This document shows positions 1-64,000 of a DNA stretch of 64,000 bases, piece after piece. The stretch comes from Verrucomicrobium sp. BvORR106 (GTDB lineage Bacteria; Verrucomicrobiota; Verrucomicrobiia; Verrucomicrobiales; Verrucomicrobiaceae). The notes below the pieces were generated by a model, which was given only the letters and a program-made list of their open reading frames with translations, had not been told where the DNA came from and did not search any database. The position numbers and the translations under genes were made by a program. The stretch covers positions 1 through 64,000 of the forward strand of contig NZ_BATR01000103.1 of assembly GCF_000739655.1 (NCBI RefSeq). Reading direction: 5' to 3'. How positions within the stretch are numbered: position 1 is the stretch's first letter; each line of letters starts with the position of its first letter.

Positions 1-81
1 CTAGGGAATGCGGAAACAAGAACCGAGACGGTTCTTCTACATTTCCTTGCGCAATACCGAGGATGTCTTGGCAACCAAGCG

Positions 82-1536
<1,455 letters not shown>

Positions 1537-1659
1537 TCGGGATAGGGCTTTGTAAAATCGAAGCAGGTCCGCCCCCCGTCGGCAATGGCGGATTGCCTGA
1601 GTATCCGGCGACTTGGATGGAGTATCTTCGCGCCCCAGTCGGGCTTGGCGGAGGTGCCA

Positions 1660-4191
1660 CTACTTCACGGATTCGAACGTCAGCAGTACCACTTCGCTTG
1701 CCTGGGTTGAGGCACCGCCATCTGCACCTGGAGTGACACGACCCATGATGACCGTTTGTTTGTCCCAGAGGGTGACGCTGGTGGTGATTGCGCCTGAGCC
1801 CGGGCTCGCCTCAGACTTGATGTTAACATCGAGGGTGAAATCCTCAGGGCCAACGACTGGACTGACAATCAAGGATGAATGCGTGGTGCCTTTAAAATCG
1901 AATGGCAGATCCGTACGGTCCACCTTGGTCGTTTCCACCTGTCGTGACAATCGCTCCACGGCAGCATGTTTTTTGATTTCCTTGACCAGAATCTCTGTCT
2001 GCTCTGGCGTCATCACGCCCAACAGCACGAAGTTGTCGGTCTTGGGTGGCAATGTTGTTCCGGCGGATAGGGCGCTGCTTAACGGGACGACTTTCTCGAT
2101 TCCGGAGGAAACCGGTGGCATGAATAGGTTGAACAGTTCTTGTAGCTTCCTGTTGTCCTCAGGAAGGTTCAACTTGAGGGCGATGCCTGAGACGGTCACG
2201 GGCTGGGTTCGAGACGTGTCGGGGTGTTCGTGTCCGGCAGTGCCTTGGCGATTTAGTTCGCGCTCCAAGTCTTCCAACTTGGTGGGGGCTCCAGCCGGTT
2301 TCACCAATCGCGAAGTGACGAACAGAAACAGCCGACAGCGGTCTTCGCCTGCGCCGAGATCAACACAGACAGTCTCTCCATCGGCAAGCGCGATATCAGA
2401 TGAGGTGGTTGATGCAATCACCCGTTCTCCAGCAGGGAGGATGCCGTCCTTAATGATGGCATTGCTCTCAGCGATGCTTCTGCCTGCAAGACGTCGCAAT
2501 TTTGCAGTCATACTGACTTGGACTTTCTTTCCGTCAGCAGTGCGCACAGGCTCGAACGAATTCTGAATGCCGACAAAATTGTCGTCGTTGAGACCCTTGC
2601 CTGCCTCATCAGGACGGCGCACTTCTCGGATGATCTCGACCACTGCCTTCTGGCCCATTCGTGTGGTGACAGAAGGGCTGCTGACCAGATTGACGCCTTT
2701 CTGCTGGCTGAAGAGTCGTATGATGTTCTGGTAGTCGGGATCGCTGAGAATCGCTTCATTGGCCCGACCATTCGCAGTGCGTTTTTCCTGAAGCGTCGCC
2801 AGGGCGGTGCTGGCTGGGCCTCCTTCTTCAGGTGGGGCGAGCAATTCGATCCAACGGGCTTCCAGTAACACTTGGAGGGGGGCGTGGGCGGAGAGTTGAT
2901 CGAGCAGCCGGTCCACGTGGTCCAATTCCGCGGTCGTGGACTTAACGATAAGCATTGAGGACTTCGGAATGAAGACGGCGCTGCCTCCTTCTGGGAAGGA
3001 AATGCCAAGAAACTCGAGGATCTCTTTAGCCGTCTTGCCTTTGAAGTCCTCTCTGGCGGTCATGAAATCAGGCCGTACCCGGTAGGTGCGAATCTGAAGT
3101 TTGGCGTCTCCAGGTTTTGCATCGTTTGGGGTTGTTGACTTCGGTGTCGCCGCGGCTGTTTTTCCTTGCGAAAGAGGTTCCGCAAAACCTATCTGGGCCA
3201 GCAGTACCATCAGCCCAGCCGCCACCAGGGAATAGCCACCCATGAACCAGCGGCTGGTGCGCACTGAGACCGGGTGCCCCTTGAGCAAGGCGTGGATCCT
3301 GGCGCGCAGGTGCCGTGCTGGGCGGGAAGTCGCCATGGCGGATGATGCCATGGGCAGAGGCGCCGCAACGGATTGCGCCGCCACCGTCAGGAGCAGGTCT
3401 GCATAGTCGCTGGCTTCGCCCGGGAATTGAAGAGCTGCGTGATCGCAAATTTCTTCCCTTGCCTGCGCCCATTGAAGAGTGAGAGCGTGAAGGAAAGGAT
3501 TCCACCAGAAGATGGCCCGTAGCAGTCCCAGGATGGCTGCCATCATCGTGTCGCCTCCCAAGCGGTGTTGCTCCTCGTGCCGCAGTACCCAGTTCCACTG
3601 AGCGGCGCTCCAGTCGCGCATGGACCCTTCTGGAATGGCGATGACGGGATGCCACCATCCCGCGACGCAGGGGCTGCCTTTGCCTTTGAAAAGTCGGATC
3701 GGGAAGGTGTTCGCACCTTTAGGGAGGGTTTTCCACTCGGCGGCATCAGGCCGCCGAAGCCGTCTTTGCCAAGAGAGGGCTTGCAGGGTGCTCATCAGGT
3801 GACCGGCCAAGCCCAATGCTGCTCCGGCTACCCACAGCATGCTCAAGAGTTTCATCCCATCCGCCAGAGTCCAGTTTCGCGAGGGCAAGGTGGTTGGTTG
3901 CAGCGGGGGGCTGGAGGAGGGGATGGCCGGTGAAGTTGTTGTTGTTACCTGAATCTTCCAGGTTCCCTGCGAAGATACGGCCGGTGAATCGGCATTCGTC
4001 ACTGCAGGCTTGGGGAGGGCAATGGGAAGCCGTGGCCCGATCCAGGGCGAAATCATCCCCAGACTGATGGATGCCAGGACTGTCCATGCGCGAAACCGGG
4101 CGTCACGGAGAAACCACCGCACGAGTACCCAGCCCATGGCCGTGAAGGCGAGCAGATGGAGGGCGAGATTCCACCAGAGTACCGTGTTCAT
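1660..4191 (-). CDS. M56 (BlaR1/MecR1-type) metallopeptidase fused to tandem secretin-like modules
   Basis: An 843-residue protein. Residues 1-340 form a BlaR1-type M56 membrane peptidase: hydrophobic segments near 8-27, 33-52, 112-132 and 315-335, the zinc motif HEEQH at 205-209, and the downstream acidic ligand region AREEICDHAAL near 245. In BlaR1 relatives the C-terminus is a penicillin sensor. Here there is none; residues about 365-650 (LVSSPSVTTRMGQKAVVEI, ALADGETVCVDLG) and 680-843 (SSLIVSPVVGPEDFTLDVN, TTSVTLWDKQTVIMG) instead resemble the beta-domain of type II/III secretins, apparently twice. The start overlaps the stop of the BlaI-type gene by 4 bp (ATGA), so the two are translationally coupled. 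The M56 call is firm; the secretin resemblance was read by eye. Confidence 0.85.
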   Translation of the reverse strand: MNTVLWWNLALHLLAFTAMGWVLVRWFLRDARFRAWTVLASISLGMISPWIGPRLPIALPKPAVTNADSPAVSSQGTWKIQVTTTTSPAIPSSSPPLQPTTLPSRNWTLADGMKLLSMLWVAGAALGLAGHLMSTLQALSWQRRLRRPDAAEWKTLPKGANTFPIRLFKGKGSPCVAGWWHPVIAIPEGSMRDWSAAQWNWVLRHEEQHRLGGDTMMAAILGLLRAIFWWNPFLHALTLQWAQAREEICDHAALQFPGEASDYADLLLTVAAQSVAAPLPMASSAMATSRPARHLRARIHALLKGHPVSVRTSRWFMGGYSLVAAGLMVLLAQIGFAEPLSQGKTAAATPKSTTPNDAKPGDAKLQIRTYRVRPDFMTAREDFKGKTAKEILEFLGISFPEGGSAVFIPKSSMLIVKSTTAELDHVDRLLDQLSAHAPLQVLLEARWIELLAPPEEGGPASTALATLQEKRTANGRANEAILSDPDYQNIIRLFSQQKGVNLVSSPSVTTRMGQKAVVEIIREVRRPDEAGKGLNDDNFVGIQNSFEPVRTADGKKVQVSMTAKLRRLAGRSIAESNAIIKDGILPAGERVIASTTSSDIALADGETVCVDLGAGEDRCRLFLFVTSRLVKPAGAPTKLEDLERELNRQGTAGHEHPDTSRTQPVTVSGIALKLNLPEDNRKLQELFNLFMPPVSSGIEKVVPLSSALSAGTTLPPKTDNFVLLGVMTPEQTEILVKEIKKHAAVERLSRQVETTKVDRTDLPFDFKGTTHSSLIVSPVVGPEDFTLDVNIKSEASPGSGAITTSVTLWDKQTVIMGRVTPGADGGASTQASEVVLLTFESVK

Positions 4192-4601
4192 GGGCGGGCG
4201 TCCTTTCCAGCTGGCTTTTTGGCCTGAGCCACCATGTCTTTGAGCTCAGTCAGTTCTTTTTCTGAGATTTCCCCGTTCTCCACCAGGCACCGTACCAGGG
4301 CCAGGCTGCTGCCACCAAAGAAGCGCTCCTTCAGTGCGGCCAAGACGCTGCGGCGACCGTGGGACTCGGCGACGGCGGGCACATAGATGTGCGCACGGCT
4401 GGAGTCGTCGCGCTTCACCCAGCCTTTGGTCTCCAGGCGGGTGAGTTGGGTTTGTAAGGTGGCCCGGGAGATGGGCTCCTGCCGGTCCGCATTCACGGCC
4501 TCCAGCAGATCATTGAGCGAGGTCGGAGCCAGCCGCCAGAGCTGATCCATGATGGCCTGCTCCGAAGAGGAGAGCGCTGCTGGTGCCGATTTTTTGGACA
4601 T
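4188..4601 (-). CDS. BlaI/MecI/CopY-type transcriptional repressor
   Basis: A 137-residue winged-helix repressor of the BlaI/MecI family. Visible features are SSSEQAIMDQLWRLAPTSLND at the N-terminus, the recognition-helix region ISRATLQTQLTRLETKGWV, and the wing (VKRDDSSRAHIYVPAV). The C-terminal part is the family's dimerisation region. ATG at 4601 is preferred; an in-frame TTG at 4637 would add 12 residues but lies inside the operator region. In the family the repressor is cleaved or inactivated through the partner M56 protein, which is encoded immediately downstream with a 4-bp overlap. It probably represses its own operon through the two GACA-AA-TGTC sites upstream. Confidence 0.9.
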   Translation of the reverse strand: MSKKSAPAALSSSEQAIMDQLWRLAPTSLNDLLEAVNADRQEPISRATLQTQLTRLETKGWVKRDDSSRAHIYVPAVAESHGRRSVLAALKERFFGGSSLALVRCLVENGEISEKELTELKDMVAQAKKPAGKDARP

Positions 4602-4616
4602 GCGGAGATTCTTGCC

Positions 4617-4626
4617 GACAAATGTC
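4617..4626 (-). promoter_or_regulatory. Candidate BlaI-type operator, proximal
   Basis: GACAAATGTC is a dyad (GACA/TGTC arms, 2-bp centre) 15 bp upstream of the repressor start. It has the same layout as the TACA-N2-TGTA core of BlaI/MecI boxes, with G:C instead of T:A at the outer base. An identical second copy lies at 4650-4659. Confidence 0.55.
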
Positions 4627-4649
4627 AGAGTTGGCAAGATTAAAAGTAA

Positions 4650-4659
4650 GACAAATGTC
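4650..4659 (-). promoter_or_regulatory. Candidate BlaI-type operator, distal
   Basis: A second exact copy of the GACAAATGTC dyad, 33 bp from the first (about three helical turns), consistent with cooperative repressor binding over the promoter of the blaI-type/M56 operon. Confidence 0.55.
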
Positions 4660-4806
4660 GGATGTTGTGGCCGCGCTAAGGCAACTTCGGAGACCTTCCC
4701 TTGTCACGGGCGAGTGATGCTCTAGGGCTCGACTGTAGTCCGGCCCATGAAGTCGACGCCGGAAACCGGGTGAAGATGCACCTCGTCTCAGCACCTCCTG
4801 ATCACG

Positions 4807-5319
4807 TCACTCATAATTCTGCCCGCACCATGAGAACTCGGAGATCATCTCCCAAGTGACTCGGAATATTTCAGCTGGCTCACGATCAAGGTTCTTCGGG
4901 TCAGCAGAGGTGAGCGAGCCATCTGAGGCAACACAGACAACTGGTCCTGGCACATAGCTTCGTCCAGTGTCATCCCCCTCGACCCAGCCACCCAGTGCCC
5001 CTGTGGTGCCGCACTCGATGTAGGTGCATGGATCGAAATTGTACCAGTATCGTCCGCTGGGAGCGGAGATGCCGAAATACCGCTGTTCATCCTTGAGTTG
5101 ACCATTCTGGTCCATTTGCTGCAGGTCTTCAATTTGTTGTCCCACCTCAATCTTCCATTTCAGGTAGCCAGCATTTGCGTCGACATCAACAGCGTCGCCG
5201 GGACCTTCGAATGCGTCTCGTAACAAGGAAAAGAACTCGCTTAAGGCCAGACTCTCGTTGCTGGCGAATTTTCCGGCACGTCTGATCAAAGCAGAGAGAT
5301 AGATCTCAAGGGGAGGCAT
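4807..5319 (-). CDS. Conserved hypothetical protein
   Basis: A 170-residue soluble protein that I do not recognise. The acidic, aromatic-rich C-terminal half contains YWYNFDPCTYIECG, GGWVEGDDTGR and the ending FSWCGQNYE, motifs I associate with a widespread family of uncharacterised bacterial proteins. ATG at 5319 is preceded by AGGA at a suitable spacing; an upstream TTG at 5394 would extend the frame by 25 residues. It is the first gene of the block of small minus-strand genes that runs to 12.5 kb. Confidence 0.7.
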   Translation of the reverse strand: MPPLEIYLSALIRRAGKFASNESLALSEFFSLLRDAFEGPGDAVDVDANAGYLKWKIEVGQQIEDLQQMDQNGQLKDEQRYFGISAPSGRYWYNFDPCTYIECGTTGALGGWVEGDDTGRSYVPGPVVCVASDGSLTSADPKNLDREPAEIFRVTWEMISEFSWCGQNYE

Positions 5320-5445
5320 GGTCTTTTCCTGCTTCTCCTTAGTGAGAGCTGCGATGTGTTTGTAAAAGTCCCGGTTCGTGTTCACAGAATGCAAACAGGC
5401 AATTTGAAAGTGAAGGTGACGCAGGCGGAACGCCGGGCATCAGGG

Positions 5446-5784
5446 CTATTTAGCTTCCGTCTTGCGGGCCAAGTGTGCCAGAGCTCCCGCTACCGCCAGT
5501 GAAAAGGGGACGAGGAGCATGATGTATCCCAAATAGACGGCTGCTGTTGCGATTCCCCATTTATTTCTACTTTGATGAATGGCGGCATCGATAGCATTCG
5601 CGAGGGTGTAGGGAAGCCCGAGTGTGAGCAAGGTCGTGCTGAAGACACGCTGGAATCTTCTTTTGCGCGGAGATGGCCAGGATTGCTTCCGAAAAGTTCG
5701 CGCAGCCAAGATGACGCTCAGGCAGAGCGGAGCACCCTGGACAAGACCAGCGAAAGTGCCGGAGATGAGATCTGCAGTCGTCAT
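5446..5784 (-). CDS. Small integral membrane protein, unknown
   Basis: 112 residues with three hydrophobic segments (about 8-27, 46-66 and 80-105) separated by a basic loop RKQSWPSPRKRR. No recognisable family. ATG start at 5784. It lies 30 bp downstream of the ankyrin gene on the same strand. Confidence 0.6.
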   Translation of the reverse strand: MTTADLISGTFAGLVQGAPLCLSVILAARTFRKQSWPSPRKRRFQRVFSTTLLTLGLPYTLANAIDAAIHQSRNKWGIATAAVYLGYIMLLVPFSLAVAGALAHLARKTEAK

Positions 5785-5814
5785 GGTCGGTTCTTCCGTG
5801 AGGTGGCCCAGTTG

Positions 5815-6216
5815 CTAAATCGCAGGAAATTGTTCGCCAATGAACTTCAACATCTTATCGCAGCGGTATTCTACCAAGTAGTCATGGAGGGAATCTCCAC
5901 TTTCGTTCGCTTGATTCAAATCTGCACCGTGGTTGACCAGCCACAAGAACAAGTCGTGGTAGCCGAGTTGTGCGACTTCGAACAAAAGGGGCGTTCCAAA
6001 CTTGTTCGACGCATTTAATGATGCCCCTTGGGCATGCAACCACTCGACGCCGGATAAATGGTCCTCAATCGCAAGAAAGTGCAGGACCGTCTCTCCAATG
6101 CCATTGCGCTCCTCCAGAAGATGGGGGTGAGTGCGGAGAAGGGCTGCCGCACTTGAGAAGTCACCTTGGGAGACCATGTTGCGGAGCTGATACCATTCTG
6201 GACTGGTCGTGCTCAT
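5815..6216 (-). CDS. Ankyrin-repeat protein
   Basis: 133 residues. Ankyrin units are visible as GETVLHFLAIEDHLSGVEWL, ALHAQGASLNASNKFGTPLL-like turns, and WLVNHGADLNQANESGDSLH, giving about three repeats with typical GA-LN turns. No signal peptide, so cytoplasmic. The start overlaps the stop of the upstream YqeY-like gene by 4 bp (ATGA), so these two are translationally coupled. Short ankyrin proteins of this type often act as binding or immunity proteins; no partner is evident here. Confidence 0.8.
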   Translation of the reverse strand: MSTTSPEWYQLRNMVSQGDFSSAAALLRTHPHLLEERNGIGETVLHFLAIEDHLSGVEWLHAQGASLNASNKFGTPLLFEVAQLGYHDLFLWLVNHGADLNQANESGDSLHDYLVEYRCDKMLKFIGEQFPAI

Positions 6217-6617
6217 GCGACAAGATCACTATCTCTTGTTTTTGAGTTGCTCTCTGCCTCCAGGAGTGCGCTGAGCACCGTGACTTGGGAGGTCAGAACG
6301 GCCGCTTCTTCGCTCCTCCCGAGTTTTGCGTACTCCCCAGCCGCTTCACTCCGCTCTTGGATCTCCCGCTCAATGAGCTCGGCCACGGCCTTGGAGCTCA
6401 GAATCAGACGGGAGACTTCGCCAGCACCAAGACCGCTGACGCTTCCGGCAATGACGGAGCTTGTGTTCGCGAGAGGCGTCGTTGCGGGTGGGGCCTCGGC
6501 ATTCTCGATGGCAGCCAAAGTCTCGCGGAAGACGGCAATGAGGTGGCGCTGCCGTGACCCAAGCGCCTCCCGAAGTTTGACTCGGAGCAATGCCTTCCAT
6601 TCTTCGACCGTCTTCAT
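6213..6617 (-). CDS. GatB/YqeY domain-like protein
   Basis: 134 residues, entirely helical in appearance. The N-terminal stretch LLRVKLREALGSRQRHLIAV with RETLAAIENAEAP, and the later QERSEAAGEYAKLGRSEEA, match the layout of YqeY proteins, which carry the tRNA-binding-like tail domain of GatB. It is a little shorter than the usual 145-150 residues. It overlaps the downstream ankyrin gene by 4 bp. The cellular role of YqeY is not settled. Confidence 0.7.
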   Translation of the reverse strand: MKTVEEWKALLRVKLREALGSRQRHLIAVFRETLAAIENAEAPPATTPLANTSSVIAGSVSGLGAGEVSRLILSSKAVAELIEREIQERSEAAGEYAKLGRSEEAAVLTSQVTVLSALLEAESNSKTRDSDLVA

Positions 6618-6672
6618 GGGTGCAATCTAGCCGATTTGCGGACGGTGGGTCAAACTGAAGGTTGCGGTGCTT

Positions 6673-6993
6673 CTATTCCGGAGCATCCACAAACAGTTCC
6701 CGATACCACTTGTTGTGCTCGTCAGCGGAGTAGCCAAAGCCCGCAGCCACAAACAGATCCCTCCAATCCCGCTTGGCGAGTTCAAAAATCGGGCCTTCTG
6801 CGGTGCCTGGACGGGAGAGCAGCTTCATGATGGCAAAGCGAATGCGGTCCATTCCCGCAGAGTCACTGTTCTCATGAAACGGAATGTTTTCCGATGCCTC
6901 GGCGAGCAGGCGATTTTTGACATGGGTGCATCGAGGCTCATCGAAAAGCCGGGCCGCGACTTTCTCACATCGTCTGGACAAGGGGATTGGCAT
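6673..6993 (-). CDS. Conserved hypothetical protein
   Basis: 106 residues, no membrane segment. The C-terminal half, with LAKRDWRDLFVAAGFG followed by DEHNKWYREL, resembles a recurrent family of uncharacterised proteins ending in a WRDLLVAAGF-type motif. No function can be assigned. ATG start at 6993. Confidence 0.6.
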   Translation of the reverse strand: MPIPLSRRCEKVAARLFDEPRCTHVKNRLLAEASENIPFHENSDSAGMDRIRFAIMKLLSRPGTAEGPIFELAKRDWRDLFVAAGFGYSADEHNKWYRELFVDAPE

Positions 6994-7086
6994 GAAGAGG
7001 ATCGCGATTTGGCTGGAGAAAGCGCATTAGGTCCGCGTGATTCAGAAGGACTCAAGTGTTCGCGTCAGTGCGTAGGGATACTTTGG

Positions 7087-7686
7087 TCATTTGGGTTCAG
7101 CAGAGGAAGCAAAGAACGGGTAGAGCCGACGTTCCTCGCCAATCTCATCGGTCTTCACTTCGGGCTCCCCGCCACGCCTGCCTGACCAGATGGGGCCGTA
7201 TGAGGTGAAGCCCCGCAGGCCGACGATGACGGCTGGGGCGTTGGTGTTGAATTGAAGTTCCTTTGCAGCCTGATCGGCGGCTGTCCAGGCTAGCTTTGCC
7301 AGCGTTTCGCGCGTCTCTGCATCTTTGTGACTTTTCAGTTTGGGCACCTGGACGATGAAGGCAATCGAGTCTGGATTGTGACGGCAATAGGTGACGAAAT
7401 CCGCGCTCAAAGCGAAGGACCCACCACTGCTTCCGGTGAAGTGGTCGGCGTGCAGAGTCTTGATGATTGAAGCGAACTTCTCTGCCGCCCGTTTGGCTGG
7501 TATCGAATTGCCGTGAGCCACGCCATCAGAACTGGTGGAGATCAGGGAGTTTGGCTCCTGAAATTCCATCTTGCCTGGGTAGTCCTTGCGGTCGCTGACG
7601 AAATACCCGACAACCAGGCAAATGGCGAGAAGGGCGGCACCAGAGACGAGTTTCTTGACGAGTATGGAAGCGAGCTTTTTAAGCAT
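7087..7686 (-). CDS. Membrane-anchored hypothetical protein
   Basis: 199 residues with one N-terminal membrane segment (about 12-28, LVSGAALLAICLVVGYFVS) and a soluble remainder probably outside the cytoplasmic membrane. No domain recognised; the ending LYPFFASSAEPK and the internal VGLRGFTSYGPIW give no clear family. Confidence 0.55.
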   Translation of the reverse strand: MLKKLASILVKKLVSGAALLAICLVVGYFVSDRKDYPGKMEFQEPNSLISTSSDGVAHGNSIPAKRAAEKFASIIKTLHADHFTGSSGGSFALSADFVTYCRHNPDSIAFIVQVPKLKSHKDAETRETLAKLAWTAADQAAKELQFNTNAPAVIVGLRGFTSYGPIWSGRRGGEPEVKTDEIGEERRLYPFFASSAEPK

Positions 7687-7753
7687 GATCGATATCAGGG
7701 GAGATGACGTCAGCGGAGGTGTCTGCTATGAAAGTGAAGGGCATTCAGTCTGC

Positions 7754-8113
7754 TCATGATTTGCTCCTCAAGATCTTCTCCATCGCTTTGCCCTTCGCAA
7801 GTTCGTCCACCAGCTTGTCCAGATAGCGGATCTCCCGCATGATCGGCTCTTCGATGTCTTCCACGCGAACGCCGCAAACCACGCCCTTGATCAGGGTGCG
7901 TGAGGGGTTCATCCCGGGAGCCTCATTGAAGAACGTTTCGAAGTCCTTCTGGGCTTCCAGCAGTGCATCCACCTCTTGCTGGCTATAGCCGGTCAGCCAA
8001 AGAATGATGGCATCAACTTCCTGCTTGGTCCGTCCCTTCTTTTCTGCCTTGGCGATGTAGAGAGGGTAGACACTCGCGAAGCTGGTCGTGTAAATGCGAT
8101 GCTTGGTGGTCAT
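7754..8113 (-). CDS. DUF2200 domain protein
   Basis: 119 residues. [58 protein letters not shown] and the C-terminal [18 protein letters not shown]-type segment are characteristic of DUF2200. Function unknown; members resemble small DNA-binding or DUF1801-like cytosolic proteins and are common in accessory regions. ATG at 8113 fits the family start; the frame continues 15 codons upstream without support. Confidence 0.85.
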
Positions 8114-8224
8114 GCGGAATGGAAGCTGGTGGAGTTGCGCGAAAGCAATTTGCGACACTTCTGGACGGTTCCAGTACTTCGAGGCAGAAGTGAAGGTCTG
8201 GAACTAAAATCAGCGACCGTCCCT

Positions 8225-8608
8225 TCAGGATGTCTGAAGCGCCGTTGGCAGTGGAGCGACTTCCATAGCTTTGATCAAGCCGTTTGCGACGGTGAAACGA
8301 TGAGCCACCACGTTATCCGCAAGCAACGTCCCAGACAAGTCGAGTACCACCTGATGCACCTGCACTAAAACGCAACCGTCGTCTTCCTCATGAAAGGCGA
8401 CCGGTTCGACGTGAGGATCAATCTCACTCCACTGTTCTGACCAGTAAGCGCGAACTTCCGCGGGGCCCTGGACAAATCCGCCCTTGAAAGCTTTCGGCCA
8501 AGTCACGTCAGGTGTCATGAGGGCGAGCGCGGCGTCAATGTTGCGTGCATTGAATGCCGCATAGGCGGCGCGAAGTACTTCGATTTTCGACGGAGATAGG
8601 TCAGGCAT
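8225..8608 (-). CDS. SnoaL-like / NTF2-fold protein
   Basis: 127 residues of an NTF2-like single domain. The opening LRAAYAAFNARNIDAALALM followed by TPDVTWPKAF and the GPAEVRAYW motif are typical of the ketosteroid-isomerase-like/SnoaL superfamily. Small proteins of this fold bind or isomerise hydrophobic ligands, but no substrate can be inferred. ATG start at 8608. Confidence 0.8.
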   Translation of the reverse strand: MPDLSPSKIEVLRAAYAAFNARNIDAALALMTPDVTWPKAFKGGFVQGPAEVRAYWSEQWSEIDPHVEPVAFHEEDDGCVLVQVHQVVLDLSGTLLADNVVAHRFTVANGLIKAMEVAPLPTALQTS

Positions 8609-8705
8609 GGGGGTGGGGGAAATGAAGGGAAAGGTGTTTTTACACGTGGCAATATACGTTTAGAGAGGAGTAAGTGGACTGGTAGGAGGGGGGCGTGGTA
8701 CATCC

Positions 8706-9188
8706 TCAGTCATTTGGATCCCTCTCAGGGGAGTCTGGAGTCAGGTCGAGGTTCAGTGGTAGGTTTCGCTGGACAAGAGCGCGCATGACGGAAACGGGAA
8801 GCTCGAACGAGCATGACTGCGGAGGGACCGCAAATTCGCAAAAGATGTCCGCCTGATACTTGGTTGTGAGGCGTTGCCACAGATCCGGGGCTTCAGGCAG
8901 CCTGCTCAACATGTACTCGACGCCTTCATGCCAAAGCGAATCGGGAGCTCCCCGGATGACCCACAACCAGGAACCATGCCGGCTGGTCATTTCGGTGCCA
9001 TCGGGCAGTGTGAGAATTGTATTGGGGGCGTTCGATGAGGTCGGCTCAATCCCAAGCAATTCGGTCAATTCGGTCGGGTGCTCATCGGTGCTGAAGAAGC
9101 GCAGCGAAATCTCTGGCGCAGGAGGTGGGTCACCGAAAAACGCCTGCTCGATGAAGGTTCCTAATGTTTGGGAGTCTGTATCAGGCAT
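8706..9188 (-). CDS. DUF4279-like protein
   Basis: 160 residues. The pattern ISLRFFSTDEHPTELTELLG, then IEPTSSNA, a WLWVIRG strand, a helix with LWHEGVEYMLSRLP, and a late CSFELPVSVMRALVQRNLPL matches the DUF4279 layout (a family sometimes found as immunity-type proteins). The function here is unknown. ATG start at 9188. Confidence 0.7.
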   Translation of the reverse strand: MPDTDSQTLGTFIEQAFFGDPPPAPEISLRFFSTDEHPTELTELLGIEPTSSNAPNTILTLPDGTEMTSRHGSWLWVIRGAPDSLWHEGVEYMLSRLPEAPDLWQRLTTKYQADIFCEFAVPPQSCSFELPVSVMRALVQRNLPLNLDLTPDSPERDPND

Positions 9189-9284
9189 GGCGGGCTTTGG
9201 GGTGAAGTGGAAAGCATGGAAGCACAGATTGTGTAAACATCGCCAGCACCGAATTATTTGACGACGGGACGCCGTGGAATCTGG

Positions 9285-9665
9285 TCAAGGTGATGAGGTC
9301 GCCGGCGTGTTACCTCGGCGGATGCAGACTATCATCATGGCGGAGCATGACGCAATCACCGGGAGAGATGGCGCTATCAAAGTCTTCCACAATGGTTCAG
9401 AAGCGGCTGTGCCATCTTGGTCGATGGCAATGAAATCGATGTGGTGAATGTAGGCGGAAAAGCCGAGCGGGACGATTGAGGCTACGATGGCAATACGTGC
9501 CAGCAGTTGCGCCTTGCCCAGCCAAGGTCCGGTGCGTGCAACCAGGGAGGCTCCGAAAGCGAGAATGGAGAGAACGGACGCGAGGGCGAAGCAGCTCCAA
9601 GCTGTCAGCCACCAAATGGGAGCGACTTCATCAGAGGGGGATGTTGTAGCAAGGAGGTGCACCAT
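9285..9665 (-). CDS. Integral membrane protein, unknown
   Basis: 126 residues with three hydrophobic segments (about 18-43, 55-73 and 92-112), no charged catalytic motif, and a short tail. No family recognised. ATG start at 9665. Confidence 0.55.
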   Translation of the reverse strand: MVHLLATTSPSDEVAPIWWLTAWSCFALASVLSILAFGASLVARTGPWLGKAQLLARIAIVASIVPLGFSAYIHHIDFIAIDQDGTAASEPLWKTLIAPSLPVIASCSAMMIVCIRRGNTPATSSP

Positions 9666-9718
9666 CAGTTGAGGGTTGGTTTGAGGGCCGTTCTCCGTGA
9701 AGATCTAGGCGGCGGGCA

Positions 9719-10174
9719 TCAAGTGCAGGACTTATCCAATGTGTCACTGTTGGATTGTTCTGCTTCTTGGTACTCGTACCCAGGAGGTGTGAATGCCTGT
9801 TTGATTCGGGCGACGATCTCAATCTGTCGACCTCGTGTCCATTCTGGCAAGGTCGCCCATTGCTCACGGGATGGGAAGTAAATCACATGGTGCGCCTTGC
9901 CGCAGAGCATCTCTCCATTTATCCAAATGCGCTCCCAGTGTCCTTTGACCATTTCTTCGTAGTACATTTCATCCCTGCCTCGGTGCCCCGCGCGCCATCC
10001 GCGTTTCAGATCTTGATGCCGTGAAAAGTAACCGCAAACCAATACAATGCCGAGCAGACCACCGATCGCGGATAGCACCAGTAGAGGGGAGTGGTTCCAT
10101 GCACACATCACGACGATTGCTGCGATCCAAAGAACAAAGAAGGAAACTGCAACGTATTTGATGATGGCTTTCAC
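9719..10174 (-). CDS. Membrane protein, unknown
   Basis: 151 residues. Two N-terminal membrane segments (about 6-24 and 30-50) are followed by a soluble domain of about 100 residues rich in Trp, Tyr and charged residues (GRDEMYYEEMVKGHWERIW). A GTG start at 10174 is the only upstream start in this frame. No family recognised. Confidence 0.55.
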   Translation of the reverse strand: MKAIIKYVAVSFFVLWIAAIVVMCAWNHSPLLVLSAIGGLLGIVLVCGYFSRHQDLKRGWRAGHRGRDEMYYEEMVKGHWERIWINGEMLCGKAHHVIYFPSREQWATLPEWTRGRQIEIVARIKQAFTPPGYEYQEAEQSNSDTLDKSCT

Positions 10175-10212
10175 GCGATGCGAGGATTCACTGCGGCGAT
10201 TGTATGGGCGAG

Positions 10213-10542
10213 TTATCGTGGCTGCAATGGACCTGCCTCGTAAACAAAACGTTTCCCGCGGGATTCAGGATTGTAACCTCCCTGCATCGCGCTTTCAATT
10301 GCTTTGGCCAGTCGGCCGTCATTGATTCGGAATCGCTGGTGCTGAGGCATGTCTCCGTGCCGGCAAGGGTCTATATCGAACTCTAACAGCAGTTCTCGGT
10401 GGCTTGGTTCGGGATGCTCGATGAGAATCGCCACGCCCAAGAGCGTGGGCGTGTCTTGAGCCCGGCCTCTAGTCCAGGTCGGCTGGCGAAGTACACTCCG
10501 GCGAAAGTTTATCTCGCCGACCTTGATGCTGCCTTTATTCAT
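10213..10542 (-). CDS. Conserved hypothetical protein
   Basis: 109 residues, soluble. RFRINDGRLAKAIESAMQGG then YNPESRGKRFVYEAG looks like a genuine conserved domain (helix followed by a strand-turn), but no function is known to me. ATG start at 10542; 38 bp upstream of the next gene in the block. Confidence 0.55.
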   Translation of the reverse strand: MNKGSIKVGEINFRRSVLRQPTWTRGRAQDTPTLLGVAILIEHPEPSHRELLLEFDIDPCRHGDMPQHQRFRINDGRLAKAIESAMQGGYNPESRGKRFVYEAGPLQPR

Positions 10543-10606
10543 GAAGGATATGATCGGCTAAGGTTGAAAACGAAACGCGGAGTTATACATTGCGTCCACT
10601 TCCTTG

Positions 10607-11056
10607 TCAGACCAACGGCCCATCATGCTTGGCAATTTGATCTGCGGATGCAAACCAGGGAGCATGTTCTGCCCAATAAATATTTGCCTGGGGCCTTATG
10701 CCGGGATCAGAATCCAATAGCCCGCTTGGCACGACCCAGAACTGCCGATTGCGGCTCAACTTGGGAACAGGCGAGCCACAGTTCTTGCAAAAGCACCTCG
10801 GGAACCCCGGATTCTCACTGGTGTCCACAAACGTTTCGATGAGGTCTTCGCCCTGAGTCCATCGGACTGAACTTTCGGGAAATGCCAGGTTTGCGGCATG
10901 TATCGAGCCACTTGATTTTTGGCATGAACGGCAGTGACAATAGAGAAACTTAAGCGGTACTCCTGTAACCTCGAAGGCTACCTTGCCGCAAAGACACGAC
11001 CCTGTGATGGGAGTCGCTTCTGTGTTGGCCTCTGTTGATTCCTGACGTGTGCTCAT
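10607..11056 (-). CDS. GFA (glutathione-dependent formaldehyde-activating enzyme-like) zinc protein
   Basis: 149 residues of the GFA/CENP-V fold. Zinc-binding cysteines are in the expected order: GSCLCGKVAFEV, then YCHCRSCQKSSGS, then CFCKNCGSP. These proteins form a mostly beta fold with two Zn sites; the glutathione-formaldehyde adduct reaction is shown only for some members. ATG at 11056 suits the family length; the open frame extends a further 40 codons into the neighbouring gene without support. Confidence 0.88.
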   Translation of the reverse strand: MSTRQESTEANTEATPITGSCLCGKVAFEVTGVPLKFLYCHCRSCQKSSGSIHAANLAFPESSVRWTQGEDLIETFVDTSENPGFPRCFCKNCGSPVPKLSRNRQFWVVPSGLLDSDPGIRPQANIYWAEHAPWFASADQIAKHDGPLV

Positions 11057-11081
11057 CGGATAGCGGTGAATTCTACGGTGT

Positions 11082-11483
11082 TTAGCAAATCCAAAAGCCT
11101 CCGACAAGGATGTATCCGATCGTGGCGGGAAGATCGAGTATGAATGACCAAGCTGTGCCCGCTGCCGCCACACCAAGCGCCCGCGGTCGGTTGGTCAGCT
11201 TTCGGTCGTAAAAGATGATCACCAGCAGTAGCCACTCGACCATCCGTATTGGGATGAGACCAAACATGAACGCCAGACTCTGGAAAGAAGAAGTGGCCCA
11301 GTTGAAATAGGGGTACCCGAACGCGATCCCAATCAGCGTCCTTGAGAGTCCTATTGGAAACCATAGTGTGGTGGCTTTCCCGTATAGTTTGGAGATCACG
11401 AACGCCGCTGTGCAATATCCAGCCAGCTTGATTGCTGCAAAGGCTAGGCCGCCTAGTTCTGGGTTATCGACTCCTGCAGGCAT
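11082..11483 (-). CDS. Integral membrane protein, unknown
   Basis: 133 residues with four hydrophobic segments (about 14-31, 43-60, 67-93 and 106-130), leaving almost no soluble part. No family recognised. ATG start at 11483. Confidence 0.55.
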   Translation of the reverse strand: MPAGVDNPELGGLAFAAIKLAGYCTAAFVISKLYGKATTLWFPIGLSRTLIGIAFGYPYFNWATSSFQSLAFMFGLIPIRMVEWLLLVIIFYDRKLTNRPRALGVAAAGTAWSFILDLPATIGYILVGGFWIC

Positions 11484-11566
11484 TGGAATGGCTTCGTTTC
11501 ATGGATTGGCGATAGATAAATTCGATTGGCGGCCCCGGTGGTTGTCTCTGGCGTTTTGTCCCTCAC

Positions 11567-12022
11567 CTAAGGGCTTGTGTGCTGTATTGGAGGAACGATC
11601 TTGGCGTAGATCAGAGTCTTTCGGGTCGGCGGGGCATAGATGTTCGAGGCGACCAAGGCCACTGCTGCACCGTCCGCAGTGATTTTTGGAGTGGAGGTGC
11701 GCAGTCCTGACTCGTCGAGAGAGAGGTATGCCATCTGAGCTTCCCGGTCTTCTGGTGAAATGACAATCGTCCAATGGCCATCGGCGACGTTGCGAAGGTA
11801 TGCGACTCCGGAATCATCCGTCTGCACCTCGAAGCGGCTGGGCCGTGCGATGGAGCCAAAAACAACCGTCTGGAAGTACGCTCTGAGGGGTGTGTGAGAG
11901 AGTGGCATTTTGGAGCGAGCATCTACAGCGCGTATTGCTACGAGAGTGGTTCCGGAATGCTGGCACGATGACAGACACGATGTCGCTATGAGGGCGATCA
12001 GGAGGAAAAACTTTTTGCTCAT
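11567..12022 (-). CDS. Putative lipoprotein
   Basis: 151 residues with a type II signal peptide: basic start MSKK, hydrophobic core FFLLIALIATSCL and a lipobox ending at Cys20 (LSSC). The mature part has a carboxypeptidase-regulatory-like feel (AVDARSKMPLSHTPLRAYF, then TDDSGVAYLRNVADGHWTI), a beta-sandwich pattern seen in surface lipoproteins. No precise function. Confidence 0.65.
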   Translation of the reverse strand: MSKKFFLLIALIATSCLSSCQHSGTTLVAIRAVDARSKMPLSHTPLRAYFQTVVFGSIARPSRFEVQTDDSGVAYLRNVADGHWTIVISPEDREAQMAYLSLDESGLRTSTPKITADGAAVALVASNIYAPPTRKTLIYAKIVPPIQHTSP

Positions 12023-12122
12023 GGTCCAATGGCGATTGTCTTCTTTTCTTGGGGGGTGCCTTGTCCATTCTTACCGGACCAGTGCTGAAGTTCAGCTGCG
12101 ACTGGCCAATCTTTGCGACGAT

Positions 12123-12527
12123 CTAAGCTTGGGGATGTTGCCAGCTCTTGTAGACCGCTTCCAGGCTGTAACCGTCCGGATCAAAAACGTTCGCGGCGCA
12201 GTAGCGGGGATCGTAGTACAAGCGAGCAGCAGGTTTGCCGTTGTCGGTGGCGCCCGCAGCCATTGCCGCATTGTAGAAGGCGTCTACCTCGGCCTGGCTC
12301 TTGGCGACAAAGCCGACGTGCGCAGCCTTGGCGTCTGCCTCTCCCTGCCTGAGCCAGAAGAAGACGCGGCCCTCCCGTCCGAAGCCCTTGAGATCGGGGT
12401 GGCCGGGTGGGCCATCCTTGCCGTCGTAGTCGATCACATGCTCGATGCCGAGCGGATTGAGCGCCGCTTCGTAAAAGGCAATGGATCGATCGATATCCCT
12501 GACCGTTATGAAGACGTGGTCGAGCAT
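12123..12527 (-). CDS. VOC superfamily (glyoxalase/bleomycin-resistance fold) protein
   Basis: 134 residues of the vicinal-oxygen-chelate fold: MLDHVFITVRDIDRSIAFYE opens the first beta-alpha-beta module, and AHVGFVAKSQAEVDAFYNAA and the C-terminal NVFDPDGYSLEAVYKSW the second. Such proteins bind a divalent metal with paired His/Glu ligands. The start is ATG at 12527; an open frame runs 36 codons upstream but does not fit the family. Last member of the small-gene block. Confidence 0.88.
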   Translation of the reverse strand: MLDHVFITVRDIDRSIAFYEAALNPLGIEHVIDYDGKDGPPGHPDLKGFGREGRVFFWLRQGEADAKAAHVGFVAKSQAEVDAFYNAAMAAGATDNGKPAARLYYDPRYCAANVFDPDGYSLEAVYKSWQHPQA

Positions 12528-12663
12528 GGGTCCTTGTTTTTGTTGATGGATTGTAAGGCGTTGTGGTGACGTCTGTCGATAGAGGCGTTGCAGATACTCT
12601 GGTGCGCATGCCAATGGACGTCGCTTGCATCCCATCCGGGATGCAATTACCCTTTTTGATCAT

Positions 12664-12700
12664 CCGGAGGTGTCAGTCGCTCCGCTCCTTCAACCTCCGG
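12664..12700. repeat. Inverted repeat / hairpin downstream of the synthase gene
   Basis: Perfect 8-bp arms CCGGAGGT and ACCTCCGG enclose 21 bp. It lies in the 291-bp gap between the VOC gene and the KAS-type gene, which otherwise shows no gene or promoter I can support. Confidence 0.4.
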
Positions 12701-12818
12701 CATCGGAAGGCATGACGGGAGGGCGATCTGATCATCCGAAACAATATTTCTACTTCCCAGTGGAGAGATGCCCCCTCGCACATGCGGTTTGTTGATAGCT
12801 TGCCGATCAGACCAGAAA

Positions 12819-14084
12819 CTACACCTTCGCCACCACCAAGCTCGAATCCACGCCGCCAAATCCAAACGAGTTGAGTAGCGCGGCCCGCACTTCTGCCTCG
12901 CGCCCATGATTGGGCACGTAGTCCAGGGGGGCGCAGTTGGTCTTTTCGAAATGGAGGGTAGGGGGGAGCCAGCTGTTTTCCATACCCAGGAGGGTGATGG
13001 CACACTCCATGGCCCCGGCAGCGCCGAGGGCGTGGCCGGTATAGGGCTTGGTGCCTGAGGTAGGGGGCGCATCGGGGCCAAAAAGGGCGGCGATCTGTGC
13101 GGCCTCATTCACATCGTTCTGCGGCGTGCTGCTCGCGTGCGCGCTGACGTAGGCGATGTCGGAAGCGTTGAGCCGTGCGTCATCCAGAGCCATCTGCATG
13201 GTGCGGTAAAGCGGCTCACCATCCGGGCGGGGGATGGTCATGTGGTGGGCCTCACTGGTGAGGCTGAAGCCCACCAGCTCGGCGTAGATCCTGGCGCCAC
13301 GGCGGGTGGCGTGCTCATAGCTCTCGACTACGAAGCAGGCGGCTCCTTCACCCATGACAAAGCCGTCGCGGCCCACATCGAAGGGGCGGCAGGCGTGGGC
13401 GATAGGATCGCCCTGCCAGCGGCTCATGGTGTGGATGAGATCAAACGCCGTGAAGGTAAGGGGGCTCAAAGGGGCCTCGGAAGCCCCCGCAATGATGACA
13501 TCGGCATGGCCTTCACGAATCAGCCGCAGCGCATCGCCCAGAGCCACGTTGCCGCTGGCGCAGCTGTTGGAGTGGGTGGTAGCCGGTCCTTGGAGGCCGA
13601 AGTGGATGGAGATGTTGCTGTGTGTGGAGCCCCCGTAGATCTGCAGGGCGAGAGCCCGGGGCACGCTCTTGATGCCTTCTGTGAGAAACTTGGCGTGATG
13701 GCGTTCGGCATCGGCGATGCCGCCCAAGGCGCTGCCAAAGCTCACGCCGATGCGGGGATGCCTGGAGCCGGGGGCAAGATCCAGGCCGGCATCTTCAATG
13801 GCGAGCTTCGTGCCCACCATGGCGAACTGGGTGCAGCGGTCCCAGCGCTTGGCTTCGTGGGAGGGAAACCACTGGCTGACGTCGAAGTCCGGCATTTCCG
13901 CTGCGCACTGCGCCTTGTTGGCGCTGACATCGAAGCATCGGACACGAGCGATGGGGCTCTTCTCTGCCAGCAGGCCCTGCCAGAAGGCGACCTTGCCCGT
14001 GCCGATGGGCGTGACGGGGCCGATGCCGGTGATGACAGCGCGGCGTGAGTCGGGGGAGCGGGGAATGTCTCGGCTGACAGGCAC
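12819..14084 (-). CDS. Beta-ketoacyl-ACP synthase (KAS II/FabF-like)
   Basis: 421 residues of the thiolase-fold condensing enzymes that extend acyl-ACP with malonyl-ACP. The catalytic triad is Cys175 in SNSCASGN, His near 312 in SAHASSTPQND and His near 346 in YTGHALGAAGAME. Length and motif order are FabF-like, although the Cys motif departs from the usual ACATG form and the first His motif reads SAHASS rather than NAHGTS. No ACP, KR or other fatty-acid gene lies nearby, so it may serve a specialised lipid or polyketide rather than bulk synthesis. It follows the GtrA gene by 3 bp. Confidence 0.88.
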   Translation of the reverse strand: MPVSRDIPRSPDSRRAVITGIGPVTPIGTGKVAFWQGLLAEKSPIARVRCFDVSANKAQCAAEMPDFDVSQWFPSHEAKRWDRCTQFAMVGTKLAIEDAGLDLAPGSRHPRIGVSFGSALGGIADAERHHAKFLTEGIKSVPRALALQIYGGSTHSNISIHFGLQGPATTHSNSCASGNVALGDALRLIREGHADVIIAGASEAPLSPLTFTAFDLIHTMSRWQGDPIAHACRPFDVGRDGFVMGEGAACFVVESYEHATRRGARIYAELVGFSLTSEAHHMTIPRPDGEPLYRTMQMALDDARLNASDIAYVSAHASSTPQNDVNEAAQIAALFGPDAPPTSGTKPYTGHALGAAGAMECAITLLGMENSWLPPTLHFEKTNCAPLDYVPNHGREAEVRAALLNSFGFGGVDSSLVVAKV

Positions 14085-14087
14085 AGG

Positions 14088-14609
14088 TTAGCCTTTGAAG
14101 ATCACAAACTTGCGCATGGCGTAGTTCACCATGAACGAGGTGAATACGAATGCCAGCTGCGCCACGGCGCTGGGGACTGCATAGCGGCCCACTAGAAAGT
14201 CAATGACCCACAGTCCGGGGAAGAAACCGCAGGCCGCCACGCCAAAGAAGAGAGCCATCTCCTTCCACTTGCTGTGGCGACCAGGGGTGAAGACAAACAG
14301 GATGTTCGTGAAGTACGCGGCCACCGCGCCAAAGGGGAACGCGAGGATGTTGTTGAGCAGCAGATTGTGCTTTCTCGCTTCCTCGGTCAGGACGGCTCCG
14401 TCAACCACCAGACCCTTGAGCGCCGGGAAGATGGTGAAAGAAAGCACGGCGACCAGGCCCTGATGAATGACGGTGGCGATGACACCGCAGGTGGCGTACA
14501 CCATGAACTGGACGAAGGGGGGCACATCACGGTTCCGTACCCGGGTCAGAATGGTTTTTAGGTCATTCTTGAGCAAGAACGTGAACGTCTCAGAGAGGGC
14601 GGAAGTCAT
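14088..14609 (-). CDS. GtrA family membrane protein
   Basis: 173 residues with four membrane segments and the GtrA/DPMS3-type layout: VQFMVYATCGVIATVIHQG (TM1), a loop, NNILAFPFGAVAAYFTNILF (TM2), then FFGVAACGFFPGLW and the C-terminal FVFTSFMVNYAMRKFVIF. Family members are thought to help flip or transfer polyprenyl-linked glucose or other sugars. ATG at 14609 is preferred; the frame extends upstream into the isomerase gene. Downstream KAS gene after 3 bp, so likely co-transcribed. Confidence 0.82.
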   Translation of the reverse strand: MTSALSETFTFLLKNDLKTILTRVRNRDVPPFVQFMVYATCGVIATVIHQGLVAVLSFTIFPALKGLVVDGAVLTEEARKHNLLLNNILAFPFGAVAAYFTNILFVFTPGRHSKWKEMALFFGVAACGFFPGLWVIDFLVGRYAVPSAVAQLAFVFTSFMVNYAMRKFVIFKG

Positions 14610-14677
14610 GTGGCGGCAGGGGATGTAGCCCAATCCGGCGCGGCAGCAAGGGAATGCGGAGGCGTGAGTCTGAACTT

Positions 14678-15595
14678 TCACTCACCGAACCGGGATTTCC
14701 ACTCCACCAGGCGCTCCTGCACGTGCGCCCGGCGCTGACCGGGACTGAGCTCCCAGACCAGGGGGGTGCCCTTGGGAACGAGGGGGAGGAGCGTGTCAAA
14801 ATCCACCCCGCCGCCGGTGAAGGGAATGCGGTGGTCCCGGGCGGGCCACTCCACATCATGCACATGGCAGCCGAGCAGACGGGGGGCGATTTCCCCCAGA
14901 AGCTCCGCGTGGTTCAGTAGACCCAGGTTCGCCTTGCGCTGGACGTGGCCAAAGTCATGCCAGAAGCCGATCCACGGGCAATCCCGGTAGTGGTTCAGCA
15001 AGCTCAGCATCTCAGGTTCGTTCGGCACCTGTTCGAAGTGACTGCGGGTCTCGACCCCGAGGACGATCTGGTATTGCTCACACTTGGGCAGCAGTTCATC
15101 CAGCGCGGCGCGGGCGAGGTCGAGATAGGGTTGGGAGAGCTTGGTCCGCTTCTCCACGAACTCCAGTTTCAATGCGGTGTACTCCCGGGAATAGATCTTT
15201 CCCGCCTGCGTCAGAGCCTCAAGCTTGGTGGTGTAGCTCTTCATGGGCACGCTGCCCAGGTGTAGCACGACCCGCCGTGCCCCGAGCCGGGCCGTCATCT
15301 CCAGAGTCGCCTCCGTGAGATTCAGGGCGCGGAAACGCTCCGACTCGCGGTGGGAGGTGAACTCAAACGCATCGGGCGCATCCATCATGACCTCCACCGG
15401 TGGCGGGCAGAAGTTATGCACGCTGGAGACCTGGATGACCTTCTGCTCCACCGCCTGGAGCAGGCCGGGCAGGTGGGACACCTTCAGCCCATGGCTGACC
15501 TCGATGTGATCGAAGCCCAGCATCCGGGCCTCCATGGCAAGCTGCATGCCCTCCTCATGGCGGTGGCTGTTCCAGCAAGTGGAGAGGGAAAGCAT
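14678..15595 (-). CDS. Sugar phosphate isomerase/epimerase-like TIM barrel protein
   Basis: 305 residues of the AP-endonuclease-2/xylose-isomerase-like barrel family. Metal-ligand type motifs occur at VVLHLGSV, GVETRSHFEQVP, GFWHDFGHVQ and CHVHDVEW, spaced as in this family, where a divalent metal is held by Glu/Asp/His at the barrel mouth. The substrate is not predictable. It is upstream of gtrA on the same strand with a 68-bp gap. ATG start at 15595. Confidence 0.78.
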   Translation of the reverse strand: MLSLSTCWNSHRHEEGMQLAMEARMLGFDHIEVSHGLKVSHLPGLLQAVEQKVIQVSSVHNFCPPPVEVMMDAPDAFEFTSHRESERFRALNLTEATLEMTARLGARRVVLHLGSVPMKSYTTKLEALTQAGKIYSREYTALKLEFVEKRTKLSQPYLDLARAALDELLPKCEQYQIVLGVETRSHFEQVPNEPEMLSLLNHYRDCPWIGFWHDFGHVQRKANLGLLNHAELLGEIAPRLLGCHVHDVEWPARDHRIPFTGGGVDFDTLLPLVPKGTPLVWELSPGQRRAHVQERLVEWKSRFGE

Positions 15596-15600
15596 GGGGG

Positions 15601-15722
15601 AAAGTTAAAAGTTAAGAGTGAGAAGTTAAAAGTTCAGAGAAGCGGGCCTTAGTCAGAGGGCTGTTGAACAGGGGCCTCGTGCTTGGTGGTCATCTCATCA
15701 CTCATCACATCTAACGCTTAAC
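15601..15722. repeat. A/T-rich intergenic repeat, family A (partial)
   Basis: The gap between murA and the isomerase holds AGTTAAAAGTTAAGAG on one side and ATCTAACGCTTAACC on the other, approximate inverted copies of each other and related to the repeats at 25998 and 39640. Confidence 0.4.
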
Positions 15723-15730
15723 CACTCGTG

Positions 15731-16996
15731 CTACTCTTTCACGCGCTCGGTGACAGCACCAAGCATGCTGAGCTTCTCATCCAGGTGCTCGTAACCACGA
15801 TCAATGTGATAGAGGCGGTGGATTTCGGTGGTGCCTTTGGCGGCGAGGCCGGCGAGCACGAGGGCGGCGGAGGCGCGCAGATCGCTCGCCATGACCGGAG
15901 CACCGCTGAGGGTTTCCACGCCCGTGATGCGGGCGGTGTCGCCGTCGAGCTCGATGTTGGCTCCCATGCGCTTCAGCTCAGACACATGCATGAAGCGCTG
16001 GGGGAAGATGGTTTCCTTGATGCTGCTGAGGCCGGGGATGAGGCAGGCCAGAGCGCAGAACTGGGCCTGCATGTCCGTGGGGAAGCCGGGGTAGACCCGC
16101 GTCGTGAGATGGAAGCCCTTGGGCGAGCCGCTGCCGGGCATGATGGTCACGCTGTCCTTCGTGGAGGTGACCTCGTACCCTGAGGCCAGGAGGGTGTCCG
16201 TCACATTCTTCAGGTGGGCGGGCACGACCCGCTTCACCATCACGCCGTCACCAAAGATGGCACCGGCAACGAGGAAAGTACCTGCCTCGATGCGGTCTGG
16301 AATGACGGTGTGCTCCGCACCATGCAGCTCTTTGACGCCTTCGACGACGATCCGCGTGGTGCCGGCACCTTCGATCTTGGCCCCCATCTTGATCAGGAAG
16401 TTGGCAAGGTCTTCCACCTCGGGTTCTGCAGCAGCCCCTTCGATGATGGTCGTGCCCTTGGTGAGCACGGCGGCCATGAGCACGTTGTCTGTGCCCAGCA
16501 CCGTGGAGCCGAACTTGCCCAGCAGGTTCATGGTACAACCCTTGAGCGGCTTCTTGGCCTCAATGTGGATGTTGCCCCCGTCCATCTGCACCTTGGCGCC
16601 CAGATACTCCAGGCCCTTCAGGTGGAGGTCCACAGGGCGGTCGCCGATGACGCAGCCCCCGGGCATGGAGACGACGGCCTTGCGCAGACGGCCGGTGAGT
16701 GGGCCCATCACGCAGATGGAGGCGCGCATTTTCCTCACCAGGTCATAAGGCGTGTCGGGGATGATCTTCTCCGCCTTGACGTTCACCGTGCCGCTGGCGC
16801 GCTCCACTTCGGCCCCCAGGGCGCGGAGGATCTGCAGCATGTAGTTCGTATCGCTCAGGTCAGGCACCTGGCGGATCACGCAATCATCCTTGGTCAGCAG
16901 CGTGGCCGCCAGGATGGGCAGGGAGGAGTTCTTGGAGCCACTGATGAGAACCTTGCCGCGCAGACGGTTGCCGCCGTGAACGATGAGCTTTTCCAT
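15731..16996 (-). CDS. murA: UDP-N-acetylglucosamine 1-carboxyvinyltransferase
   Basis: 421 residues, full length. Transfers enolpyruvate from PEP to UDP-GlcNAc, the first committed step of peptidoglycan synthesis, in the cytoplasm. The substrate-binding Lys22-Asn23 (ISGSKNSS) and the catalytic Cys115 in [10 protein letters not shown] fall at the same positions as in the E. coli enzyme, so it should be fosfomycin-sensitive. It lies 24 bp downstream of prmC, probably one operon. Confidence 0.97.
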
Positions 16997-17020
16997 GAGA
17001 GAGGAGTTAGGGGAGAGGGG

Positions 17021-17962
17021 TCAGGAGGGAAGTGAGGGAAGTGAGGGAAGTGAGGGAGAGTCGTCCGCACTGCCTGCGTCATCCGGTGAGGCCGGTGGAG
17101 CGGGAGGCAGGGGAGGGCGGCGGGCAAAGACGAACCGGGGAATGCCCGCGAGATCCTCGGCCGACTGGATGGCCTGAAATCCGAGTTTCTGCAAGCGTTC
17201 GCTGACGGCAGATGCTTGATCGTAGTGGAGCTCGAGGGCCAGCAGGCCGTTCTCCGTAAGGTGCTCTGGAGCCGTCTCCAGCAGTCGGTCCACGATGACC
17301 AGCCCGTCCGGGCCTCCGTCGAGTGCCAGGTTCGGGTCGTGCGCCACTTCACGGCTGATCTCCTTGAGTTCGGCCGTGGGGATGTACGGGAGATTGGCCA
17401 CGATCAGGTCGAAGGCACCATCGGCGTGCTCCAGCAGGTCGCTGCGTACAAGGCGTACTTTTTGCCCATTGAGACCGAGCCGTCCGGCATTCAGTCGGGC
17501 CAGCTCTAAGGCATCTTCTGAGATGTCCACCAGCAGCACTTCGGCGGCAGGCCAGGCCTTGGCGAGGGAAAGGCCGATGCATCCCGATCCGGTGCCGACG
17601 TCCAGAAGGCGATGGGGAGGTGCACCTTTAGGAAACCATTTATCCACCAGCAGATGCACGAGATGTTCCGTCTCAGGCCGGGGAATGAGGGCGCGGTGAT
17701 CGCAGACAAACTCGCTGTCGTGGAACTCCACCGTGCCCAGCAGGTGTTGCAGGGGTTCACCCTCGCCGCGTCGCTTCAGGAGCACACGCAGCGGCTGTAG
17801 TTCTGGCTCGGCGAGCGTCTGGTCAAACCGGAGATACAGATCCAGCCGACGGCAGCCCAACACATGGGCCAGGAGGTGCTCCATGTTCAGTCGCGCATCT
17901 TCCACCCCGCGTTTGGCGAGGTAGTCCGCGCCAGATTGCAGGGTCTCCAGAAGCAGCTTCAT
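17021..17962 (-). CDS. prmC: Peptide chain release factor N5-glutamine methyltransferase
   Basis: 313 residues. Methylates the GGQ glutamine of release factors with SAM. The N-terminal helical domain (LLLETLQSGADYLAKRGVED) and the SAM site LLDVGTGSGCIGLSLA are clear. The catalytic motif is NLPYIP in place of the usual NPPY. ATG at 17962 matches the family start; the open frame extends 37 codons further without homology. The C-terminus carries a low-complexity tail (PSL repeated three times) encoded by a 9-bp tandem repeat at 17031-17057, beyond the normal enzyme end. murA follows after 24 bp. Confidence 0.94.
   Translation of the reverse strand: MKLLLETLQSGADYLAKRGVEDARLNMEHLLAHVLGCRRLDLYLRFDQTLAEPELQPLRVLLKRRGEGEPLQHLLGTVEFHDSEFVCDHRALIPRPETEHLVHLLVDKWFPKGAPPHRLLDVGTGSGCIGLSLAKAWPAAEVLLVDISEDALELARLNAGRLGLNGQKVRLVRSDLLEHADGAFDLIVANLPYIPTAELKEISREVAHDPNLALDGGPDGLVIVDRLLETAPEHLTENGLLALELHYDQASAVSERLQKLGFQAIQSAEDLAGIPRFVFARRPPLPPAPPASPDDAGSADDSPSLPSLPSLPS
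17031..17057. repeat. 9-bp tandem repeat inside the 3' end of prmC
   Basis: Three perfect copies of AGTGAGGGA. The period is a multiple of three, so copy-number change alters the Pro-Ser-Leu tail of PrmC without a frameshift. Confidence 0.85.
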
Positions 17963-18030
17963 GAACTGCGTTCCGTAGCAGGGAATGCAATTCAGTAAAA
18001 AGTAAAAAGTGAAAACTGAAAAGTTTCCAG

Positions 18031-18053
18031 GGGGGCCTGAGTACTCAGGGCCC
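18031..18053 (-). terminator. Hairpin downstream of the cyclic-nucleotide-binding gene
   Basis: The palindrome CCTGAGTACTCAGG (18036-18049), flanked by G and C runs, starts 11 bp past the stop of the CNBD gene on the minus strand and is followed by several T-rich runs (CTTTTC, GTTTTC, CTTTTT). It could act as a weak terminator before prmC. Confidence 0.4.
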
Positions 18054-18059
18054 GGTCTT

Positions 18060-18416
18060 TCAACCTCCCTCATCCACGCTGCGGAGGCGGCGGCTCAGGC
18101 CGCGCATGACGTGGATGGCGAAGTTTGGCACCTCGTGCACCATGAACTCGAAACGCTTTTCGTTGATGGGGATGAGCACGCAGTCCACGCTGGCCGTGGC
18201 GGTGGCGGTGCGGGGGCCGTTCTCGATGATGGCCATCTCGCCGAAGAAGCCATCCGCCTTCACCACTTCTACCAGGCGGCCTTTGACCTTCAGTTCCACC
18301 TCACCCTCTTTGACGACATAGAGGGAGTCACCGTCTTCCCCTTCGGAAAAGATGACCGTGCCAGCTGGAAACGGAACAGGCGGGGTGTCGGCTTCGAAAA
18401 TGTTGGGTAGTCTCAT
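18060..18416 (-). CDS. Cyclic nucleotide-binding domain protein (stand-alone)
   Basis: 118 residues consisting only of a cNMP-binding (CRP-type) beta-roll. The phosphate-binding cassette is recognisable as FFGEMAIIENGPRTATATAS, preceded by FSEGEDGDSLYVVKEGEVEL. There is no helix-turn-helix, so it is not a CRP transcription factor; it may be a regulatory subunit acting on another protein. The key Arg of the cassette is present, so ligand binding is plausible. No obvious partner nearby. Confidence 0.85.
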   Translation of the reverse strand: MRLPNIFEADTPPVPFPAGTVIFSEGEDGDSLYVVKEGEVELKVKGRLVEVVKADGFFGEMAIIENGPRTATATASVDCVLIPINEKRFEFMVHEVPNFAIHVMRGLSRRLRSVDEGG

Positions 18417-18559
18417 GGAGGTGTCAGGAGGAAGGGCTGGGAGTCGGAGGGGGCCAATGCCTTGACCAGTAAAACAGCGATTTCAAAGGCTGCCAGAACG
18501 GGTTGATGGCAAAAATGCTCCCCATCGCTCACCGCAGGAATCGGGCCTTTGTGCGGGGG

Positions 18560-19624
18560 TCAGTGGGGGTGAGCGGACGTTTTTTCCCCGAGCTGCTTGC
18601 CCAGCATGAACTCGATGTGTCTCTCCACGATGTCGCCCATGCTCATGCAGTCGTCGAAGACACCTGTGCCGTGGTACTCCCCGAGCTCTTTTTTCAGCTG
18701 CACCACCTTGGCCGGAGGCTCAGCGGGGTAGTGCTTCATGGCGCGGAAGAGGGAGCGGAGACGGGATTTCTCTGAGAGGTACCGTCTGGCGATGAGGCTG
18801 CGCTCCTCCTGCTGGTACTGCTGCATGGTGGCGTAGTTCAGGTACTTCGTGCAGAGCTTCACCACGGGGAGGTTCTCCTTGTAGAACTGGGGCAGGTACA
18901 CGCTCTTGGCGCCCTCGTAGCTTTGCTGGTCGAAGTCGATGGCCCGTACGCGGTACTGGGTCTCCTCAAAGTCCGGCGTCATGTCCACCACGTAGTTGTA
19001 GCTGCGCATGTCCCCCAGCAGCCGGATGAAGCAGCGCTCGCTGAACTTCACGAACTCCTTGGCAATACGGACGCGGTTCACGTCCGAGCGCTCGAAGTAT
19101 TCCCCAATGAAGACATCCCCCGGCACGCCGGCGATGTGCTCCTCGATCAAGGTGTCTTCATGCACCAGGTAGTTGATCCGGTTGGGGGAGAGCAGGTGCT
19201 CTAGTTCCAGGCCATACACCCGTGACGCGTCCGCCACCTTAATATAGAAGTGGTCGTAGTTGTCGTTGTACTCGTTGACCACGCGAATGCGGAAGGGCTT
19301 GCTGTTGCCAAACCCGCAGAAGTCCACCCGCTCTACATAGAGGTGGGGCACCGCCTTCAGGTCACCCGTTTTCAGCAGGGAGTAGATGCTGGTGAGGCGT
19401 GGCCACAGGTCTTTGAGCTGGGATCGCTCATACACCACGGTGTCCCAGAGGGTGCTGCGCCCCTCCTTGTCCATGAGCGGGTAGGCGCTCATGAAGCTCT
19501 GGAGGTCCCGGTAGAGCGCAGGAAGCGCGGCGAGGCGTCCGTAATGCCGGAGGTAGGTGCGGAGCTCATCACTGATGGTGATGAACTCTTTGCGACGCGT
19601 GATGGTGGGAGCTTCGTCCGGCAT
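18560..19624 (-). CDS. Conserved protein with protein-kinase-like motifs
   Basis: 354 residues, cytoplasmic. I do not know a named family. The middle of the protein carries RCFIRLLGDMRSYNYVVDM, which looks like a kinase catalytic-loop arrangement (acidic residue, then N five residues later), followed about 20 residues on by VRAIDFDQQSYE, resembling a metal-binding DFx segment as in HipA/APH-type kinases. I recall similar IDFDQQSYEG motifs in uncharacterised Bacteroidetes proteins. There is no clear glycine-rich loop. Function is therefore open; a divergent kinase or pseudokinase is the best guess. Monocistronic, with a promoter region shared divergently with the gene at 19696. Confidence 0.7.
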   Translation of the reverse strand: MPDEAPTITRRKEFITISDELRTYLRHYGRLAALPALYRDLQSFMSAYPLMDKEGRSTLWDTVVYERSQLKDLWPRLTSIYSLLKTGDLKAVPHLYVERVDFCGFGNSKPFRIRVVNEYNDNYDHFYIKVADASRVYGLELEHLLSPNRINYLVHEDTLIEEHIAGVPGDVFIGEYFERSDVNRVRIAKEFVKFSERCFIRLLGDMRSYNYVVDMTPDFEETQYRVRAIDFDQQSYEGAKSVYLPQFYKENLPVVKLCTKYLNYATMQQYQQEERSLIARRYLSEKSRLRSLFRAMKHYPAEPPAKVVQLKKELGEYHGTGVFDDCMSMGDIVERHIEFMLGKQLGEKTSAHPH

Positions 19625-19695
19625 GGTAAAATTTTGAGGAGTCTAGCCTTAAAGAGTCTTGTCAGCACGCAGCAAACCTGCCATTAAATGCCGCC

Positions 19696-20409
19696 GTGAA
19701 TTTTTGGCAGCTAATTCCGTGCCTCATCTCCGTTTCCAGTCTCGCACTGGCGGCGGATGAATTGCCGTTGCCAGTATTCGGCCCGCTCCCGGAGCGTGCG
19801 CCAGAGTCACAGAGCCAGGGGCTCCTCAGCCCCACGGCTGTGATCAAGCCGCCCACCAGTGGTCCGATTCTGGTGACCCCGGACATGTCCCGGCCCACCG
19901 TGGTGATTAAGCCCCCGCCTGCCGATGCCCCTGTGGCGGCGGCTGCAGTGAGGGAAGAGAAGGAAGTCCTTCCTCACATCACCGTGGGTGGCGTGTACAC
20001 CCCTGGGAAGACGCCACGTGAGCTGGCCCAGGCAGAAGTCGAACGTCGCAATCAGGAAAAAGCCATCCGCCAGCAGATTGCGGAAGCGCATGTGAACGGC
20101 AGCACCACCCAGCTTCGGCAGGTGATCGTCATGAGCGGTCCCGTGGATACCTCCGTGGGTCGCTCTCCTACGCCCCCCAGTTCCAGTGCCCAGGGGACGA
20201 AGGTGACCCTCATCGGCATCGCGGGTAATGACGCGGTGATCAAGAACTTGGAGCCTTTCTTCGGTACGCCCGTTACGCCAGACAGCGAGAAGCGTCTGAT
20301 CGAAGCCGTGAAGACGGATATCGCAGGCACAGGGATGGATGTCCGCATCGCCGGATGGTGGCCGCAGGAAGGCGTGATGGCCGTGAGTGTGGTACCCAAG
20401 GGCAGCTAG
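19696..20409 (+). CDS. Secreted proline-rich protein with POTRA-like C-terminus
   Basis: 237 residues with a GTG start and a Sec signal peptide (LIPCLISVSSLALAA, cleavage after ALAA near residue 20). The region about 25-95 is rich in Pro and Val with two VIKPP units (TAVIKPP, TVVIKPP); a coiled region follows (LAQAEVERRNQEKAIRQQIA). The last 70 residues (KVTLIGIAGNDAVIKNLEPF, then TPDSEKRLIEAVKTDIAG) resemble a POTRA module, a periplasmic domain found in outer-membrane assembly and secretion proteins. That similarity is by eye only. Followed by a good terminator. Confidence 0.6.
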   Translation: MNFWQLIPCLISVSSLALAADELPLPVFGPLPERAPESQSQGLLSPTAVIKPPTSGPILVTPDMSRPTVVIKPPPADAPVAAAAVREEKEVLPHITVGGVYTPGKTPRELAQAEVERRNQEKAIRQQIAEAHVNGSTTQLRQVIVMSGPVDTSVGRSPTPPSSSAQGTKVTLIGIAGNDAVIKNLEPFFGTPVTPDSEKRLIEAVKTDIAGTGMDVRIAGWWPQEGVMAVSVVPKGS

Positions 20410-20434
20410 CCCGGTGCTTCAGGGCGTGACTCGC

Positions 20435-20464
20435 AGCCGGACGGTTCACCCGCCCGGCTTTTTT
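20435..20464 (+). terminator. Rho-independent terminator
   Basis: Stem AGCCGGACGG / CCGCCCGGCT (one A-C mismatch, 5-nt loop) followed by TTTTTT, 26 bp after the stop of the secreted-protein gene. Confidence 0.85.
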
Positions 20465-20508
20465 GTGCTCAATCGGAACCGCTTACTATTGGTTGCCGAT
20501 GGGCCACC

Positions 20509-20826
20509 ATGTTGAATGTTCGGTCAATGATTCGCCCGCTCAACATCGCCGCCATTGGAAACGAGATCGCCATCGCCTGGGAGGACGGCAAAGAGAGCTT
20601 CCTTCCCATGGAGAAGCTGCGCGCCGCCTCACCTAGTGCGGAAAACATTGGGGAGAGGGATCTGCTGGGGAAGCAGTATGGGGGCACTGATCAGAAAGAA
20701 TACCCCGGCGTGACCGTCACCGGGTGGAAGTCGGTGGGCGGCTACGCGCTGCTGTTTGAGTTCAGCGACGGGCATTGCACCGGGATCTACCCGTTTGACT
20801 ACCTTCGCCGTTTGGCTGACGAGTAG
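20509..20826 (+). CDS. DUF971 domain protein
   Basis: 105 residues. IAWEDGKESFLPMEKLRAAS, YPGVTVTGWKSVGGYALLF and the ending GIYPFDYLRRLADE define DUF971, the small domain also found at the N-terminus of gamma-butyrobetaine hydroxylases and alongside Fe-S carrier (Mrp/ApbC) proteins. Role unknown. ATG at 20509 is used, but Met at 20527 is equally possible. The membrane-protein gene follows 19 bp later. Confidence 0.85.
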   Translation: MLNVRSMIRPLNIAAIGNEIAIAWEDGKESFLPMEKLRAASPSAENIGERDLLGKQYGGTDQKEYPGVTVTGWKSVGGYALLFEFSDGHCTGIYPFDYLRRLADE

Positions 20827-20845
20827 TTGAACCAGGAAGAAGGAG

Positions 20846-21511
20846 ATGCCCATGCCGCAAGCTGTCGATGTGCCCGCTGTGCTGAGCCACCGCCTTGAAG
20901 GCAAAGGGCAGGGGGCGGGGCTGGGGTGCTCGCTCATTGCGGCCATTGTGCTGCTGGGGTTGGGTAGCTCCATCCTCTTCTACGGATCCACCGGGGCGGA
21001 TAAGCGTTGGCTCGCCTGGCTGGTGGGTGGCGGTATGTGCTTTCTGGGCACGCTTTTCATCTGGTCCTGGATCACGCAGTTGCTCGCGGCAGGAACGACT
21101 CCAACCGTGGTGGAAGTCTCCGATTTACCTGTGCGAACGGGCGCCCCATTCAAGGTGGCGCTCATCCAGCCTGGACCTGCTGCACTGCGCTCTGTGAAAG
21201 TGCGGGTGATTTGCCGGGAGATCACCAGCAAGGTCGTCACCAAGCACATGGGCAAGGGGCGGGCACCTCGTAGACAGCGGTCGGTGGATGAAAAAATCCG
21301 CCATGAGCAGCTACTGGCCGACGCTCGGGAACTCCGGGTGGCGACCGGCGATACCTGGCACCAGATCTATGATGTCACCCTGCCAGCAGGGCTGCCCGGC
21401 ACAGGGCTGGCGCAGACGCCACAGGTCCGGTGGACCGTTGAGTTGACCGGCAAGCTCTACGGGATGGGCCGGTTTTATCGCATCCATGAGCTGGATGTGG
21501 CGGAAGGTTGA
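20846..21511 (+). CDS. Membrane protein, DUF3592-like
   Basis: 221 residues preceded by a strong AGGAAGAAGGAG ribosome site. Two membrane helices (about 32-54 and 60-80) are followed by a beta-rich soluble domain that resembles exported DUF3592-type proteins (LPVRTGAPFKVALIQPGPAA, YDVTLPAGLPGTG, QVRWTVELTGKL). No enzymatic motif. Probably co-transcribed with DUF971 and ppc. Confidence 0.6.
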   Translation: MPMPQAVDVPAVLSHRLEGKGQGAGLGCSLIAAIVLLGLGSSILFYGSTGADKRWLAWLVGGGMCFLGTLFIWSWITQLLAAGTTPTVVEVSDLPVRTGAPFKVALIQPGPAALRSVKVRVICREITSKVVTKHMGKGRAPRRQRSVDEKIRHEQLLADARELRVATGDTWHQIYDVTLPAGLPGTGLAQTPQVRWTVELTGKLYGMGRFYRIHELDVAEG

Positions 21512-21543
21512 CGCTTTTGGCGACCTTTTCCGGGCGCGGCGGC

Positions 21544-24333
21544 ATGTCTTGTGCTTGGTTGGGACACAAGACCTTGGAAACGAATCCCGCCTCAACACTG
21601 ATCGAACATGGATTTAAACTCCTTGATGAGGAGTTGTCCTTTCTCATGGAAGCCTTTGCCGCGGCCCTGCGCCGGATTGGCGAGCCCGAACTGGCCGACC
21701 GCATGCCCTGGACGGGGCAGCCGCTGCCAGAACAATCCGGGCCCAATCGACCGCTGTGCCAAGCCTACTCCACGGCCTTCCAGCTGCTGAACCTTGTCGA
21801 GGAGCGCGTCGCCCTGCAGGTGCGACGGCTCCGCGAAAAGGACCTCGGGCCGCTGGCGGAGCGGGGACTGTGGCCAGACAAGCTGGCCGCCATGCAGGGT
21901 CTGAATCTGGACGCCCGGGCCATCGTGGAAATCATGAAATCCGTGCGCGTGGAGCCCGTGCTCACGGCGCACCCGACGGAGGCCAAGCGCGACAGCGTGC
22001 GCGAGCGGCATCGCGAAATTTACGACCTGCTGGAGCGTCGGGAGAACCCGGCTTTCACTCCTCGTGAGCAAGAGCGTGTGCGCGGCTTCCTGGAGGCTCA
22101 GCTGGAGTCCCTCTGGCGTACCGGGGAAATCCACGTCACCCGGCCCAGCATCGCTGAGGAGCTGGAGAATGCCCTCTTCTTCTTGCGGGAGGTCTTCCCG
22201 GAGGCGGTCACTCGTACCCGGACCCATCTGCGCGAAGCTTGGATCGCGGCGGGGCTCGACCCCGTGGCATTGAAGGATCTGCCGCCCTTGATCCGCTTTG
22301 GTACCTGGATTGGCGGTGACCGTGACGGGCATCCGTTTGTGACTGCTGAGGTTACCAAGTCCTCCCTGCAATCCCTGCGCAACAACGCGCTCCGTCTCTT
22401 TGCCCGCAAGCTGGACCGCCTAGCCTACAATCTCCCGCTGAGCAAACACTTCCAGGAAGTGCCTGCGGTGTTGGAGGAACTCGTGGCCCGTCTGGTGAAA
22501 GAGCTGGAAGGGCACGAGGTCGTGGATGTGCCAGCCCTGCTGGATCACCACGATGAGGAGCCCTGGCGTCTGGCCGCCTCCCTTATGCGGGGCAAGCTGC
22601 TGCTGACGCGCGATCACCCCGAGGCGACCACGGTCTATGCCGAACCCGGTGCGCTGGATGCGGATCTTCGCCTGCTGGCGGAATGTCTGAGCGCGGTGGG
22701 GGCTGAGCACCTGGTGCAGGACTATGTGGACCCCTTGCGCCATCAGTTGGCCGCCTTTGGCTTCCATTCTGCGGTGCTGGACGTGCGGCAGAATTCGGCT
22801 TTTCACGAGAAGGCGCTCACCCAGCTTCTGGTAAAGGCGGGCGTGCCCAATGCGGCCACCTTCCCCAGTTGGTCGGAAGGCGAGAAACGGGCGCTGTTGG
22901 ACCACGAACTGGCCTCACCCCGCCCGTTCCTTTCCCCCGGTCTCTCGGCGGGGCCGGATGCGGATGCGGTGATAGAGTGTTATCGCGTGCTGGCAGAGTA
23001 TCGTGCCCGCTATGGTGGGGCTGGACTCGGCTCGCTGATTGTTTCCATGACCCGCGGGGTGAATGACCTCCTCACGGTCTATGTGCTGGCACGGGAGGCG
23101 GGTTTGATTGAGCTCACCCCGCAGGGCCTGCGCAGCCCGTTGCCGGTGGTGCCTCTGTTTGAGACCATGGACGATCTTGCCCATGCACCTGCCGTGGTGG
23201 ACGATTTCCTCGCCCATCCGGTCACCCGTATCAGTCTCACGGGGGGTGGCGGCAGCAACACGCCTGACTTCCAGATGATGCTGGGCTACTCAGACTCCAA
23301 CAAGGACTGCGGCATCTTCGCCAGCCAGTGGGGCCTGCATCGTGCGCAAGAAGCCTTGTTTGAGGTGACGCGCCGTCATGGCGTGCGCCCCGTCTTCTTC
23401 CACGGTCGTGGAGGCACAGTGGGCCGCGGCGCTGGTCCTACCCATTGGTTCATGGAGGCACTGCCTCATGGCTCACTCGGTGGCTCCTTCCGCATGACGG
23501 AGCAGGGTGAGACCATTTCCCAGAAGTACTCCCATCTCGGCTCTGCCACCTACCAGGTGGAGACGCTTACTGCTTCCGTATCCGCCGCCACGGCCAAGCA
23601 TCGGCACGCGCCCAAGCCAGCCGATCCCTGCCGTGAGATCCTGGACCGGATCGCGGGCTACAGCATGGAGGCCTACCGTGGCCTCCTGCATGCGCCGGAC
23701 TTCATCACCTTCTACCGCGAGGCGACACCCATTGATGCGCTGGAGAACTCCCGCATCGGTTCGCGTCCCTCCCGCCGCACCGGACGTGCCAGTTTGGAAG
23801 ATCTGCGGGCCATTCCGTGGGTCTTCTCCTGGACTCAATCCCGCTTCTATCTGCCCGGCTGGTACGGGGTGGGTGCCGCCTTCGAGCGGCTCAAGGTTGA
23901 AGCTCCGGAAGACTATGCTGCTTTGGAAGGCAGCATCTCGGAGTCCAGCTTCCTCCGCTACGTTCTGACCAACATGGACGGCTCCATCGTCAGCGCGAAT
24001 GAAGAGATCATGCTGGCTTACGGCTCCTTGGTTGCGGATGAAGCCATCCGGACGCGGTTCATGGAACAGATCATCGCTGAGTTTCATCGTACCCGCGATC
24101 ATCTGGCGAACATTTTGCATGGCGGCGGGTTTGGCTCCCGACGGCCCCGCATGGCCCGCACGCTCCAGGTGCGCGAGGAGCCGCTCAAGGTGCTGCACCA
24201 CCAGCAGGTGGCGCTGCTGAAAGAGTGGCGTGCGCTCACCGCAGCCGGGGACACCGCCGCTGCGGAGGCCATGATTCCAGATCTGTTGATCTCGATCAAT
24301 GCCATTGCTTCGGGGTTGAGGACGACGGGATAG
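21544..24333 (+). CDS. ppc: Phosphoenolpyruvate carboxylase
   Basis: 929 residues. Carboxylates PEP with bicarbonate to oxaloacetate, the anaplerotic entry to the TCA cycle; mdh lies 11 kb downstream. Signatures: VLTAHPTEAKRDSVRERH with the catalytic His near residue 140, and FHGRGGTVGRGAGPTH with the essential Arg; LGYSDSNKDCG is also intact. The C-terminus ends in TTG rather than the usual NTG. The start is uncertain: ATG at 21544 is used, but the frame is open back to a TTG at 21508 that overlaps the preceding gene. Confidence 0.97.
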   Translation: MSCAWLGHKTLETNPASTLIEHGFKLLDEELSFLMEAFAAALRRIGEPELADRMPWTGQPLPEQSGPNRPLCQAYSTAFQLLNLVEERVALQVRRLREKDLGPLAERGLWPDKLAAMQGLNLDARAIVEIMKSVRVEPVLTAHPTEAKRDSVRERHREIYDLLERRENPAFTPREQERVRGFLEAQLESLWRTGEIHVTRPSIAEELENALFFLREVFPEAVTRTRTHLREAWIAAGLDPVALKDLPPLIRFGTWIGGDRDGHPFVTAEVTKSSLQSLRNNALRLFARKLDRLAYNLPLSKHFQEVPAVLEELVARLVKELEGHEVVDVPALLDHHDEEPWRLAASLMRGKLLLTRDHPEATTVYAEPGALDADLRLLAECLSAVGAEHLVQDYVDPLRHQLAAFGFHSAVLDVRQNSAFHEKALTQLLVKAGVPNAATFPSWSEGEKRALLDHELASPRPFLSPGLSAGPDADAVIECYRVLAEYRARYGGAGLGSLIVSMTRGVNDLLTVYVLAREAGLIELTPQGLRSPLPVVPLFETMDDLAHAPAVVDDFLAHPVTRISLTGGGGSNTPDFQMMLGYSDSNKDCGIFASQWGLHRAQEALFEVTRRHGVRPVFFHGRGGTVGRGAGPTHWFMEALPHGSLGGSFRMTEQGETISQKYSHLGSATYQVETLTASVSAATAKHRHAPKPADPCREILDRIAGYSMEAYRGLLHAPDFITFYREATPIDALENSRIGSRPSRRTGRASLEDLRAIPWVFSWTQSRFYLPGWYGVGAAFERLKVEAPEDYAALEGSISESSFLRYVLTNMDGSIVSANEEIMLAYGSLVADEAIRTRFMEQIIAEFHRTRDHLANILHGGGFGSRRPRMARTLQVREEPLKVLHHQQVALLKEWRALTAAGDTAAAEAMIPDLLISINAIASGLRTTG

Positions 24334-24340
24334 GGGATTC

Positions 24341-24399
24341 GGTGCGTCGGTGCGTCGGTGCGTCGGTGCGTCGGTGCGTCGGTGCGTCGGTGCGTCGGT
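24341..24399. repeat. Octanucleotide tandem repeat
   Basis: Seven perfect copies of GGTGCGTC plus a 3-bp remainder, starting 8 bp past the ppc stop codon. Confidence 0.95.
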
Positions 24400-24473
24400 T
24401 GGGGGTTCGAGGTATCTTGAGCCTCCAGCGTGATGCTGGCCTGCAGTGGGTCCTTCTTCGGGGGGGAGCAACA

Positions 24474-24516
24474 CCTGGATGCGGAGCATCTTTGGGTCTG
24501 CGGCGAGAATCGCCGC
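24474..24516 (-). repeat. Two-hairpin element, copy 1
   Basis: Read on the minus strand: hairpin GCGGCGA-TTC-TCGCCGC, linker AGACCCAAA, hairpin GATGC-TCC-GCATC. It is homologous to, and in inverted orientation with, copy 2 at 24619. The outer stem carries a C-G pair where copy 2 has T-A. Confidence 0.8.
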
Positions 24517-24587
24517 TTTTGGGAGTCCTGTGTGGGGCAAGTAGCCTGTGTGTGCAGCGGAGTTCGTGAGTTTTATCGGGGACCAAC

Positions 24588-24601
24588 AGGTAGGAGTACC
24601 T
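24588..24601. repeat. Short palindrome between the two elements
   Basis: AGGTA-GGAG-TACCT, roughly midway between copies 1 and 2 of the two-hairpin element. Confidence 0.5.
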
Positions 24602-24618
24602 CACAAGGCCCTGCCAAA

Positions 24619-24665
24619 GCGGTGATTCTCACCGCAGTCCCAAAATCCTGCTTCGCAGGATCAGG
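24619..24665 (+). repeat. Two-hairpin element, copy 2
   Basis: Hairpin GCGGTGA-TTC-TCACCGC, linker AGTCCCAAA, hairpin ATCCTGC-TTC-GCAGGAT. Same architecture as copy 1 with stem changes that keep base pairing. Confidence 0.8.
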
Positions 24666-24699
24666 CGGAGGATGCAGTGGGTAGTGGGGTGTGTGTTCG

Positions 24700-24778
24700 G
24701 CTTCCCGTTTCGCGGGGTACTGAACCGGCGGGACGCCAGTAGCACGCACCGGCTGGAAGCCGATGCCACTTTTCATTT
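24700..24778 (-). repeat. Dispersed repeat of the FQPV / TGVPPV type
   Basis: On the minus strand this DNA would read IGFQPVRATGVPPVQ, a string seen in spurious ORFs from dispersed repeats in Verrucomicrobia and Planctomycetes. It contains the hairpin CGGCT-GGA-AGCCG (24750-24762). I do not consider it a gene. Confidence 0.55.
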
Positions 24779-24863
24779 CACTTGCACTCCGTCTCTTCAG
24801 CCGTATCCAGTGGCCAGTTCATCTCCTGAATGTCTCCCGTCGTCACACGCCCTAAATGGCAAC

Positions 24864-24900
24864 ACCGCTGGCTTTGGCTGCTCAAGCCAAAGGGCGCGGT
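24864..24900. repeat. Long hairpin
   Basis: ACCGC, then CTTTGGCT-GCTCA-AGCCAAAG, then GCGGT: an 8-bp perfect inner stem and 5-bp outer stem separated by a small internal loop. Related in sequence flavour to the CCAAAGCGG ends of the two-hairpin elements. Confidence 0.7.
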
Positions 24901-25005
24901 GGTCAAGTGACGCGCTGGATGACTGAAACGTAAGCCATTAAGTGGCGCGATTTTCCCGGATCCAGCAGCAGGCTAGGTGCCTGCCAGGCTTCTCTCTTCT
25001 CTACC

Positions 25006-25040
25006 CGCCCGACGCTCCCAGCCTCGGGCGTTTTTGTTTT
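25006..25040 (+). terminator. Rho-independent terminator in front of the DMT gene
   Basis: Perfect 7-bp stem CGCCCGA / TCGGGCG, 11-nt loop, then TTTTTGTTTT. It lies 42 bp upstream of the DMT start and more than 670 bp after ppc, so it ends a transcript that starts inside the intergenic region or attenuates the DMT gene. Confidence 0.8.
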
Positions 25041-25082
25041 CATGCCCCAGTTTCGCATTGCTTTCCCTTGTCCCATTGACCC

Positions 25083-25985
25083 ATGTCCCGCAGTTTCAAA
25101 TCCTCGCTTCTAACCTTTCTGATCGTCGCTGGCAGTTCGCTGTTCTTCTGCTCTAAAGCCGTGTTCGTGAAGCTGGCCTACCGCTATGGGCTGGATGCCG
25201 TCACGACACTGGCGCTGCGCATGGCCATGGCCTTTCCGTTTTTTCTGATCGGTGGCATCTGGGCTTCGTCTGGCAAGCATGTGAAGCCGCTCACGGGTCG
25301 CGACTGGGCTCGACTGGCCTTAGTTGGATTTTGCGGATGGTACTTCTCCTCCGTCATCAACTTCATGGGCCTGGAGCACGTGAGCGTGGGCTTGGAGCGG
25401 ATGATCTTGTACACCTATCCGTCCATTGTCCTGCTGGGTTCTGTGTTGATCTTGCGCAAGCCGTTGAAGTGGGGCGTAGCGGGAGCCATGTTGCTCTCCT
25501 ACCTCGGCATCTTGATCGGCTACTATGCGGAGGCCAGTGCCAAAGCAGGTGGGGAGACTTGGCTGGGAGCGCTGCTGGTGTTCGGCAGTGCGATCTCGTA
25601 TGCTATCTTCGTCCTGCTCAGTGGGGAAATGATCTCGCGAATCGGTCCCATCCGCTTCACCTCCTGCGTGGTGGGTTTCTCCTGCCTCTATGTCCTCATT
25701 CACTTTGTGCTCACGCATCCACCGGGGGCCATCTTAAAACTGCCTCCAGGTGCCTATGGCTGCGGGGTGGCTCTGGCCATTGCGGGGACGGTTATACCCT
25801 CTTACCTGTTCGGCATCGGGCTCAAGCGCGCCGGTGCCCAGGCCTTTGCGGTGATTGGGATGATCGGCCCCCTCGGCACCGTCGGCCTCGCCTGGATGCT
25901 CCTGGGAGAGGCCATCAATCCCGTGCAGGTGCTGGGACTGGCGCTGACCCTGGCGGGCGGAGTCATCGTGGCGATGAAGAAGTGA
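25083..25985 (+). CDS. DMT superfamily (EamA) transporter
   Basis: 300 residues with about ten membrane helices in two EamA repeats. The first repeat has FCSKAVFVKLAYRYGLDAVT and the second the analogous GTVIPSYLFGIGLKRAGAQA and ending LALTLAGGVIVAMKK. Family members export amino acids, nucleosides or sugars; the substrate is not predictable. ATG at 25083, 42 bp after a terminator. Confidence 0.88.
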   Translation: MSRSFKSSLLTFLIVAGSSLFFCSKAVFVKLAYRYGLDAVTTLALRMAMAFPFFLIGGIWASSGKHVKPLTGRDWARLALVGFCGWYFSSVINFMGLEHVSVGLERMILYTYPSIVLLGSVLILRKPLKWGVAGAMLLSYLGILIGYYAEASAKAGGETWLGALLVFGSAISYAIFVLLSGEMISRIGPIRFTSCVVGFSCLYVLIHFVLTHPPGAILKLPPGAYGCGVALAIAGTVIPSYLFGIGLKRAGAQAFAVIGMIGPLGTVGLAWMLLGEAINPVQVLGLALTLAGGVIVAMKK

Positions 25986-25997
25986 GGCAAGAGTGAG

Positions 25998-26093
25998 GAG
26001 TTAGAAGTTATGGGTTATGAGTGAAGAGCGCTGATTCGGCAGTTTCAGCGCCTCTTGCACTTAACCCTTAACTTCTAACGCTTAACCTTCACT
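25998..26093. repeat. Intergenic inverted repeat, family A
   Basis: The whole gap between the convergent DMT and glmM genes. The left arm starting GTTAGAAGTTATGGGTTATG is paired by CTTAACCCTTAACTTCTAAC on the right (two or three mismatches), with AGCGCTG / CAGCGC inside. A 22-bp stretch of the left arm is identical to one at 39641. Confidence 0.75.
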
Positions 26094-27464
26094 TCACACC
26101 CCAATCTGCTCCTGAATCGCCGCTGCGATCTTGCCAGCCTGATCCTCGATGTACTCGGGATCGCGACCTTCGATGAGCAGGCGGATGAGAGGCTCGGTAC
26201 CGGAGTAGCGCAGCAGCACGCGGCCGAGGCGGCCGAGCTTCTTCTCGGTTTGAATGATAAGAGCATTGGCGGCTTCCAGTTCCTGAATGGCCGGCTTGGA
26301 TTTCACACGCAGGTTGCGCTTGGCCTGGGGGAAGGGGGAGAGCACTTTGCGGAGTTCGCTCAGCGGCTCGCCCGTCTCGGCCATGATCTTCAGGATCTGG
26401 AGGGCGGCGATGAGGCCATCCCCGGTGGAAGCGTGATCGCGGAAGACGATGTGACCGCTTTCCTCGGCACCAAAGTTGAGGTCCTGTTTCCGCATGGCGG
26501 CGATCACGTAGCGGTCGCCCACGTCGGTGCGGATCACCTTGCCACCCATGCCCGTGACGAGATCGTCCAGGCCGTAATTGCTCATGGTGGTGACCACGGC
26601 AGTGCTCTCGCGGAGGGTGCCTTTGCGCAGCATGGAGACCACGGCGATGGCGATCAGTTCATCACCGCTGAGGCGCTGGCCCAGTTCATCACACAGGGCC
26701 ACGCGGTCGGCATCCCCATCGTGGGATACGCCGACCTGGGCTCCCGTTTGGGCGACGAGGGCCTCAATGATCTCCGGGTGGGTGCACCCGCAATGAAGGT
26801 TGATATTGGCTCCGTCCGGGGAGGAATGGAAGGGGATCACCTCGGCACCGAGGCGCTTCAGCGTCTCCGTGCTCGTGAAAGAGGCGGCCCCGTTCGCGTT
26901 ATCGAGGGCGATCTTCATGCCGTTGAGCCGGCGGCTCTGCATGGAAGCCATGGCGTGGGCGATGTAACGCTCGGCGGATCCTTGCAGCACGTGGGTGCGG
27001 CCGATGGCGGTCTCGTGCGGTCGGTTGGCCAGCAGAGCCTCATTTGACATGGCGGCCTCGATGAGCAGTTCCTCGTCATCCGTCAGCTTGTAGCCGTCAC
27101 CGCCCACGAACTTGATGCCGTTGTCGTAGAAAGGGTTGTGGGAGGCGGAAACGACCGCGCCAAAGCTGGCTCCCTCCTGTTGGGTGATCAGCGCCACTGC
27201 CGGAGTGGGGACCAGTCCACACAGGTGCACATCCACCCCCATGGAGTTGAGACCTGCCACGAGGGCCGCCTCCAGCATGTCTCCGGAGAGGCGGGAATCA
27301 CGGCCCACGATGCAGCAGGGGCGGGCACCTCTGCGGGATGCCCCCTGGCCAAGCACCTTGGCAGCCGCCTGACCCAGGCGCATGACGAATTCCGGCGTCA
27401 TGGGGTGTTTGTTGGCCACTCCTCGCACACCGTCGGTACCAAAGTATTGTCGCTTCGCTGACAT
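26094..27464 (-). CDS. glmM: Phosphoglucosamine mutase
   Basis: 456 residues. Interconverts glucosamine 6- and 1-phosphate on the way to UDP-GlcNAc, the substrate of the MurA encoded at 15731. Start YFGTDGVRGVANKHPMTPEF; phosphoserine Ser108 in VSASHNPFYDNGIKF; metal loop DGDADR (SHDGDADRVALCD); sugar-binding GAEESGH; and phosphate-binding RYSGTEPLIR near the C-terminus. ATG at 27464 gives the normal family length; the frame is open 41 codons further upstream. Confidence 0.97.
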   Translation of the reverse strand: MSAKRQYFGTDGVRGVANKHPMTPEFVMRLGQAAAKVLGQGASRRGARPCCIVGRDSRLSGDMLEAALVAGLNSMGVDVHLCGLVPTPAVALITQQEGASFGAVVSASHNPFYDNGIKFVGGDGYKLTDDEELLIEAAMSNEALLANRPHETAIGRTHVLQGSAERYIAHAMASMQSRRLNGMKIALDNANGAASFTSTETLKRLGAEVIPFHSSPDGANINLHCGCTHPEIIEALVAQTGAQVGVSHDGDADRVALCDELGQRLSGDELIAIAVVSMLRKGTLRESTAVVTTMSNYGLDDLVTGMGGKVIRTDVGDRYVIAAMRKQDLNFGAEESGHIVFRDHASTGDGLIAALQILKIMAETGEPLSELRKVLSPFPQAKRNLRVKSKPAIQELEAANALIIQTEKKLGRLGRVLLRYSGTEPLIRLLIEGRDPEYIEDQAGKIAAAIQEQIGV

Positions 27465-27543
27465 GGGAGGGCGGTTGTACCTCAAATGCCCGGCGAAGTC
27501 AAAAGCGAGCTGGGGTGGTATTTGGCGCACTTTTGCCAGGGAA

Positions 27544-27571
27544 CCCCTGCCCGCTGATGGCGGGGCAGGGG
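27544..27571. repeat. GC-rich hairpin between glmM and the FecR/LamG gene
   Basis: CCCCTGCCCGC / GCGGGGCAGGGG with one bulged G and a 5-nt loop. It follows the stop of the minus-strand FecR/LamG gene but no T-run follows, so terminator activity is uncertain. Confidence 0.5.
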
Positions 27572-27618
27572 AGCGGGATGAAATCAACGGTGGGTCCTGA
27601 TGGCAAAGCGCCGCGGAT

Positions 27619-29310
27619 TCAGCGAACGCTCGCGGCGCGTGCTTGGATCTCCTCGGACGTCAACAGTCGGTCGTAGATCGCGACCTCGGCCATTTTGCCA
27701 GCGAAGGGCCGCTGGAGCTGCCCCGGAGCTCGTCCTTCATTGTACCGGAGGCACCCGAACTGGATGGTGCAGGGAATCTCCGGGGCGAAGGGATCGGCTT
27801 CAGCTTTCCCCACCAGATGGCCATTCAGGTACAGCTCCATCTTCCCGTTCGTCTGTTGGGCTACCAGGTGGTGCCACTGATAGGGAAGAAACTTGGGCTC
27901 AGTGTAAATGTTGATCCCGCCGCCGCTGCCAGCGGGCCAGCGGGTGAGGTAGCGGACAATTCCTGGGCGTGGGCTCCGGCCGGGCTGGCGCACGGCCAGT
28001 TCCAGCAGTTCCAGGTGATCGTTCGGGGCTTTGCCAGTCGTCAGGGCGAAGAGGCTCATTTGTTCGGTGGTGGTACTGGCAAACCACATCTCCACCGCAT
28101 GGGCAGCACCTGGTGCCAGCCAGGGCTCAACGGCGGACATGGCCCCTGGGTTCGTCTTGCCCCCCAAATGGCCGACGGTTCGCGCGGTGGGAGATTCGGG
28201 CGAAGCGGGTTCGAGACGGACGCCGCCCACGAGGCGCAGTGCAGGGGCACCAGTGACTTCGTTCGGGATCAATCCCTGCTCCAGGCGGTCCATCCGCCAG
28301 TAGTGAACCGGGCGGGAGGCGATGATCTTTTCCTCGTACCCCGCGGCAAGTTGCAGCGGGGGAACGTGAAGCTCCGTGGCAGGCAGAAATCCGGCAGGAT
28401 CCGGCGTTGTGGTGAGGATCTCGCCCGTGGAGGGGATCAACTTGGCGGACTGTTGAGCGGTGAGGAGTTCCGTGCGTACGCCTTCCTGACCTGGGATGCG
28501 GAGGGAGGCCTCGGCTTCGCCTTCAAACACGGCCACCTGGGTGTTGCCGTCTTTCCCGACGGAGACCCCCAGCTCTGTGCCCAGATCCGTCACGGCCCCG
28601 CCGGGGGTTTCAATGCAGAACCCTTCAGCACCTTTGGGCACTCGCAGCCGCACGCGACCATCGTGGCAGAGGACGCGATCCGCGGTGAGAAGGTCGAGTT
28701 TGGCTGGTCCTTCCACATGCAGCACGACCCCGCTGGCGAACATGAGGCTCAACCGGCCTGACTTCAGCACCAGAGGACCGGCCGTGAGGTTCATGCCGCT
28801 GGCTGGCGGCTGTGATCCCCAAGTGCCGCCCCCTTGGGCAGCCTCCACCTGCACCAGAACGGCCAAGGGAGGAGACTTGCGCAGGTCTCCTTCCGGACCG
28901 GTCGGACGCATGGTCATGTAGAACGTCAGAAATCCGGCCACAGCGATCGTGGCGGCAAGCCCCAGCCAAGGCCACTTCGCTGCCCCTTGGACTGGTTGAA
29001 GCGAGGGTTCATCATGAAGGGCGGCGCGCAAAGTAGCGTCAAACTCCTCGTCTTCATTGGAGTTGCCTGAGCCTGCGTTTTCGATGCCAAGGACCTCGCT
29101 CAATTCAAGCCAGCGGGGTTCCGGGGCTTGAGAAAGCCGGGCCTGAGTCAAGGTCCAGACTTGCTGGGCCAGCGCTGTGCGGAAGGGCTCGTCATCACGC
29201 ACTCGTTGCAGAAGCTCGGCAGTCCGCTCCTCGTTGAGTCCGTGAGAGCCCTCCTGCCAGGCGATGAGGGCGTCTTGGAGGTCTTTTTCAAATGTTGATT
29301 CAGGATTCAC
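27619..29310 (-). CDS. FecR-domain protein with C-terminal LamG-like domain
   Basis: 563 residues. A cytoplasmic N-terminus, one membrane helix (about 112-132, LGLAATIAVAGFLTFYMTM), a FecR domain (about 170-270; IETPGGAVTDLGTELGV and VAVFEGEAEASL) and a concanavalin-like LamG domain at 340-555 (VEMWFASTTTE, WHHLVAQQTNGKMELYLNG, AEVAIYDRLLTSEEI). FecR proteins control a partner ECF sigma factor, here the gene directly upstream whose stop it overlaps. GTG at 29310 is preferred because GGAGG lies 6 bp upstream. This FecR-LamG arrangement is typical of Planctomycetes/Verrucomicrobia. Confidence 0.88.
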   Translation of the reverse strand: MNPESTFEKDLQDALIAWQEGSHGLNEERTAELLQRVRDDEPFRTALAQQVWTLTQARLSQAPEPRWLELSEVLGIENAGSGNSNEDEEFDATLRAALHDEPSLQPVQGAAKWPWLGLAATIAVAGFLTFYMTMRPTGPEGDLRKSPPLAVLVQVEAAQGGGTWGSQPPASGMNLTAGPLVLKSGRLSLMFASGVVLHVEGPAKLDLLTADRVLCHDGRVRLRVPKGAEGFCIETPGGAVTDLGTELGVSVGKDGNTQVAVFEGEAEASLRIPGQEGVRTELLTAQQSAKLIPSTGEILTTTPDPAGFLPATELHVPPLQLAAGYEEKIIASRPVHYWRMDRLEQGLIPNEVTGAPALRLVGGVRLEPASPESPTARTVGHLGGKTNPGAMSAVEPWLAPGAAHAVEMWFASTTTEQMSLFALTTGKAPNDHLELLELAVRQPGRSPRPGIVRYLTRWPAGSGGGINIYTEPKFLPYQWHHLVAQQTNGKMELYLNGHLVGKAEADPFAPEIPCTIQFGCLRYNEGRAPGQLQRPFAGKMAEVAIYDRLLTSEEIQARAASVR

Positions 29311-29872
29311 TGGCAACCTCCTTTTCCACGCATTCGCGCAGCAGTTTCAGAGCTCGATATTGCAGTTGGTACACGGCACCGACGGTGGTTTGCATCTCCT
29401 CAGCGAGCGCGGTCGACTTCCCACCATCCATCCAGCCCCGCACGACCTGGCGCATGCGTTCAGGCAGCTTGTGAATGCAACCGAGCATGGCCTGAAGCTG
29501 TGCCGCCCCGGTGCGTCCCGCCTCTTCGTCCAGGTCTTTGGCCAGGAAGGTGGAGGCGTCTTTACGAAACTTTTCCAGGGCATCGTGCCGGCGGCCCGAT
29601 TTCTCAAAGTACTTGAGCAGCTTGTTGCGGGCGATGCCGCGAAGCCAGGCTCCAAGATCTTGGTCGCGCCGAAACTTGGGGAGCCCGCGATAGGCGGCGA
29701 TGAAAGTCTCCTGGGCCACATCATCCACGTCATCCAGATGGTACATCTGGCTTGCCAGATAGGCCCGCAGGGAGGGGCGGTAGGCATGAACGATGGTGAG
29801 AAACGCATCGGCATTGCCGTTCAGGACGGCCTGGATGGTTTCATTCAGCGTGGTTGGCGGGACCTCAGCCAT
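29300..29872 (-). CDS. ECF RNA polymerase sigma factor
   Basis: 190 residues. Region 2 is seen in YHLDDVDDVAQETFIAAYRG followed by DLGAWLRGIARNKLL; region 4 in LPERMRQVVRGWMDGGKSTA and MQTTVGAVYQLQYRALKLLR. The extended linker between them is common in planctomycete-type ECFs. The FecR/LamG gene overlaps its 3' end, and the plus-strand PSD1-DUF1501 pair starts 136 bp away in the opposite direction, so those genes are the likely targets. Confidence 0.92.
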   Translation of the reverse strand: MAEVPPTTLNETIQAVLNGNADAFLTIVHAYRPSLRAYLASQMYHLDDVDDVAQETFIAAYRGLPKFRRDQDLGAWLRGIARNKLLKYFEKSGRRHDALEKFRKDASTFLAKDLDEEAGRTGAAQLQAMLGCIHKLPERMRQVVRGWMDGGKSTALAEEMQTTVGAVYQLQYRALKLLRECVEKEVASES

Positions 29873-30008
29873 TGCCCTAGTATTTCAGGGGCTGATGCCA
29901 TTCTCACGAGAATTCCGGCGATTTCTTCCTAGTTCAGGGGCTGGGCTGCGGAAGGACAATTTTTTGTGAGATATGTCCCATGGTCAGAAAGTTTGGGGAG
30001 TAATCACC

Positions 30009-33000
30009 ATGTTGATCCGCACTCTCCCATCTCCTGGTCGTCGTCACCTTCCTGCCATGCTGGTGGGTGCGGTGATGGCCATGTTGGCCCTTCCTGGACT
30101 GCACTTGGCTGGCGCGGCGGAGCCGTCGGGCAAGGTACGGTTCAATGAGCAGATCCGCCCCATCCTTTCTGACATGTGCTTTCACTGTCACGGGCCAGAT
30201 GACAAGACCCGCGACGCGGATCTCCGGCTGGACACTCGCGAGGGAGCTCTGGAAAATCGCGCCATCGTTCCCGGCAAGCCTGATGAAAGCGAGGTGATGG
30301 TGCGTCTGCTCTCGCATGATCGATCAGAGATGATGCCTCCGCCGAAGGCCAAGAAGCCGCCTCTCACCGAGGCACAGGTGGCCACGATCCGCCGCTGGAT
30401 CGAGCAGGGGGCCGAATACGAAGGGCATTGGGCCTTCTTGCCGCTGCGGCAGACTCCGCCTCCAGCCCCTAAGAACGAGGCTTGGTCTCGCAATGGAGTG
30501 GACCGGTTCATTTTGTCCCGACTGGAGAAGGAGGGGATTCAACCATCGCCTGAGGCAGACCGGGCCACGCTGATCCGGAGAGTCTCGTTGGATCTGACCG
30601 GGCTGCTGCCCACCCCGGCGGAGGTGAGGGCGTTTGAGAAAGACGCCGATCCACTGGCCTACGAGCGACTGGTGGACCGCTTGCTTGAGAGTCCTCATTA
30701 TGGGGAGCGCTGGGGTCGTCATTGGCTGGACCAAGCCCGCTACGCTGATTCCAATGGGTACACCATCGATGGGGAGCGTGGCATGTGGCCTTACCGGGAC
30801 TGGGTGATCAAGTCCCTCAATGACGACCTCCCGTTCGACCGCTTCACCATTGAGCAACTGGCAGGAGACCTGTTGCCCAAGCCGACCAGGAACCAGCTCA
30901 TCGCCACTGCATTCCACCGGAACACGCTGATCAACGAAGAAGGTGGTACCGACCCAGAGCAGTTCCGCGTCGAAGCGGTGATGGATCGCGTGAACACCAC
31001 CGGGGCGGTCTGGCTGGGGCTCACCGTGGGCTGTGCCCAGTGTCATACCCACAAGTTCGATCCCATAACGCATGAGGACTACTACCGCATGTATGCGTTC
31101 TTCAATCAGGGCACGGACGTGAACAACAAAGGGGCCTCCATGGAAGTGGGGAAAGGGGAGGTCTTTGGCAAGCCCGTCAAGGTCAGCCCGCAGCCTGCGC
31201 CACTGGCGAAGGACGACAAAGCTCCAGCCAGCTCGCAAGCGCCGGGCCCGGATGTCATTCACACCCGTCTCGCCAGCCTGAAGTGGCAGCCGGTCGAGTA
31301 TGTGGAATACGACACTACGGCCAATGCCGGCCTCAAGCTGCTGCCGGACAACTCCCTCCTGGCGGACGGTGGTGGATCCTTCAATGACACCTATCGGGTC
31401 GTGGTGAAAAGCGCCCTGAAGAAAGTCGCGGCAGTGCGTCTCCGCGTGTTGACTCATGAATCCCTGCCCAAGGGAGGTCCAGGCCTGGCGGGGAATGGCA
31501 ACTTTGTGCTCACCGACTTTGATGTCAGCCTGGGCGGAAAAGAATTGCCCATCAAGCTGGCTTCTTCGGACCACTTCCAGCCGAACTATCCCGCCCAAGC
31601 GGCGGCGGATGGCGACGCCAAAACCGGCTGGGCGATCAATGTGGCAAAAGGCTCGGCCAACGGAGCCAAGATGAATGCGGATCACGACGCAGTGTTCGTC
31701 CTGGAGCAGCCGGTGTCTTTGGACGGTCAGCAGCTGGAGGTGAAGCTCCATCACGATCTCAATGAGAAGTATCTCGTGGGGCGTTTTGCCCTGGATGTGG
31801 TGGAGGTCGTGCCGGACCTGCCCAAGTCGGTGCCTCAGGTGGCCAAGGTTCCAAACATACCCGCCACTACGGCCAAGAAGGCCAAGCCGGGTGCCACCGG
31901 TGACACGGCGGAGCTGATGATCATGAAGGATCTGGACACGCCACGGCAGACCTTCCTCTTCCAGCGGGGGGATTTCCTGCGTCCAGACAACAAGCTCGGA
32001 CCGCTGGAGCCCGGGGTGATTGCTGCAGTGCAGGCGGTCATGCCGGAATCTCAACGCCAGGCCTCCTTGAAGAACCGTCTGGATCTGGCCCGCTGGTTGG
32101 TGAATCCCTCGAACCCGCTGACTCCCCGGGTCACGATGAACCGCCTGTGGATGCACTATTTCGGTCGCGGGATTGTGGAGACTGAGGAGGACTTTGGTTC
32201 CCAGGGCTCCACTCCGGTGCATCCGGAGCTGCTGGACTGGCTGGCGGGGGAGTTCATCCGTCAGGGATGGAGCTTCAAGGCCATGCATCGGCTCGTGGTG
32301 AACTCCGCGACCTACCGGCAGAGCTCTCGCAGCCGTCCTGATTTGGCGGAAAAGGATCCGCGGAACCTCTTGCTGGCACGACAGGAGCGCGTGCGGGTGG
32401 AAGCGGAGATCATTCGTGATGCCGGACTCTGCGCCAGTGGTCTGCTGAACCCGGCGGTGGGCGGGCCGAGCGTGCGGCCGCCTCAGCCGGAGGGCGTGTA
32501 TTCCTTTACCCAGAACAAGAAGAACTGGGTCACCGCCGTGGGACCGGATCGCTACCGGCGCGGCATGTACACGCTGTTCTATCGCAGCGCCCCGCATCCG
32601 CTGTTCACCACCTTTGATGCGCCGGACTTTCAGCAGGTCTGCACCCGGCGGTCACGATCCAACACGCCCCTCCAGGCACTGACGGTGGCTAATGACGAGG
32701 CGTTTGTGGAAATGGCGCGTGCCATGGCGGCCCGGCTCTGCAAGGAGCTGCCGGGGCCGGTCTATGCCGGACTCCGTGAGGGGCGGATAGCGCTCGCCTG
32801 TCGCCTCGCCTACGGCCGGGGTCCCTCCCTGGAAGAACTGAAGCTGCTGCAGAGGCTCTCTACCGATCTGCTGGGCGAGTATGGAAAAGACCGCGCTGCG
32901 GCTGAGGCCACCTGGGGGCCGGCTCCGCTGCCTGACAACGTGGCCCTGGCAGAAGCCGCCGCCCTCGTCGGTGTCACCCGTGCCCTCCTGAATACGGACG

Positions 33001-33020
33001 CCTTTGTCACCCGGGAGTGA
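30009..33020 (+). CDS. PSD1/DUF1549-DUF1553 cytochrome-c-like secreted protein, with discoidin-like insert
   Basis: 1003 residues. Signal peptide ([15 protein letters not shown], then AGAA), a PSCyt1 haem-type motif CFHCH near residue 55, DUF1549 (PSCyt2; [13 protein letters not shown], then [18 protein letters not shown]) with a second CxxCH in [13 protein letters not shown], and DUF1553 (PSD1) from about 690 ([48 protein letters not shown]). Between them (about 450-600) is a domain like F5/8-type C ([28 protein letters not shown]) that the paralogue at 36941 lacks. ATG at 30009 has GGGGAG 8 bp upstream and gives a good signal peptide; ATG at 29973 is the alternative. It pairs with the DUF1501 gene 34 bp downstream. 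Confidence 0.9.
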
Positions 33021-33054
33021 TTCCTGAATCTGCCAACCTTTTGATCACCTGCTC

Positions 33055-34536
33055 ATGAATCACTGCACTCCACAACTGCTCGCCGAGACGGAACGCCGCA
33101 TGGTGCACGACCAGACGCGACGTCATTTCCTCGGTCGCTGTGGCATTGGCCTCGGCTCCCTGGCATTGAATCACCTGCTGCAGCAGGACGGATTCGGAGC
33201 CATGGCCCCGGGAAGCTTGAAGATTGATCCCGCCAAGCCGATGTCGCCGCGGGCCGCCCCTCAGGCCGCGACGGCCAAGAATGTGATCTTCCTCTTCATG
33301 GCCGGCGGTCCCAGCCAGTTTGAACTGTTTTCCGATAAGCCGCGTCTTCGTGAGTTCAGCGGGCAAGCCCCTCCGGCCAGTTTGATGGCAGGCAAGCGGT
33401 TCGCCTTCCTGAAAGGCAACGAGACGTTGCTGGGCTCGAACCGCAAGTTTGCGCAGTACGGGCAGAGCGGCATGACCTTGAGCGAACTGCTCCCTCACCA
33501 CCAGAAGATCGTGGATGACGTGTGCTGGCTGCGCGGGGTGAGCACGGATGTGTTCAACCACGGCCCGGCCAAGCTCTTCATGAACACGGGATTTCAGGTG
33601 CCGGGGCGACCCAGCCTGGGAGCCTGGCTCACTTACGGACTGGGCAGCGAGTCCCAGGATCTGCCCGGCTTTGTGGTGCTGCAGAGCGGACCCCGTGGTC
33701 CGCGTGGTGGGAACTCCCTGTGGAGCAGCGGCTTCCTGCCGACCTCTTATCAAGGGGTGCCCTTCCGCAGCAGCGGAGATCCCATCTTAAACCTGCGCAG
33801 CCCTCAGGGTATGTCCCCGGGTCGGGAGAGAAAACTCTATGACACGGTGGCGGCGCTGAATCGCAGCCGTCTGGATGAAGTGGGGGACCCGGAGATCATG
33901 ACGCGCATCAACGCCTATGAAATGGCTGCCCGCATGCAGACCAGTGCCCCGGAACTGATGGACCTCAGCAAGGAGTCTGCCTCCACCCTGGATCTCTACG
34001 GGGTGAAGGCGGGGCAGCCCAGCTTTGCCACCAACTGCCTGCTGGCCCGCCGGTTGGTTGAGCGTGGCACGCGGTTCGTGCAGCTCTATCACACAGACTG
34101 GGATCATCACGGGGACCAGAAGAACAACCTGAGCGATGCCCTGGAGCAGCGGTGCGATGAAGTGGATCAGGCCGCTGCTGCGCTGGTCATGGACCTGAAA
34201 CAGCGGGGCATGTTGAAGGACACTCTGGTGATCTGGGGCGGCGAGTTCGGACGCACGCCGATGGGGGAGGTGCGGCAGACGGTCGGCCGGGACCACCACA
34301 TCGAAGGGTTCACCATGTGGATGGCGGGTGGCGGGGTCAAACCCGGCTGCCTTCACGGTGAAACCGATGAGCTGGGCTTCGGCGTCACCCAGGACCGGGT
34401 GCATGTGCACGACCTGAATGCCACCATCCTGCACCTGCTGGGCTTTGATCACGAGCGGCTGACTTACCGCTTCCAGGGGCGGGACTTCCGCCTCACGGAT
34501 GTGCACGGAGAGGTGGTGAAGGGAATTCTGGGGTAG
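33055..34536 (+). CDS. DUF1501 family secreted protein
   Basis: 493 residues. Tat-type leader DQTRRHFLGRCGIGLGSLAL; a Met at 33100 just before it is an alternative start. Body motifs: SQFELFSDKP, GRPSLGAWLTYGLG, WGGEFGRTPMG, GRDHHIEGFTMWMAGGG and the closing FRLTDVHGEVVKGILG. Always paired with PSD1 proteins in these phyla; both are thought to act in the cell envelope, but no activity is established. It ends just before a 98-bp inverted repeat that separates it from pyrF. Confidence 0.92.
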   Translation: MNHCTPQLLAETERRMVHDQTRRHFLGRCGIGLGSLALNHLLQQDGFGAMAPGSLKIDPAKPMSPRAAPQAATAKNVIFLFMAGGPSQFELFSDKPRLREFSGQAPPASLMAGKRFAFLKGNETLLGSNRKFAQYGQSGMTLSELLPHHQKIVDDVCWLRGVSTDVFNHGPAKLFMNTGFQVPGRPSLGAWLTYGLGSESQDLPGFVVLQSGPRGPRGGNSLWSSGFLPTSYQGVPFRSSGDPILNLRSPQGMSPGRERKLYDTVAALNRSRLDEVGDPEIMTRINAYEMAARMQTSAPELMDLSKESASTLDLYGVKAGQPSFATNCLLARRLVERGTRFVQLYHTDWDHHGDQKNNLSDALEQRCDEVDQAAAALVMDLKQRGMLKDTLVIWGGEFGRTPMGEVRQTVGRDHHIEGFTMWMAGGGVKPGCLHGETDELGFGVTQDRVHVHDLNATILHLLGFDHERLTYRFQGRDFRLTDVHGEVVKGILG

Positions 34537-34550
34537 TCGAAGAAATTGAA

Positions 34551-34648
34551 TTAACCGCAGAGACACAGAGGGCACCGAGGTTTTGGGAATTGGAACTGAG
34601 ATTCTAAAATCCTGAAATTCTCTGTGCCCTCTGTGTCTCTGTGGCTAA
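34551..34648. repeat. Intergenic inverted repeat, family C
   Basis: 29-bp arms, 26 of 29 matching (left arm begins TTAACCGCAGAGACACAGAG; right arm ends CTCTGTGTCTCTGTGGCTAA), with a 40-bp loop. This resembles the CAGAGACACAGAGG type repeats found scattered in environmental bacterial genomes. Confidence 0.85.
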
Positions 34649-34672
34649 TCTAGCGGTCCTTTCCTTCCAGAC

Positions 34673-35422
34673 ATGACCTACCTCGATAAGCTCCGCCATC
34701 GCATCGCAGTTACCGGATCCGGCCTCTGTGTCGGCTTGGACATCCGCCTGGAGAAGGCAGACGACGCTGCCCGGGCGTTCATCGCGGACGTCATCACTCA
34801 GACGGCTCCCTACACGGCGGTGTACAAGCCCAACTCGGCCTACTTTGAGGCGCTGGGCTGGGAGGGGATGAAGCTCCTTCAGGAAACGATCGCCCTCATC
34901 CCCAAGGACATCCCGGTGATCCTGGATGCCAAGCGCGGCGATATTGGCGAGACCCAGCGGTACTACGCGAAGGCTTGTTTCGACATCCTCGGCGCTGACG
35001 CCGTCACGCTCAATCCGTACATGGGACGGGACACCCTGGAGCCGTTCTTGGATTATCAGGACAAGGGCATCTATCTTCTGGGGGTGACCTCCAATCCGGG
35101 AGCAGTCGATATTGAACTGCAAACCTTACTGGGTGGGGGACAGGTGTTTGAGCTCGTGGGCAAGATGACCGCCCAGCATCCCCAAGCCGGTCTGGTGCTG
35201 GGGCTGACCAACGCCACGCCGGAAACGCTGGCCCGCATTCCCGATGTGCCTTTGCTCATTCCCGGGTTGGGAGCCCAGGGTGGGGACATCGCCGCGCTTC
35301 ATGGCGCGGCCCGCACGGCGCCTTCCGTGGTGAATGTCTCACGTGGCATTCTTTATGCCGAGCCGGAGCTGACCTTTGCCCAGAAGGCCGAGAAGTGGGC
35401 CCGGGTGATCGCAGGCAAGTGA
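34673..35422 (+). CDS. pyrF: Orotidine 5'-phosphate decarboxylase (type 2)
   Basis: 249 residues. Converts OMP to UMP, the last step of pyrimidine synthesis. Catalytic Asp-Lys-Asp motif in LDAKRGDIGETQRYYA, phosphate-binding region LLIPGLGAQGGDI and VNVSRGILYA, all typical of the longer type-2 enzyme. ATG at 34673. It and mdh sit between the two PSD1-DUF1501 pairs on the same strand. Confidence 0.96.
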   Translation: MTYLDKLRHRIAVTGSGLCVGLDIRLEKADDAARAFIADVITQTAPYTAVYKPNSAYFEALGWEGMKLLQETIALIPKDIPVILDAKRGDIGETQRYYAKACFDILGADAVTLNPYMGRDTLEPFLDYQDKGIYLLGVTSNPGAVDIELQTLLGGGQVFELVGKMTAQHPQAGLVLGLTNATPETLARIPDVPLLIPGLGAQGGDIAALHGAARTAPSVVNVSRGILYAEPELTFAQKAEKWARVIAGK

Positions 35423-35533
35423 GGACCGTCACTTCCCCTTGAGGGTAAATTGGGATTTCCCGGACACGGGAACGTCAAATTTTCCCGGCGGACCTTGCGT
35501 TCCGCTCCGGCTTCGCTTTGGTGTGGGCTCTCT

Positions 35534-36520
35534 ATGAAGTCTCCCATCACTGTTGCTGTCACCGGAGCGGCTGGCCAGATCGGCTACTCCCTGCTTTTCC
35601 GCATCGCCTCCGGTTCCATGTTTGGCCCGGATCAACCGGTGGCCCTCAGGCTGATTGAAATCGAACCCGCTCTTCCGACCCTCGGTGGCGTGGTGATGGA
35701 GCTCGATGACTGCGCCTTCCCGCTGGTGCACAGCATCACCCCCACTTCCGACCTCAACGAAGGCTTCCGTGGGGTGAACTGGGCTCTGCTTGTCGGTTCC
35801 GTGCCGCGCAAAGCCGGGATGGAGCGCAAGGACCTGCTCAACATCAACGGGAAGATCTTCGTGGGCCAGGGCCAGGCGATCGCCAAGAACGCCGCCTCCG
35901 ATGTGCGCGTGCTCGTGGTGGGCAACCCATGCAACACCAACTGTCTCATCGCGATGAACAACGCCAAGGAAGTGCCGGCTGAGCGCTGGTTCGCCATGAC
36001 GCGTTTGGACGAGAACCGCGCCAAGTCCCAGCTCGCTCAGAAGGCTGGCGTGCACACCACGGATGTGACCAATCTGGCCATCTGGGGCAACCACTCCGCG
36101 ACCCAGTATCCTGACTTCACCAACGCCAAAATCAAAGGCCAGGCTGTGACCGAAGTGATCAGCGATCAGGCCTGGCTCGAAGGCGAATTCATCACCACCG
36201 TGCAGCAGCGTGGTGCGGCCATCATCAAGGCCCGTGGATCTTCCTCCGCCGCCTCCGCCGCCAACGCGGTGGTGGACACCGTGAAGTCCCTCGTGACGCC
36301 GACCCCGGCGGGCGACTGGACCAGCGTGGCCGTCGTTTCCGATGGCAGCTACGGCGTGGAGAAGGACATCATCACTTCCTTCCCGATCCGCATGGACGGC
36401 TCCAAGTGGGAGATCGTGCAGGGCGTACCGGTCAGCGAGTTCAGCCAGGGCAAGATCAACGCCACCATCAACGAGCTCAAGGAAGAGCGCGATGCGGTGA
36501 AGGAACTGGGCCTCATCTAA
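35534..36520 (+). CDS. mdh: Malate dehydrogenase (NAD)
   Basis: 328 residues of the cytosolic-type malate dehydrogenase family (similar length to eukaryotic and Thermus enzymes). NAD site [18 protein letters not shown], catalytic His in [12 protein letters not shown], substrate Arg region [14 protein letters not shown], and [16 protein letters not shown] at 35534 fits the family N-terminus. Followed by a strong terminator. Confidence 0.96.
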
Positions 36521-36549
36521 GGGGAGTCCCAACGATCTGATATTTCTGG

Positions 36550-36584
36550 AAGCGGAACCTGCACGGCGGGTTCCGCTTTTTTGT
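36550..36584 (+). terminator. Rho-independent terminator after mdh
   Basis: Perfect 10-bp stem AAGCGGAACC / GGTTCCGCTT with a 9-nt loop and a TTTTTT tail. Confidence 0.92.
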
Positions 36585-36940
36585 GCCTACTGACCGAGGA
36601 AGATTCTGAGCAACGCGGAGCCATTTTGACGAAAAAGACAGTTTTCGGATCAATTCTCCCTAATTCCCATTGACTGAGTGTGGTATTGGGTTAGAACTAG
36701 CATGTGCAGGGCTGACCCAACCAATGGGATGCACCTCCGATGTCATGTAGAGCACTGACCGGTCGTCCGGAGTTACTCGCAGGCATTTGCCGCCACACCA
36801 CCAATTACGTCGGGATGACTGTTTCCCGGGCCAGGCATGTGGAGTCGAAGCAAGCGCTTCGGCCATAGATGGCCCCATCTCTCGTTTGCCCTGGCTGGTG
36901 AGGCTTCCTCGCATCGCATTGCCATTCCCCAGTTACTTCC
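36585..36940 (+). other. Intergenic region upstream of the second PSD1 gene
   Basis: No supported gene. TTGACT (36670-36675), a 16-bp spacer and TAGAAC (36692-36697) form a plausible sigma-70 promoter, which would give a 5' leader of about 240 nt. No riboswitch fold recognised. Confidence 0.4.
36670..36697 (+). promoter_or_regulatory. Candidate sigma-70 promoter for the second PSD1-DUF1501 pair
   Basis: TTGACT-N16-TAGAAC on the plus strand, after the mdh terminator and before the PSD1 gene; a simple motif match. Confidence 0.35.
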
Positions 36941-39622
36941 ATGGAGCCCTCATTCCATCCCTCTCTCCTACAAGACTTTATTGGAACTCATGCCGCCTTG
37001 CTGCGTCGCACGGTGGGTGCTGTGTCGGTTGTTGCCGGGCTTGCCGCCCCATCTTTGCTGGCCAATCCCGCACCAGATGCTGGACAGGACCAGTCGCTGG
37101 AATTCTTCGAGAAGAAGGTTCGTCCCATTCTCGTCAATCATTGCTACACCTGCCACTCTGCGGAGACCAAGCCCGCCGGCGGGTTGAGAGTGGATGATCG
37201 CAATGGCCTCATCATGGGCGGCGACGAAGGTCCGGCCGTGGTTCCAGGAAATCCCGACAAGAGTCTGCTCCTGACCCGGGTGCAGCGGAATCATGCCAAG
37301 GTCATGCCGAAGGAGGGTGAACTGCTGACCGACACCCAGATTGCCGATCTCTCCCAGTGGATCAAGGATGGCGCAACGTGGCCTCGGGAGCGTATCCCTG
37401 CGTCCATCGGTCGCGCCAGTGCAGAGTACGACAAGCTCAAAGCGGAACACTGGGCCTGGCAGCCCTTGAAGGCTCCGGCGGTGCCAGCCGTGAAAGACAC
37501 GGGGTGGGCACGCGATACCATTGACCAGTTCATCCTGGCCAAGTTGGAGGAAAAGCAGCTCTCCCCGGTGGCCGATGCGGACAAGGTCACCTTGATCCGC
37601 CGCGTCACTTATGATCTCACCGGCCTGCCGCCCAAGCCGGAGGACGTGTATGCCTTTTTGAAGGACTCATCGGACAATGCCTTCGCGAAGGTGGTGGATC
37701 GCTTGCTGCAGTCCCAGCAGTTTGCTGAGCAATGGGGACGTCACTGGCTGGATGTGGCCCGCTATGGCGAATCCACCGGACCCTCCCGCAACATCCCCTA
37801 TCCTCATGCGTGGAAGTATCGGGACTACGTGCTGGATGCGGTGAACCGTGACATTCCCTATGATCAGTTCATCCGGGAGCAGATCGCAGGAGATCTCCTG
37901 CCAGCGGAGTCATCCACCGAGCGTGACCGCTTGCTGACGGCCACCGGTTTCCTCGCCCTTGGGGTGAAGGACGTGAATCAGCGCTTCAAGGTGCGCTTTA
38001 CCATGGACAACGTGGACGAGCAGATCGATGCCGTGACCCGTTCGGTCCTGGGGCTCACGGTGAGTTGCGCCCGTTGCCACGATCACAAGTTTGATCCCAT
38101 TCCGGTGACGGACTACTACGCCCTCGCAGGCATCTTCACGAGCACCGACCACTGCGCCGGTGTCCGCAACAAGATGGGCGGCGGCGGCCTGGACTACTAT
38201 GATCCAGCCATGCTGGTGAAGCTCGCCTCTGACGCACCTCCGGTGCCGGAAGGGGACGTGGAAAAGCTGAAGGCGCAGGTCGCAGAGGCCAAAGAAGCCT
38301 GGGACAAAATCCGCGGCACTCCGGAAGGCCTGGCTCGCGGAGCCAACGGTCAGCCCAAGCAGCGCGCTTTCCGCCTGAAGTTTGACCGCCTTCAGGGCGA
38401 CTTGCTGGCCCTGACGGATCCTGCCGCCCGCGGTCATGCCGTTCACGGCGTACGTGACGCCAAGACCGTGGCGGATACAGAAGTTCGCATCCGCGGTGAA
38501 GCAGAACGTCTGGGGCCAACGGTGCCGCGTGGTTTCCTCAGCGCCTTCCAGGTCCCGGGAACGGAGCCCATCAATCCCCAGCAGAGCGGTCGTCTGGAAC
38601 TGGCCAAGTGGCTCACCAGCGCGAACAACCCTCTCACGGGGCGTGTCATCGTGAACCGTGTCTGGCAGAGCCTGTTCGGCACCGGCATTGTGAACACGGT
38701 GGACAACTTTGGTATCAATGGCGGTCAGCCCTCCCATCCGGAGTTGCTTGACTACCTGACCCAGGAGTTCGTCCGTGATGGCTGGTCGCTCAAGAAGCTC
38801 GTGCGCCGCGTGGTCCTGTCCCGCTCCTATCAGCTGGGGGTGGATGCTCCCGATGCCAATCGTGAAGTTGACCCCGCGAACCGGCTGGTCTGGCGTCACT
38901 CCCCCCGTCGTCTCACGGCGGAGGAGATTCGGGACACCTTGCTTGTCACTTCCGGTCAGATCCAGCCCAAGCCTGAAGCCTCCGCGGCCAAGGAACTGCG
39001 CATGATTGAGATGCGGGACAACGGCGCCGAGGCGGCATCGATTCATCGCGCCGCAGACAAGAGCCTCTCCCGTAGTGTCTATCTGCCGCTGCTCCGCGGC
39101 GTGACTCCGGGGAACCTACAGGCCTTTGACCCGGTTGAGCAGACGTTGGTGACCGGCCAGCGCGATGCCACCACGGTGCCCACCCAGGCGTTGTACCTGC
39201 TGAACTCACCCTTTGTGAGGAAGGAAGCACTCGCCCTGGCCAGCAAGGCGGCCGGAGATACGGCAAGGACCGCTGGTGATTGGGTGCGTCAGATCTACCT
39301 CCTGACTCTGGGGCGCTCCCCCAGCGATGTCGAGGCAGCCCGTGCCGAGCAGTTCCTGGCGGACTATGAGTCCACCTACCAGGCAGAGCTTGGCGATGCT
39401 CCAGTGCTCGCCCAGGCGGATGTCCGGGAAAGCTCTGACACCAGCACCACGGACGAGACGGCCGCCAAGCCGCCCGTTGTACCCGAGAACCCTGACAATG
39501 TGGACCGCTCCGACCAGGTGGTGGTGGATGAAGCGGTGGTGGCCCCTGACGCAAAAACCGCCGCATGGCTCAACCTGGTGCAGGCCCTCTACGCCTCTGC
39601 TGAGTTCCGTTTCGTGAGGTGA
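36941..39622 (+). CDS. PSD1/DUF1549-DUF1553 cytochrome-c-like secreted protein
   Basis: 893 residues. N-terminal export segment (LLRRTVGAVSVVAGLAAPSL, ending ANPA), PSCyt1 with CYTCH near residue 70, DUF1549 (DQFILAKLEEKQL; QWGRHWLDVARYGESTGPSR) with CxxCH in SCARCHDHKFDPI, and DUF1553 (NPLTGRVIVNRVWQSLFGTG, GQPSHPELLDYLTQEF, ATTVPTQALYLLNSPF). It lacks the discoidin-like insert of the paralogue at 30009 but has an acidic C-terminal extension (about 820-860). It pairs with the DUF1501 gene at 39780 across a 157-bp repeat-bearing gap. Confidence 0.9.
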   Translation: MEPSFHPSLLQDFIGTHAALLRRTVGAVSVVAGLAAPSLLANPAPDAGQDQSLEFFEKKVRPILVNHCYTCHSAETKPAGGLRVDDRNGLIMGGDEGPAVVPGNPDKSLLLTRVQRNHAKVMPKEGELLTDTQIADLSQWIKDGATWPRERIPASIGRASAEYDKLKAEHWAWQPLKAPAVPAVKDTGWARDTIDQFILAKLEEKQLSPVADADKVTLIRRVTYDLTGLPPKPEDVYAFLKDSSDNAFAKVVDRLLQSQQFAEQWGRHWLDVARYGESTGPSRNIPYPHAWKYRDYVLDAVNRDIPYDQFIREQIAGDLLPAESSTERDRLLTATGFLALGVKDVNQRFKVRFTMDNVDEQIDAVTRSVLGLTVSCARCHDHKFDPIPVTDYYALAGIFTSTDHCAGVRNKMGGGGLDYYDPAMLVKLASDAPPVPEGDVEKLKAQVAEAKEAWDKIRGTPEGLARGANGQPKQRAFRLKFDRLQGDLLALTDPAARGHAVHGVRDAKTVADTEVRIRGEAERLGPTVPRGFLSAFQVPGTEPINPQQSGRLELAKWLTSANNPLTGRVIVNRVWQSLFGTGIVNTVDNFGINGGQPSHPELLDYLTQEFVRDGWSLKKLVRRVVLSRSYQLGVDAPDANREVDPANRLVWRHSPRRLTAEEIRDTLLVTSGQIQPKPEASAAKELRMIEMRDNGAEAASIHRAADKSLSRSVYLPLLRGVTPGNLQAFDPVEQTLVTGQRDATTVPTQALYLLNSPFVRKEALALASKAAGDTARTAGDWVRQIYLLTLGRSPSDVEAARAEQFLADYESTYQAELGDAPVLAQADVRESSDTSTTDETAAKPPVVPENPDNVDRSDQVVVDEAVVAPDAKTAAWLNLVQALYASAEFRFVR

Positions 39623-39639
39623 TGGGGGAGAGGGGTGAG

Positions 39640-39721
39640 GGTTAGAAGTTATGGGTTATGAGCTGCGAGGCAATTCCCGGGAGCGGTCCCACTTCTAACA
39701 TCTAACCCTTAACGCCTAACC
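39640..39721. repeat. Intergenic inverted repeat, family A (second copy)
   Basis: The left arm at 39641-39662 begins GTTAGAAGTTATGGGTTATG and shares 22 identical bases with 26000-26021; the right arm (39691-39721) contains ACTTCTAACATCTAACCCTT. Confidence 0.75.
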
Positions 39722-39779
39722 TTTCTCCTCATCTGAAGTGCCTCCATCCATTTAACAAGCTTCCCCAATTCTAGTTACC

Positions 39780-41159
39780 ATGTTCCGTTCTCCTCAATCT
39801 CCCCAGCTGTCCCGCCGCACGGTGCTTCGCTCCAGCGGCGCGGGGTTTGGCTATCTTGCTCTCGCTGGCCTGCTTGGCCAGGATGCGCTGAAGTCCCAGG
39901 CATCTGCCGCGGTGGAGCAGCCGCTGCTTCCCAAGGCCCCGGTGCTGCCGACCAAGGCCAAGCGCATCATCTTCATCTTCATGGAAGGGGCCATGTCTCA
40001 GCATGACACCTTCGACTACAAGCCAGAGCTGATCCGCAGCAATGGCAAGTCGGGTCCCGGGGGCGGCACGGTGACGGCCTCCAAGTTCCGCTTCAAACAA
40101 TATGGTGAGACCGGCACCTACTTCTCGGAGTTGCTGCCGAACATCGCCAAGCACGCGGACAAGATGTGCTGGTTGCGCGGACTGCACACGGACACCCCGG
40201 CTCACCCGCAGGCGGTGGTGCAGTTGCACACTGGCAGTGCCAATGCCGCACTGACTCGGCCCAGCATGGGATCGTGGTTGCTGTACGGTCTGGGCACTGA
40301 CAATCAGGATCTGCCTGGCTACGTGACCATCAACCCGCCGCCGAACTTTGGCGGTGCCGTGAACTATGGCAGCGCTTTCTTGCCTGCTCACTATCAGGGC
40401 ACCCGCATCACGGACCAAGGGTACTTGCCGAATCTCAAAGCCGCCTCCGCCGCGAAGTTGCAGCGCAAGCAGCTCGACCTGATTCAGGGAATGAATCGCG
40501 ACTTCGCCCGTCAGGCGGGATCCCCGGATCCGGTGGATGGCATCATCGCCTCCTACGAACTGGGCTTCCGCATGCAGGACAAAGTGCCGGAACTGCTCGA
40601 TATCTCCAAGGAGCCGGAGCACATCCGCGATGCCTACGGCATCAAAGACGGCGCGGCGGGCTCATTTGCGCGCCAGTGCCTCATGGCCCGGCGTCTGAGT
40701 GAAGCAGGCGTGCGGTTCGTGGAAATTTGCCAGGGTGGCTGGGACCACCACAACAACCTGCACAAAGGCTTGCTGGATCGCACGGCCTCCATCGACCAGC
40801 CGACGGCGGCGTTGTTGTCTGACCTGGAAGCCCGTGGCATGCTGAATGACACCCTGGTGCTCTTTGGCTCCGAATTCGGACGTCTTCCCACGGCGCAGGG
40901 CCAGGATGGTCGTGATCACAACATCACCGGCTACTCTATGTTCCTTGCCGGCGCAGGCGTGAAAAAAGGCTTCACCTATGGCGCCACGGATGAACTGGGC
41001 ATCAAGGCCGTCGATGGTCGCATGCACACGAATGACCTGCACGCCACGCTCCTCGCCCTGATGGGCCTGGATCACGAGCGCTTGACTTACCGCTATGCCG
41101 GACGCGACTTCCGCCTCACGGACGTGGCCGGGGAGGTGGTGAAGGATATTTTTGCCTGA
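39780..41159 (+). CDS. DUF1501 family secreted protein
   Basis: 459 residues. Tat-type leader SRRTVLRSSGAGFGYLALAG. Motifs: HDTFDYKPELIRSN, GRPSMGSWLLYGLG-like segment (TRPSMGSWLLYGLG), FGSEFGRLPTAQG, GRDHNITGYSMFLAGAG and the end FRLTDVAGEVVKDIFA. More divergent than the other two copies in the window (GSEFGR in place of GGEFGR). Second gene of the pair with the PSD1 protein at 36941. Confidence 0.92.
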   Translation: MFRSPQSPQLSRRTVLRSSGAGFGYLALAGLLGQDALKSQASAAVEQPLLPKAPVLPTKAKRIIFIFMEGAMSQHDTFDYKPELIRSNGKSGPGGGTVTASKFRFKQYGETGTYFSELLPNIAKHADKMCWLRGLHTDTPAHPQAVVQLHTGSANAALTRPSMGSWLLYGLGTDNQDLPGYVTINPPPNFGGAVNYGSAFLPAHYQGTRITDQGYLPNLKAASAAKLQRKQLDLIQGMNRDFARQAGSPDPVDGIIASYELGFRMQDKVPELLDISKEPEHIRDAYGIKDGAAGSFARQCLMARRLSEAGVRFVEICQGGWDHHNNLHKGLLDRTASIDQPTAALLSDLEARGMLNDTLVLFGSEFGRLPTAQGQDGRDHNITGYSMFLAGAGVKKGFTYGATDELGIKAVDGRMHTNDLHATLLALMGLDHERLTYRYAGRDFRLTDVAGEVVKDIFA

Positions 41160-41165
41160 ACAGAA

Positions 41166-41270
41166 TGATGAATTAGGAATTTTGAATTATGAATTGAGGA
41201 TCAAACATCCGCAGATGCCTCCAACCTGTGCGGCCCAATTCATAATTCCTCATTCCTAATTCATAATTTA
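41166..41270. repeat. Intergenic inverted repeat, family B
   Basis: Arms around ATGAATTAGGAATT and ATGAATTG on the left and CAATTCATAATTCCTCATTC on the right, about 26 of 29 bases matching when inverted. It fills the gap between the convergent DUF1501 and glxA-type genes; the glxA-type stop codon lies at its edge. Confidence 0.8.
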
Positions 41271-42218
41271 GGGCATTCCTCTCCGCATGTGTCTTCTCAA
41301 CGCCTGCGGGCTTTGGCCGTAGAGTTTGACGAAGGCCTGGCGCATTCGCTCCGCCTGGCCGAATCCTACGCTAGCGGCGATGTGCTCTAGAGGTTCATCG
41401 CCGTCCTCGATTCGGGGGCGGGCGGCTTCGGCTCGAAGCCGTTCCACAGCACGGGCTGGGGTCTGTCCGGTCTCCGCGAGAAAGACGCGCCCAAACTGAC
41501 GGGTGCTCAGGCCCACCGCAGCGGCCATGGCATCTATGGGGAAGTCTTCTGCGAGGTGTTCCCGGGCGTAAGTCAACGCATCACGGATGCGATGGGATTC
41601 AGGTTCAAGATCCAACATGGCGGAGAACTGGGACTGCCCGCCCAGGCGGCGGTGGGACATGACCAGCTCCCGGGCCACGGTTTTGGATACGGTGGCTCCC
41701 AGATCTTCCTCGATGAGTGCGAGGGCCAGATCGATGCCGGCGGTGATGCCAGCGGAACTCCAGACCGGGCCGTCTTTGATGAAGATGCGGTCGTCGTCCA
41801 GCATCACGTCCGGGTGTTCTGTCCTGAACCTGCCGACATGCCGCCAGTGGGTGGTGGCTTTGCGACCAGTGAGCAGCCCCATGCGGGCCAGCAAAAAGGC
41901 TCCGGTGCAAACGCTGGCCACGCGACGTGATTTCTCCGCCGTGCGCTGAAGCCTGGCACATGAGTTCGGGGTGATGCAGCTTTGATGGACACCCCGGCCT
42001 CCTACGATGATGAGCGTATCCGGTGCGGCGAGGTCCGCCCGGAGGGAGACCACCTGAAGGCCAGCGGAACTGGGCACCAAGCCCCCAGATTCAGAGACCA
42101 CCTCGGTCGCATAGCTGCCAGGGCAGGCGCGCTCAGCCAGATCAAACGCCGAGAGCGGACCGCTGAGGTCGAGCAGTTGAAACTGGGGGAAGATGAAGAA
42201 GGTCACCTTTCTGCTCAT
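41268..42218 (-). CDS. GlxA-type transcriptional regulator (DJ-1/PfpI + AraC HTH)
   Basis: 316 residues. The N-terminal DJ-1/PfpI-like domain (VTFFIFPQFQLLDLSGPLSA, with SVCTGAFLLARMGLL carrying the nucleophile-elbow Cys) is followed by two AraC-type helix-turn-helices (DAMAAAVGLSTRQFGRVFLA, HIAASVGFGQAERMRQAFVK). Regulators of this type respond to small nitrogenous or aromatic metabolites. ATG at 42218 is preferred over upstream in-frame codons. It is divergent from the MFS gene with 67 bp between starts, so it probably controls that transporter. Confidence 0.92.
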   Translation of the reverse strand: MSRKVTFFIFPQFQLLDLSGPLSAFDLAERACPGSYATEVVSESGGLVPSSAGLQVVSLRADLAAPDTLIIVGGRGVHQSCITPNSCARLQRTAEKSRRVASVCTGAFLLARMGLLTGRKATTHWRHVGRFRTEHPDVMLDDDRIFIKDGPVWSSAGITAGIDLALALIEEDLGATVSKTVARELVMSHRRLGGQSQFSAMLDLEPESHRIRDALTYAREHLAEDFPIDAMAAAVGLSTRQFGRVFLAETGQTPARAVERLRAEAARPRIEDGDEPLEHIAASVGFGQAERMRQAFVKLYGQSPQALRRHMRRGMP

Positions 42219-42285
42219 GGCGTAAAATGTGGGATTTATGTCGTTTAGGACAGAAGTCTCTTGGGGCAAAGGTGGGAAGTCAACC

Positions 42286-43506
42286 ATGAACGCCAGCTCT
42301 CCCAATCGTCGCAATGCCCGGCTCCTCGCGGTCTGTCAGGCTCTCTACATCTGCGCCATCTCCATCGACCTCACCCTCACGGGGCTGACGGGATACGAGC
42401 TGGCGCCGGACAAATCCCTGGCCACGCTGCCCTTCGCCATGATCACCGTGTCAGGGGCCGTGGTGTCGTACTTTGCCGCCTTCCTCCTCCAGCGGCTCGG
42501 CAGGCGGTTGGGTTTCACTTTGGGGGCTCTCATCGGAGCCGCCGGTGGTGGGGTGTCCGTCTGGGCAGTGATGGAAGGCCGCTTCTGGCTCTTCTGTGCT
42601 GGCACGGCAGGCGTGGGGGTTTACCAAGCGTTCGCTCTGTATTACAGGTTGGCGGCCGCTGACGCTGTGGAGCCTGAGGCCAAGAGTCGGGCTATTTCGA
42701 CGGTGTTGGCCGGCGGGGTGCTGGCGGCCATCCTCGGGCCTGCGCTCGCGGCCTGGAGCAAGGACCTGATTCCCTCAGCCCTGTTTGCCGGGGCATACCT
42801 GATGGTCGCCCTGTTGGGATTGGTGGCCGCAGGGTTGTTGTGGGCGTTCTATCGCGATGGCGATTCGATTGAGTCCGGTGGGGCGCAGGCTGTTAATGGA
42901 GGGCCTCCACGTTCGTTGGCGGTCATTGTCCGGCAGCCGGTGTTTGTGGCATCCATGGCCAACAACGTGATCGGCTCGGTCACCATGTTGTTTGTGATGA
43001 CGGCTGCGCCTCTGGCCGCCGTGTCGTGTCACCATAGCATTGACGATGGGGCCAGCATCATTCAATGGCATCTGGTAGGCATGTACGCTCCGTCGCTCAT
43101 CACGGGGTGGCTGATCCGCAGGTTCGGACTGCTCACTCTGTTGCTGACTGGGGGAGTTCTGAATGTGGCGTGTGTTGTGGCAGCGGTGTCATCGACGAGT
43201 TTGCCTGCATTTTATGCGGCGCTCTTTGCTCTCGGGGTGGGGTGGAACTTCATGTTCGTCGGCGGCAGCACGCTTCAGGCGCAATCGTATCGTCCCTCGG
43301 AGAGGGCCAAGACCCAAGGCGTGTCGGAGTTTCTACGCTACGCCACCACGGCGGGGGCCACGCTGGCCGCGGGCCCGGTGCTCCAGCATTATGGATGGAG
43401 CACGGTCAACTTCGCCATTCTGCCGCTGTTGTTCGTGGCTACGGCGATGACCCTCTGGTGGGGGAGGCAGGAGCGTGCCGCAAAAAAAGAACCCCTGCCA
43501 GCGTGA
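42286..43506 (+). CDS. MFS transporter
   Basis: 406 residues with about 12 membrane helices. The MFS loop 2-3 motif appears as LLQRLGRRLGFTLGALIGAA. No substrate signature. ATG at 42286 is preferred over an in-frame ATG at 42229. The gene is divergent from the GlxA-type regulator, which points to efflux or uptake of the regulator's ligand. Its stop codon lies inside a hairpin that also terminates the opposing gene. Confidence 0.88.
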   Translation: MNASSPNRRNARLLAVCQALYICAISIDLTLTGLTGYELAPDKSLATLPFAMITVSGAVVSYFAAFLLQRLGRRLGFTLGALIGAAGGGVSVWAVMEGRFWLFCAGTAGVGVYQAFALYYRLAAADAVEPEAKSRAISTVLAGGVLAAILGPALAAWSKDLIPSALFAGAYLMVALLGLVAAGLLWAFYRDGDSIESGGAQAVNGGPPRSLAVIVRQPVFVASMANNVIGSVTMLFVMTAAPLAAVSCHHSIDDGASIIQWHLVGMYAPSLITGWLIRRFGLLTLLLTGGVLNVACVVAAVSSTSLPAFYAALFALGVGWNFMFVGGSTLQAQSYRPSERAKTQGVSEFLRYATTAGATLAAGPVLQHYGWSTVNFAILPLLFVATAMTLWWGRQERAAKKEPLPA

Positions 43507-43519
43507 CCTCTGGCAGGGG
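43482..43519 (-). terminator. Rho-independent terminator for the Coa1-like gene, overlapping the MFS stop
   Basis: Perfect 10-bp stem (CCCCTGCCAG / CTGGCAGGGG, 8-nt loop); on the minus strand it is followed by TTCTTTTTTT. The MFS stop codon at 43504-43506 lies in the loop. Confidence 0.85.
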
Positions 43520-43560
43520 CGGATTCGAGAAACTAGATGGATGGCCGGAAAGGCCTGTTG

Positions 43561-44058
43561 CTAGTTTTGCGTGGCTGGGGCCGTGGCCGGAGCGGCAGCG
43601 GGATCGGCAGGCTGGCCCTCGGTCAGCAGGTCGATGTCAGGACCACTCGGGGCGACTTTGGCGTTCAGCACGCTGAACTGCCATTCGCCACCTGCGGGCT
43701 TGGAAGCCGTGGCGGTGACCACGGCGGCGCGGCCGCTGGTACCTTCCAGGGTGAGGATGATGTTGGCTTCACCCGCACCATTGTTGGTGCTGGCGGAGCC
43801 CATCGGGGAGAAGAAGTTCTCCTTGATGGGTGTGCCAATGGCCGCCTGAAGGGCGGGGGAGTTCTGCGCCTTGGACAGAGCGATCTTGTACGCATCGGTC
43901 TGCTTGATAGCACCCAGAACGACAAAAACGAAGCCCACGACGCCGGCGATGCCGAGCGCGATCAGGCCGAGGCAACCGCCACAGCCAAAGAGGACCCATT
44001 TCTTGCCGCTGCTTTTGGGAGCGGGGTTCTGCTGATATCCGGGAGGTGTCGAGGTCAT
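43561..44058 (-). CDS. Coa1/Tim21-like membrane-anchored protein
   Basis: 165 residues. A cytoplasmic start, one membrane helix (about 25-49, ending FVFVVLGAI) preceded by a Cys-Gly run (VLFGCGGCLG), then a soluble domain whose pattern (PALQAAIGTPIKENFF, GEANIILTLEGTSGRAAV, GGEWQFSVLNAKV) matches the cytochrome-oxidase assembly Coa1/Tim21 fold seen in bacterial homologues. Ala/Pro-rich tail. No oxidase genes nearby. ATG at 44058 is preferred to an ATG 26 codons upstream. Confidence 0.75.
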   Translation of the reverse strand: MTSTPPGYQQNPAPKSSGKKWVLFGCGGCLGLIALGIAGVVGFVFVVLGAIKQTDAYKIALSKAQNSPALQAAIGTPIKENFFSPMGSASTNNGAGEANIILTLEGTSGRAAVVTATASKPAGGEWQFSVLNAKVAPSGPDIDLLTEGQPADPAAAPATAPATQN

Positions 44059-44209
44059 ATGAAGGTATAGATTAACTGTTTTGTGTATCGAGCAACTGAC
44101 GAAATGGGGATGTATGGACTTCCGCCAATGTGACATAGGATTTACCTGCCCTTGACGTCGGAGTCACGCCTCACGAACGTACCGGCCCGTTTTTTTTGGT
44201 GAATCCCTC

Positions 44210-45124
44210 ATGAAACTGCTCCGCCCCTGGCTGGAACTGGCCCGCATCTCCAATCTGCCGACTGCCTGGACAAACGTCCTGGCGGGGTGGCTGCTGGCGG
44301 GTGGTGGGCAGAACTATGCTGCGCTCGGCTGGCTTCTGTTGGGGGGATCGTTGTTGTACACCGGCGGCATGATCCTGAATGACGCTGCGGATGTGAAGTT
44401 TGACCGGGAGCACCGCAAGGAGCGTCCCATCCCCTCAGGCCGGGTCTCGGCAGGTTTGGTCTGGCTGGTGGGTCTTGGGATGATGTTTGTCGGCGCGGGA
44501 GCTTTCATCTTGGGCGCTGGGGCCTGTCCCTGGCTGGTCGGGGGGCTGGTGCTGGCCATTCTGGCTTACGACTTCTATCACAAGCCCTGGGCAGGGTCGG
44601 TCTTCGTCATGGGCAGTTGCCGCACCTTGCTGGTGCTCTCTGCCGCCTCAGCCGTGACCGGCGGTCTGGATCCGCGGGCAGACCTTGCGGTCATCTTGCG
44701 GGCCGTTGCCTTGGGCGGCTACATTGTCGGGGTGACATTGATCGCGCGACACGAATCCCGCCCCACCCAAGCCGGTGGCTGGCAGCGCATGGTCGGTTAC
44801 CTCGGCCTGGGCCTGCCGGTCCTGGTCACCGCGGGCATCCTGGCCACCCAGCAGCCTGTGGTCGCCTATTTCCAAAAACCTCAGTGGACGCATGCAGTGG
44901 CCCTGGCTGCGATGCTGCCCGTCATCCTCTGCGTAAGGAAGGCCCTGAGGCTCATGCGGACGCCTCCTCCGTCAAACATCGGACGTGCCGTCGGCCTTTT
45001 GCTGGCGGGAATCGTATTTGTAGATGGGCTGGCTGTCGGTCTGACGGCTCCCGCGTTTACCCTCCTGTTCGCGCTGTCCTTCCCGCTGTTGCTTCTGTGG
45101 CAGAGAAAGATCGCGGCCACGTAA
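44210..45124 (+). CDS. eboC: UbiA-family prenyltransferase, EboC-like
   Basis: 304 residues with about eight membrane helices. The first Asp-rich motif is NDAADVKFDREHRKERPIPS, which binds Mg-diphosphate in this family; the second is less canonical (LAYDFYHKPW). The neighbour is an EboD-like dehydroquinate-synthase homologue, and the two occur together in the ebo clusters (eboABCDEF) of cyanobacteria and other phyla. I therefore read it as EboC rather than ubiquinone, menaquinone or haem UbiA. The other ebo genes are not in the window. 46 bp before eboD. Confidence 0.72.
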   Translation: MKLLRPWLELARISNLPTAWTNVLAGWLLAGGGQNYAALGWLLLGGSLLYTGGMILNDAADVKFDREHRKERPIPSGRVSAGLVWLVGLGMMFVGAGAFILGAGACPWLVGGLVLAILAYDFYHKPWAGSVFVMGSCRTLLVLSAASAVTGGLDPRADLAVILRAVALGGYIVGVTLIARHESRPTQAGGWQRMVGYLGLGLPVLVTAGILATQQPVVAYFQKPQWTHAVALAAMLPVILCVRKALRLMRTPPPSNIGRAVGLLLAGIVFVDGLAVGLTAPAFTLLFALSFPLLLLWQRKIAAT

Positions 45125-45170
45125 GCGTAGATATCCACCCTTCATCACCCTCCCAGAAAGACACTGTTAG

Positions 45171-46355
45171 ATGTTAGAAAACCGGTTCCACGTGGAGTAC
45201 ACGCAGCGTGTGTTGTTTACACGGCACGTGTTTGACAAGGAGAATCTCACCTTGCGCGAGCTTCTTCAATCCGCCCGGGAGGGAGGACGTCCGACGAAGG
45301 CCATCGCCTTTGTGGACAGTCACGTGGCTAACGCCAATCCGACCTTGCTCGCGGACATCGAGAGCTATGCTGCCGCCCATGCTGATGTTTTTGTGCTGGC
45401 CGCTCCTGGTGTGATCATCCCTGGTGGCGAACCGTGCAAGAATGACTTCGATCTGGTGCAACAGTGCTGGCAGCAGATCAATGATGCGGGCATCGACCGC
45501 CATTCTCAGGTGTTTGTCGTCGGCGGTGGGGCAGCACTGGATCTGGTTTGCTTCGCTGCGGCCACGGCCCATCGGGGCATCCGTCATGTGCGCTTTCCCA
45601 CCACCACGCTGAGCCAGGGGGACGGCGGAGTGGGGGTGAAGAATGGGGTCAACTTCTTCGGCAAGAAGAATTGGGTGGGGTCCTTCTCCGTGCCCTACGC
45701 CATCGTCAATGATTTTGCCTTCTTGGAAACCCTGCCGGAGCGGGAACGGCGTTGCGGATTGATCGAAGCCATCAAGGTGGCCTTGATCCGTGATGCAGGA
45801 TTCTACCTCTGGCTGGAGAACAACGCTGAGAAGCTGGCTTCCCTGGACCAAGATGTGGTGGAGGAGGCTGTGCGGGCCAGCGCTGCCCAGCATGTGCAAC
45901 ACATCACGACCAACGGCGACCCGTTTGAATACGGCTCGGCGCGGCCGCTCGACTTCGGTCATTGGGTGGCCCACAAGCTGGAGCAGGTGTCGAATTTTCA
46001 GATTCATCATGGCGAGGCTGTTGCCATCGGCATGGCGGTGGATCTCCTGTACTCCGTGAAAGCAGGGATTCTGGAGGAAGCTACGGCGCAACGCATCTTG
46101 GCCCTTATCGAGCAGGTGGGCTTTGCCACCTTCGCACCCCAGTTGCTGGAGCGCACCGCCAAAGGCGAACTCGTCATTCTGGCGGGGCTGGAGGAGTTCC
46201 GCGAGCATCTGGGCGGTGAGCTCACCATTACCCTCGTGCCGGAAATCGGCAGCAAGCTGGAGGTTCATGAAATGGACCGCGCCAAGATCGTGGCCGCCGT
46301 GCAGGATCTCAAGGTGCGGGGCAATGTCTTTGGCCGGCAGCTGGTGGAAGCCTGA
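45171..46355 (+). CDS. eboD: 3-dehydroquinate synthase-like protein, EboD-like
   Basis: 394 residues of the sugar-phosphate-cyclase fold: NAD site [20 protein letters not shown], catalytic region [29 protein letters not shown], and metal ligands in [13 protein letters not shown] and the HxxxH-type [11 protein letters not shown]...HHGEAV. I recall cyanobacterial EboD carrying the same HRGIR-x-x-R-x-PTT and GVGVKNG-NAFGKKN blocks. In ebo clusters it is thought to help make a terpenoid-linked metabolite exported to the periplasm. AroB for the shikimate pathway is expected elsewhere. Start of a run continuing with moaC. Confidence 0.8.
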
Positions 46356-46396
46356 GCTTGAGTCTTGGGGCGGATCGCAGCTATAGAGTCTCTGAC

Positions 46397-46849
46397 ATGT
46401 CTCTGACCCATATCAACGAGCAAGGCGAAGCCAGCATGGTGGACATCTCCGGCAAGGCGGTGTCCCGCCGCGAGGCGGTGGCTGCGGGTCGCATCCAGCT
46501 GGAGCCTGCCACATTGGCGCTGATCCGGGACAACCAGATTCAAAAAGGGGATGTCCTGGCGGTGGCTCGCATCGCAGGCATCCAGGCGGCAAAGCAGACT
46601 CAGCACCTCATCCCGCTTTGTCACCAACTGGCTCTGACCAAGGTGGCGGTGGACTTTGTGCTTACGGATGATGGCGTCACCGTTACCGCCATGGCTCGCA
46701 CGACGGGCCAGACGGGTGTCGAGATGGAGGCCCTCACGGCGGTGTCTGTGGCGCTGCTGACCATCTATGACATGTGCAAGGCGGTGGACAAGGCCATGCG
46801 GATCGACGGTGTGCATCTGGTGAGCAAGACCAAGGAAGCGGTGGGGTAA
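46397..46849 (+). CDS. moaC: Cyclic pyranopterin monophosphate synthase
   Basis: 150 residues. Second step of molybdopterin synthesis. [40 protein letters not shown] with the active-site KxTxxLIPLCH motif, [20 protein letters not shown] and [20 protein letters not shown] are all diagnostic. ATG at 46397 fits; the open frame extends 13 codons further upstream. 56 bp before the moaB/mog gene. Confidence 0.97.
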
Positions 46850-46905
46850 GGCTCGCGTTCGGTTTGCCAGCTTGAATCAGAGTGGGCTTGGGCGTACATC
46901 CGGAG

Positions 46906-47394
46906 ATGGCAGTTCCCATCTCTGTTGGCATCATCACTGTGTCTGACCGCGCCAGTGCCGGCGTGTACGAAGACTTTGGCGGTCCCGCTGTGCGGAAGGC
47001 ATCCGAGGAATATGGCTGGACGGTGCTGGCCGAGGCGGTGGTGCCGGATGACCAGCCTGCCATCCAACAGGCAATCCGGTCGTTCTCGGCACAAGGCTGC
47101 GGGCTGGTGCTCACCACCGGAGGTACCGGCATTGCCGAGCGCGATGTGACTCCGGAGGCGATCCGCGGAATCATGCGTGTGGAAATCCCGGGCTACGGAG
47201 AGGTCATGCGGGCGAAGTCGCTGGAAATCACCCCCAATGCGATACTGAGCCGTTGTCTCGCTGCTATCGTGGATCAATCATTGGTCCTCGCTCTGCCGGG
47301 CAAACCGCAGGGCGCGGTGGAGTGCCTTAGCTTTGTCGTGGGGGCCATCCCGCACTCGGTGAAGCTCGCTCGGAAAGAGCCCACAAGCTGCTAG
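46906..47394 (+). CDS. MoaB/Mog-type molybdopterin adenylyltransferase-family protein
   Basis: 162 residues of the MogA/MoaB fold. VGIITVSDRASAGVYEDFGG, the loop VLTTGGTGIAERDVTPEAIR (GGTG and DVTPEA are the active-site signatures) and VVDQSLVLALPGKPQGAVEC (NLPG/ALPG). Mog adenylates molybdopterin before metal insertion; whether this copy is Mog or MoaB cannot be told. moaC is directly upstream. ATG at 46906. Confidence 0.92.
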   Translation: MAVPISVGIITVSDRASAGVYEDFGGPAVRKASEEYGWTVLAEAVVPDDQPAIQQAIRSFSAQGCGLVLTTGGTGIAERDVTPEAIRGIMRVEIPGYGEVMRAKSLEITPNAILSRCLAAIVDQSLVLALPGKPQGAVECLSFVVGAIPHSVKLARKEPTSC

Positions 47395-47418
47395 GCGTAT
47401 TCTAACCTTCGGTCCACT

Positions 47419-47844
47419 ATGTCTGCCTTCGTTGACTCGCTTCTGGATCTCCTCACGCCTCTAGGCGAGGTGTCGGCGCGCAAGATGTTCGGCGGCTATG
47501 GGGTGTACAAGGAATCGATCATGTTCGGGCTGGTGTCGCAGAATCGGTTCTATATCCGCACTGACGACGAGACCAAAGACCGATTCATTGATCAGGGGTG
47601 TGAACCCTTCGTCTTCTGCCTGGACAAGGCTGGGAATCCCGTGGTTTCCAAGTACTACGAGCCCCCGGAGATGGCCTTCTCCAATGCACAGCGCATGAAG
47701 CCCTGGGCCACGATGGGGTGGGAGTGTGCCTTGCGTTCGGTCAAGATGAAGGCGGCCAAGAAGAAGCGGGCCAAGAAGAAGCGGGCCAAGCCTGCCGCAG
47801 CTGAGGCCATGAAGAAACCGAAGGCAAAGAAGAAGAGCCCATAA
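47419..47844 (+). CDS. TfoX N-terminal domain protein with lysine-rich tail
   Basis: 141 residues. A TfoX/Sxy N-terminal domain (SARKMFGGYGVYKE, IMFGLVSQNRFYIRTDDETK, and YYEPPEMAF) followed by a Lys/Ala/Pro tail (KKKRAKKKRAK, then KKPKAKKKS) of about 33 residues. The TfoX-N domain occurs without the competence C-domain in many bacteria; no competence genes are nearby. The tail is partly encoded by two tandem copies of a 15-bp unit at 47758-47787. Neighbours are mog and yjbQ, 24 and 21 bp away. Confidence 0.85.
   Translation: MSAFVDSLLDLLTPLGEVSARKMFGGYGVYKESIMFGLVSQNRFYIRTDDETKDRFIDQGCEPFVFCLDKAGNPVVSKYYEPPEMAFSNAQRMKPWATMGWECALRSVKMKAAKKKRAKKKRAKPAAAEAMKKPKAKKKSP
47758..47787. repeat. 15-bp tandem repeat in the TfoX-N gene tail
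   Basis: Two perfect copies of AAGAAGAAGCGGGCC, encoding KKKRA twice. Confidence 0.85.
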
Positions 47845-47865
47845 CCCTGTAGACATCTCCATTCC

Positions 47866-48288
47866 ATGGCGGCCCACGCAGACACCTTCCTCATCAACAC
47901 CCGTGGCAAGGGGACCTATGAAATCACCAATGCCGTCGAGCTCATTGTCAAGGCGGCGGGCATCAAGACCGGCACCGCTACGGTCTTCGTGCAGCACACC
48001 AGCGCCAGCCTCGTCATCTACGAGAATGCTGACCCCTCCGCCCGCAAAGACCTGCACGAGTACTTCGAACGTCTGGTGCCAGAGAATACCCCGTGGTTCG
48101 TCCATACCAGCGAGGGCCCGGACGACATGCCCAGCCACCTCCGCATGGTGCTCACCCGGACCAGCGAAGTCATTCCCGTCATCAATGGTCGCCTCGCCCT
48201 TGGCACCTGGCAGGGCATCTTCCTCTTCGAGCACCGCCGTGCCCCTCACTCCCGTCGGGTGGTGGTGAGTGTGGTGGGAGAGAAGTAG
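47866..48288 (+). CDS. YjbQ family (UPF0047) secondary thiamine-phosphate synthase-like protein
   Basis: 140 residues. Signatures HTSASLVIYENADP, GPDDMPSHLR and LGTWQGIFLFEHRRAPHSR are diagnostic of the YjbQ/UPF0047 family. Weak thiamin-phosphate synthase activity has been reported for E. coli YjbQ; the physiological role is unknown. Last gene of the plus-strand run from eboC, followed by a repeat and a convergent DUF3820 gene. Confidence 0.93.
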   Translation: MAAHADTFLINTRGKGTYEITNAVELIVKAAGIKTGTATVFVQHTSASLVIYENADPSARKDLHEYFERLVPENTPWFVHTSEGPDDMPSHLRMVLTRTSEVIPVINGRLALGTWQGIFLFEHRRAPHSRRVVVSVVGEK

Positions 48289-48290
48289 AG

Positions 48291-48324
48291 AAATTATGAA
48301 TTAGGAATGAGGAATTATGAATGA
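48291..48324. repeat. A/T-rich repeat, family B (single arm)
   Basis: Contains AATTATGAATTAGGAATGAG and GGAATTATGAATGA in the gap between the convergent yjbQ and DUF3820 genes; same word as the arms at 41166 and 54466. Confidence 0.65.
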
Positions 48325-48369
48325 ATGACTGGGCGCCTGAGGATCTCTTCGACGCCAGACATCCTCATT

Positions 48370-48416
48370 TGCGAATCCTGTTAATCTGTTCCCCAATCTT
48401 GTAAATCCTGTCTCAG
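48370..48416. repeat. Repeat family D: AATCCTGT-type
   Basis: AATCCTGTTAATCTGTTCC is followed by AATCTTGTAAATCCTGTCT, an internally repetitive string of the kind found as dispersed intergenic repeats in environmental genomes. It ends just before the DUF3820 stop. Confidence 0.5.
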
Positions 48417-48739
48417 AAAGGCGGCTCTTTACCCACCCGCCACTCTCGCGGCCGTTCTTCGCGTAACTGACTCCGGCCGCCACGGCGGCGGCGCATGCCG
48501 TCAAAGGCGGAGTCTGAACCATCCGCCTTCATCTGGTGCACGATCTCGAGCAGCTTGCCGAGCTTGCCTTTCGGAAAGCCTTTCTTGGCAAACCAGCCCA
48601 GGTATTCTGCCGGGAGATCGAAGATGGGGATGCCGTAAGGGGGAAAGTGCTGGGGGCCAAACTTGCCGAAAGGCATGTAGGTCTTTTCAATGTCGGCCAG
48701 ATCAGACGCCATGCGGGCGGCAAGTTCCTCGGGGCTCAT
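48413..48739 (-). CDS. DUF3820 family protein
   Basis: 108 residues. MPFGKFGPQHFPPYGIPIFD, then LPAEYLGWFAKKGFPKGKLG is the DUF3820 signature. Members are small soluble proteins of unknown function, sometimes fused to exonucleases. A basic Arg-rich C-terminal tail follows. The start overlaps the stop of the DUF72 gene by 4 bp, so it is the last gene of a metX-DUF72-DUF3820 operon. Confidence 0.88.
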   Translation of the reverse strand: MSPEELAARMASDLADIEKTYMPFGKFGPQHFPPYGIPIFDLPAEYLGWFAKKGFPKGKLGKLLEIVHQMKADGSDSAFDGMRRRRGGRSQLREERPREWRVGKEPPF

Positions 48740-49794
48740 AGCAGGGTTTCAGGTGGGTTCGAGGAAGGGGGCAGGACAGAGGGAGGGAGGAATCCGTGCT
48801 TCTCCAGCTGGAGCCGCACCAGGATGGCTATGATGGTCTGTAGGGAGTTTCCTTCAAGCCGGTTGTTCACATACACGAAGATCGCTTTTCGCGACGGCTT
48901 GGGGGCCGGTTTCAGGTCGTATTCCACCGTGGGGCGGATCAGCGCCGCGGCGGCTTCCCGGGCCCCTTCGTGCGGCTCCTTGATGGCCGTGTAGGGCGAG
49001 AACAGTTTCACCGCGTCCTCAAAACTCCGCCCCTGCTTGAGGAGGAACCGGGCGGCGACGAAATCGGCGCAGTCCATGGCACCGGGCATGGCCATCTGCT
49101 CGGAGGCATCTGGCATGCGGGCCCACTGGTTGATGGCATGACCCACCCCATGGGACTTGAGCATGGCGAAGTAGTCCGGGTGGAGGAAATTACGATTGCG
49201 GATCTCCACCGCGTAGCGCCATCCTTTGGGCAGGGCTCCCAGGAACTGGTCCAGGGCGTCCATGAAATCCCGCCCTCGCTCAAAGTCCCGGGCATGGAAA
49301 TGGCTGAATTCAAAGATCAATACGCCCACCTTGGACTTGAACGGCGCGAAGGGGGTGAGGAACGCCCGGGTGAAGAGGTCCGCATTGAGGAAGTGCTCGT
49401 TGCGTTTGCCCGCCTTGTCCCCATGCCTGGGCAGATTGGGGAAGGTGCGGGCGGTGATGTCATCGGTAACCTTGAAGGTGAACCGGTAGTGATCGGGCGT
49501 CTGCTCCATCAATCCTTCCACATACTTGGGGGAGGGGAAGCGGTAGTAGCCTGCGTCCACGCAGACGGACGAGAAGGTCTCCCCATGCTCATACAGGCAG
49601 TCCCTTTCAAACCTCGCCTGGGAGAACTTGCCCCGGGTCAGGTAGCGGTCCGGGGAGTAGATGCTGCCCAGCCAGCCTTCATACTTCCAGGAGGAGGTGC
49701 CGATGTACACCTCCCGCTCGGCCAGCCAGCGCAACTGCGCCGCCAGCAGGTAGCGGTCGAGGACGGGAACGCTGCTGGCGGCGGAAGGGTTCAT
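48736..49794 (-). CDS. DUF72 (YecE-like) protein
   Basis: 352 residues of the DUF72 TIM barrel. YIGTSSWKYEGWLGSIY opens the barrel; RFTFKVTDDITARTFPNLPR, VLIFEFSHFHARDF, YAVEIRNRNFLHPDYFAML and the C-terminal AIFVYVNNRLEGNSLQT complete it. The function is unknown. It starts 6 bp after the metX stop on the minus strand and overlaps the DUF3820 gene. Confidence 0.9.
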   Translation of the reverse strand: MNPSAASSVPVLDRYLLAAQLRWLAEREVYIGTSSWKYEGWLGSIYSPDRYLTRGKFSQARFERDCLYEHGETFSSVCVDAGYYRFPSPKYVEGLMEQTPDHYRFTFKVTDDITARTFPNLPRHGDKAGKRNEHFLNADLFTRAFLTPFAPFKSKVGVLIFEFSHFHARDFERGRDFMDALDQFLGALPKGWRYAVEIRNRNFLHPDYFAMLKSHGVGHAINQWARMPDASEQMAMPGAMDCADFVAARFLLKQGRSFEDAVKLFSPYTAIKEPHEGAREAAAALIRPTVEYDLKPAPKPSRKAIFVYVNNRLEGNSLQTIIAILVRLQLEKHGFLPPSVLPPSSNPPETLL

Positions 49795-49800
49795 GACGGC

Positions 49801-51015
49801 TCAGATGCCGGGACTGGTGGCATCGTGATCCCACGCGTCATTGAGCTGCACGCCACGGCGCAGGGTGTAGCTGAGGTGTGGGGTGTAGAGCTCCGGCTCC
49901 AGGAGGAAGGAATCGTGTCCCTTGTCCGAGTGCACAGTGATATGCATGGAGGACACATCCGCCTGCTCCAGCCAGCGCACGAGCTCCGCCTGTTCTTCGG
50001 GGTAGAAGCAGAAGTCGGAGTCGATGCTGAACACCAGCCAGTGGTGACCGGCCCGACGACTGATGGCGAACAGCGCACCATGGTCTTCGACGCCCGCGTC
50101 CTTGAGCGGGTCGAAGCGGAGCCACATGTCGCAGATGCGCAGGTAGGTGTTCGCGTCGAAGCGCTTCACGAACTTCTTGCCCTGATGGAGCATGTAGCTT
50201 TCCACATTGTGTCCCACGCGGTACCAGGAAAGCTGGTCATCCCGCTGAATGACGTCACCGCGGGCGCGGCGCTCGATCGCATCCAGATGGACGAAGGTCT
50301 TGTGGCTGATCATACGAGCCAGGGCCAGTCCGTAAGCGGGAGGGTCGCTGTCGTAGTAGTTGCCCCCTTTGAAGTGCGGATCGTTCTCGATCGCCATTAC
50401 CTGCTCGAACACCCCCAGTCGGGACAGCACCGTCGTGCGCTGACCGCTGGCAATGGAGACCACCAGCCGGACTCGCTCGGGGAAGAGGGTGGCGAAGTTC
50501 AGCGTGAGCAGGCCGCCCACGGAGGCACCCATGACGGCATGGAGCTTGTCGATGCCAAAGTGGTCCACGAGCAGCGCCTGGGAGCGGACGACATCTGCGG
50601 TGCTGACCTGGGGAAACTCGGGGCCGTAGGGGCGACCTGTTTTTGGGTTCAACGAGGCCGGGCCGGAGCTGCCGTAACAGCCCCCCAGGTAGTTGGCGCA
50701 GATGACAAAGAATTTCTGCGTGTCCAGAGCCTTGCCGGGCCCGATGAAGTGGCTCCACCAGCCTTGCTGACAATCCTCCGTCCACCGGTCGCCTGTGTGA
50801 GCCACATGGCGGCAGACGCCTGCAGCGTGCTGGCTGCCTGAAAGCGCGTGGAAGACGAGAATGGCGTTGCTCTTGTCCTCATTGAGCTTGCCATAGGTCT
50901 CGTAGGCCAGGGTCAGATCATCCATGACCATGCCTGAAGTGAAGCTGAAAGGCTTCTCAGGCGTGGCAAAACGCAGAAACTGCGTCTGACTCTCAGGGAT
51001 GGTCTTGTTGGACAT
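49801..51015 (-). CDS. metX: Homoserine O-acetyltransferase (MetX)
   Basis: 404 residues. Acylates homoserine in methionine biosynthesis. LVFHALSGSQHAAG, ICANYLGGCYGSSGPASLNP, and the nucleophile elbow VMGASVGGLLTLNFA (catalytic Ser); Asp in FSIDSDFCFYP; and His in SDKGHDSFLLEP. Whether it prefers acetyl- or succinyl-CoA cannot be read from the sequence. Start ATG at 51015. It leads a short operon with DUF72 and DUF3820. Confidence 0.94.
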   Translation of the reverse strand: MSNKTIPESQTQFLRFATPEKPFSFTSGMVMDDLTLAYETYGKLNEDKSNAILVFHALSGSQHAAGVCRHVAHTGDRWTEDCQQGWWSHFIGPGKALDTQKFFVICANYLGGCYGSSGPASLNPKTGRPYGPEFPQVSTADVVRSQALLVDHFGIDKLHAVMGASVGGLLTLNFATLFPERVRLVVSIASGQRTTVLSRLGVFEQVMAIENDPHFKGGNYYDSDPPAYGLALARMISHKTFVHLDAIERRARGDVIQRDDQLSWYRVGHNVESYMLHQGKKFVKRFDANTYLRICDMWLRFDPLKDAGVEDHGALFAISRRAGHHWLVFSIDSDFCFYPEEQAELVRWLEQADVSSMHITVHSDKGHDSFLLEPELYTPHLSYTLRRGVQLNDAWDHDATSPGI

Positions 51016-51046
51016 GGGAGGATAACCATGACGGGAACCGCGTTTT

Positions 51047-51072
51047 AGTAAACCAGCAATTTCCAGTAAACC
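51047..51072 (-). promoter_or_regulatory. Direct repeats upstream of metX
   Basis: AGTAAACC occurs twice (51047-51054 and 51065-51072, 18 bp apart) in the 71-bp gap between the histidine kinase and metX; the second copy is the loop of a hairpin AATTTCC/GGAAATT (51058-51079). Could be an operator; there is no room for a SAM riboswitch. Confidence 0.35.
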
Positions 51073-51086
51073 GGAAATTCATGGCG

Positions 51087-52556
51087 CTATACGCTCCTGT
51101 CGTTCTTCAGGGTAACCTCAAAGGTGGAGCCTTGTCCAGGGGTGCTCTGGACGCTGATTTCCCCCCCGTGATTGTCCACAATGGCCTTGGCAATTGCGAG
51201 CCCCAACCCTGTGTGTCCAGCCGCGCTGGTGCGGGCTTTGTCCGCCCGGTAGAACCGCTCGAAGATGTGGGGGAGGTGCTCAGTCGGGATGCCGGGTCCG
51301 TCATCCTGAATGGCAAAGTACGGCTCTCCGGTGGATCGCATGCCGCTGGAGAGGCGAACGGTGCCTGAGGCACCCTGATGATGCTGAATCGCGTTGTTGA
51401 CCAAGTTGGCAGCCAACACGGAAAGAGCGCCGGGATCACCCTGGCAGGGGGCGGAATGGAGGTCTGTGTGGAGAGTGATGCCCCGGTCTGCCGCCAGAGG
51501 GGCCAGATGAACCCGGGTGTCTTCCAGAACGCCCGCCAGATCACAGGTCTCCGCATGACCATTGAGCCCTTGGGTGGTCTCCTGCCGGGCGAGCATCAGC
51601 AGGGCCTCCACCAGATGCCGCATGCGCTGGCCGGTGTGGTTGCAGGTCTGCAGGGTCTCCCGATATTCCTCCGGAGTGCGGTCCCGCTTGAGAACCCGCT
51701 GGGTCTCGGATAGCAGGATGGTGATGGGCGTGCGCAGTTCGTGAGAGGCATCGGCAGTGAACTGGCGCTGCCGCTCGAAGGCATCGTGCAGCCGGTCAAA
51801 GGTGTTGTTCAGCACCTTGCTGAGCTGGCCGAGTTCGCTGTCTGTATCCGTGATGTCGATCCGGTCCTTCAGATTGCCTTCGGCGATACGCGTGGCGGTC
51901 TTGGAAATCGTCTGGATGGGGCGGATGGCCCGGCCGGACAACCACCAACCGCCTCCCAAGCCCAGCACCCACAGGCCGAGGCAGGTGGCAGCCTGGATCC
52001 AGGCGAAACGTTTCGCGGCATCGAGATCCTGGGAGATGTCCCGGCCCACCACGATGCGAAATCCACTGGGACTGCTGCGCCGGATTTCACGCCGACGATC
52101 AATGGTGCGCGTGTCTTCCAGATGTTCGGACTTGGCTGGAGGCAGGAAGGTCAGGTCCTCGGGGGCGTTGGGAGAGGTGAGGAGCACCTCGTCATGCGAA
52201 TTCCGAATGCTGAAATAAGCGTAGCCAGGATCATGCCCCTGGAAGAGGGCGGCTACATCAGCAGAAAGCGCGGCGGGCTTTTCCCGGAGATACTCCAGCA
52301 GTTGGCCCAGGGAGATCATGGGGCGGTCTCCGTCCCGCGTCTCGGGCGTACCTGGGTACAAGGATCCCTTGGCTGACTCCATGAGCGACCGGAACAGGCG
52401 GCGCTCCATCTGGGAGACATCTTTGTCGATACGCTGAAGCTGGTTCTCGAGGGCGATCTGGTAGCCGGGAGCGCAGAAGCCGGCGACAACCAGAAGCAGC
52501 AGCAGGCCATGCCAGACCTGAAGCCGCCAGCGGATGGACTGGAAGGGGGAAGTCAT
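51087..52556 (-). CDS. Sensor histidine kinase
   Basis: 489 residues. Two membrane helices (about 13-32 and 187-207) enclose a periplasmic sensor of about 155 residues, then a HAMP domain (RAIRPIQTISKTATRIAEGN), HisKA with the phospho-His in FTADASHELRTPITILLSE, and HATPase with NAIQHH, DDGPGIP, ERFYRADKA and GHTGLGLAIAKAI. It overlaps the response regulator by 4 bp. The locus ends here with the efflux operon, suggesting the sensed stress induces the pump. Confidence 0.94.
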   Translation of the reverse strand: MTSPFQSIRWRLQVWHGLLLLLVVAGFCAPGYQIALENQLQRIDKDVSQMERRLFRSLMESAKGSLYPGTPETRDGDRPMISLGQLLEYLREKPAALSADVAALFQGHDPGYAYFSIRNSHDEVLLTSPNAPEDLTFLPPAKSEHLEDTRTIDRRREIRRSSPSGFRIVVGRDISQDLDAAKRFAWIQAATCLGLWVLGLGGGWWLSGRAIRPIQTISKTATRIAEGNLKDRIDITDTDSELGQLSKVLNNTFDRLHDAFERQRQFTADASHELRTPITILLSETQRVLKRDRTPEEYRETLQTCNHTGQRMRHLVEALLMLARQETTQGLNGHAETCDLAGVLEDTRVHLAPLAADRGITLHTDLHSAPCQGDPGALSVLAANLVNNAIQHHQGASGTVRLSSGMRSTGEPYFAIQDDGPGIPTEHLPHIFERFYRADKARTSAAGHTGLGLAIAKAIVDNHGGEISVQSTPGQGSTFEVTLKNDRSV

Positions 52557-53203
52557 TCGATGCAGTAGCCGTGTCCACGGCGGGTGGTGATGACCTCCGG
52601 GCCCAGCTTCTTTCGGAGGTTCGAGACGTGAACGTCCAGAAGGTTTGAGAGCGTGCTGTCGTCCTCGTCGAACAGGTGCTCATACAGGGTGGTACGGCTC
52701 ACCACCTCGCCCTGATGCAGCGCGAGGTACTCCACCAGGGCGTACTCGCGGGCGGTCACGGGGATGTCTTCTCCTTTAAGCAGGACCTTGCGCGAAGCCG
52801 TGTCGATGGAGAGATCGCGGATGGTGAGAACCGGCAGGGTCTGTCCGGCCGCTCGGCGGATGAGGGCGCGGATACGGGCGAGGAGTTCTTCGATGTCGAA
52901 GGGTTTGGTCAGGTAGTCGTCCGCCCCCTGGTTGAGTCCTTTAACCCGGTCGTGAACCGCATCCCGGGCGGTAAGCATGAGCACGGGGGTGGTGTTGGCG
53001 GGGCGCAGTTGCTGGAGAATCTCCCATCCGCTCAGCTCTGGGAGCATCACATCCAGAAGGATGATGTCGTAGGCATTTTGCTTCGCCTTGTCGAGTCCGT
53101 CCCCGCCATCTGCGGCAATGTCCACGGCGTAGTTCTCCTCGCGCAGCGTGGCAGCAAGGCTGCGGCGCAGGTCGGGATCATCTTCTACGACGAGGACTCT
53201 CAT
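52553..53203 (-). CDS. OmpR-family response regulator
   Basis: 216 residues. Receiver with the acidic pair EDDPD near residue 8, the phosphoacceptor Asp51 in ILLDVMLPELSG and Lys in DDYLTKPFDIEEL, followed by a winged-helix trans-reg-C domain (KVLLKGEDIPVTAREYALVE, SNLLDVHVSNLRKKLG, ITTRRGHGYCIE). It overlaps the kinase gene by 4 bp and is 39 bp downstream of the MacB permease gene, so probably co-transcribed with the pump. Confidence 0.95.
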   Translation of the reverse strand: MRVLVVEDDPDLRRSLAATLREENYAVDIAADGGDGLDKAKQNAYDIILLDVMLPELSGWEILQQLRPANTTPVLMLTARDAVHDRVKGLNQGADDYLTKPFDIEELLARIRALIRRAAGQTLPVLTIRDLSIDTASRKVLLKGEDIPVTAREYALVEYLALHQGEVVSRTTLYEHLFDEDDSTLSNLLDVHVSNLRKKLGPEVITTRRGHGYCIE

Positions 53204-53242
53204 GTCAGGACGGAGGCGCTTCAGACCAGCAGGGGCAACCCG

Positions 53243-54457
53243 TTATTCATGCCGGAGGGCTTCAATGGGATCCAGCTTGGCCGCGCGGCGGGCGGGGGTA
53301 AAGCCGAAGAGGACGCCCACTGCGGCGGAGAAGATGAAGGCGATGACGTTGATCCGGGTGTCAAACTGGAAGGGCACCTGGATTACTTGGGCGAGGAAGT
53401 AACAAAGGCCGAGGGCAATGCCGATTCCGACCACGCCACCCACACAAGAAAGGGTGATGGCCTCCACAAGAAATTGCAGCAGAACTTCTCTGGCGCGGGC
53501 ACCGATGGCCAGGCGGATGCCGATCTCCCGCGTGCGTTCCGTCACGGAGACCAGCATGATGTTCATGATGCCGATGCCGCCCACGAGCAGACTCACACCT
53601 GCCACAGCGGCCAGCAGCATGGTCATCATCTTGGTGGAGGAGCTCAGGGTCTCCGCGATCTGGCGAGTGTCGAAGACGGAAAAGTTGTCGTCTTCGTTGG
53701 CCGAGAGGTTGCGTCGTTGCCGCATCAGGGAGGTGATCTCACTGATCATGGCGTCGCTGTTCGTGTTGTCTTCAGCGGAGATGTTGATCTGGTTGACGGA
53801 CCTGGCGGAGGTGCGGCCTGTGAGTCGGCGCTGCAGGGTGGAAAGGGGAACGACGATGGTGTCATCCTGGTCGCCCATGCCGGACTGGCCCTTGGCGGTG
53901 AGGAGGCCGATGACCTCGCAGGAGGATTTGCCGATGCGGATCTTGGCCCCGATGGGGTTCTCGGAGCCGAAAAGCTGGCGGCGTACCGTTTCACCGATCA
54001 CGCAGACGGCCGCTCCCGAACGCAGGTCAAGATCGGTGAACAGTCTGCCTTCGCCAATGGTCCATTTGCCGATCTGGAAGTAGTCAGGGGTGCTGCCGGT
54101 GATCTGGGTGGTGCGTGCGGTCTGGAGATAGATGGTGCTGAGGGAAGTCTGGGCCACCGGGGCGACCGCGGCGACTCCAGAGACCTGTTCCATGACGGCC
54201 TGAGCATCCTGCGTGGTGAAACGGGGAACACCAGCCGAGGTGGAGCGGGGACCAAACCCTGACCCTGGCCGCAGCACCAGCAGATTGCTGCCCAGACTGG
54301 AGATCTGGTTCTTCACCGCCTGAGTTGTGCCCTGGCCAAGGGTTACCATGGTGATGACTGCCGCCACACCAATGATGACCCCCAGCACAGTGAGGAATGC
54401 CCGCATGAGGTTCCGGCGAATTTCCCGGAGGGCGATGAGGAGGGCGTTGAAGAACAC
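53243..54457 (-). CDS. MacB-like ABC transporter permease (MacB_PCD/FtsX)
   Basis: 404 residues. N-terminal helix (about 20-40, MRAFLTVLGVIIGVAAVITM), a periplasmic MacB_PCD domain to about 270, then three helices of the FtsX domain near the C-terminus (ending FTPARRAAKLDPIEALRHE). The ATPase is a separate gene, unlike E. coli MacB where both are fused. GTG start at 54457. Downstream of the ATPase gene with an intervening A/T-rich repeat. Confidence 0.93.
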   Translation of the reverse strand: MFFNALLIALREIRRNLMRAFLTVLGVIIGVAAVITMVTLGQGTTQAVKNQISSLGSNLLVLRPGSGFGPRSTSAGVPRFTTQDAQAVMEQVSGVAAVAPVAQTSLSTIYLQTARTTQITGSTPDYFQIGKWTIGEGRLFTDLDLRSGAAVCVIGETVRRQLFGSENPIGAKIRIGKSSCEVIGLLTAKGQSGMGDQDDTIVVPLSTLQRRLTGRTSARSVNQINISAEDNTNSDAMISEITSLMRQRRNLSANEDDNFSVFDTRQIAETLSSSTKMMTMLLAAVAGVSLLVGGIGIMNIMLVSVTERTREIGIRLAIGARAREVLLQFLVEAITLSCVGGVVGIGIALGLCYFLAQVIQVPFQFDTRINVIAFIFSAAVGVLFGFTPARRAAKLDPIEALRHE

Positions 54458-54465
54458 GGCGGGTG

Positions 54466-54580
54466 AAAATTAGGAATGATGAATGAGGAATTATGAATGA
54501 GGAATTATGAATGAAGGGATGAGGGCGCGGTGAAGGCAGGAAGTTAATTCCTAATTCCTCATTGATAATTCATAATTTGT
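54466..54580. repeat. Intergenic inverted repeat, family B
   Basis: The left part (AATTAGGAATGATGAATGAG, GGAATTATGAATGA) and right part (AATTCCTAATTCCTCATTGA, TAATTCATAATT) are inverted versions. It separates two genes of one efflux operon and its right arm supplies the last codons and stop of the ATPase gene. Confidence 0.8.
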
Positions 54581-55283
54581 TGATGAGGTCTGACTCAATG
54601 TGCCCGTCCTTGACGCGCACGGTGCGCTTCGCATAGGCGGCCACGTCGTCTTCGTGAGTGACCATGAGGACGGTGATGCCGCGTTCGGCGTTGAGGCGGG
54701 TAAGCAGCTCCATGATGTCCTTGGTAGTGCTGGAATCGAGGTTGCCCGTCGGTTCGTCGGCGAAGAGGGTGCTGGGGCTGGTGACGATGGCGCGGGCGAT
54801 GGCCACACGCTGTTGCTGGCCGCCAGAAAGTTCGGCGGGCGTGTTGCGCATTTTCGTGGGCAGACCGACGGAGGACAGAGCCTCACGGGCCAGGGCATGG
54901 CGCTGGCTCATGGGGATGCCGCGGTAGAGCAGGGGAAGCTCCACGTTTTCCAGCGCGCTGGTGCGGGCCAGCAGATTGAATCCCTGGAAAATGAAGCCCA
55001 GGGCGTGACGCCGCAATAGAGAGCGCTGGTCGGCATTGAGGCTCTCGACAGGAATGCCCTGGTAGAGATAGCTGCCGGTCGTCGGAGTGTCCAGGCAGCC
55101 GAGCAGGTTCATCAGTGTGGATTTCCCCGAACCGCTGGGTCCCATCACGGCGACGAACTCGCCCTGCTGAATGGTGAGGTTGATACCCCGCAGCGCCTGG
55201 AAGGCGGCGTCGCCCTTGCCATAGGTCTTGGTCAGGCGGCGCAGCTCAATCAGCGGCGGAGGCGTGGAAGGGGCGACGCTCAT
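54570..55283 (-). CDS. MacB/LolD-type ABC transporter ATPase
   Basis: 237 residues. Walker A GPSGSGKSTLMNLLG, signature LSGGQQQRVAIARAI, Walker B TLFADEPTGNLDS, H-loop VTHEDD. Belongs to the MacB/LolD group (RLTKTYGKGDAAFQALRGI). Its start overlaps the adaptor stop by 4 bp. The C-terminal SDLINKL is encoded by an inserted intergenic repeat. Together with the adaptor, permease and outer-membrane gene it forms a tripartite efflux system. Confidence 0.95.
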   Translation of the reverse strand: MSVAPSTPPPLIELRRLTKTYGKGDAAFQALRGINLTIQQGEFVAVMGPSGSGKSTLMNLLGCLDTPTTGSYLYQGIPVESLNADQRSLLRRHALGFIFQGFNLLARTSALENVELPLLYRGIPMSQRHALAREALSSVGLPTKMRNTPAELSGGQQQRVAIARAIVTSPSTLFADEPTGNLDSSTTKDIMELLTRLNAERGITVLMVTHEDDVAAYAKRTVRVKDGHIESDLINKL

Positions 55284-56638
55284 GACGTGGGAGGAACGTT
55301 GGCCCGGATGATCACCTGAAGGCCTTCCTTGAGACCTTCTCCAGACACTTCCGTGTTGCGGCCATCGGTGAGGCCGACCTTGACATCCAAGGCAACAGGC
55401 TGGCCATCCTTGAGAATCCAGATGCGGGCCGTGCCGTCATGGCGCTGGGCTTTCTTTTCATGCCCACCGCCACCGCCCCCGGGGCCGCCGCCTTCACTCG
55501 AACGAGGGCGGTTGCTGCTGTATCGACGAGGGCCGGGCATCAGATTCTGAACGAATGACTTCTTTTCCTGCGGGGGACCGCCGGCTGGGGCGGCCGCAGC
55601 GGCGGGGTCAAAGCGAAGGGCCGCTGTGGGTACGAGGAACACATCCTTGCTTTCGGCCACATGAATGTCGGCAGTGGCCGTCATGCCGGGACGCAGGCTG
55701 AGGTCCTTGTTGGAGACCTCCAGCTCCGTCTGATAGGTTACGACGTTGTCTGTGACCACAGAGCCGAAGGAGACGCGGAGTACATTCGCGCTGAAAGAGC
55801 GGTCCGGCCAGGCATCCACGGTAAAGGTGGCTTTTTGGCCTGCCTCGACACGACCGATGTCCGCCTCGGCCACGGCCACGTTGAGCTCCATGAGTTCGAG
55901 GTTTTCCGCCAGCACGAACAGCTCAGGTGCGGTGAAGCTCGCAGCCACGGTCTGGCCCGGTTCAAGACTGCGGGTCAGCACAATGCCGTCGATCGGGGAC
56001 TTGATGACGGCCTTCTCCAGGTCACGTTCGTTGATCTTCACTTGAGCTTCGGCTTCCTTCACAGAAGCCTGAGCGGCCCGCAGATCGGCTTTGTCCCGGT
56101 CCGTTGCGGCGACGGCCGCATCCATGTCAGCTTTCGCCGGCATCTTGCCATTGCTGATGCGCTGCAAATCCTGCAGGCGGCTTAGGGTGGCCTCTGACTC
56201 CTTCAGCGTGGCTTGTACCTGAGCCACCTTTGCCTCGGCGGAGATGACAGAAGCCCGGCTGCTTTCCGTCTGTTGCTGCAGCTTGCTCGTGTCCAGCTTG
56301 GCCAGCGGTTGTCCCTTCTTCACGCGGTCATTGATGTCCACGTACACCTCCAGAGTTGTGCCGGACAACTCGCTGCCGATGGTCACCTCGTTGGTGGGTT
56401 CCAGGTTGCCCGTAGCGGTCACGGTCAAGCGGATCTCGCCTTTGCGGATGTCCTCGGTAGTATAGGGCGAGACCTGGTTCAGGGCCTGCTGCTTGAGTTG
56501 CCACCAGTACCAGGCACCGGCTCCGGCACCGATCAAAAGCAGTAGGAGAAAGAGGCGGAACACGATGGATTTGCGGGATCCATTGGCCTGGATGGCATCT
56601 GCCAGATCCTGTGGCGCGGCGACGGCGGTGGCTTTCAT
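55280..56638 (-). CDS. MacA-like periplasmic adaptor (HlyD/MFP family)
   Basis: 452 residues. A membrane anchor (about 23-42, VFRLFLLLLLIGAGAGAWYW), biotinyl-lipoyl half-motifs (VTIGSELSGTTLEVYVDIND, KKGQPLAKLDTSKL), a coiled-coil hairpin (about 100-200; VISAEAKVAQVQATLKESEA, DLRAAQASVKEAEAQVK), and beta-barrel and MP domains to about 350. A Pro/Gly-rich insert with GGGPGGGGGGHEKK precedes the last strand. ATG at 56638 is preferred over an in-frame upstream codon. Confidence 0.93.
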   Translation of the reverse strand: MKATAVAAPQDLADAIQANGSRKSIVFRLFLLLLLIGAGAGAWYWWQLKQQALNQVSPYTTEDIRKGEIRLTVTATGNLEPTNEVTIGSELSGTTLEVYVDINDRVKKGQPLAKLDTSKLQQQTESSRASVISAEAKVAQVQATLKESEATLSRLQDLQRISNGKMPAKADMDAAVAATDRDKADLRAAQASVKEAEAQVKINERDLEKAVIKSPIDGIVLTRSLEPGQTVAASFTAPELFVLAENLELMELNVAVAEADIGRVEAGQKATFTVDAWPDRSFSANVLRVSFGSVVTDNVVTYQTELEVSNKDLSLRPGMTATADIHVAESKDVFLVPTAALRFDPAAAAAPAGGPPQEKKSFVQNLMPGPRRYSSNRPRSSEGGGPGGGGGGHEKKAQRHDGTARIWILKDGQPVALDVKVGLTDGRNTEVSGEGLKEGLQVIIRANVPPTS

Positions 56639-56672
56639 GAAGGAGGTATTAGGAAATAGAGGTGCGGGCGGA

Positions 56673-58094
56673 CTAGGAGGACCATCCTCCACCGAGGGCC
56701 TTGTAGAGCTGGATGTGGGCACTGGCCTGATTGGCACGTGTGGTGACATCCTGGTCTTCCAGGCTGAGCAAAGTCCGCTGCGCCTCCAGCACGACGAGCA
56801 GATCCACGAGACCGGCCTCGTACTGCTGGGTGGAGAGCTCCTCCGCCTGGCGTGCGGCTTTGAGAGCCTGCTCCAGGATGACCAGGCGCTCTGCCGTACG
56901 CTGAATGCCGATCAAGGCATTCTCCACCTCAGAGAGAGAGGTGAGCACGGTGGCTTCCCAGCCAATCAAAGCCTGGGACTCCAGCTCGCTTTGAATGTTG
57001 ATGTTCTGACGAATGCGGCCTGCATCAAAAATCGGGGCCGCCAGAGATCCTGCGATGCTGGCGGCGACGTTCTCCGGAGAGAAGATGCGGCCTGCCTTCA
57101 GCGCATCCACGCCGATGGAGCCGGAGAGGCTCAGATCCGGGTAGCGCTCGGCTACGGCGGACTTCGTACGAGCCACCGCGGCATCCACCCGGCGTTCGGC
57201 AGCGCGAACGTCGGGACGTTGGCGAAGCGTGTCTGCCGGAATGCCGATGGCGATGCGAGCTGGAGGAGACGGCATCTTGTCGGAGCGGCTGAGGAGTTTG
57301 TCCAGAGCCCCGGGCGGCAGGCTGGCCAGCAGCGCCAGTTGATTGTGGGTCTGGCTGATGGTCTGCTTGAGGTTGGGGACTTGAGCCCGGGCCTGCTCCA
57401 GGGTGGAGATTGCCTGCTGGGTGTCCACTGCCCCGGAGATCTTGGCCTCCTCCTTCCACTTGGCGATCTGGGTGGTCTCAGTGCGGGAGGCGAGGGTCCG
57501 CTCCACCACTGCCAGTTGCGCCTCGGTCTGGCGCAGCGTGACGTAGGTGTCTGCCACCTCCGCTGCCAGGGAGACCTGTGCGGCGTAGAGATTCTCTTCA
57601 GCCTCGGCCAGATCTGCCGTGGCGGCCTTGATGTTCTGCCGCTGCTTGCCAAAGAGGTCCACCTCCCAGGTCATGTCGATGCTGGCTCCGTAGTTCTCAC
57701 TGGAGCTCACCCCGGTGTTCCGATTGTCGGTGCGCTCACCGCGTGCGGTGAGCCCGGCATCCACGGTGGGGAAAAGACCGGCTACCTGCACCCCGCGACG
57801 AGCGCGGGATTCTCGTACTTTGGAGACGGCGGTGCGAATGTCCGTGCTGTTCTGCAGGGCGGTGGTCACGAGTTGGTTCAGCACCGGATCGTGGAATCGC
57901 TCCCACCATTTCGGGAGGGCAGCCGTGTTCAGTGGCCGTTGGGGGAACCCGGCTCGAGCGGCCCCTTTCCATTTGCCCGGCACCTTCAGTTCCGACTGGG
58001 CGCGATCCGGATTGGATCCAACACAGCCAACCAGCCCACCTGCGAGAGTGAGCAACAGCAATGGGGCGACAGCCTGGGGAGGCAGACAATTCAT
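56673..58094 (-). CDS. Outer-membrane efflux lipoprotein (OprM/NodT, TolC-like)
   Basis: 473 residues. Lipoprotein signal with the lipobox LVGC (Cys24) and two TolC-type OEP repeats: the first around LPKWWERFHDPVLNQLVTTA and the second around RQRPDVRAAERRVDAAVART. The motif LSLSGSIGVDAL and the C-terminal VVLEAQRTLLSLEDQDVTTR are typical. ATG at 58094 starts the signal peptide; the frame extends 20 codons upstream. First structural gene of the pump operon, 135 bp downstream of the MarR gene. Confidence 0.95.
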   Translation of the reverse strand: MNCLPPQAVAPLLLLTLAGGLVGCVGSNPDRAQSELKVPGKWKGAARAGFPQRPLNTAALPKWWERFHDPVLNQLVTTALQNSTDIRTAVSKVRESRARRGVQVAGLFPTVDAGLTARGERTDNRNTGVSSSENYGASIDMTWEVDLFGKQRQNIKAATADLAEAEENLYAAQVSLAAEVADTYVTLRQTEAQLAVVERTLASRTETTQIAKWKEEAKISGAVDTQQAISTLEQARAQVPNLKQTISQTHNQLALLASLPPGALDKLLSRSDKMPSPPARIAIGIPADTLRQRPDVRAAERRVDAAVARTKSAVAERYPDLSLSGSIGVDALKAGRIFSPENVAASIAGSLAAPIFDAGRIRQNINIQSELESQALIGWEATVLTSLSEVENALIGIQRTAERLVILEQALKAARQAEELSTQQYEAGLVDLLVVLEAQRTLLSLEDQDVTTRANQASAHIQLYKALGGGWSS

Positions 58095-58229
58095 GTGGGC
58101 TAAGCGGTGCAAAGGCGGTGGTTTTTTGACCTCTTGACCCAGATTCTGCTCCAAGGAACCTTTAGAGAAGGTGAAGGAGAATCGTTTTTGACGGAAAAAG
58201 AACGGGCAGCATTCCTCTGCCAGCCTCCC

Positions 58230-58703
58230 TCAGAGGTGCTTGTAACCGGGGTGCACTCCCTGGGCTAGGCCGTGGTGTGCCGCCAGTTTTTCGCAGAGCG
58301 ATTTCAGAGTTTGCTGCTCTTCCGGCGTGAGGGGAGTCAGAAAGTCGGTGTCGTGGGCGGCTGCGGCCCGCTGCATGTTGGCCAGCGTTTCAGCGCCTTT
58401 GTCGGTGAGGACGATTTCGTAGTTCCGCCGGTCGGTTGCGCTCCTGCGTCGGTCGAGAAGACCCTGGCCCGCCATTTCGTCGATCAGCACCACCATGCGA
58501 CTCGGCAGGATGCCCAACCGCGTGGCGAGCTTCTGCTGACTGCAGTCTGGGATCATGGCAACCAGCCGCAGAATGCCTGCATGCGGGGGAGTGATGCCCA
58601 GAGGTTCGATGCGCTCTGCGAAGCGTCGTGCGGCCTGAGTGCCGAGTTGGGTGAGGAGAAAGGCAGCGCCGGGGGCCCGGCTCTCAGAAGACGAAGGAGG
58701 CAT
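58230..58703 (-). CDS. MarR family transcriptional regulator
   Basis: 157 residues of a winged-helix MarR protein: GILRLVAMIPDCSQQKLATR and LGILPSRMVVLIDEMAGQGL (recognition helix), with the wing RRRSATDRRNYEIVLTDKG. The partner operator is probably the palindrome at 58748-58770, just upstream of this gene and of the divergent gene at 58781. The efflux operon follows on the same strand, suggesting MarR-mediated derepression by a toxic ligand. Confidence 0.93.
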   Translation of the reverse strand: MPPSSSESRAPGAAFLLTQLGTQAARRFAERIEPLGITPPHAGILRLVAMIPDCSQQKLATRLGILPSRMVVLIDEMAGQGLLDRRRSATDRRNYEIVLTDKGAETLANMQRAAAAHDTDFLTPLTPEEQQTLKSLCEKLAAHHGLAQGVHPGYKHL

Positions 58704-58747
58704 TACGGCAGCCTAGTCGAAAGCGGAAGAAAAAGATAGACGCTTCA

Positions 58748-58770
58748 AATCATTCTATATATGAATGATT
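58748..58770. promoter_or_regulatory. Candidate MarR operator
   Basis: Perfect 8-bp arms AATCATTC and GAATGATT around TATATAT, 45 bp upstream of the MarR start and 11 bp before the divergent gene, in the only shared regulatory space. Confidence 0.6.
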
Positions 58771-58780
58771 CATGTAGTGA

Positions 58781-59440
58781 ATGAAATGTTTAAACCTTAT
58801 GAAACCAGCAACAACTCGCTCCATCCTGCGTTGGCTCCACGTCCTCCTCAGTATCCCCATCTTGGGTTACATCTATGGACCAGTCGCAAGCATTTCCGAG
58901 GCTTCCTTCGCCACGAGGTTTGTCTTTCTGCCCTTCGTTGTCCTATCCGGTTTATGGATGTGGAAAGGACCATGGATCCGGAGGAAACTTTCGGCTGGAT
59001 TCCCTATGCTTGTGGCACTCGCCATCGCGAAGGGGAGCAGTCTCCAGGCGGCCGAGCCGGATGCGGCAGTTCCCCAGGAACTCCGTGGGATGTGGCAGGC
59101 CACGGCGCTGGAGGTACACGGACAAAGTGCGCCAGCCATGATCGTCGAGGGATTCCGGGTCGAGTTCACGGGTGACAAGATGATCATCAAGAAGCGAACC
59201 AGTCGGACCGATCTGGAGTCGGTGGTAAAGGTGAATGCAGCTACTTCCCCCAAGTCTCTGGACCTGACCTCGCTCAGCGGACCCAGAAAGGGGCAGACGA
59301 CGCTGGGCATCTATTCCCTGCAAGGGGACGTGTTGAAGATCTGCACCTGCGAGTTCAGCAATGACCCACGACCAACCGAGTTCAGCACCCGCGAAAACGA
59401 CCGTCTTGGGGTGATGACGCTGCGTCGGATGGCAGAGTGA
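58781..59440 (+). CDS. Membrane-anchored TIGR03067 domain protein
   Basis: 219 residues in two parts. Residues 1-65 look like a small multi-spanning membrane protein (ILRWLHVLLSIPILGYIYGP, FLPFVVLSGLWMWKG). After a basic turn there is a second hydrophobic stretch resembling a signal peptide (LSAGFPMLVALAIAKGSSLQ, then AAEP), and then a soluble domain (PQELRGMWQATALEVHGQSA, MTLRRMAE) matching TIGR03067, common in Planctomycetes and Verrucomicrobia and of unknown function. Start uncertain between 58781 and 58799. It shares the promoter region with the MarR gene. Confidence 0.75.
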   Translation: MKCLNLMKPATTRSILRWLHVLLSIPILGYIYGPVASISEASFATRFVFLPFVVLSGLWMWKGPWIRRKLSAGFPMLVALAIAKGSSLQAAEPDAAVPQELRGMWQATALEVHGQSAPAMIVEGFRVEFTGDKMIIKKRTSRTDLESVVKVNAATSPKSLDLTSLSGPRKGQTTLGIYSLQGDVLKICTCEFSNDPRPTEFSTRENDRLGVMTLRRMAE

Positions 59441-59454
59441 GCGAGACCAAGGGG

Positions 59455-60912
59455 CTAGGCAGTCAGAGCTGCCAGCAGCTTTTCCAGGGGCACGCTGGCC
59501 ACGGCAGAGGCTTTGTCACTCATCGCATAGGGCAGGATGAGTTCCTTACCGTGGATCAAGGAGCCGCAGCTGTACACCACGTTGGGGACATACCCTTCAC
59601 GCTCGTTGCCTTCCGGGGAAAGGAGCGGTTCGCGGAGCCTGCCGATGACCTTGGTCGGATCGTTCAAGTCGAGCAGTGCGGCACCCAGGCAGTATTTTCG
59701 CATGGGTCCCACGCCGTGAGTGATGACGAGCCAGCCCGCCTCCGTCTCGATGGGGGAGCCACAGTTGCCCACTTTGACCGTCTCCCAAGGTTCTGCGGGG
59801 CGGAGCAGGATCTGGGGATCATTCCAGTGGTGGGGGTTGTCGGAGAACATGATGAAGAGGTTCTCATCATCCTGCCGCGACAGCATGGCATAGCTGCCAT
59901 TAACCTTTCGCGGAAACAACGCCATGCCCTTGTTCTGCACCGCGTTGCCATTGAGCGTGAGGATACGGAAGTGAAGAAAGTCCTGCGTCTCAATGAGCTG
60001 GGGAAGAATGGCCCGACCATTGTAGGCGGTGTAGGTCGCGTAGTACATGACCGTTCCATCGTCTTCCACGAACCGGACAAACCGGGCGTCTTCGATCCCA
60101 TTGCTCTCGTTGTCTGAGATGGGGAAAATGATGCGCTCGCTCAGCGCGAGATTGGCAGGGAACCGGACTTCATAGTTGGAGTCTGCCAGCCATTGAATGC
60201 ACTCCAGAGTACGCCGGAAGTCATGAGTGAGCGGTTGGGTTTCACGGCGGACCTGGGAGACGGTAAGCGTGAGTTCACTCCTGGTGAACTGGTCGCCCAA
60301 GGGACTCATCACTGCCTCCGCGCACTCATTGTGGAACCCGATTTCGTGCAGCTTGATGATGAAGCGCTTCTTGCGGTAGAGGGGGTTGGGAACCACTTCC
60401 GGCAGGGTCACGTAGCGGGATACCGGATTTATGCTGAGGGTGCCCTCTGGAGACAGGAGCCCTTCGCGAAACTCAATGGAGGAGATGTGGCCTTCGCCCG
60501 TGGCGCGAAGGCTCATGATGAAACGGAGCCCGCCTTCTGGCACATCGTTCTGATCTGGGTGGGGAACGATGGAGGGATTGAAAAGAGCCGCAGATTCCAA
60601 GGCATATTCGCCGGAGAACTGGGCACCGATAAGGAGACGGCGCTCGCGTGAAAGGGGGCGGTCCGTGAAGATATGTCCTTGTACCTTGAAGAACTGCTCC
60701 ATGAGCAGGGCCGCCACGTCAAAATGCCGGGAATCAAACTCCCCAAAGACAGATAGCAATTCCCGGCCTACCTCCTCGTCGGAGAGGGCCAGCGTGCGGC
60801 CGATGATAGTGGCGATGCGCTGCGGACTGGCGGGGACGAAAGGACGGATGATGACGCGTGCGCTCTCCGGACCCAAAATGATGTTGTGTCGGTGGATGGG
60901 GATGGCGCTCAT
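59455..60912 (-). CDS. Glycoside hydrolase family 130 (mannoside phosphorylase-type) protein
   Basis: 485 residues. A five-bladed propeller-type enzyme; GIEDARFVRFVEDDG, ATYTAYNGRA, MALFPRKVNGSYAMLSRQDD and the late GSLIHGKELILPYAMSDKAS are GH130 hallmarks. GH130 enzymes phosphorolyse or hydrolyse beta-mannosides (including beta-1,2-mannobiose); the specificity here is not known. The N-terminal extension of about 120 residues is helical. It overlaps the upstream glycosyltransferase by 4 bp, suggesting one pathway. Confidence 0.88.
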   Translation of the reverse strand: MSAIPIHRHNIILGPESARVIIRPFVPASPQRIATIIGRTLALSDEEVGRELLSVFGEFDSRHFDVAALLMEQFFKVQGHIFTDRPLSRERRLLIGAQFSGEYALESAALFNPSIVPHPDQNDVPEGGLRFIMSLRATGEGHISSIEFREGLLSPEGTLSINPVSRYVTLPEVVPNPLYRKKRFIIKLHEIGFHNECAEAVMSPLGDQFTRSELTLTVSQVRRETQPLTHDFRRTLECIQWLADSNYEVRFPANLALSERIIFPISDNESNGIEDARFVRFVEDDGTVMYYATYTAYNGRAILPQLIETQDFLHFRILTLNGNAVQNKGMALFPRKVNGSYAMLSRQDDENLFIMFSDNPHHWNDPQILLRPAEPWETVKVGNCGSPIETEAGWLVITHGVGPMRKYCLGAALLDLNDPTKVIGRLREPLLSPEGNEREGYVPNVVYSCGSLIHGKELILPYAMSDKASAVASVPLEKLLAALTA

Positions 60913-63194
60913 GTAGGGGAGGTTAGCAAGTGAGTGAGGGGACTTTGCGCCCAGTTCATCTCGGCAAGGGCAAGCAGGAAGGCGAGAGTCGACTCCGCAC
61001 CCTGGTTCTCGTTCACGCGGTCGGCATGGAGTCCATCACCACAACCGCCGTTGCTCGAGTCGTAGAGAGGAAGTCCCAGATCGTTTCTGCCGAGGAACCA
61101 TTCGAAGGCGCGGCGGGCCTCGCTGAACCATGTGGAGTCCTGGGTGGCGTGGTAGGCTTCCAGGCAGGCTGACACCATGGCTTGGGCTTCCACGGGTTGT
61201 TGATCAAAGTCGGCACGGGCACCCTCCTTCACGTAAAAACCATTGCTGCCGATAGGGCGGAAATGGCCTCCTTGAGTCCGCTGAATCGAAGCCAGCCAAC
61301 GCAGGGAATTGAGTCCAATCTCCAGCGCCTCAGGATGGGGCATCCAGCGACCGCTCAAGATCAAGGCCTGACAGAGCCGGGCGTTGTCATAGGTGGCGCT
61401 GGATTCAAACCATGGCCAGTTTTCATCGGCACAGCCTTTCCAGAGCGTGACCAACCAATTCGTCAACGTCTCCCTGACCTTCCCCGCCTTGGGGCAGGTG
61501 GGGTGGTTGCGAAGGTATTCATGAATGCCGAGAAGGGTGAATGCGACGGCGCGCGGGGAGGTGAAGTTCAACACCGAAGGAAGGCCGATCTCAAAAAGCT
61601 GCACGCAGAGCCGGCGGCGTCCTTCGTTGCGGGAGTGGCCCGCTCCATTGCCGAGGGCCCAGAGGGCGCGGCCGTGGCTGTCCTCGCTGCCGCAGTCTTC
61701 CAGCCACTGACGACCATGGCTCATGAAGTTGCGGAAACGCCCTGTATCGCGGTTCAACGCTGCGGCGAGGAACGCGAGATAGCTGCTGGCCAGATGATCA
61801 AGATTCTCTCCCGGAGGGGAGGCTCCCAGTTCGGCCAGGAGATTGCACAAGATGAAGGCCCGGGCGTTGTCATCGGTGCAATAGCCCTCGTGATAGTTGG
61901 GCACATTGAAGATGGCATGCTGGAAGATGCCGGTGTGATCACTCATCCGCACCAGGTGATCGAGCCGCACTGGCGGGAGATCATAGGGACGGCTGGCGAG
62001 CGTCCACCCAGCGAAGGCGGTGCGGGGAGCGGCCTTGCGGTCGGCGCGCGCATGCTGGAAGGCCTCAAGATAGCGCTGCGCCACCGCGGGCCAGATCATC
62101 TCCCGGCCGTACTGGTGGGCTTGCCTGCGGGTGGCCTCGAGTTGCACCGGGTGGTTCAGGTATTCACAAACCGCCTCGGCAATTGCTTTCGGATTGCGAA
62201 AGGGGACCAGAGTGCCGCGTCCGTCTGCCAGCAGTTCCTGGGCATGCCAGTAGGGTGTGGAGACGACGGCCTTCCCGGCGCCAAAGACGTAGGCGAGGGT
62301 GCCTGAGGTGATCTGGGCCTCGTTGAGATAGGGCGTGAGGTAGATGTCCGTGGCGCCGATGAACTCCTTGAGATCCTCAAGAGACACGAAGCGGTTATAG
62401 AAGATAACGTGTGCCTTCACCCCGCGATCTTCCGCAAGCCGTTCCAGGCTGAGGCGGTAGCGCTCTCCCTCCCGGGCCACGAGGTGGGGGTGGGTGGCTC
62501 CTAGAACCAGATAGACCACATTGGGATGTTCCTTGACGATCGCTGGCAGGGCTTCAATGGCATGCTCGATGCCCTTGCCCGGTCCAAGCAGCCCGAAGGT
62601 CAGCAATACCACGCGGCCCTCGACCCCGAACTGGGTCTTGTAAACGGCGGAGTCGGAGAATGCGATGTCGGGAATGCCATGGGGAATGATGTCCACCTTG
62701 GCCTCTGGCACCCCGTAGGTTTCGCGCAGGATCTCGGCACCTTTCCGGGCCATGACCACCAGACGGTCACTGCGCATGGCCAGTTCTTCCATCACCTTCC
62801 GCTGTTCCGGATTGGGCTCCCGCAGGACGGTGTGAAGCGTGGTGACGACGGGCATGCGCACTTCTTTAAGAAGAGCCAGCAAATGACTGCCCGCAGCACC
62901 GCCATAGATGCCGAACTCGTGCTGAACGCAGAGGACATCCACATTGTTGAAGTTCAGGTAATCAGCCGCCCTCCGGTAGGAGTCCAGATCCTTTTCCTGC
63001 AGTTCAAACCGGACCCGAGGCGGGTACTTGTACCCCTCTGGCCGGTCGTTCACGGCTCCCGTGATGCACTGTGCGGTAGGGGCAGCCGTGCTGACCGCCT
63101 CGCATAGGTCATGCGTGAAAGTGGCAATCCCACAAAGCCTCGGCTCATAGCCACCCAAAAAAGCGATGCTCCCTGAAGGAGCCTGTCCGCTCAA
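60909..63194 (-). CDS. GT4-type glycosyltransferase fused to a six-hairpin-like domain
   Basis: 761 residues. Residues 1-385 are a GT-B glycosyltransferase of family 4 (IAFLGGYEPRLCGIATFTHD, VVTLLTFGLLGPGKGIEHAI-type region LTFGLLGPGKGIEHAIEALP, TDIYLTPYLNEAQITSGTLA with the sugar-nucleotide Glu). Residues 390-761 form a helical domain (MSDHTGIFQHAIFNVPNYHE, YCTDDNARAFILCNLLAE, ALWALGNGAGHSR) that looks like an (alpha/alpha)6 six-hairpin glycosidase fold. TTG start, with AGAGG 6 bp upstream. Overlaps GH130 by 4 bp. Confidence 0.88.
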   Translation of the reverse strand: MSGQAPSGSIAFLGGYEPRLCGIATFTHDLCEAVSTAAPTAQCITGAVNDRPEGYKYPPRVRFELQEKDLDSYRRAADYLNFNNVDVLCVQHEFGIYGGAAGSHLLALLKEVRMPVVTTLHTVLREPNPEQRKVMEELAMRSDRLVVMARKGAEILRETYGVPEAKVDIIPHGIPDIAFSDSAVYKTQFGVEGRVVLLTFGLLGPGKGIEHAIEALPAIVKEHPNVVYLVLGATHPHLVAREGERYRLSLERLAEDRGVKAHVIFYNRFVSLEDLKEFIGATDIYLTPYLNEAQITSGTLAYVFGAGKAVVSTPYWHAQELLADGRGTLVPFRNPKAIAEAVCEYLNHPVQLEATRRQAHQYGREMIWPAVAQRYLEAFQHARADRKAAPRTAFAGWTLASRPYDLPPVRLDHLVRMSDHTGIFQHAIFNVPNYHEGYCTDDNARAFILCNLLAELGASPPGENLDHLASSYLAFLAAALNRDTGRFRNFMSHGRQWLEDCGSEDSHGRALWALGNGAGHSRNEGRRRLCVQLFEIGLPSVLNFTSPRAVAFTLLGIHEYLRNHPTCPKAGKVRETLTNWLVTLWKGCADENWPWFESSATYDNARLCQALILSGRWMPHPEALEIGLNSLRWLASIQRTQGGHFRPIGSNGFYVKEGARADFDQQPVEAQAMVSACLEAYHATQDSTWFSEARRAFEWFLGRNDLGLPLYDSSNGGCGDGLHADRVNENQGAESTLAFLLALAEMNWAQSPLTHLLTSPT

Positions 63195-63313
63195 GATAAT
63201 CCTCTCAAATGCTGCGACATGGGAGACAATAGGCCCCCGTTCTGGCTAAGCAAGGCGTTGTTCCATGAAACGGGGCCCTGGAACAGATAATGAGGCCTGA
63301 GCGGTCCGAAATG

Positions 63314-64000
63314 CTAAGGTTTGGGCGCGCTTTCGGTCACGCCCAGACTGTCCACCCACTTGGCTTCCATGAGGGAGTCGATGTAGGGTACCAAAACGGG
63401 CTGCTTGTAGATACCGGCGGCCCGGCCCAGCCATTCGTTGCCTGCCACCTTCTTGCCTTCCTGATAAGCAAAGGCAGCCTTGCTGTAGTAGTAGGCGGGG
63501 GTGTCATCCATGAAGGTGAAGTTCTTCGCGATTTCCTGCGCTCCTGACACATTGCCCTGCTTGAGCCGGCAGACCAGCACCTTGAACTGGCTCAGATGCC
63601 GCACTTCGAGCTTCAGCTTGGGGTAGTCGGTCAGCAGCTTGGAAAAGCCAGTCTCTGCTTCCGGGTACTTGCCCTCCACGTAGTCGAGTTCCACCAGATT
63701 GAACTTGGGCTCGAAGGCATCTGGGCTCAGGGAGCGGGCTTTTTCGAAGTTCTCCCTCGCCTTGGGGATGTCCCGCATTGCGGTGAAAATGCTCCCACGC
63801 ACGTTGGGAATGAGGGGGCTGCTGGGCTGGAGCAGTTCTGCCTCATCGAGCTTCTGAAGGGCGTCGAAATTCTTCTGCGTAGCGTGCAAGCCCTGGGCTT
63901 CCCGGATCAGATTGAAGAATCGGGCGTCTTCCGGAGTCGGGGTTTCGTTTTCCGCCTTGGCCTCAGCTTTTTCATTGTCCTTCCCGTGGGCCACGGGCGA
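63314..64000 (-). CDS. TPR-repeat protein (5'-truncated by the window edge)
   Basis: At least 228 residues; the frame is open to the right edge, so the N-terminus (possibly a signal peptide, as the visible start is AHGKDNEKAE) lies outside. Tetratricopeptide units occur at NFDALQKLDEAELLQPSSPL, RENFEKARSLSPDAFEPKFN and YPEAETGFSKLLTDYPKLKL. Function unknown. The gene is minus strand, upstream of the glycosyltransferase with a 119-bp gap. Confidence 0.75.
   Translation of the reverse strand, partial: SPVAHGKDNEKAEAKAENETPTPEDARFFNLIREAQGLHATQKNFDALQKLDEAELLQPSSPLIPNVRGSIFTAMRDIPKARENFEKARSLSPDAFEPKFNLVELDYVEGKYPEAETGFSKLLTDYPKLKLEVRHLSQFKVLVCRLKQGNVSGAQEIAKNFTFMDDTPAYYYSKAAFAYQEGKKVAGNEWLGRAAGIYKQPVLVPYIDSLMEAKWVDSLGVTESAPKP

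Follow-up and report, generated by a model that had tools for sequence, protein, structure and literature searches.

An inverted pair of two-hairpin repeats in Verrucomicrobium sp. BvORR106, a probable REPIN/BIME-like element from a family of RAYT-associated repeats in Verrucomicrobiales

Two-hairpin arms between a PEP carboxylase and a transporter gene

The window, by which we mean the whole stretch of 64,000 nucleotides analysed, carries an intergenic repeat element whose neighbours, read in the same direction, are genes for PEP carboxylase and an EamA-type transporter (both assigned with Pfam). The original prediction had placed an inverted pair of two-hairpin elements here, and a direct reading of the window sequence found both arms in place. 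When the joint pattern of an arm was searched with up to three mismatches, it occurred exactly twice in the 64 kb and never in 100 shuffled sequences, whereas the core of hairpin 1 alone, with two mismatches, gave four matches against 1.8 expected, which is near chance. The site is common to three species, being retained in G003, which we take to be probably V. spinosum (87% identity over 1.9 kb), and in Verrucomicrobium sp. BvORR034 (G001; 84%). The parts of the element are as follows.

24421-24440, minus strand: GCCAGCATCACGCTGGAGGC, a possible outer palindrome (our own reading), beginning 79 nt from the first base of the AAAG foot of arm 1
24464-24537, minus strand: arm 1, with A-type leader; full covariance-model match, 83.7 bits
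24478-24490, minus strand: hairpin 2 of arm 1 (GATGC-TCC-GCATC), covarying helix 2 of the family
Between hairpins 1 and 2 of arm 1, minus strand: linker AGACCCAAA
24500-24519, minus strand: AAAG foot and hairpin 1 of arm 1 (GCGGCGA-TTC-TCGCCGC)
24520-24532, minus strand: A-type leader of arm 1, CACAGGACTCCC(A)
24538-24596, no strand: inner spacer separating the two arms, with 57/59 positions identical in G003 and 27/59 in G001
24597-24675, plus strand: arm 2, with B-type leader; full covariance-model match, 69.8 bits
24600-24615, plus strand: B-type leader of arm 2, CTCACAAGGCCCTGCC
24616-24635, plus strand: AAAG foot and hairpin 1 of arm 2 (GCGGTGA-TTC-TCACCGC)
Between hairpins 1 and 2 of arm 2, plus strand: linker AGTCCCAAA
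24645-24661, plus strand: hairpin 2 of arm 2 (ATCCTGC-TTC-GCAGGAT), covarying helix 2 of the family

Typed by their leaders, the two arms form a head-to-head A-B pair; both were among the 64 sequences from which the covariance model was built. The element extends further than first noted, through the leaders and, by our own reading, the outer palindrome at 24421-24440. The latter sequence is kept in all three species and may be a diverged form of an outer palindrome seen elsewhere in the family, GCCTCCGAyrTCGGAGGC, although that pattern itself has no match at this position. Folded as single-stranded DNA, each arm performs better than its shuffles on either strand (z of -2.15 to -3.15), and a single long hairpin forms from the region 24400-24720 (z of -5.4). 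The palindrome predicted between the arms at 24588-24601 amounts to no more than a 5-bp stem with a 4-nt loop; it is retained in G003, but it is absent from G001 and is for this reason not counted as a part of the family.

The surroundings hold further features. Directly after the PEP carboxylase stop codon lies a tandem repeat of the eight-base unit TCGGTGCG (24339-24399; 7.6 copies), whose length varies in G001 and G003 and which has similar sequence at many places in both. A second dispersed repeat of about 50 bp adjoins the element at 24719-24772, with many matches of roughly 81-95% identity in the same two genomes. It is followed, upstream of the EamA gene, by a non-coding block (24772-25034) that is better kept than the stretch preceding it (95% to G003, 90% to G001) and has a terminator-like hairpin at its end (25011-25032). 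This block had no Rfam match at E ≤ 1 and is possibly a new small RNA or leader.

A dispersed repeat family with covarying stems

The genome of BvORR106 (G000; 8.69 Mb in 209 contigs) holds the AAAG foot with hairpin 1 at 73 places when up to two mismatches are allowed, against none for the reversed pattern. A genome-wide search with a covariance model, proposed beforehand as a check, returned at least 145 matches at E ≤ 0.01 (150 of 5356 candidates were scored), and the model has matches in 24 of 57 genomes, BvORR106 included. These are short palindromic repeats at high copy number, with the extragenic position established for the window copy. Each arm follows one plan, namely AAAG, hairpin 1, CA(C/G)TCC(C)AAA, hairpin 2 and CAGGTGTTG; leaders, linker and tail are common to the copies, while hairpin 2 takes the form of many unrelated sequences.

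For the analysis of covariation, candidate arms that were cut by locus ends or had no tail were skipped; 71 stood at the last filter, and the removal of five without a CAC/CAA leader and of two clear false positives left 64 aligned arms. RNAalifold, unprompted, found the same two helices in this alignment and recovered 11 of the 12 pairs. Paired bases fill 98.4% of the 768 pair cells (754 Watson-Crick, 2 G-U and 12 other), compared with 80.1% in shuffles and 21-64% when the helix positions were slid as a control. Both sides change at 8 of the 12 pairs, although the count of further pair types lies below that of all 500 shuffles. Hairpin 2 covaries at all five of its pairs and, since it lay outside any search pattern, these five are free of search bias. 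The compensatory exchange of C-G for T-A that had been noted in hairpin 1 of the window arms is real: the pair concerned (columns 29:37) is T-A in 33 of the 64 copies, C-G in 31 and mixed in none, even though the search pattern permitted mixed pairs. As there is almost no G-U in the covarying pairs, the stems point to DNA hairpins. This covariation characterises the family, with its different palindromic types, rather than demonstrating an upkeep of each copy. Indeed, the selection on folding that had been proposed for the two window copies was not borne out, as by our own reading the G001 orthologue shows a one-sided change in two of the four stems and a compensated change in none.

The arrangement of the arms was examined on 139 of them, that is, the 145 model matches less six with E above 0.001. 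Another arm lies within 250 bp of 96 of the 139. Among neighbours closer than 1500 bp, 38 pairs are head-to-head, 32 of them with gaps of 50-94 bp, and 21 are tail-to-tail, 16 of them with gaps of 66-71 bp. Twenty-eight head-to-head pairs were inspected, and the 22 that could be typed at both arms comprised 20 A-B and two B-B pairs; tail-to-tail pairs were A-B in 8 of 14 cases. Furthermore, pairs are repeated in tandem arrays on contigs C76 (period 289) and C203 (period 280-281), so that both the inverted pairs and the arrays that mark REP, BIME and REPIN repeats are present. In 27 of 70 other arms, the outer palindrome begins 79 to 83 nt beyond the first base of the foot. With three mismatches it was found three times in the window against 1.7 expected, which is near chance; with two mismatches it was found five times in 400 kb against 0.2 in shuffles. 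As four of these five stand at the outer ends of arms, it is provisionally treated as part of the element rather than as an independent target site; a site on contig C108 that is devoid of arms nevertheless holds a form of it.

In BvORR106, contigs C54, C62, C82, C83, C102, C113, C114 and C175 end in or close to arms. The repeats therefore seem to break the assembly, and the gaps may hide arrays or a transposase gene. In another genome (G004, C1), many arms among the matches listed crowd into about one-ninth of a single-contig chromosome, at about 2.0-2.9 Mb.

Transposase genes among the arms, and the system across the genus

Clustering of the open reading frames in loci with arms brought out, in four genomes, a divergent protein family of the REP-associated tyrosine transposase (RAYT) kind, of about 185 aa and with the motif NHYH, and four of the proteins were scanned. 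The NCBIfam model NF047646 (REP-associated tyrosine transposase) scored 75-86 bits, placing two of the four above its cut-off of 80, while Pfam Y1_Tnp was reported below its cut-off for three and was not reported for the fourth. The IS200 model NF033573 matched one of the four at 17 bits, where its cut-off is 55, and had no match in the other three; Pfam detected no helix-turn-helix in any of them. The sole significant PDB match was TnpA-REP (4ER8, E = 2.4e-10). In an alignment of 24 proteins, which omits seven of the loci L287-L314 as cut, broken or otherwise unchosen (L293, L297, L300, L302, L303, L312 and L314), NHYH, the catalytic tyrosine and the N at +4 are invariant; the residue after the N of Y-x-x-x-N is P in 14 and A in 10, and 41-57 residues lie C-terminal of the tyrosine. 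Judged by sequence, then, the HUH motif, the single tyrosine in a Y-x-x-x-NP context and the kinship with TnpA-REP suit the transposase of a REPtron. At E ≤ 1e-15 the gene, distant paralogues included, was detected in 31 of the 57 genomes, with 0-6 gene matches per genome. G003 also contains multi-copy proteins of about 355-361 aa in which the Y1_Tnp match is split in two (for example at C1:4066157-4069166), perhaps a TnpA-Y1 family with inserted domains.

The foot motif AAAGC-hairpin-GCA(C/G)TC(C/A), with a stem of at least four pairs, occurs at 25 of 30 RAYT loci (those fetched out of 63 match rows) and on both sides of the gene in 20 of these 25. It occurs at none of 40 other Y1_Tnp loci, which comprised 14 of the 18 matches in BvORR106 itself (the other four are further pieces of proteins already counted) together with every locus from L143 to L168, 26 in number. 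The covariance model, at E ≤ 0.01, placed arms at 13 of the 30 and at one of the 40. When RAYT loci were split by score, a division made after the linkage had been seen, the motif was present at 25 of 28 close loci in its strict form and 27 in a relaxed form (one of 28 in reversed sequence), compared with none and one of 13 distant loci, and none and one of the 40 controls. Among seven further close matches (above 190 bits), five have the relaxed motif, one of which (L366) shares its coordinates and contig number with L288; it is absent at L374 and L380. The stems differ between genera along with the RAYT locus, and the feet and their position stay constant. The constancy of the feet is partly by construction, because those of the motif were taken from the Verrucomicrobium copies; neither the stems nor the position beside RAYT genes was preset in this way. 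The strict motif catches only one of the two window arms, because arm 1 reads AGACC.

The original prediction had also looked to a linked REP-associated tyrosine transposase. Such a gene, flanked by these repeats, is present in related genomes but was not found in BvORR106, where the search gave six matches at E ≤ 0.001, all of them distant and all more than 5 kb away from the listed arms. A probe with Pfam PF01797 gave 18 matches in this genome, with a convincing arm by regular expression only at L033; the covariance model, applied to 14 of its Y1_Tnp loci, likewise found an arm only there, about 600 bp away. The RAYT-like gene at L033 was rejected as the cognate transposase since a different two-hairpin repeat stands closer to it. 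This repeat, GGGCTGAAGGCCC with CCAGGGCAACGCCCTGG, flanks the gene (L033, 600-2400), and the two apparently constitute a second REP system. A 754-bp tail-to-tail gap on contig C73 was also considered as a place for the gene; by eye, it holds a 182-aa lipoprotein-like reading frame instead.

With no cognate RAYT found, the copies in BvORR106 look orphaned; they seem to be left from a transposase that was lost or is not assembled, and an assembly gap possibly hides one. G003 (8,220,857 bp) has two RAYT copies of this type, each between arm pairs and one with an in-frame stop, and G001 has one with a broken frame as well as pieces at the ends of two contigs. At the orthologous place of one G003 cassette, the cassette is absent from both G000 and G001, which have other sequence there, in G000 a different 101-aa reading frame. 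At other orthologous sites, one species lacks arms or has them in multiple copies, and BvORR034 is without one arm of a pair that is present in BvORR106; the orthologous sites compared yielded no clean empty site with a precise junction. At the window site, G003 keeps the arms as well as the spacer, and in G001 the arms are 68/74 and 65/79 identical to those of G000. We propose that the window copy is an old insertion between the PEP carboxylase and EamA-type transporter genes.

Explanations, the foot sequence and known systems

We conclude, with a probability of roughly 0.87, that the two window arms together form a non-autonomous, REPIN/BIME-like element belonging to a family of RAYT-associated repeats in Verrucomicrobiales, most likely within a REPtron/REPIN-like system with an unusual foot. 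The dispersed family and the RAYT linkage in relatives thus favour the REP/BIME-like or RAYT-mobilised nature that had been suggested at the outset; we infer mobilisation by the RAYT from this linkage, and its recognition and cleavage of the arms, like the strand assigned to the foot, are inferred as well. The A- and B-leader arms, standing head-to-head, can fold into one long hairpin. An HUH Y1 transposase of the RAYT family, encoded between such arms in relatives, would act on single-stranded DNA, such as the lagging-strand template, where it would recognise the feet and hairpins and use its tyrosine to cleave next to them, so that the arm pair is moved or copied. Arrays and lone arms may stem from alternative processing, duplication or deletion, and the loss or missing assembly of the transposase would leave orphan copies such as those of BvORR106.

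Selection on RNA folding, in a structured non-coding RNA or a cis-acting signal such as a terminator, attenuator or mRNA stabiliser, might be read from the strong covariation of the family, from the TTT that follows hairpin 1 on the complement of each arm, and from the site between two co-directional genes. However, the scarcity of G-U (2 of 768 cells), the similar folding of both strands and the one-sided stem changes in the G001 orthologue speak against it, and it leaves the linkage to RAYT genes unexplained. Terminator and Rfam readings were rejected, as no terminator-like site lies at either arm (the only one found is that at 25011-25032) and Rfam gave no match, either for the whole window at the gathering score or for 24300-25100 at E ≤ 1; on balance, an RNA signal is very improbable. 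Remnants of an ordinary IS200/IS605 element or a MITE, with left and right ends, deserve marginally less credence still. The A/B heterodimer does resemble distinct left and right ends, and RAYTs and IS200 transposases are described as one superfamily (PMC6006769), but the proteins encoded beside the arms have their matches in TnpA-REP and in the model for REP-associated tyrosine transposases, and all 24 aligned proteins read Y-x-x-x-N, not the Y-x-x-x-Q given in the signatures of the same paper, so that an IS200 transposase with Y-x-x-x-Q and subterminal hairpins was not what we found. Furthermore, genomes have 0-6 gene matches against tens to more than 100 arms.

A different matter is whether the arms are sites for a host protein (gyrase, IHF, or a nucleoid or chromosome-organising factor) that are under selection, with the RAYT merely using them or sitting among them. 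This would be compatible with the element proposed here, and BIMEs and REPs are indeed described as binding sites (PMC2817692). It could explain why the arms of G000 and G001 are kept so much better than the spacer (27/59), and why similar hairpins occur, among the matches listed, in genomes of other phyla where this RAYT was not found. On the other side, stem sequences vary by genus in step with the RAYT locus, the spacer is kept as well as the arms between G000 and G003 (57/59), and no such protein is known; we consider such a role unlikely, if clearly less so than the two preceding explanations. As to chance hairpins, the four matches of the hairpin 1 core against 1.8 expected would allow them, but the joint pattern (two against none in shuffles) and the 73 genome copies (against none reversed) led to their rejection, and their probability is negligible.

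Among known systems, the REPtron/REPIN/BIME repeats with TnpA-REP of E. coli, Stenotrophomonas and Pseudomonas, as described in PMC2817692 (which lists REPs and RAYTs), PMC8266576 and PMC3116915, are like the present family in their many dispersed palindromes, inverted pairs and arrays, in the RAYT gene flanked by the same palindromes and in stems that vary with the RAYT locus. They differ in having a GT(A/G)G foot in place of the AAAG / CA(C/G)TCC of the arm strand here. Verrucomicrobium arms, moreover, have two hairpins each and form mostly A-B heterodimers when head-to-head, the hosts are Verrucomicrobiota, and the window genome is without a found cognate RAYT. The TIRYT/TIRtron elements, presented in PMC3733652 together with GTAG and CGTC repeats, are similar in that RAYT-like genes lie between inverted repeats other than GTAG, some of which form repeat families and some 'double palindromic TIRs' of two palindromes. 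PMC6006769, which gives the signatures of TnpA-Y1 subclasses, assigns 20 of the 26 TIRYTs described to subclass 2.1, which has helix-turn-helix tails and, in most flanks, GGGGWSAS; here GGGGWSAS is present in only 1 of our 64 arms, and Pfam showed no C-terminal helix-turn-helix domain in the four scanned proteins. The signatures of subclass 2.8 in that paper (NHYH, W(Y/H), YIHYNP, about 199 aa) appear to fit roughly: the present proteins have NHYH, W followed by H or Y in many, Y-V/I-H-x-N(P), about 180-200 aa, a proline-rich N-terminus (WPHAPPH) and flanking palindromes. The foot does not fit, since subclass 2.8 is assigned to Cyanobacteria with GT(A/G)G-footed long REPs. REP families with dimers are also described in Verrucomicrobiota, in Opitutus terrae (PMC3733652), but those are GTAG-tagged. 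The words 'Verrucomicrobium' and 'spinosum' are absent from the main text of PMC3733652, as is 'verrucomicrob' from the available text of PMC12306157, and the literature searched, where most subscription journals were out of reach, gave no description of an AAAG-footed family.

The feet of an arm are AAAG and CA(C/G)TCC, and the complementary side reads TTTGGAGT. On the arm strand, GT(A/G)G is missing from the 8 nt 5' of both stems in all 64 arms, and the GTAG/GTGG tetranucleotide at the palindrome end of REP, BIME and REPIN repeats is thus lacking there. On the other strand, GT(A/G)G occurs near hairpin 1 in 8 of 64 arms, by our own reading within TGTGGAGT, and near hairpin 2 in none, and a degenerate canonical foot may be read on this strand. 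Since the protein might read either strand, 'AAAG foot' is a label for a conserved sequence and not for a demonstrated recognition site.

Beyond the order, the pattern AAAGCGGNNATNCTNNCCGCANTCC also occurs, among the matches listed, in Lentisphaeria UBA2565 (at least six loci), in a MAG labelled Akkermansia muciniphila, and in Armatimonadota and Planctomycetota MAGs; matches in Clostridia and Oscillospiraceae MAGs, Dyella, Gluconobacter, Arthrobacter and Rhodanobacter resemble chance or coding sequence. Seventeen genomes were chosen from this list, of which eight have a RAYT match at E ≤ 1e-10 and four a strong one (above 190 bits), the latter labelled Verrucomicrobia, Verrucomicrobiia, Verrucomicrobiales and Haloferula. 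The RAYT alignment search of these 17 gave no match in the Lentisphaeria, the Akkermansia-labelled or either Planctomycetota genome, and three of the four Armatimonadota loci have no motif, the fourth (L373) having a single relaxed match with a long loop. In Lentisphaeria UBA2565 (L182 and L242), a second recurring palindrome, GTCGTCGAGGGACTCTCCGAC, lies close to AAAG-footed hairpins.

It is tempting to regard AAAG...CA(C/G)TCC as a third superfamily of RAYT feet beside GTAG and CGTC, with fixed feet and changing stems, that accompanies a single RAYT subfamily across the Verrucomicrobiales; its palindromes are seen in Lentisphaerota, Planctomycetota and Armatimonadota as well, in genomes that yielded no cognate RAYT. 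We offer this tentatively, being more doubtful than confident of it, since the GT(A/G)G seen near hairpin 1 on the opposite strand (8 of 64 arms) could mean that the foot is a derived canonical one, which makes a third superfamily less likely. If it were true, another transposase might share the foot, or orphan repeats with a host role might survive for long; the last two bases of the foot, AG as in GTAG, would then suggest the same guide logic in the choice of the cleavage site.

Foot-guided cleavage has been demonstrated in PMC8266576, and the experiments on repeat reading by RAYTs described there deal with palindromes that have GTAG feet, from E. coli, Stenotrophomonas and Marinomonas. With its AAAG...CA(C/G)TCC feet, its stems that vary by genus and the RAYT among them, the present family would provide natural pairs with which to probe the reading of foot versus stem. 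Finally, the genus offers contrasting states of one system, with one intact RAYT and one carrying an in-frame stop in G003, a broken one and pieces at contig ends in G001, and none found beside about 145 arms in BvORR106, which makes it possible to trace how orphan repeats persist and decay.
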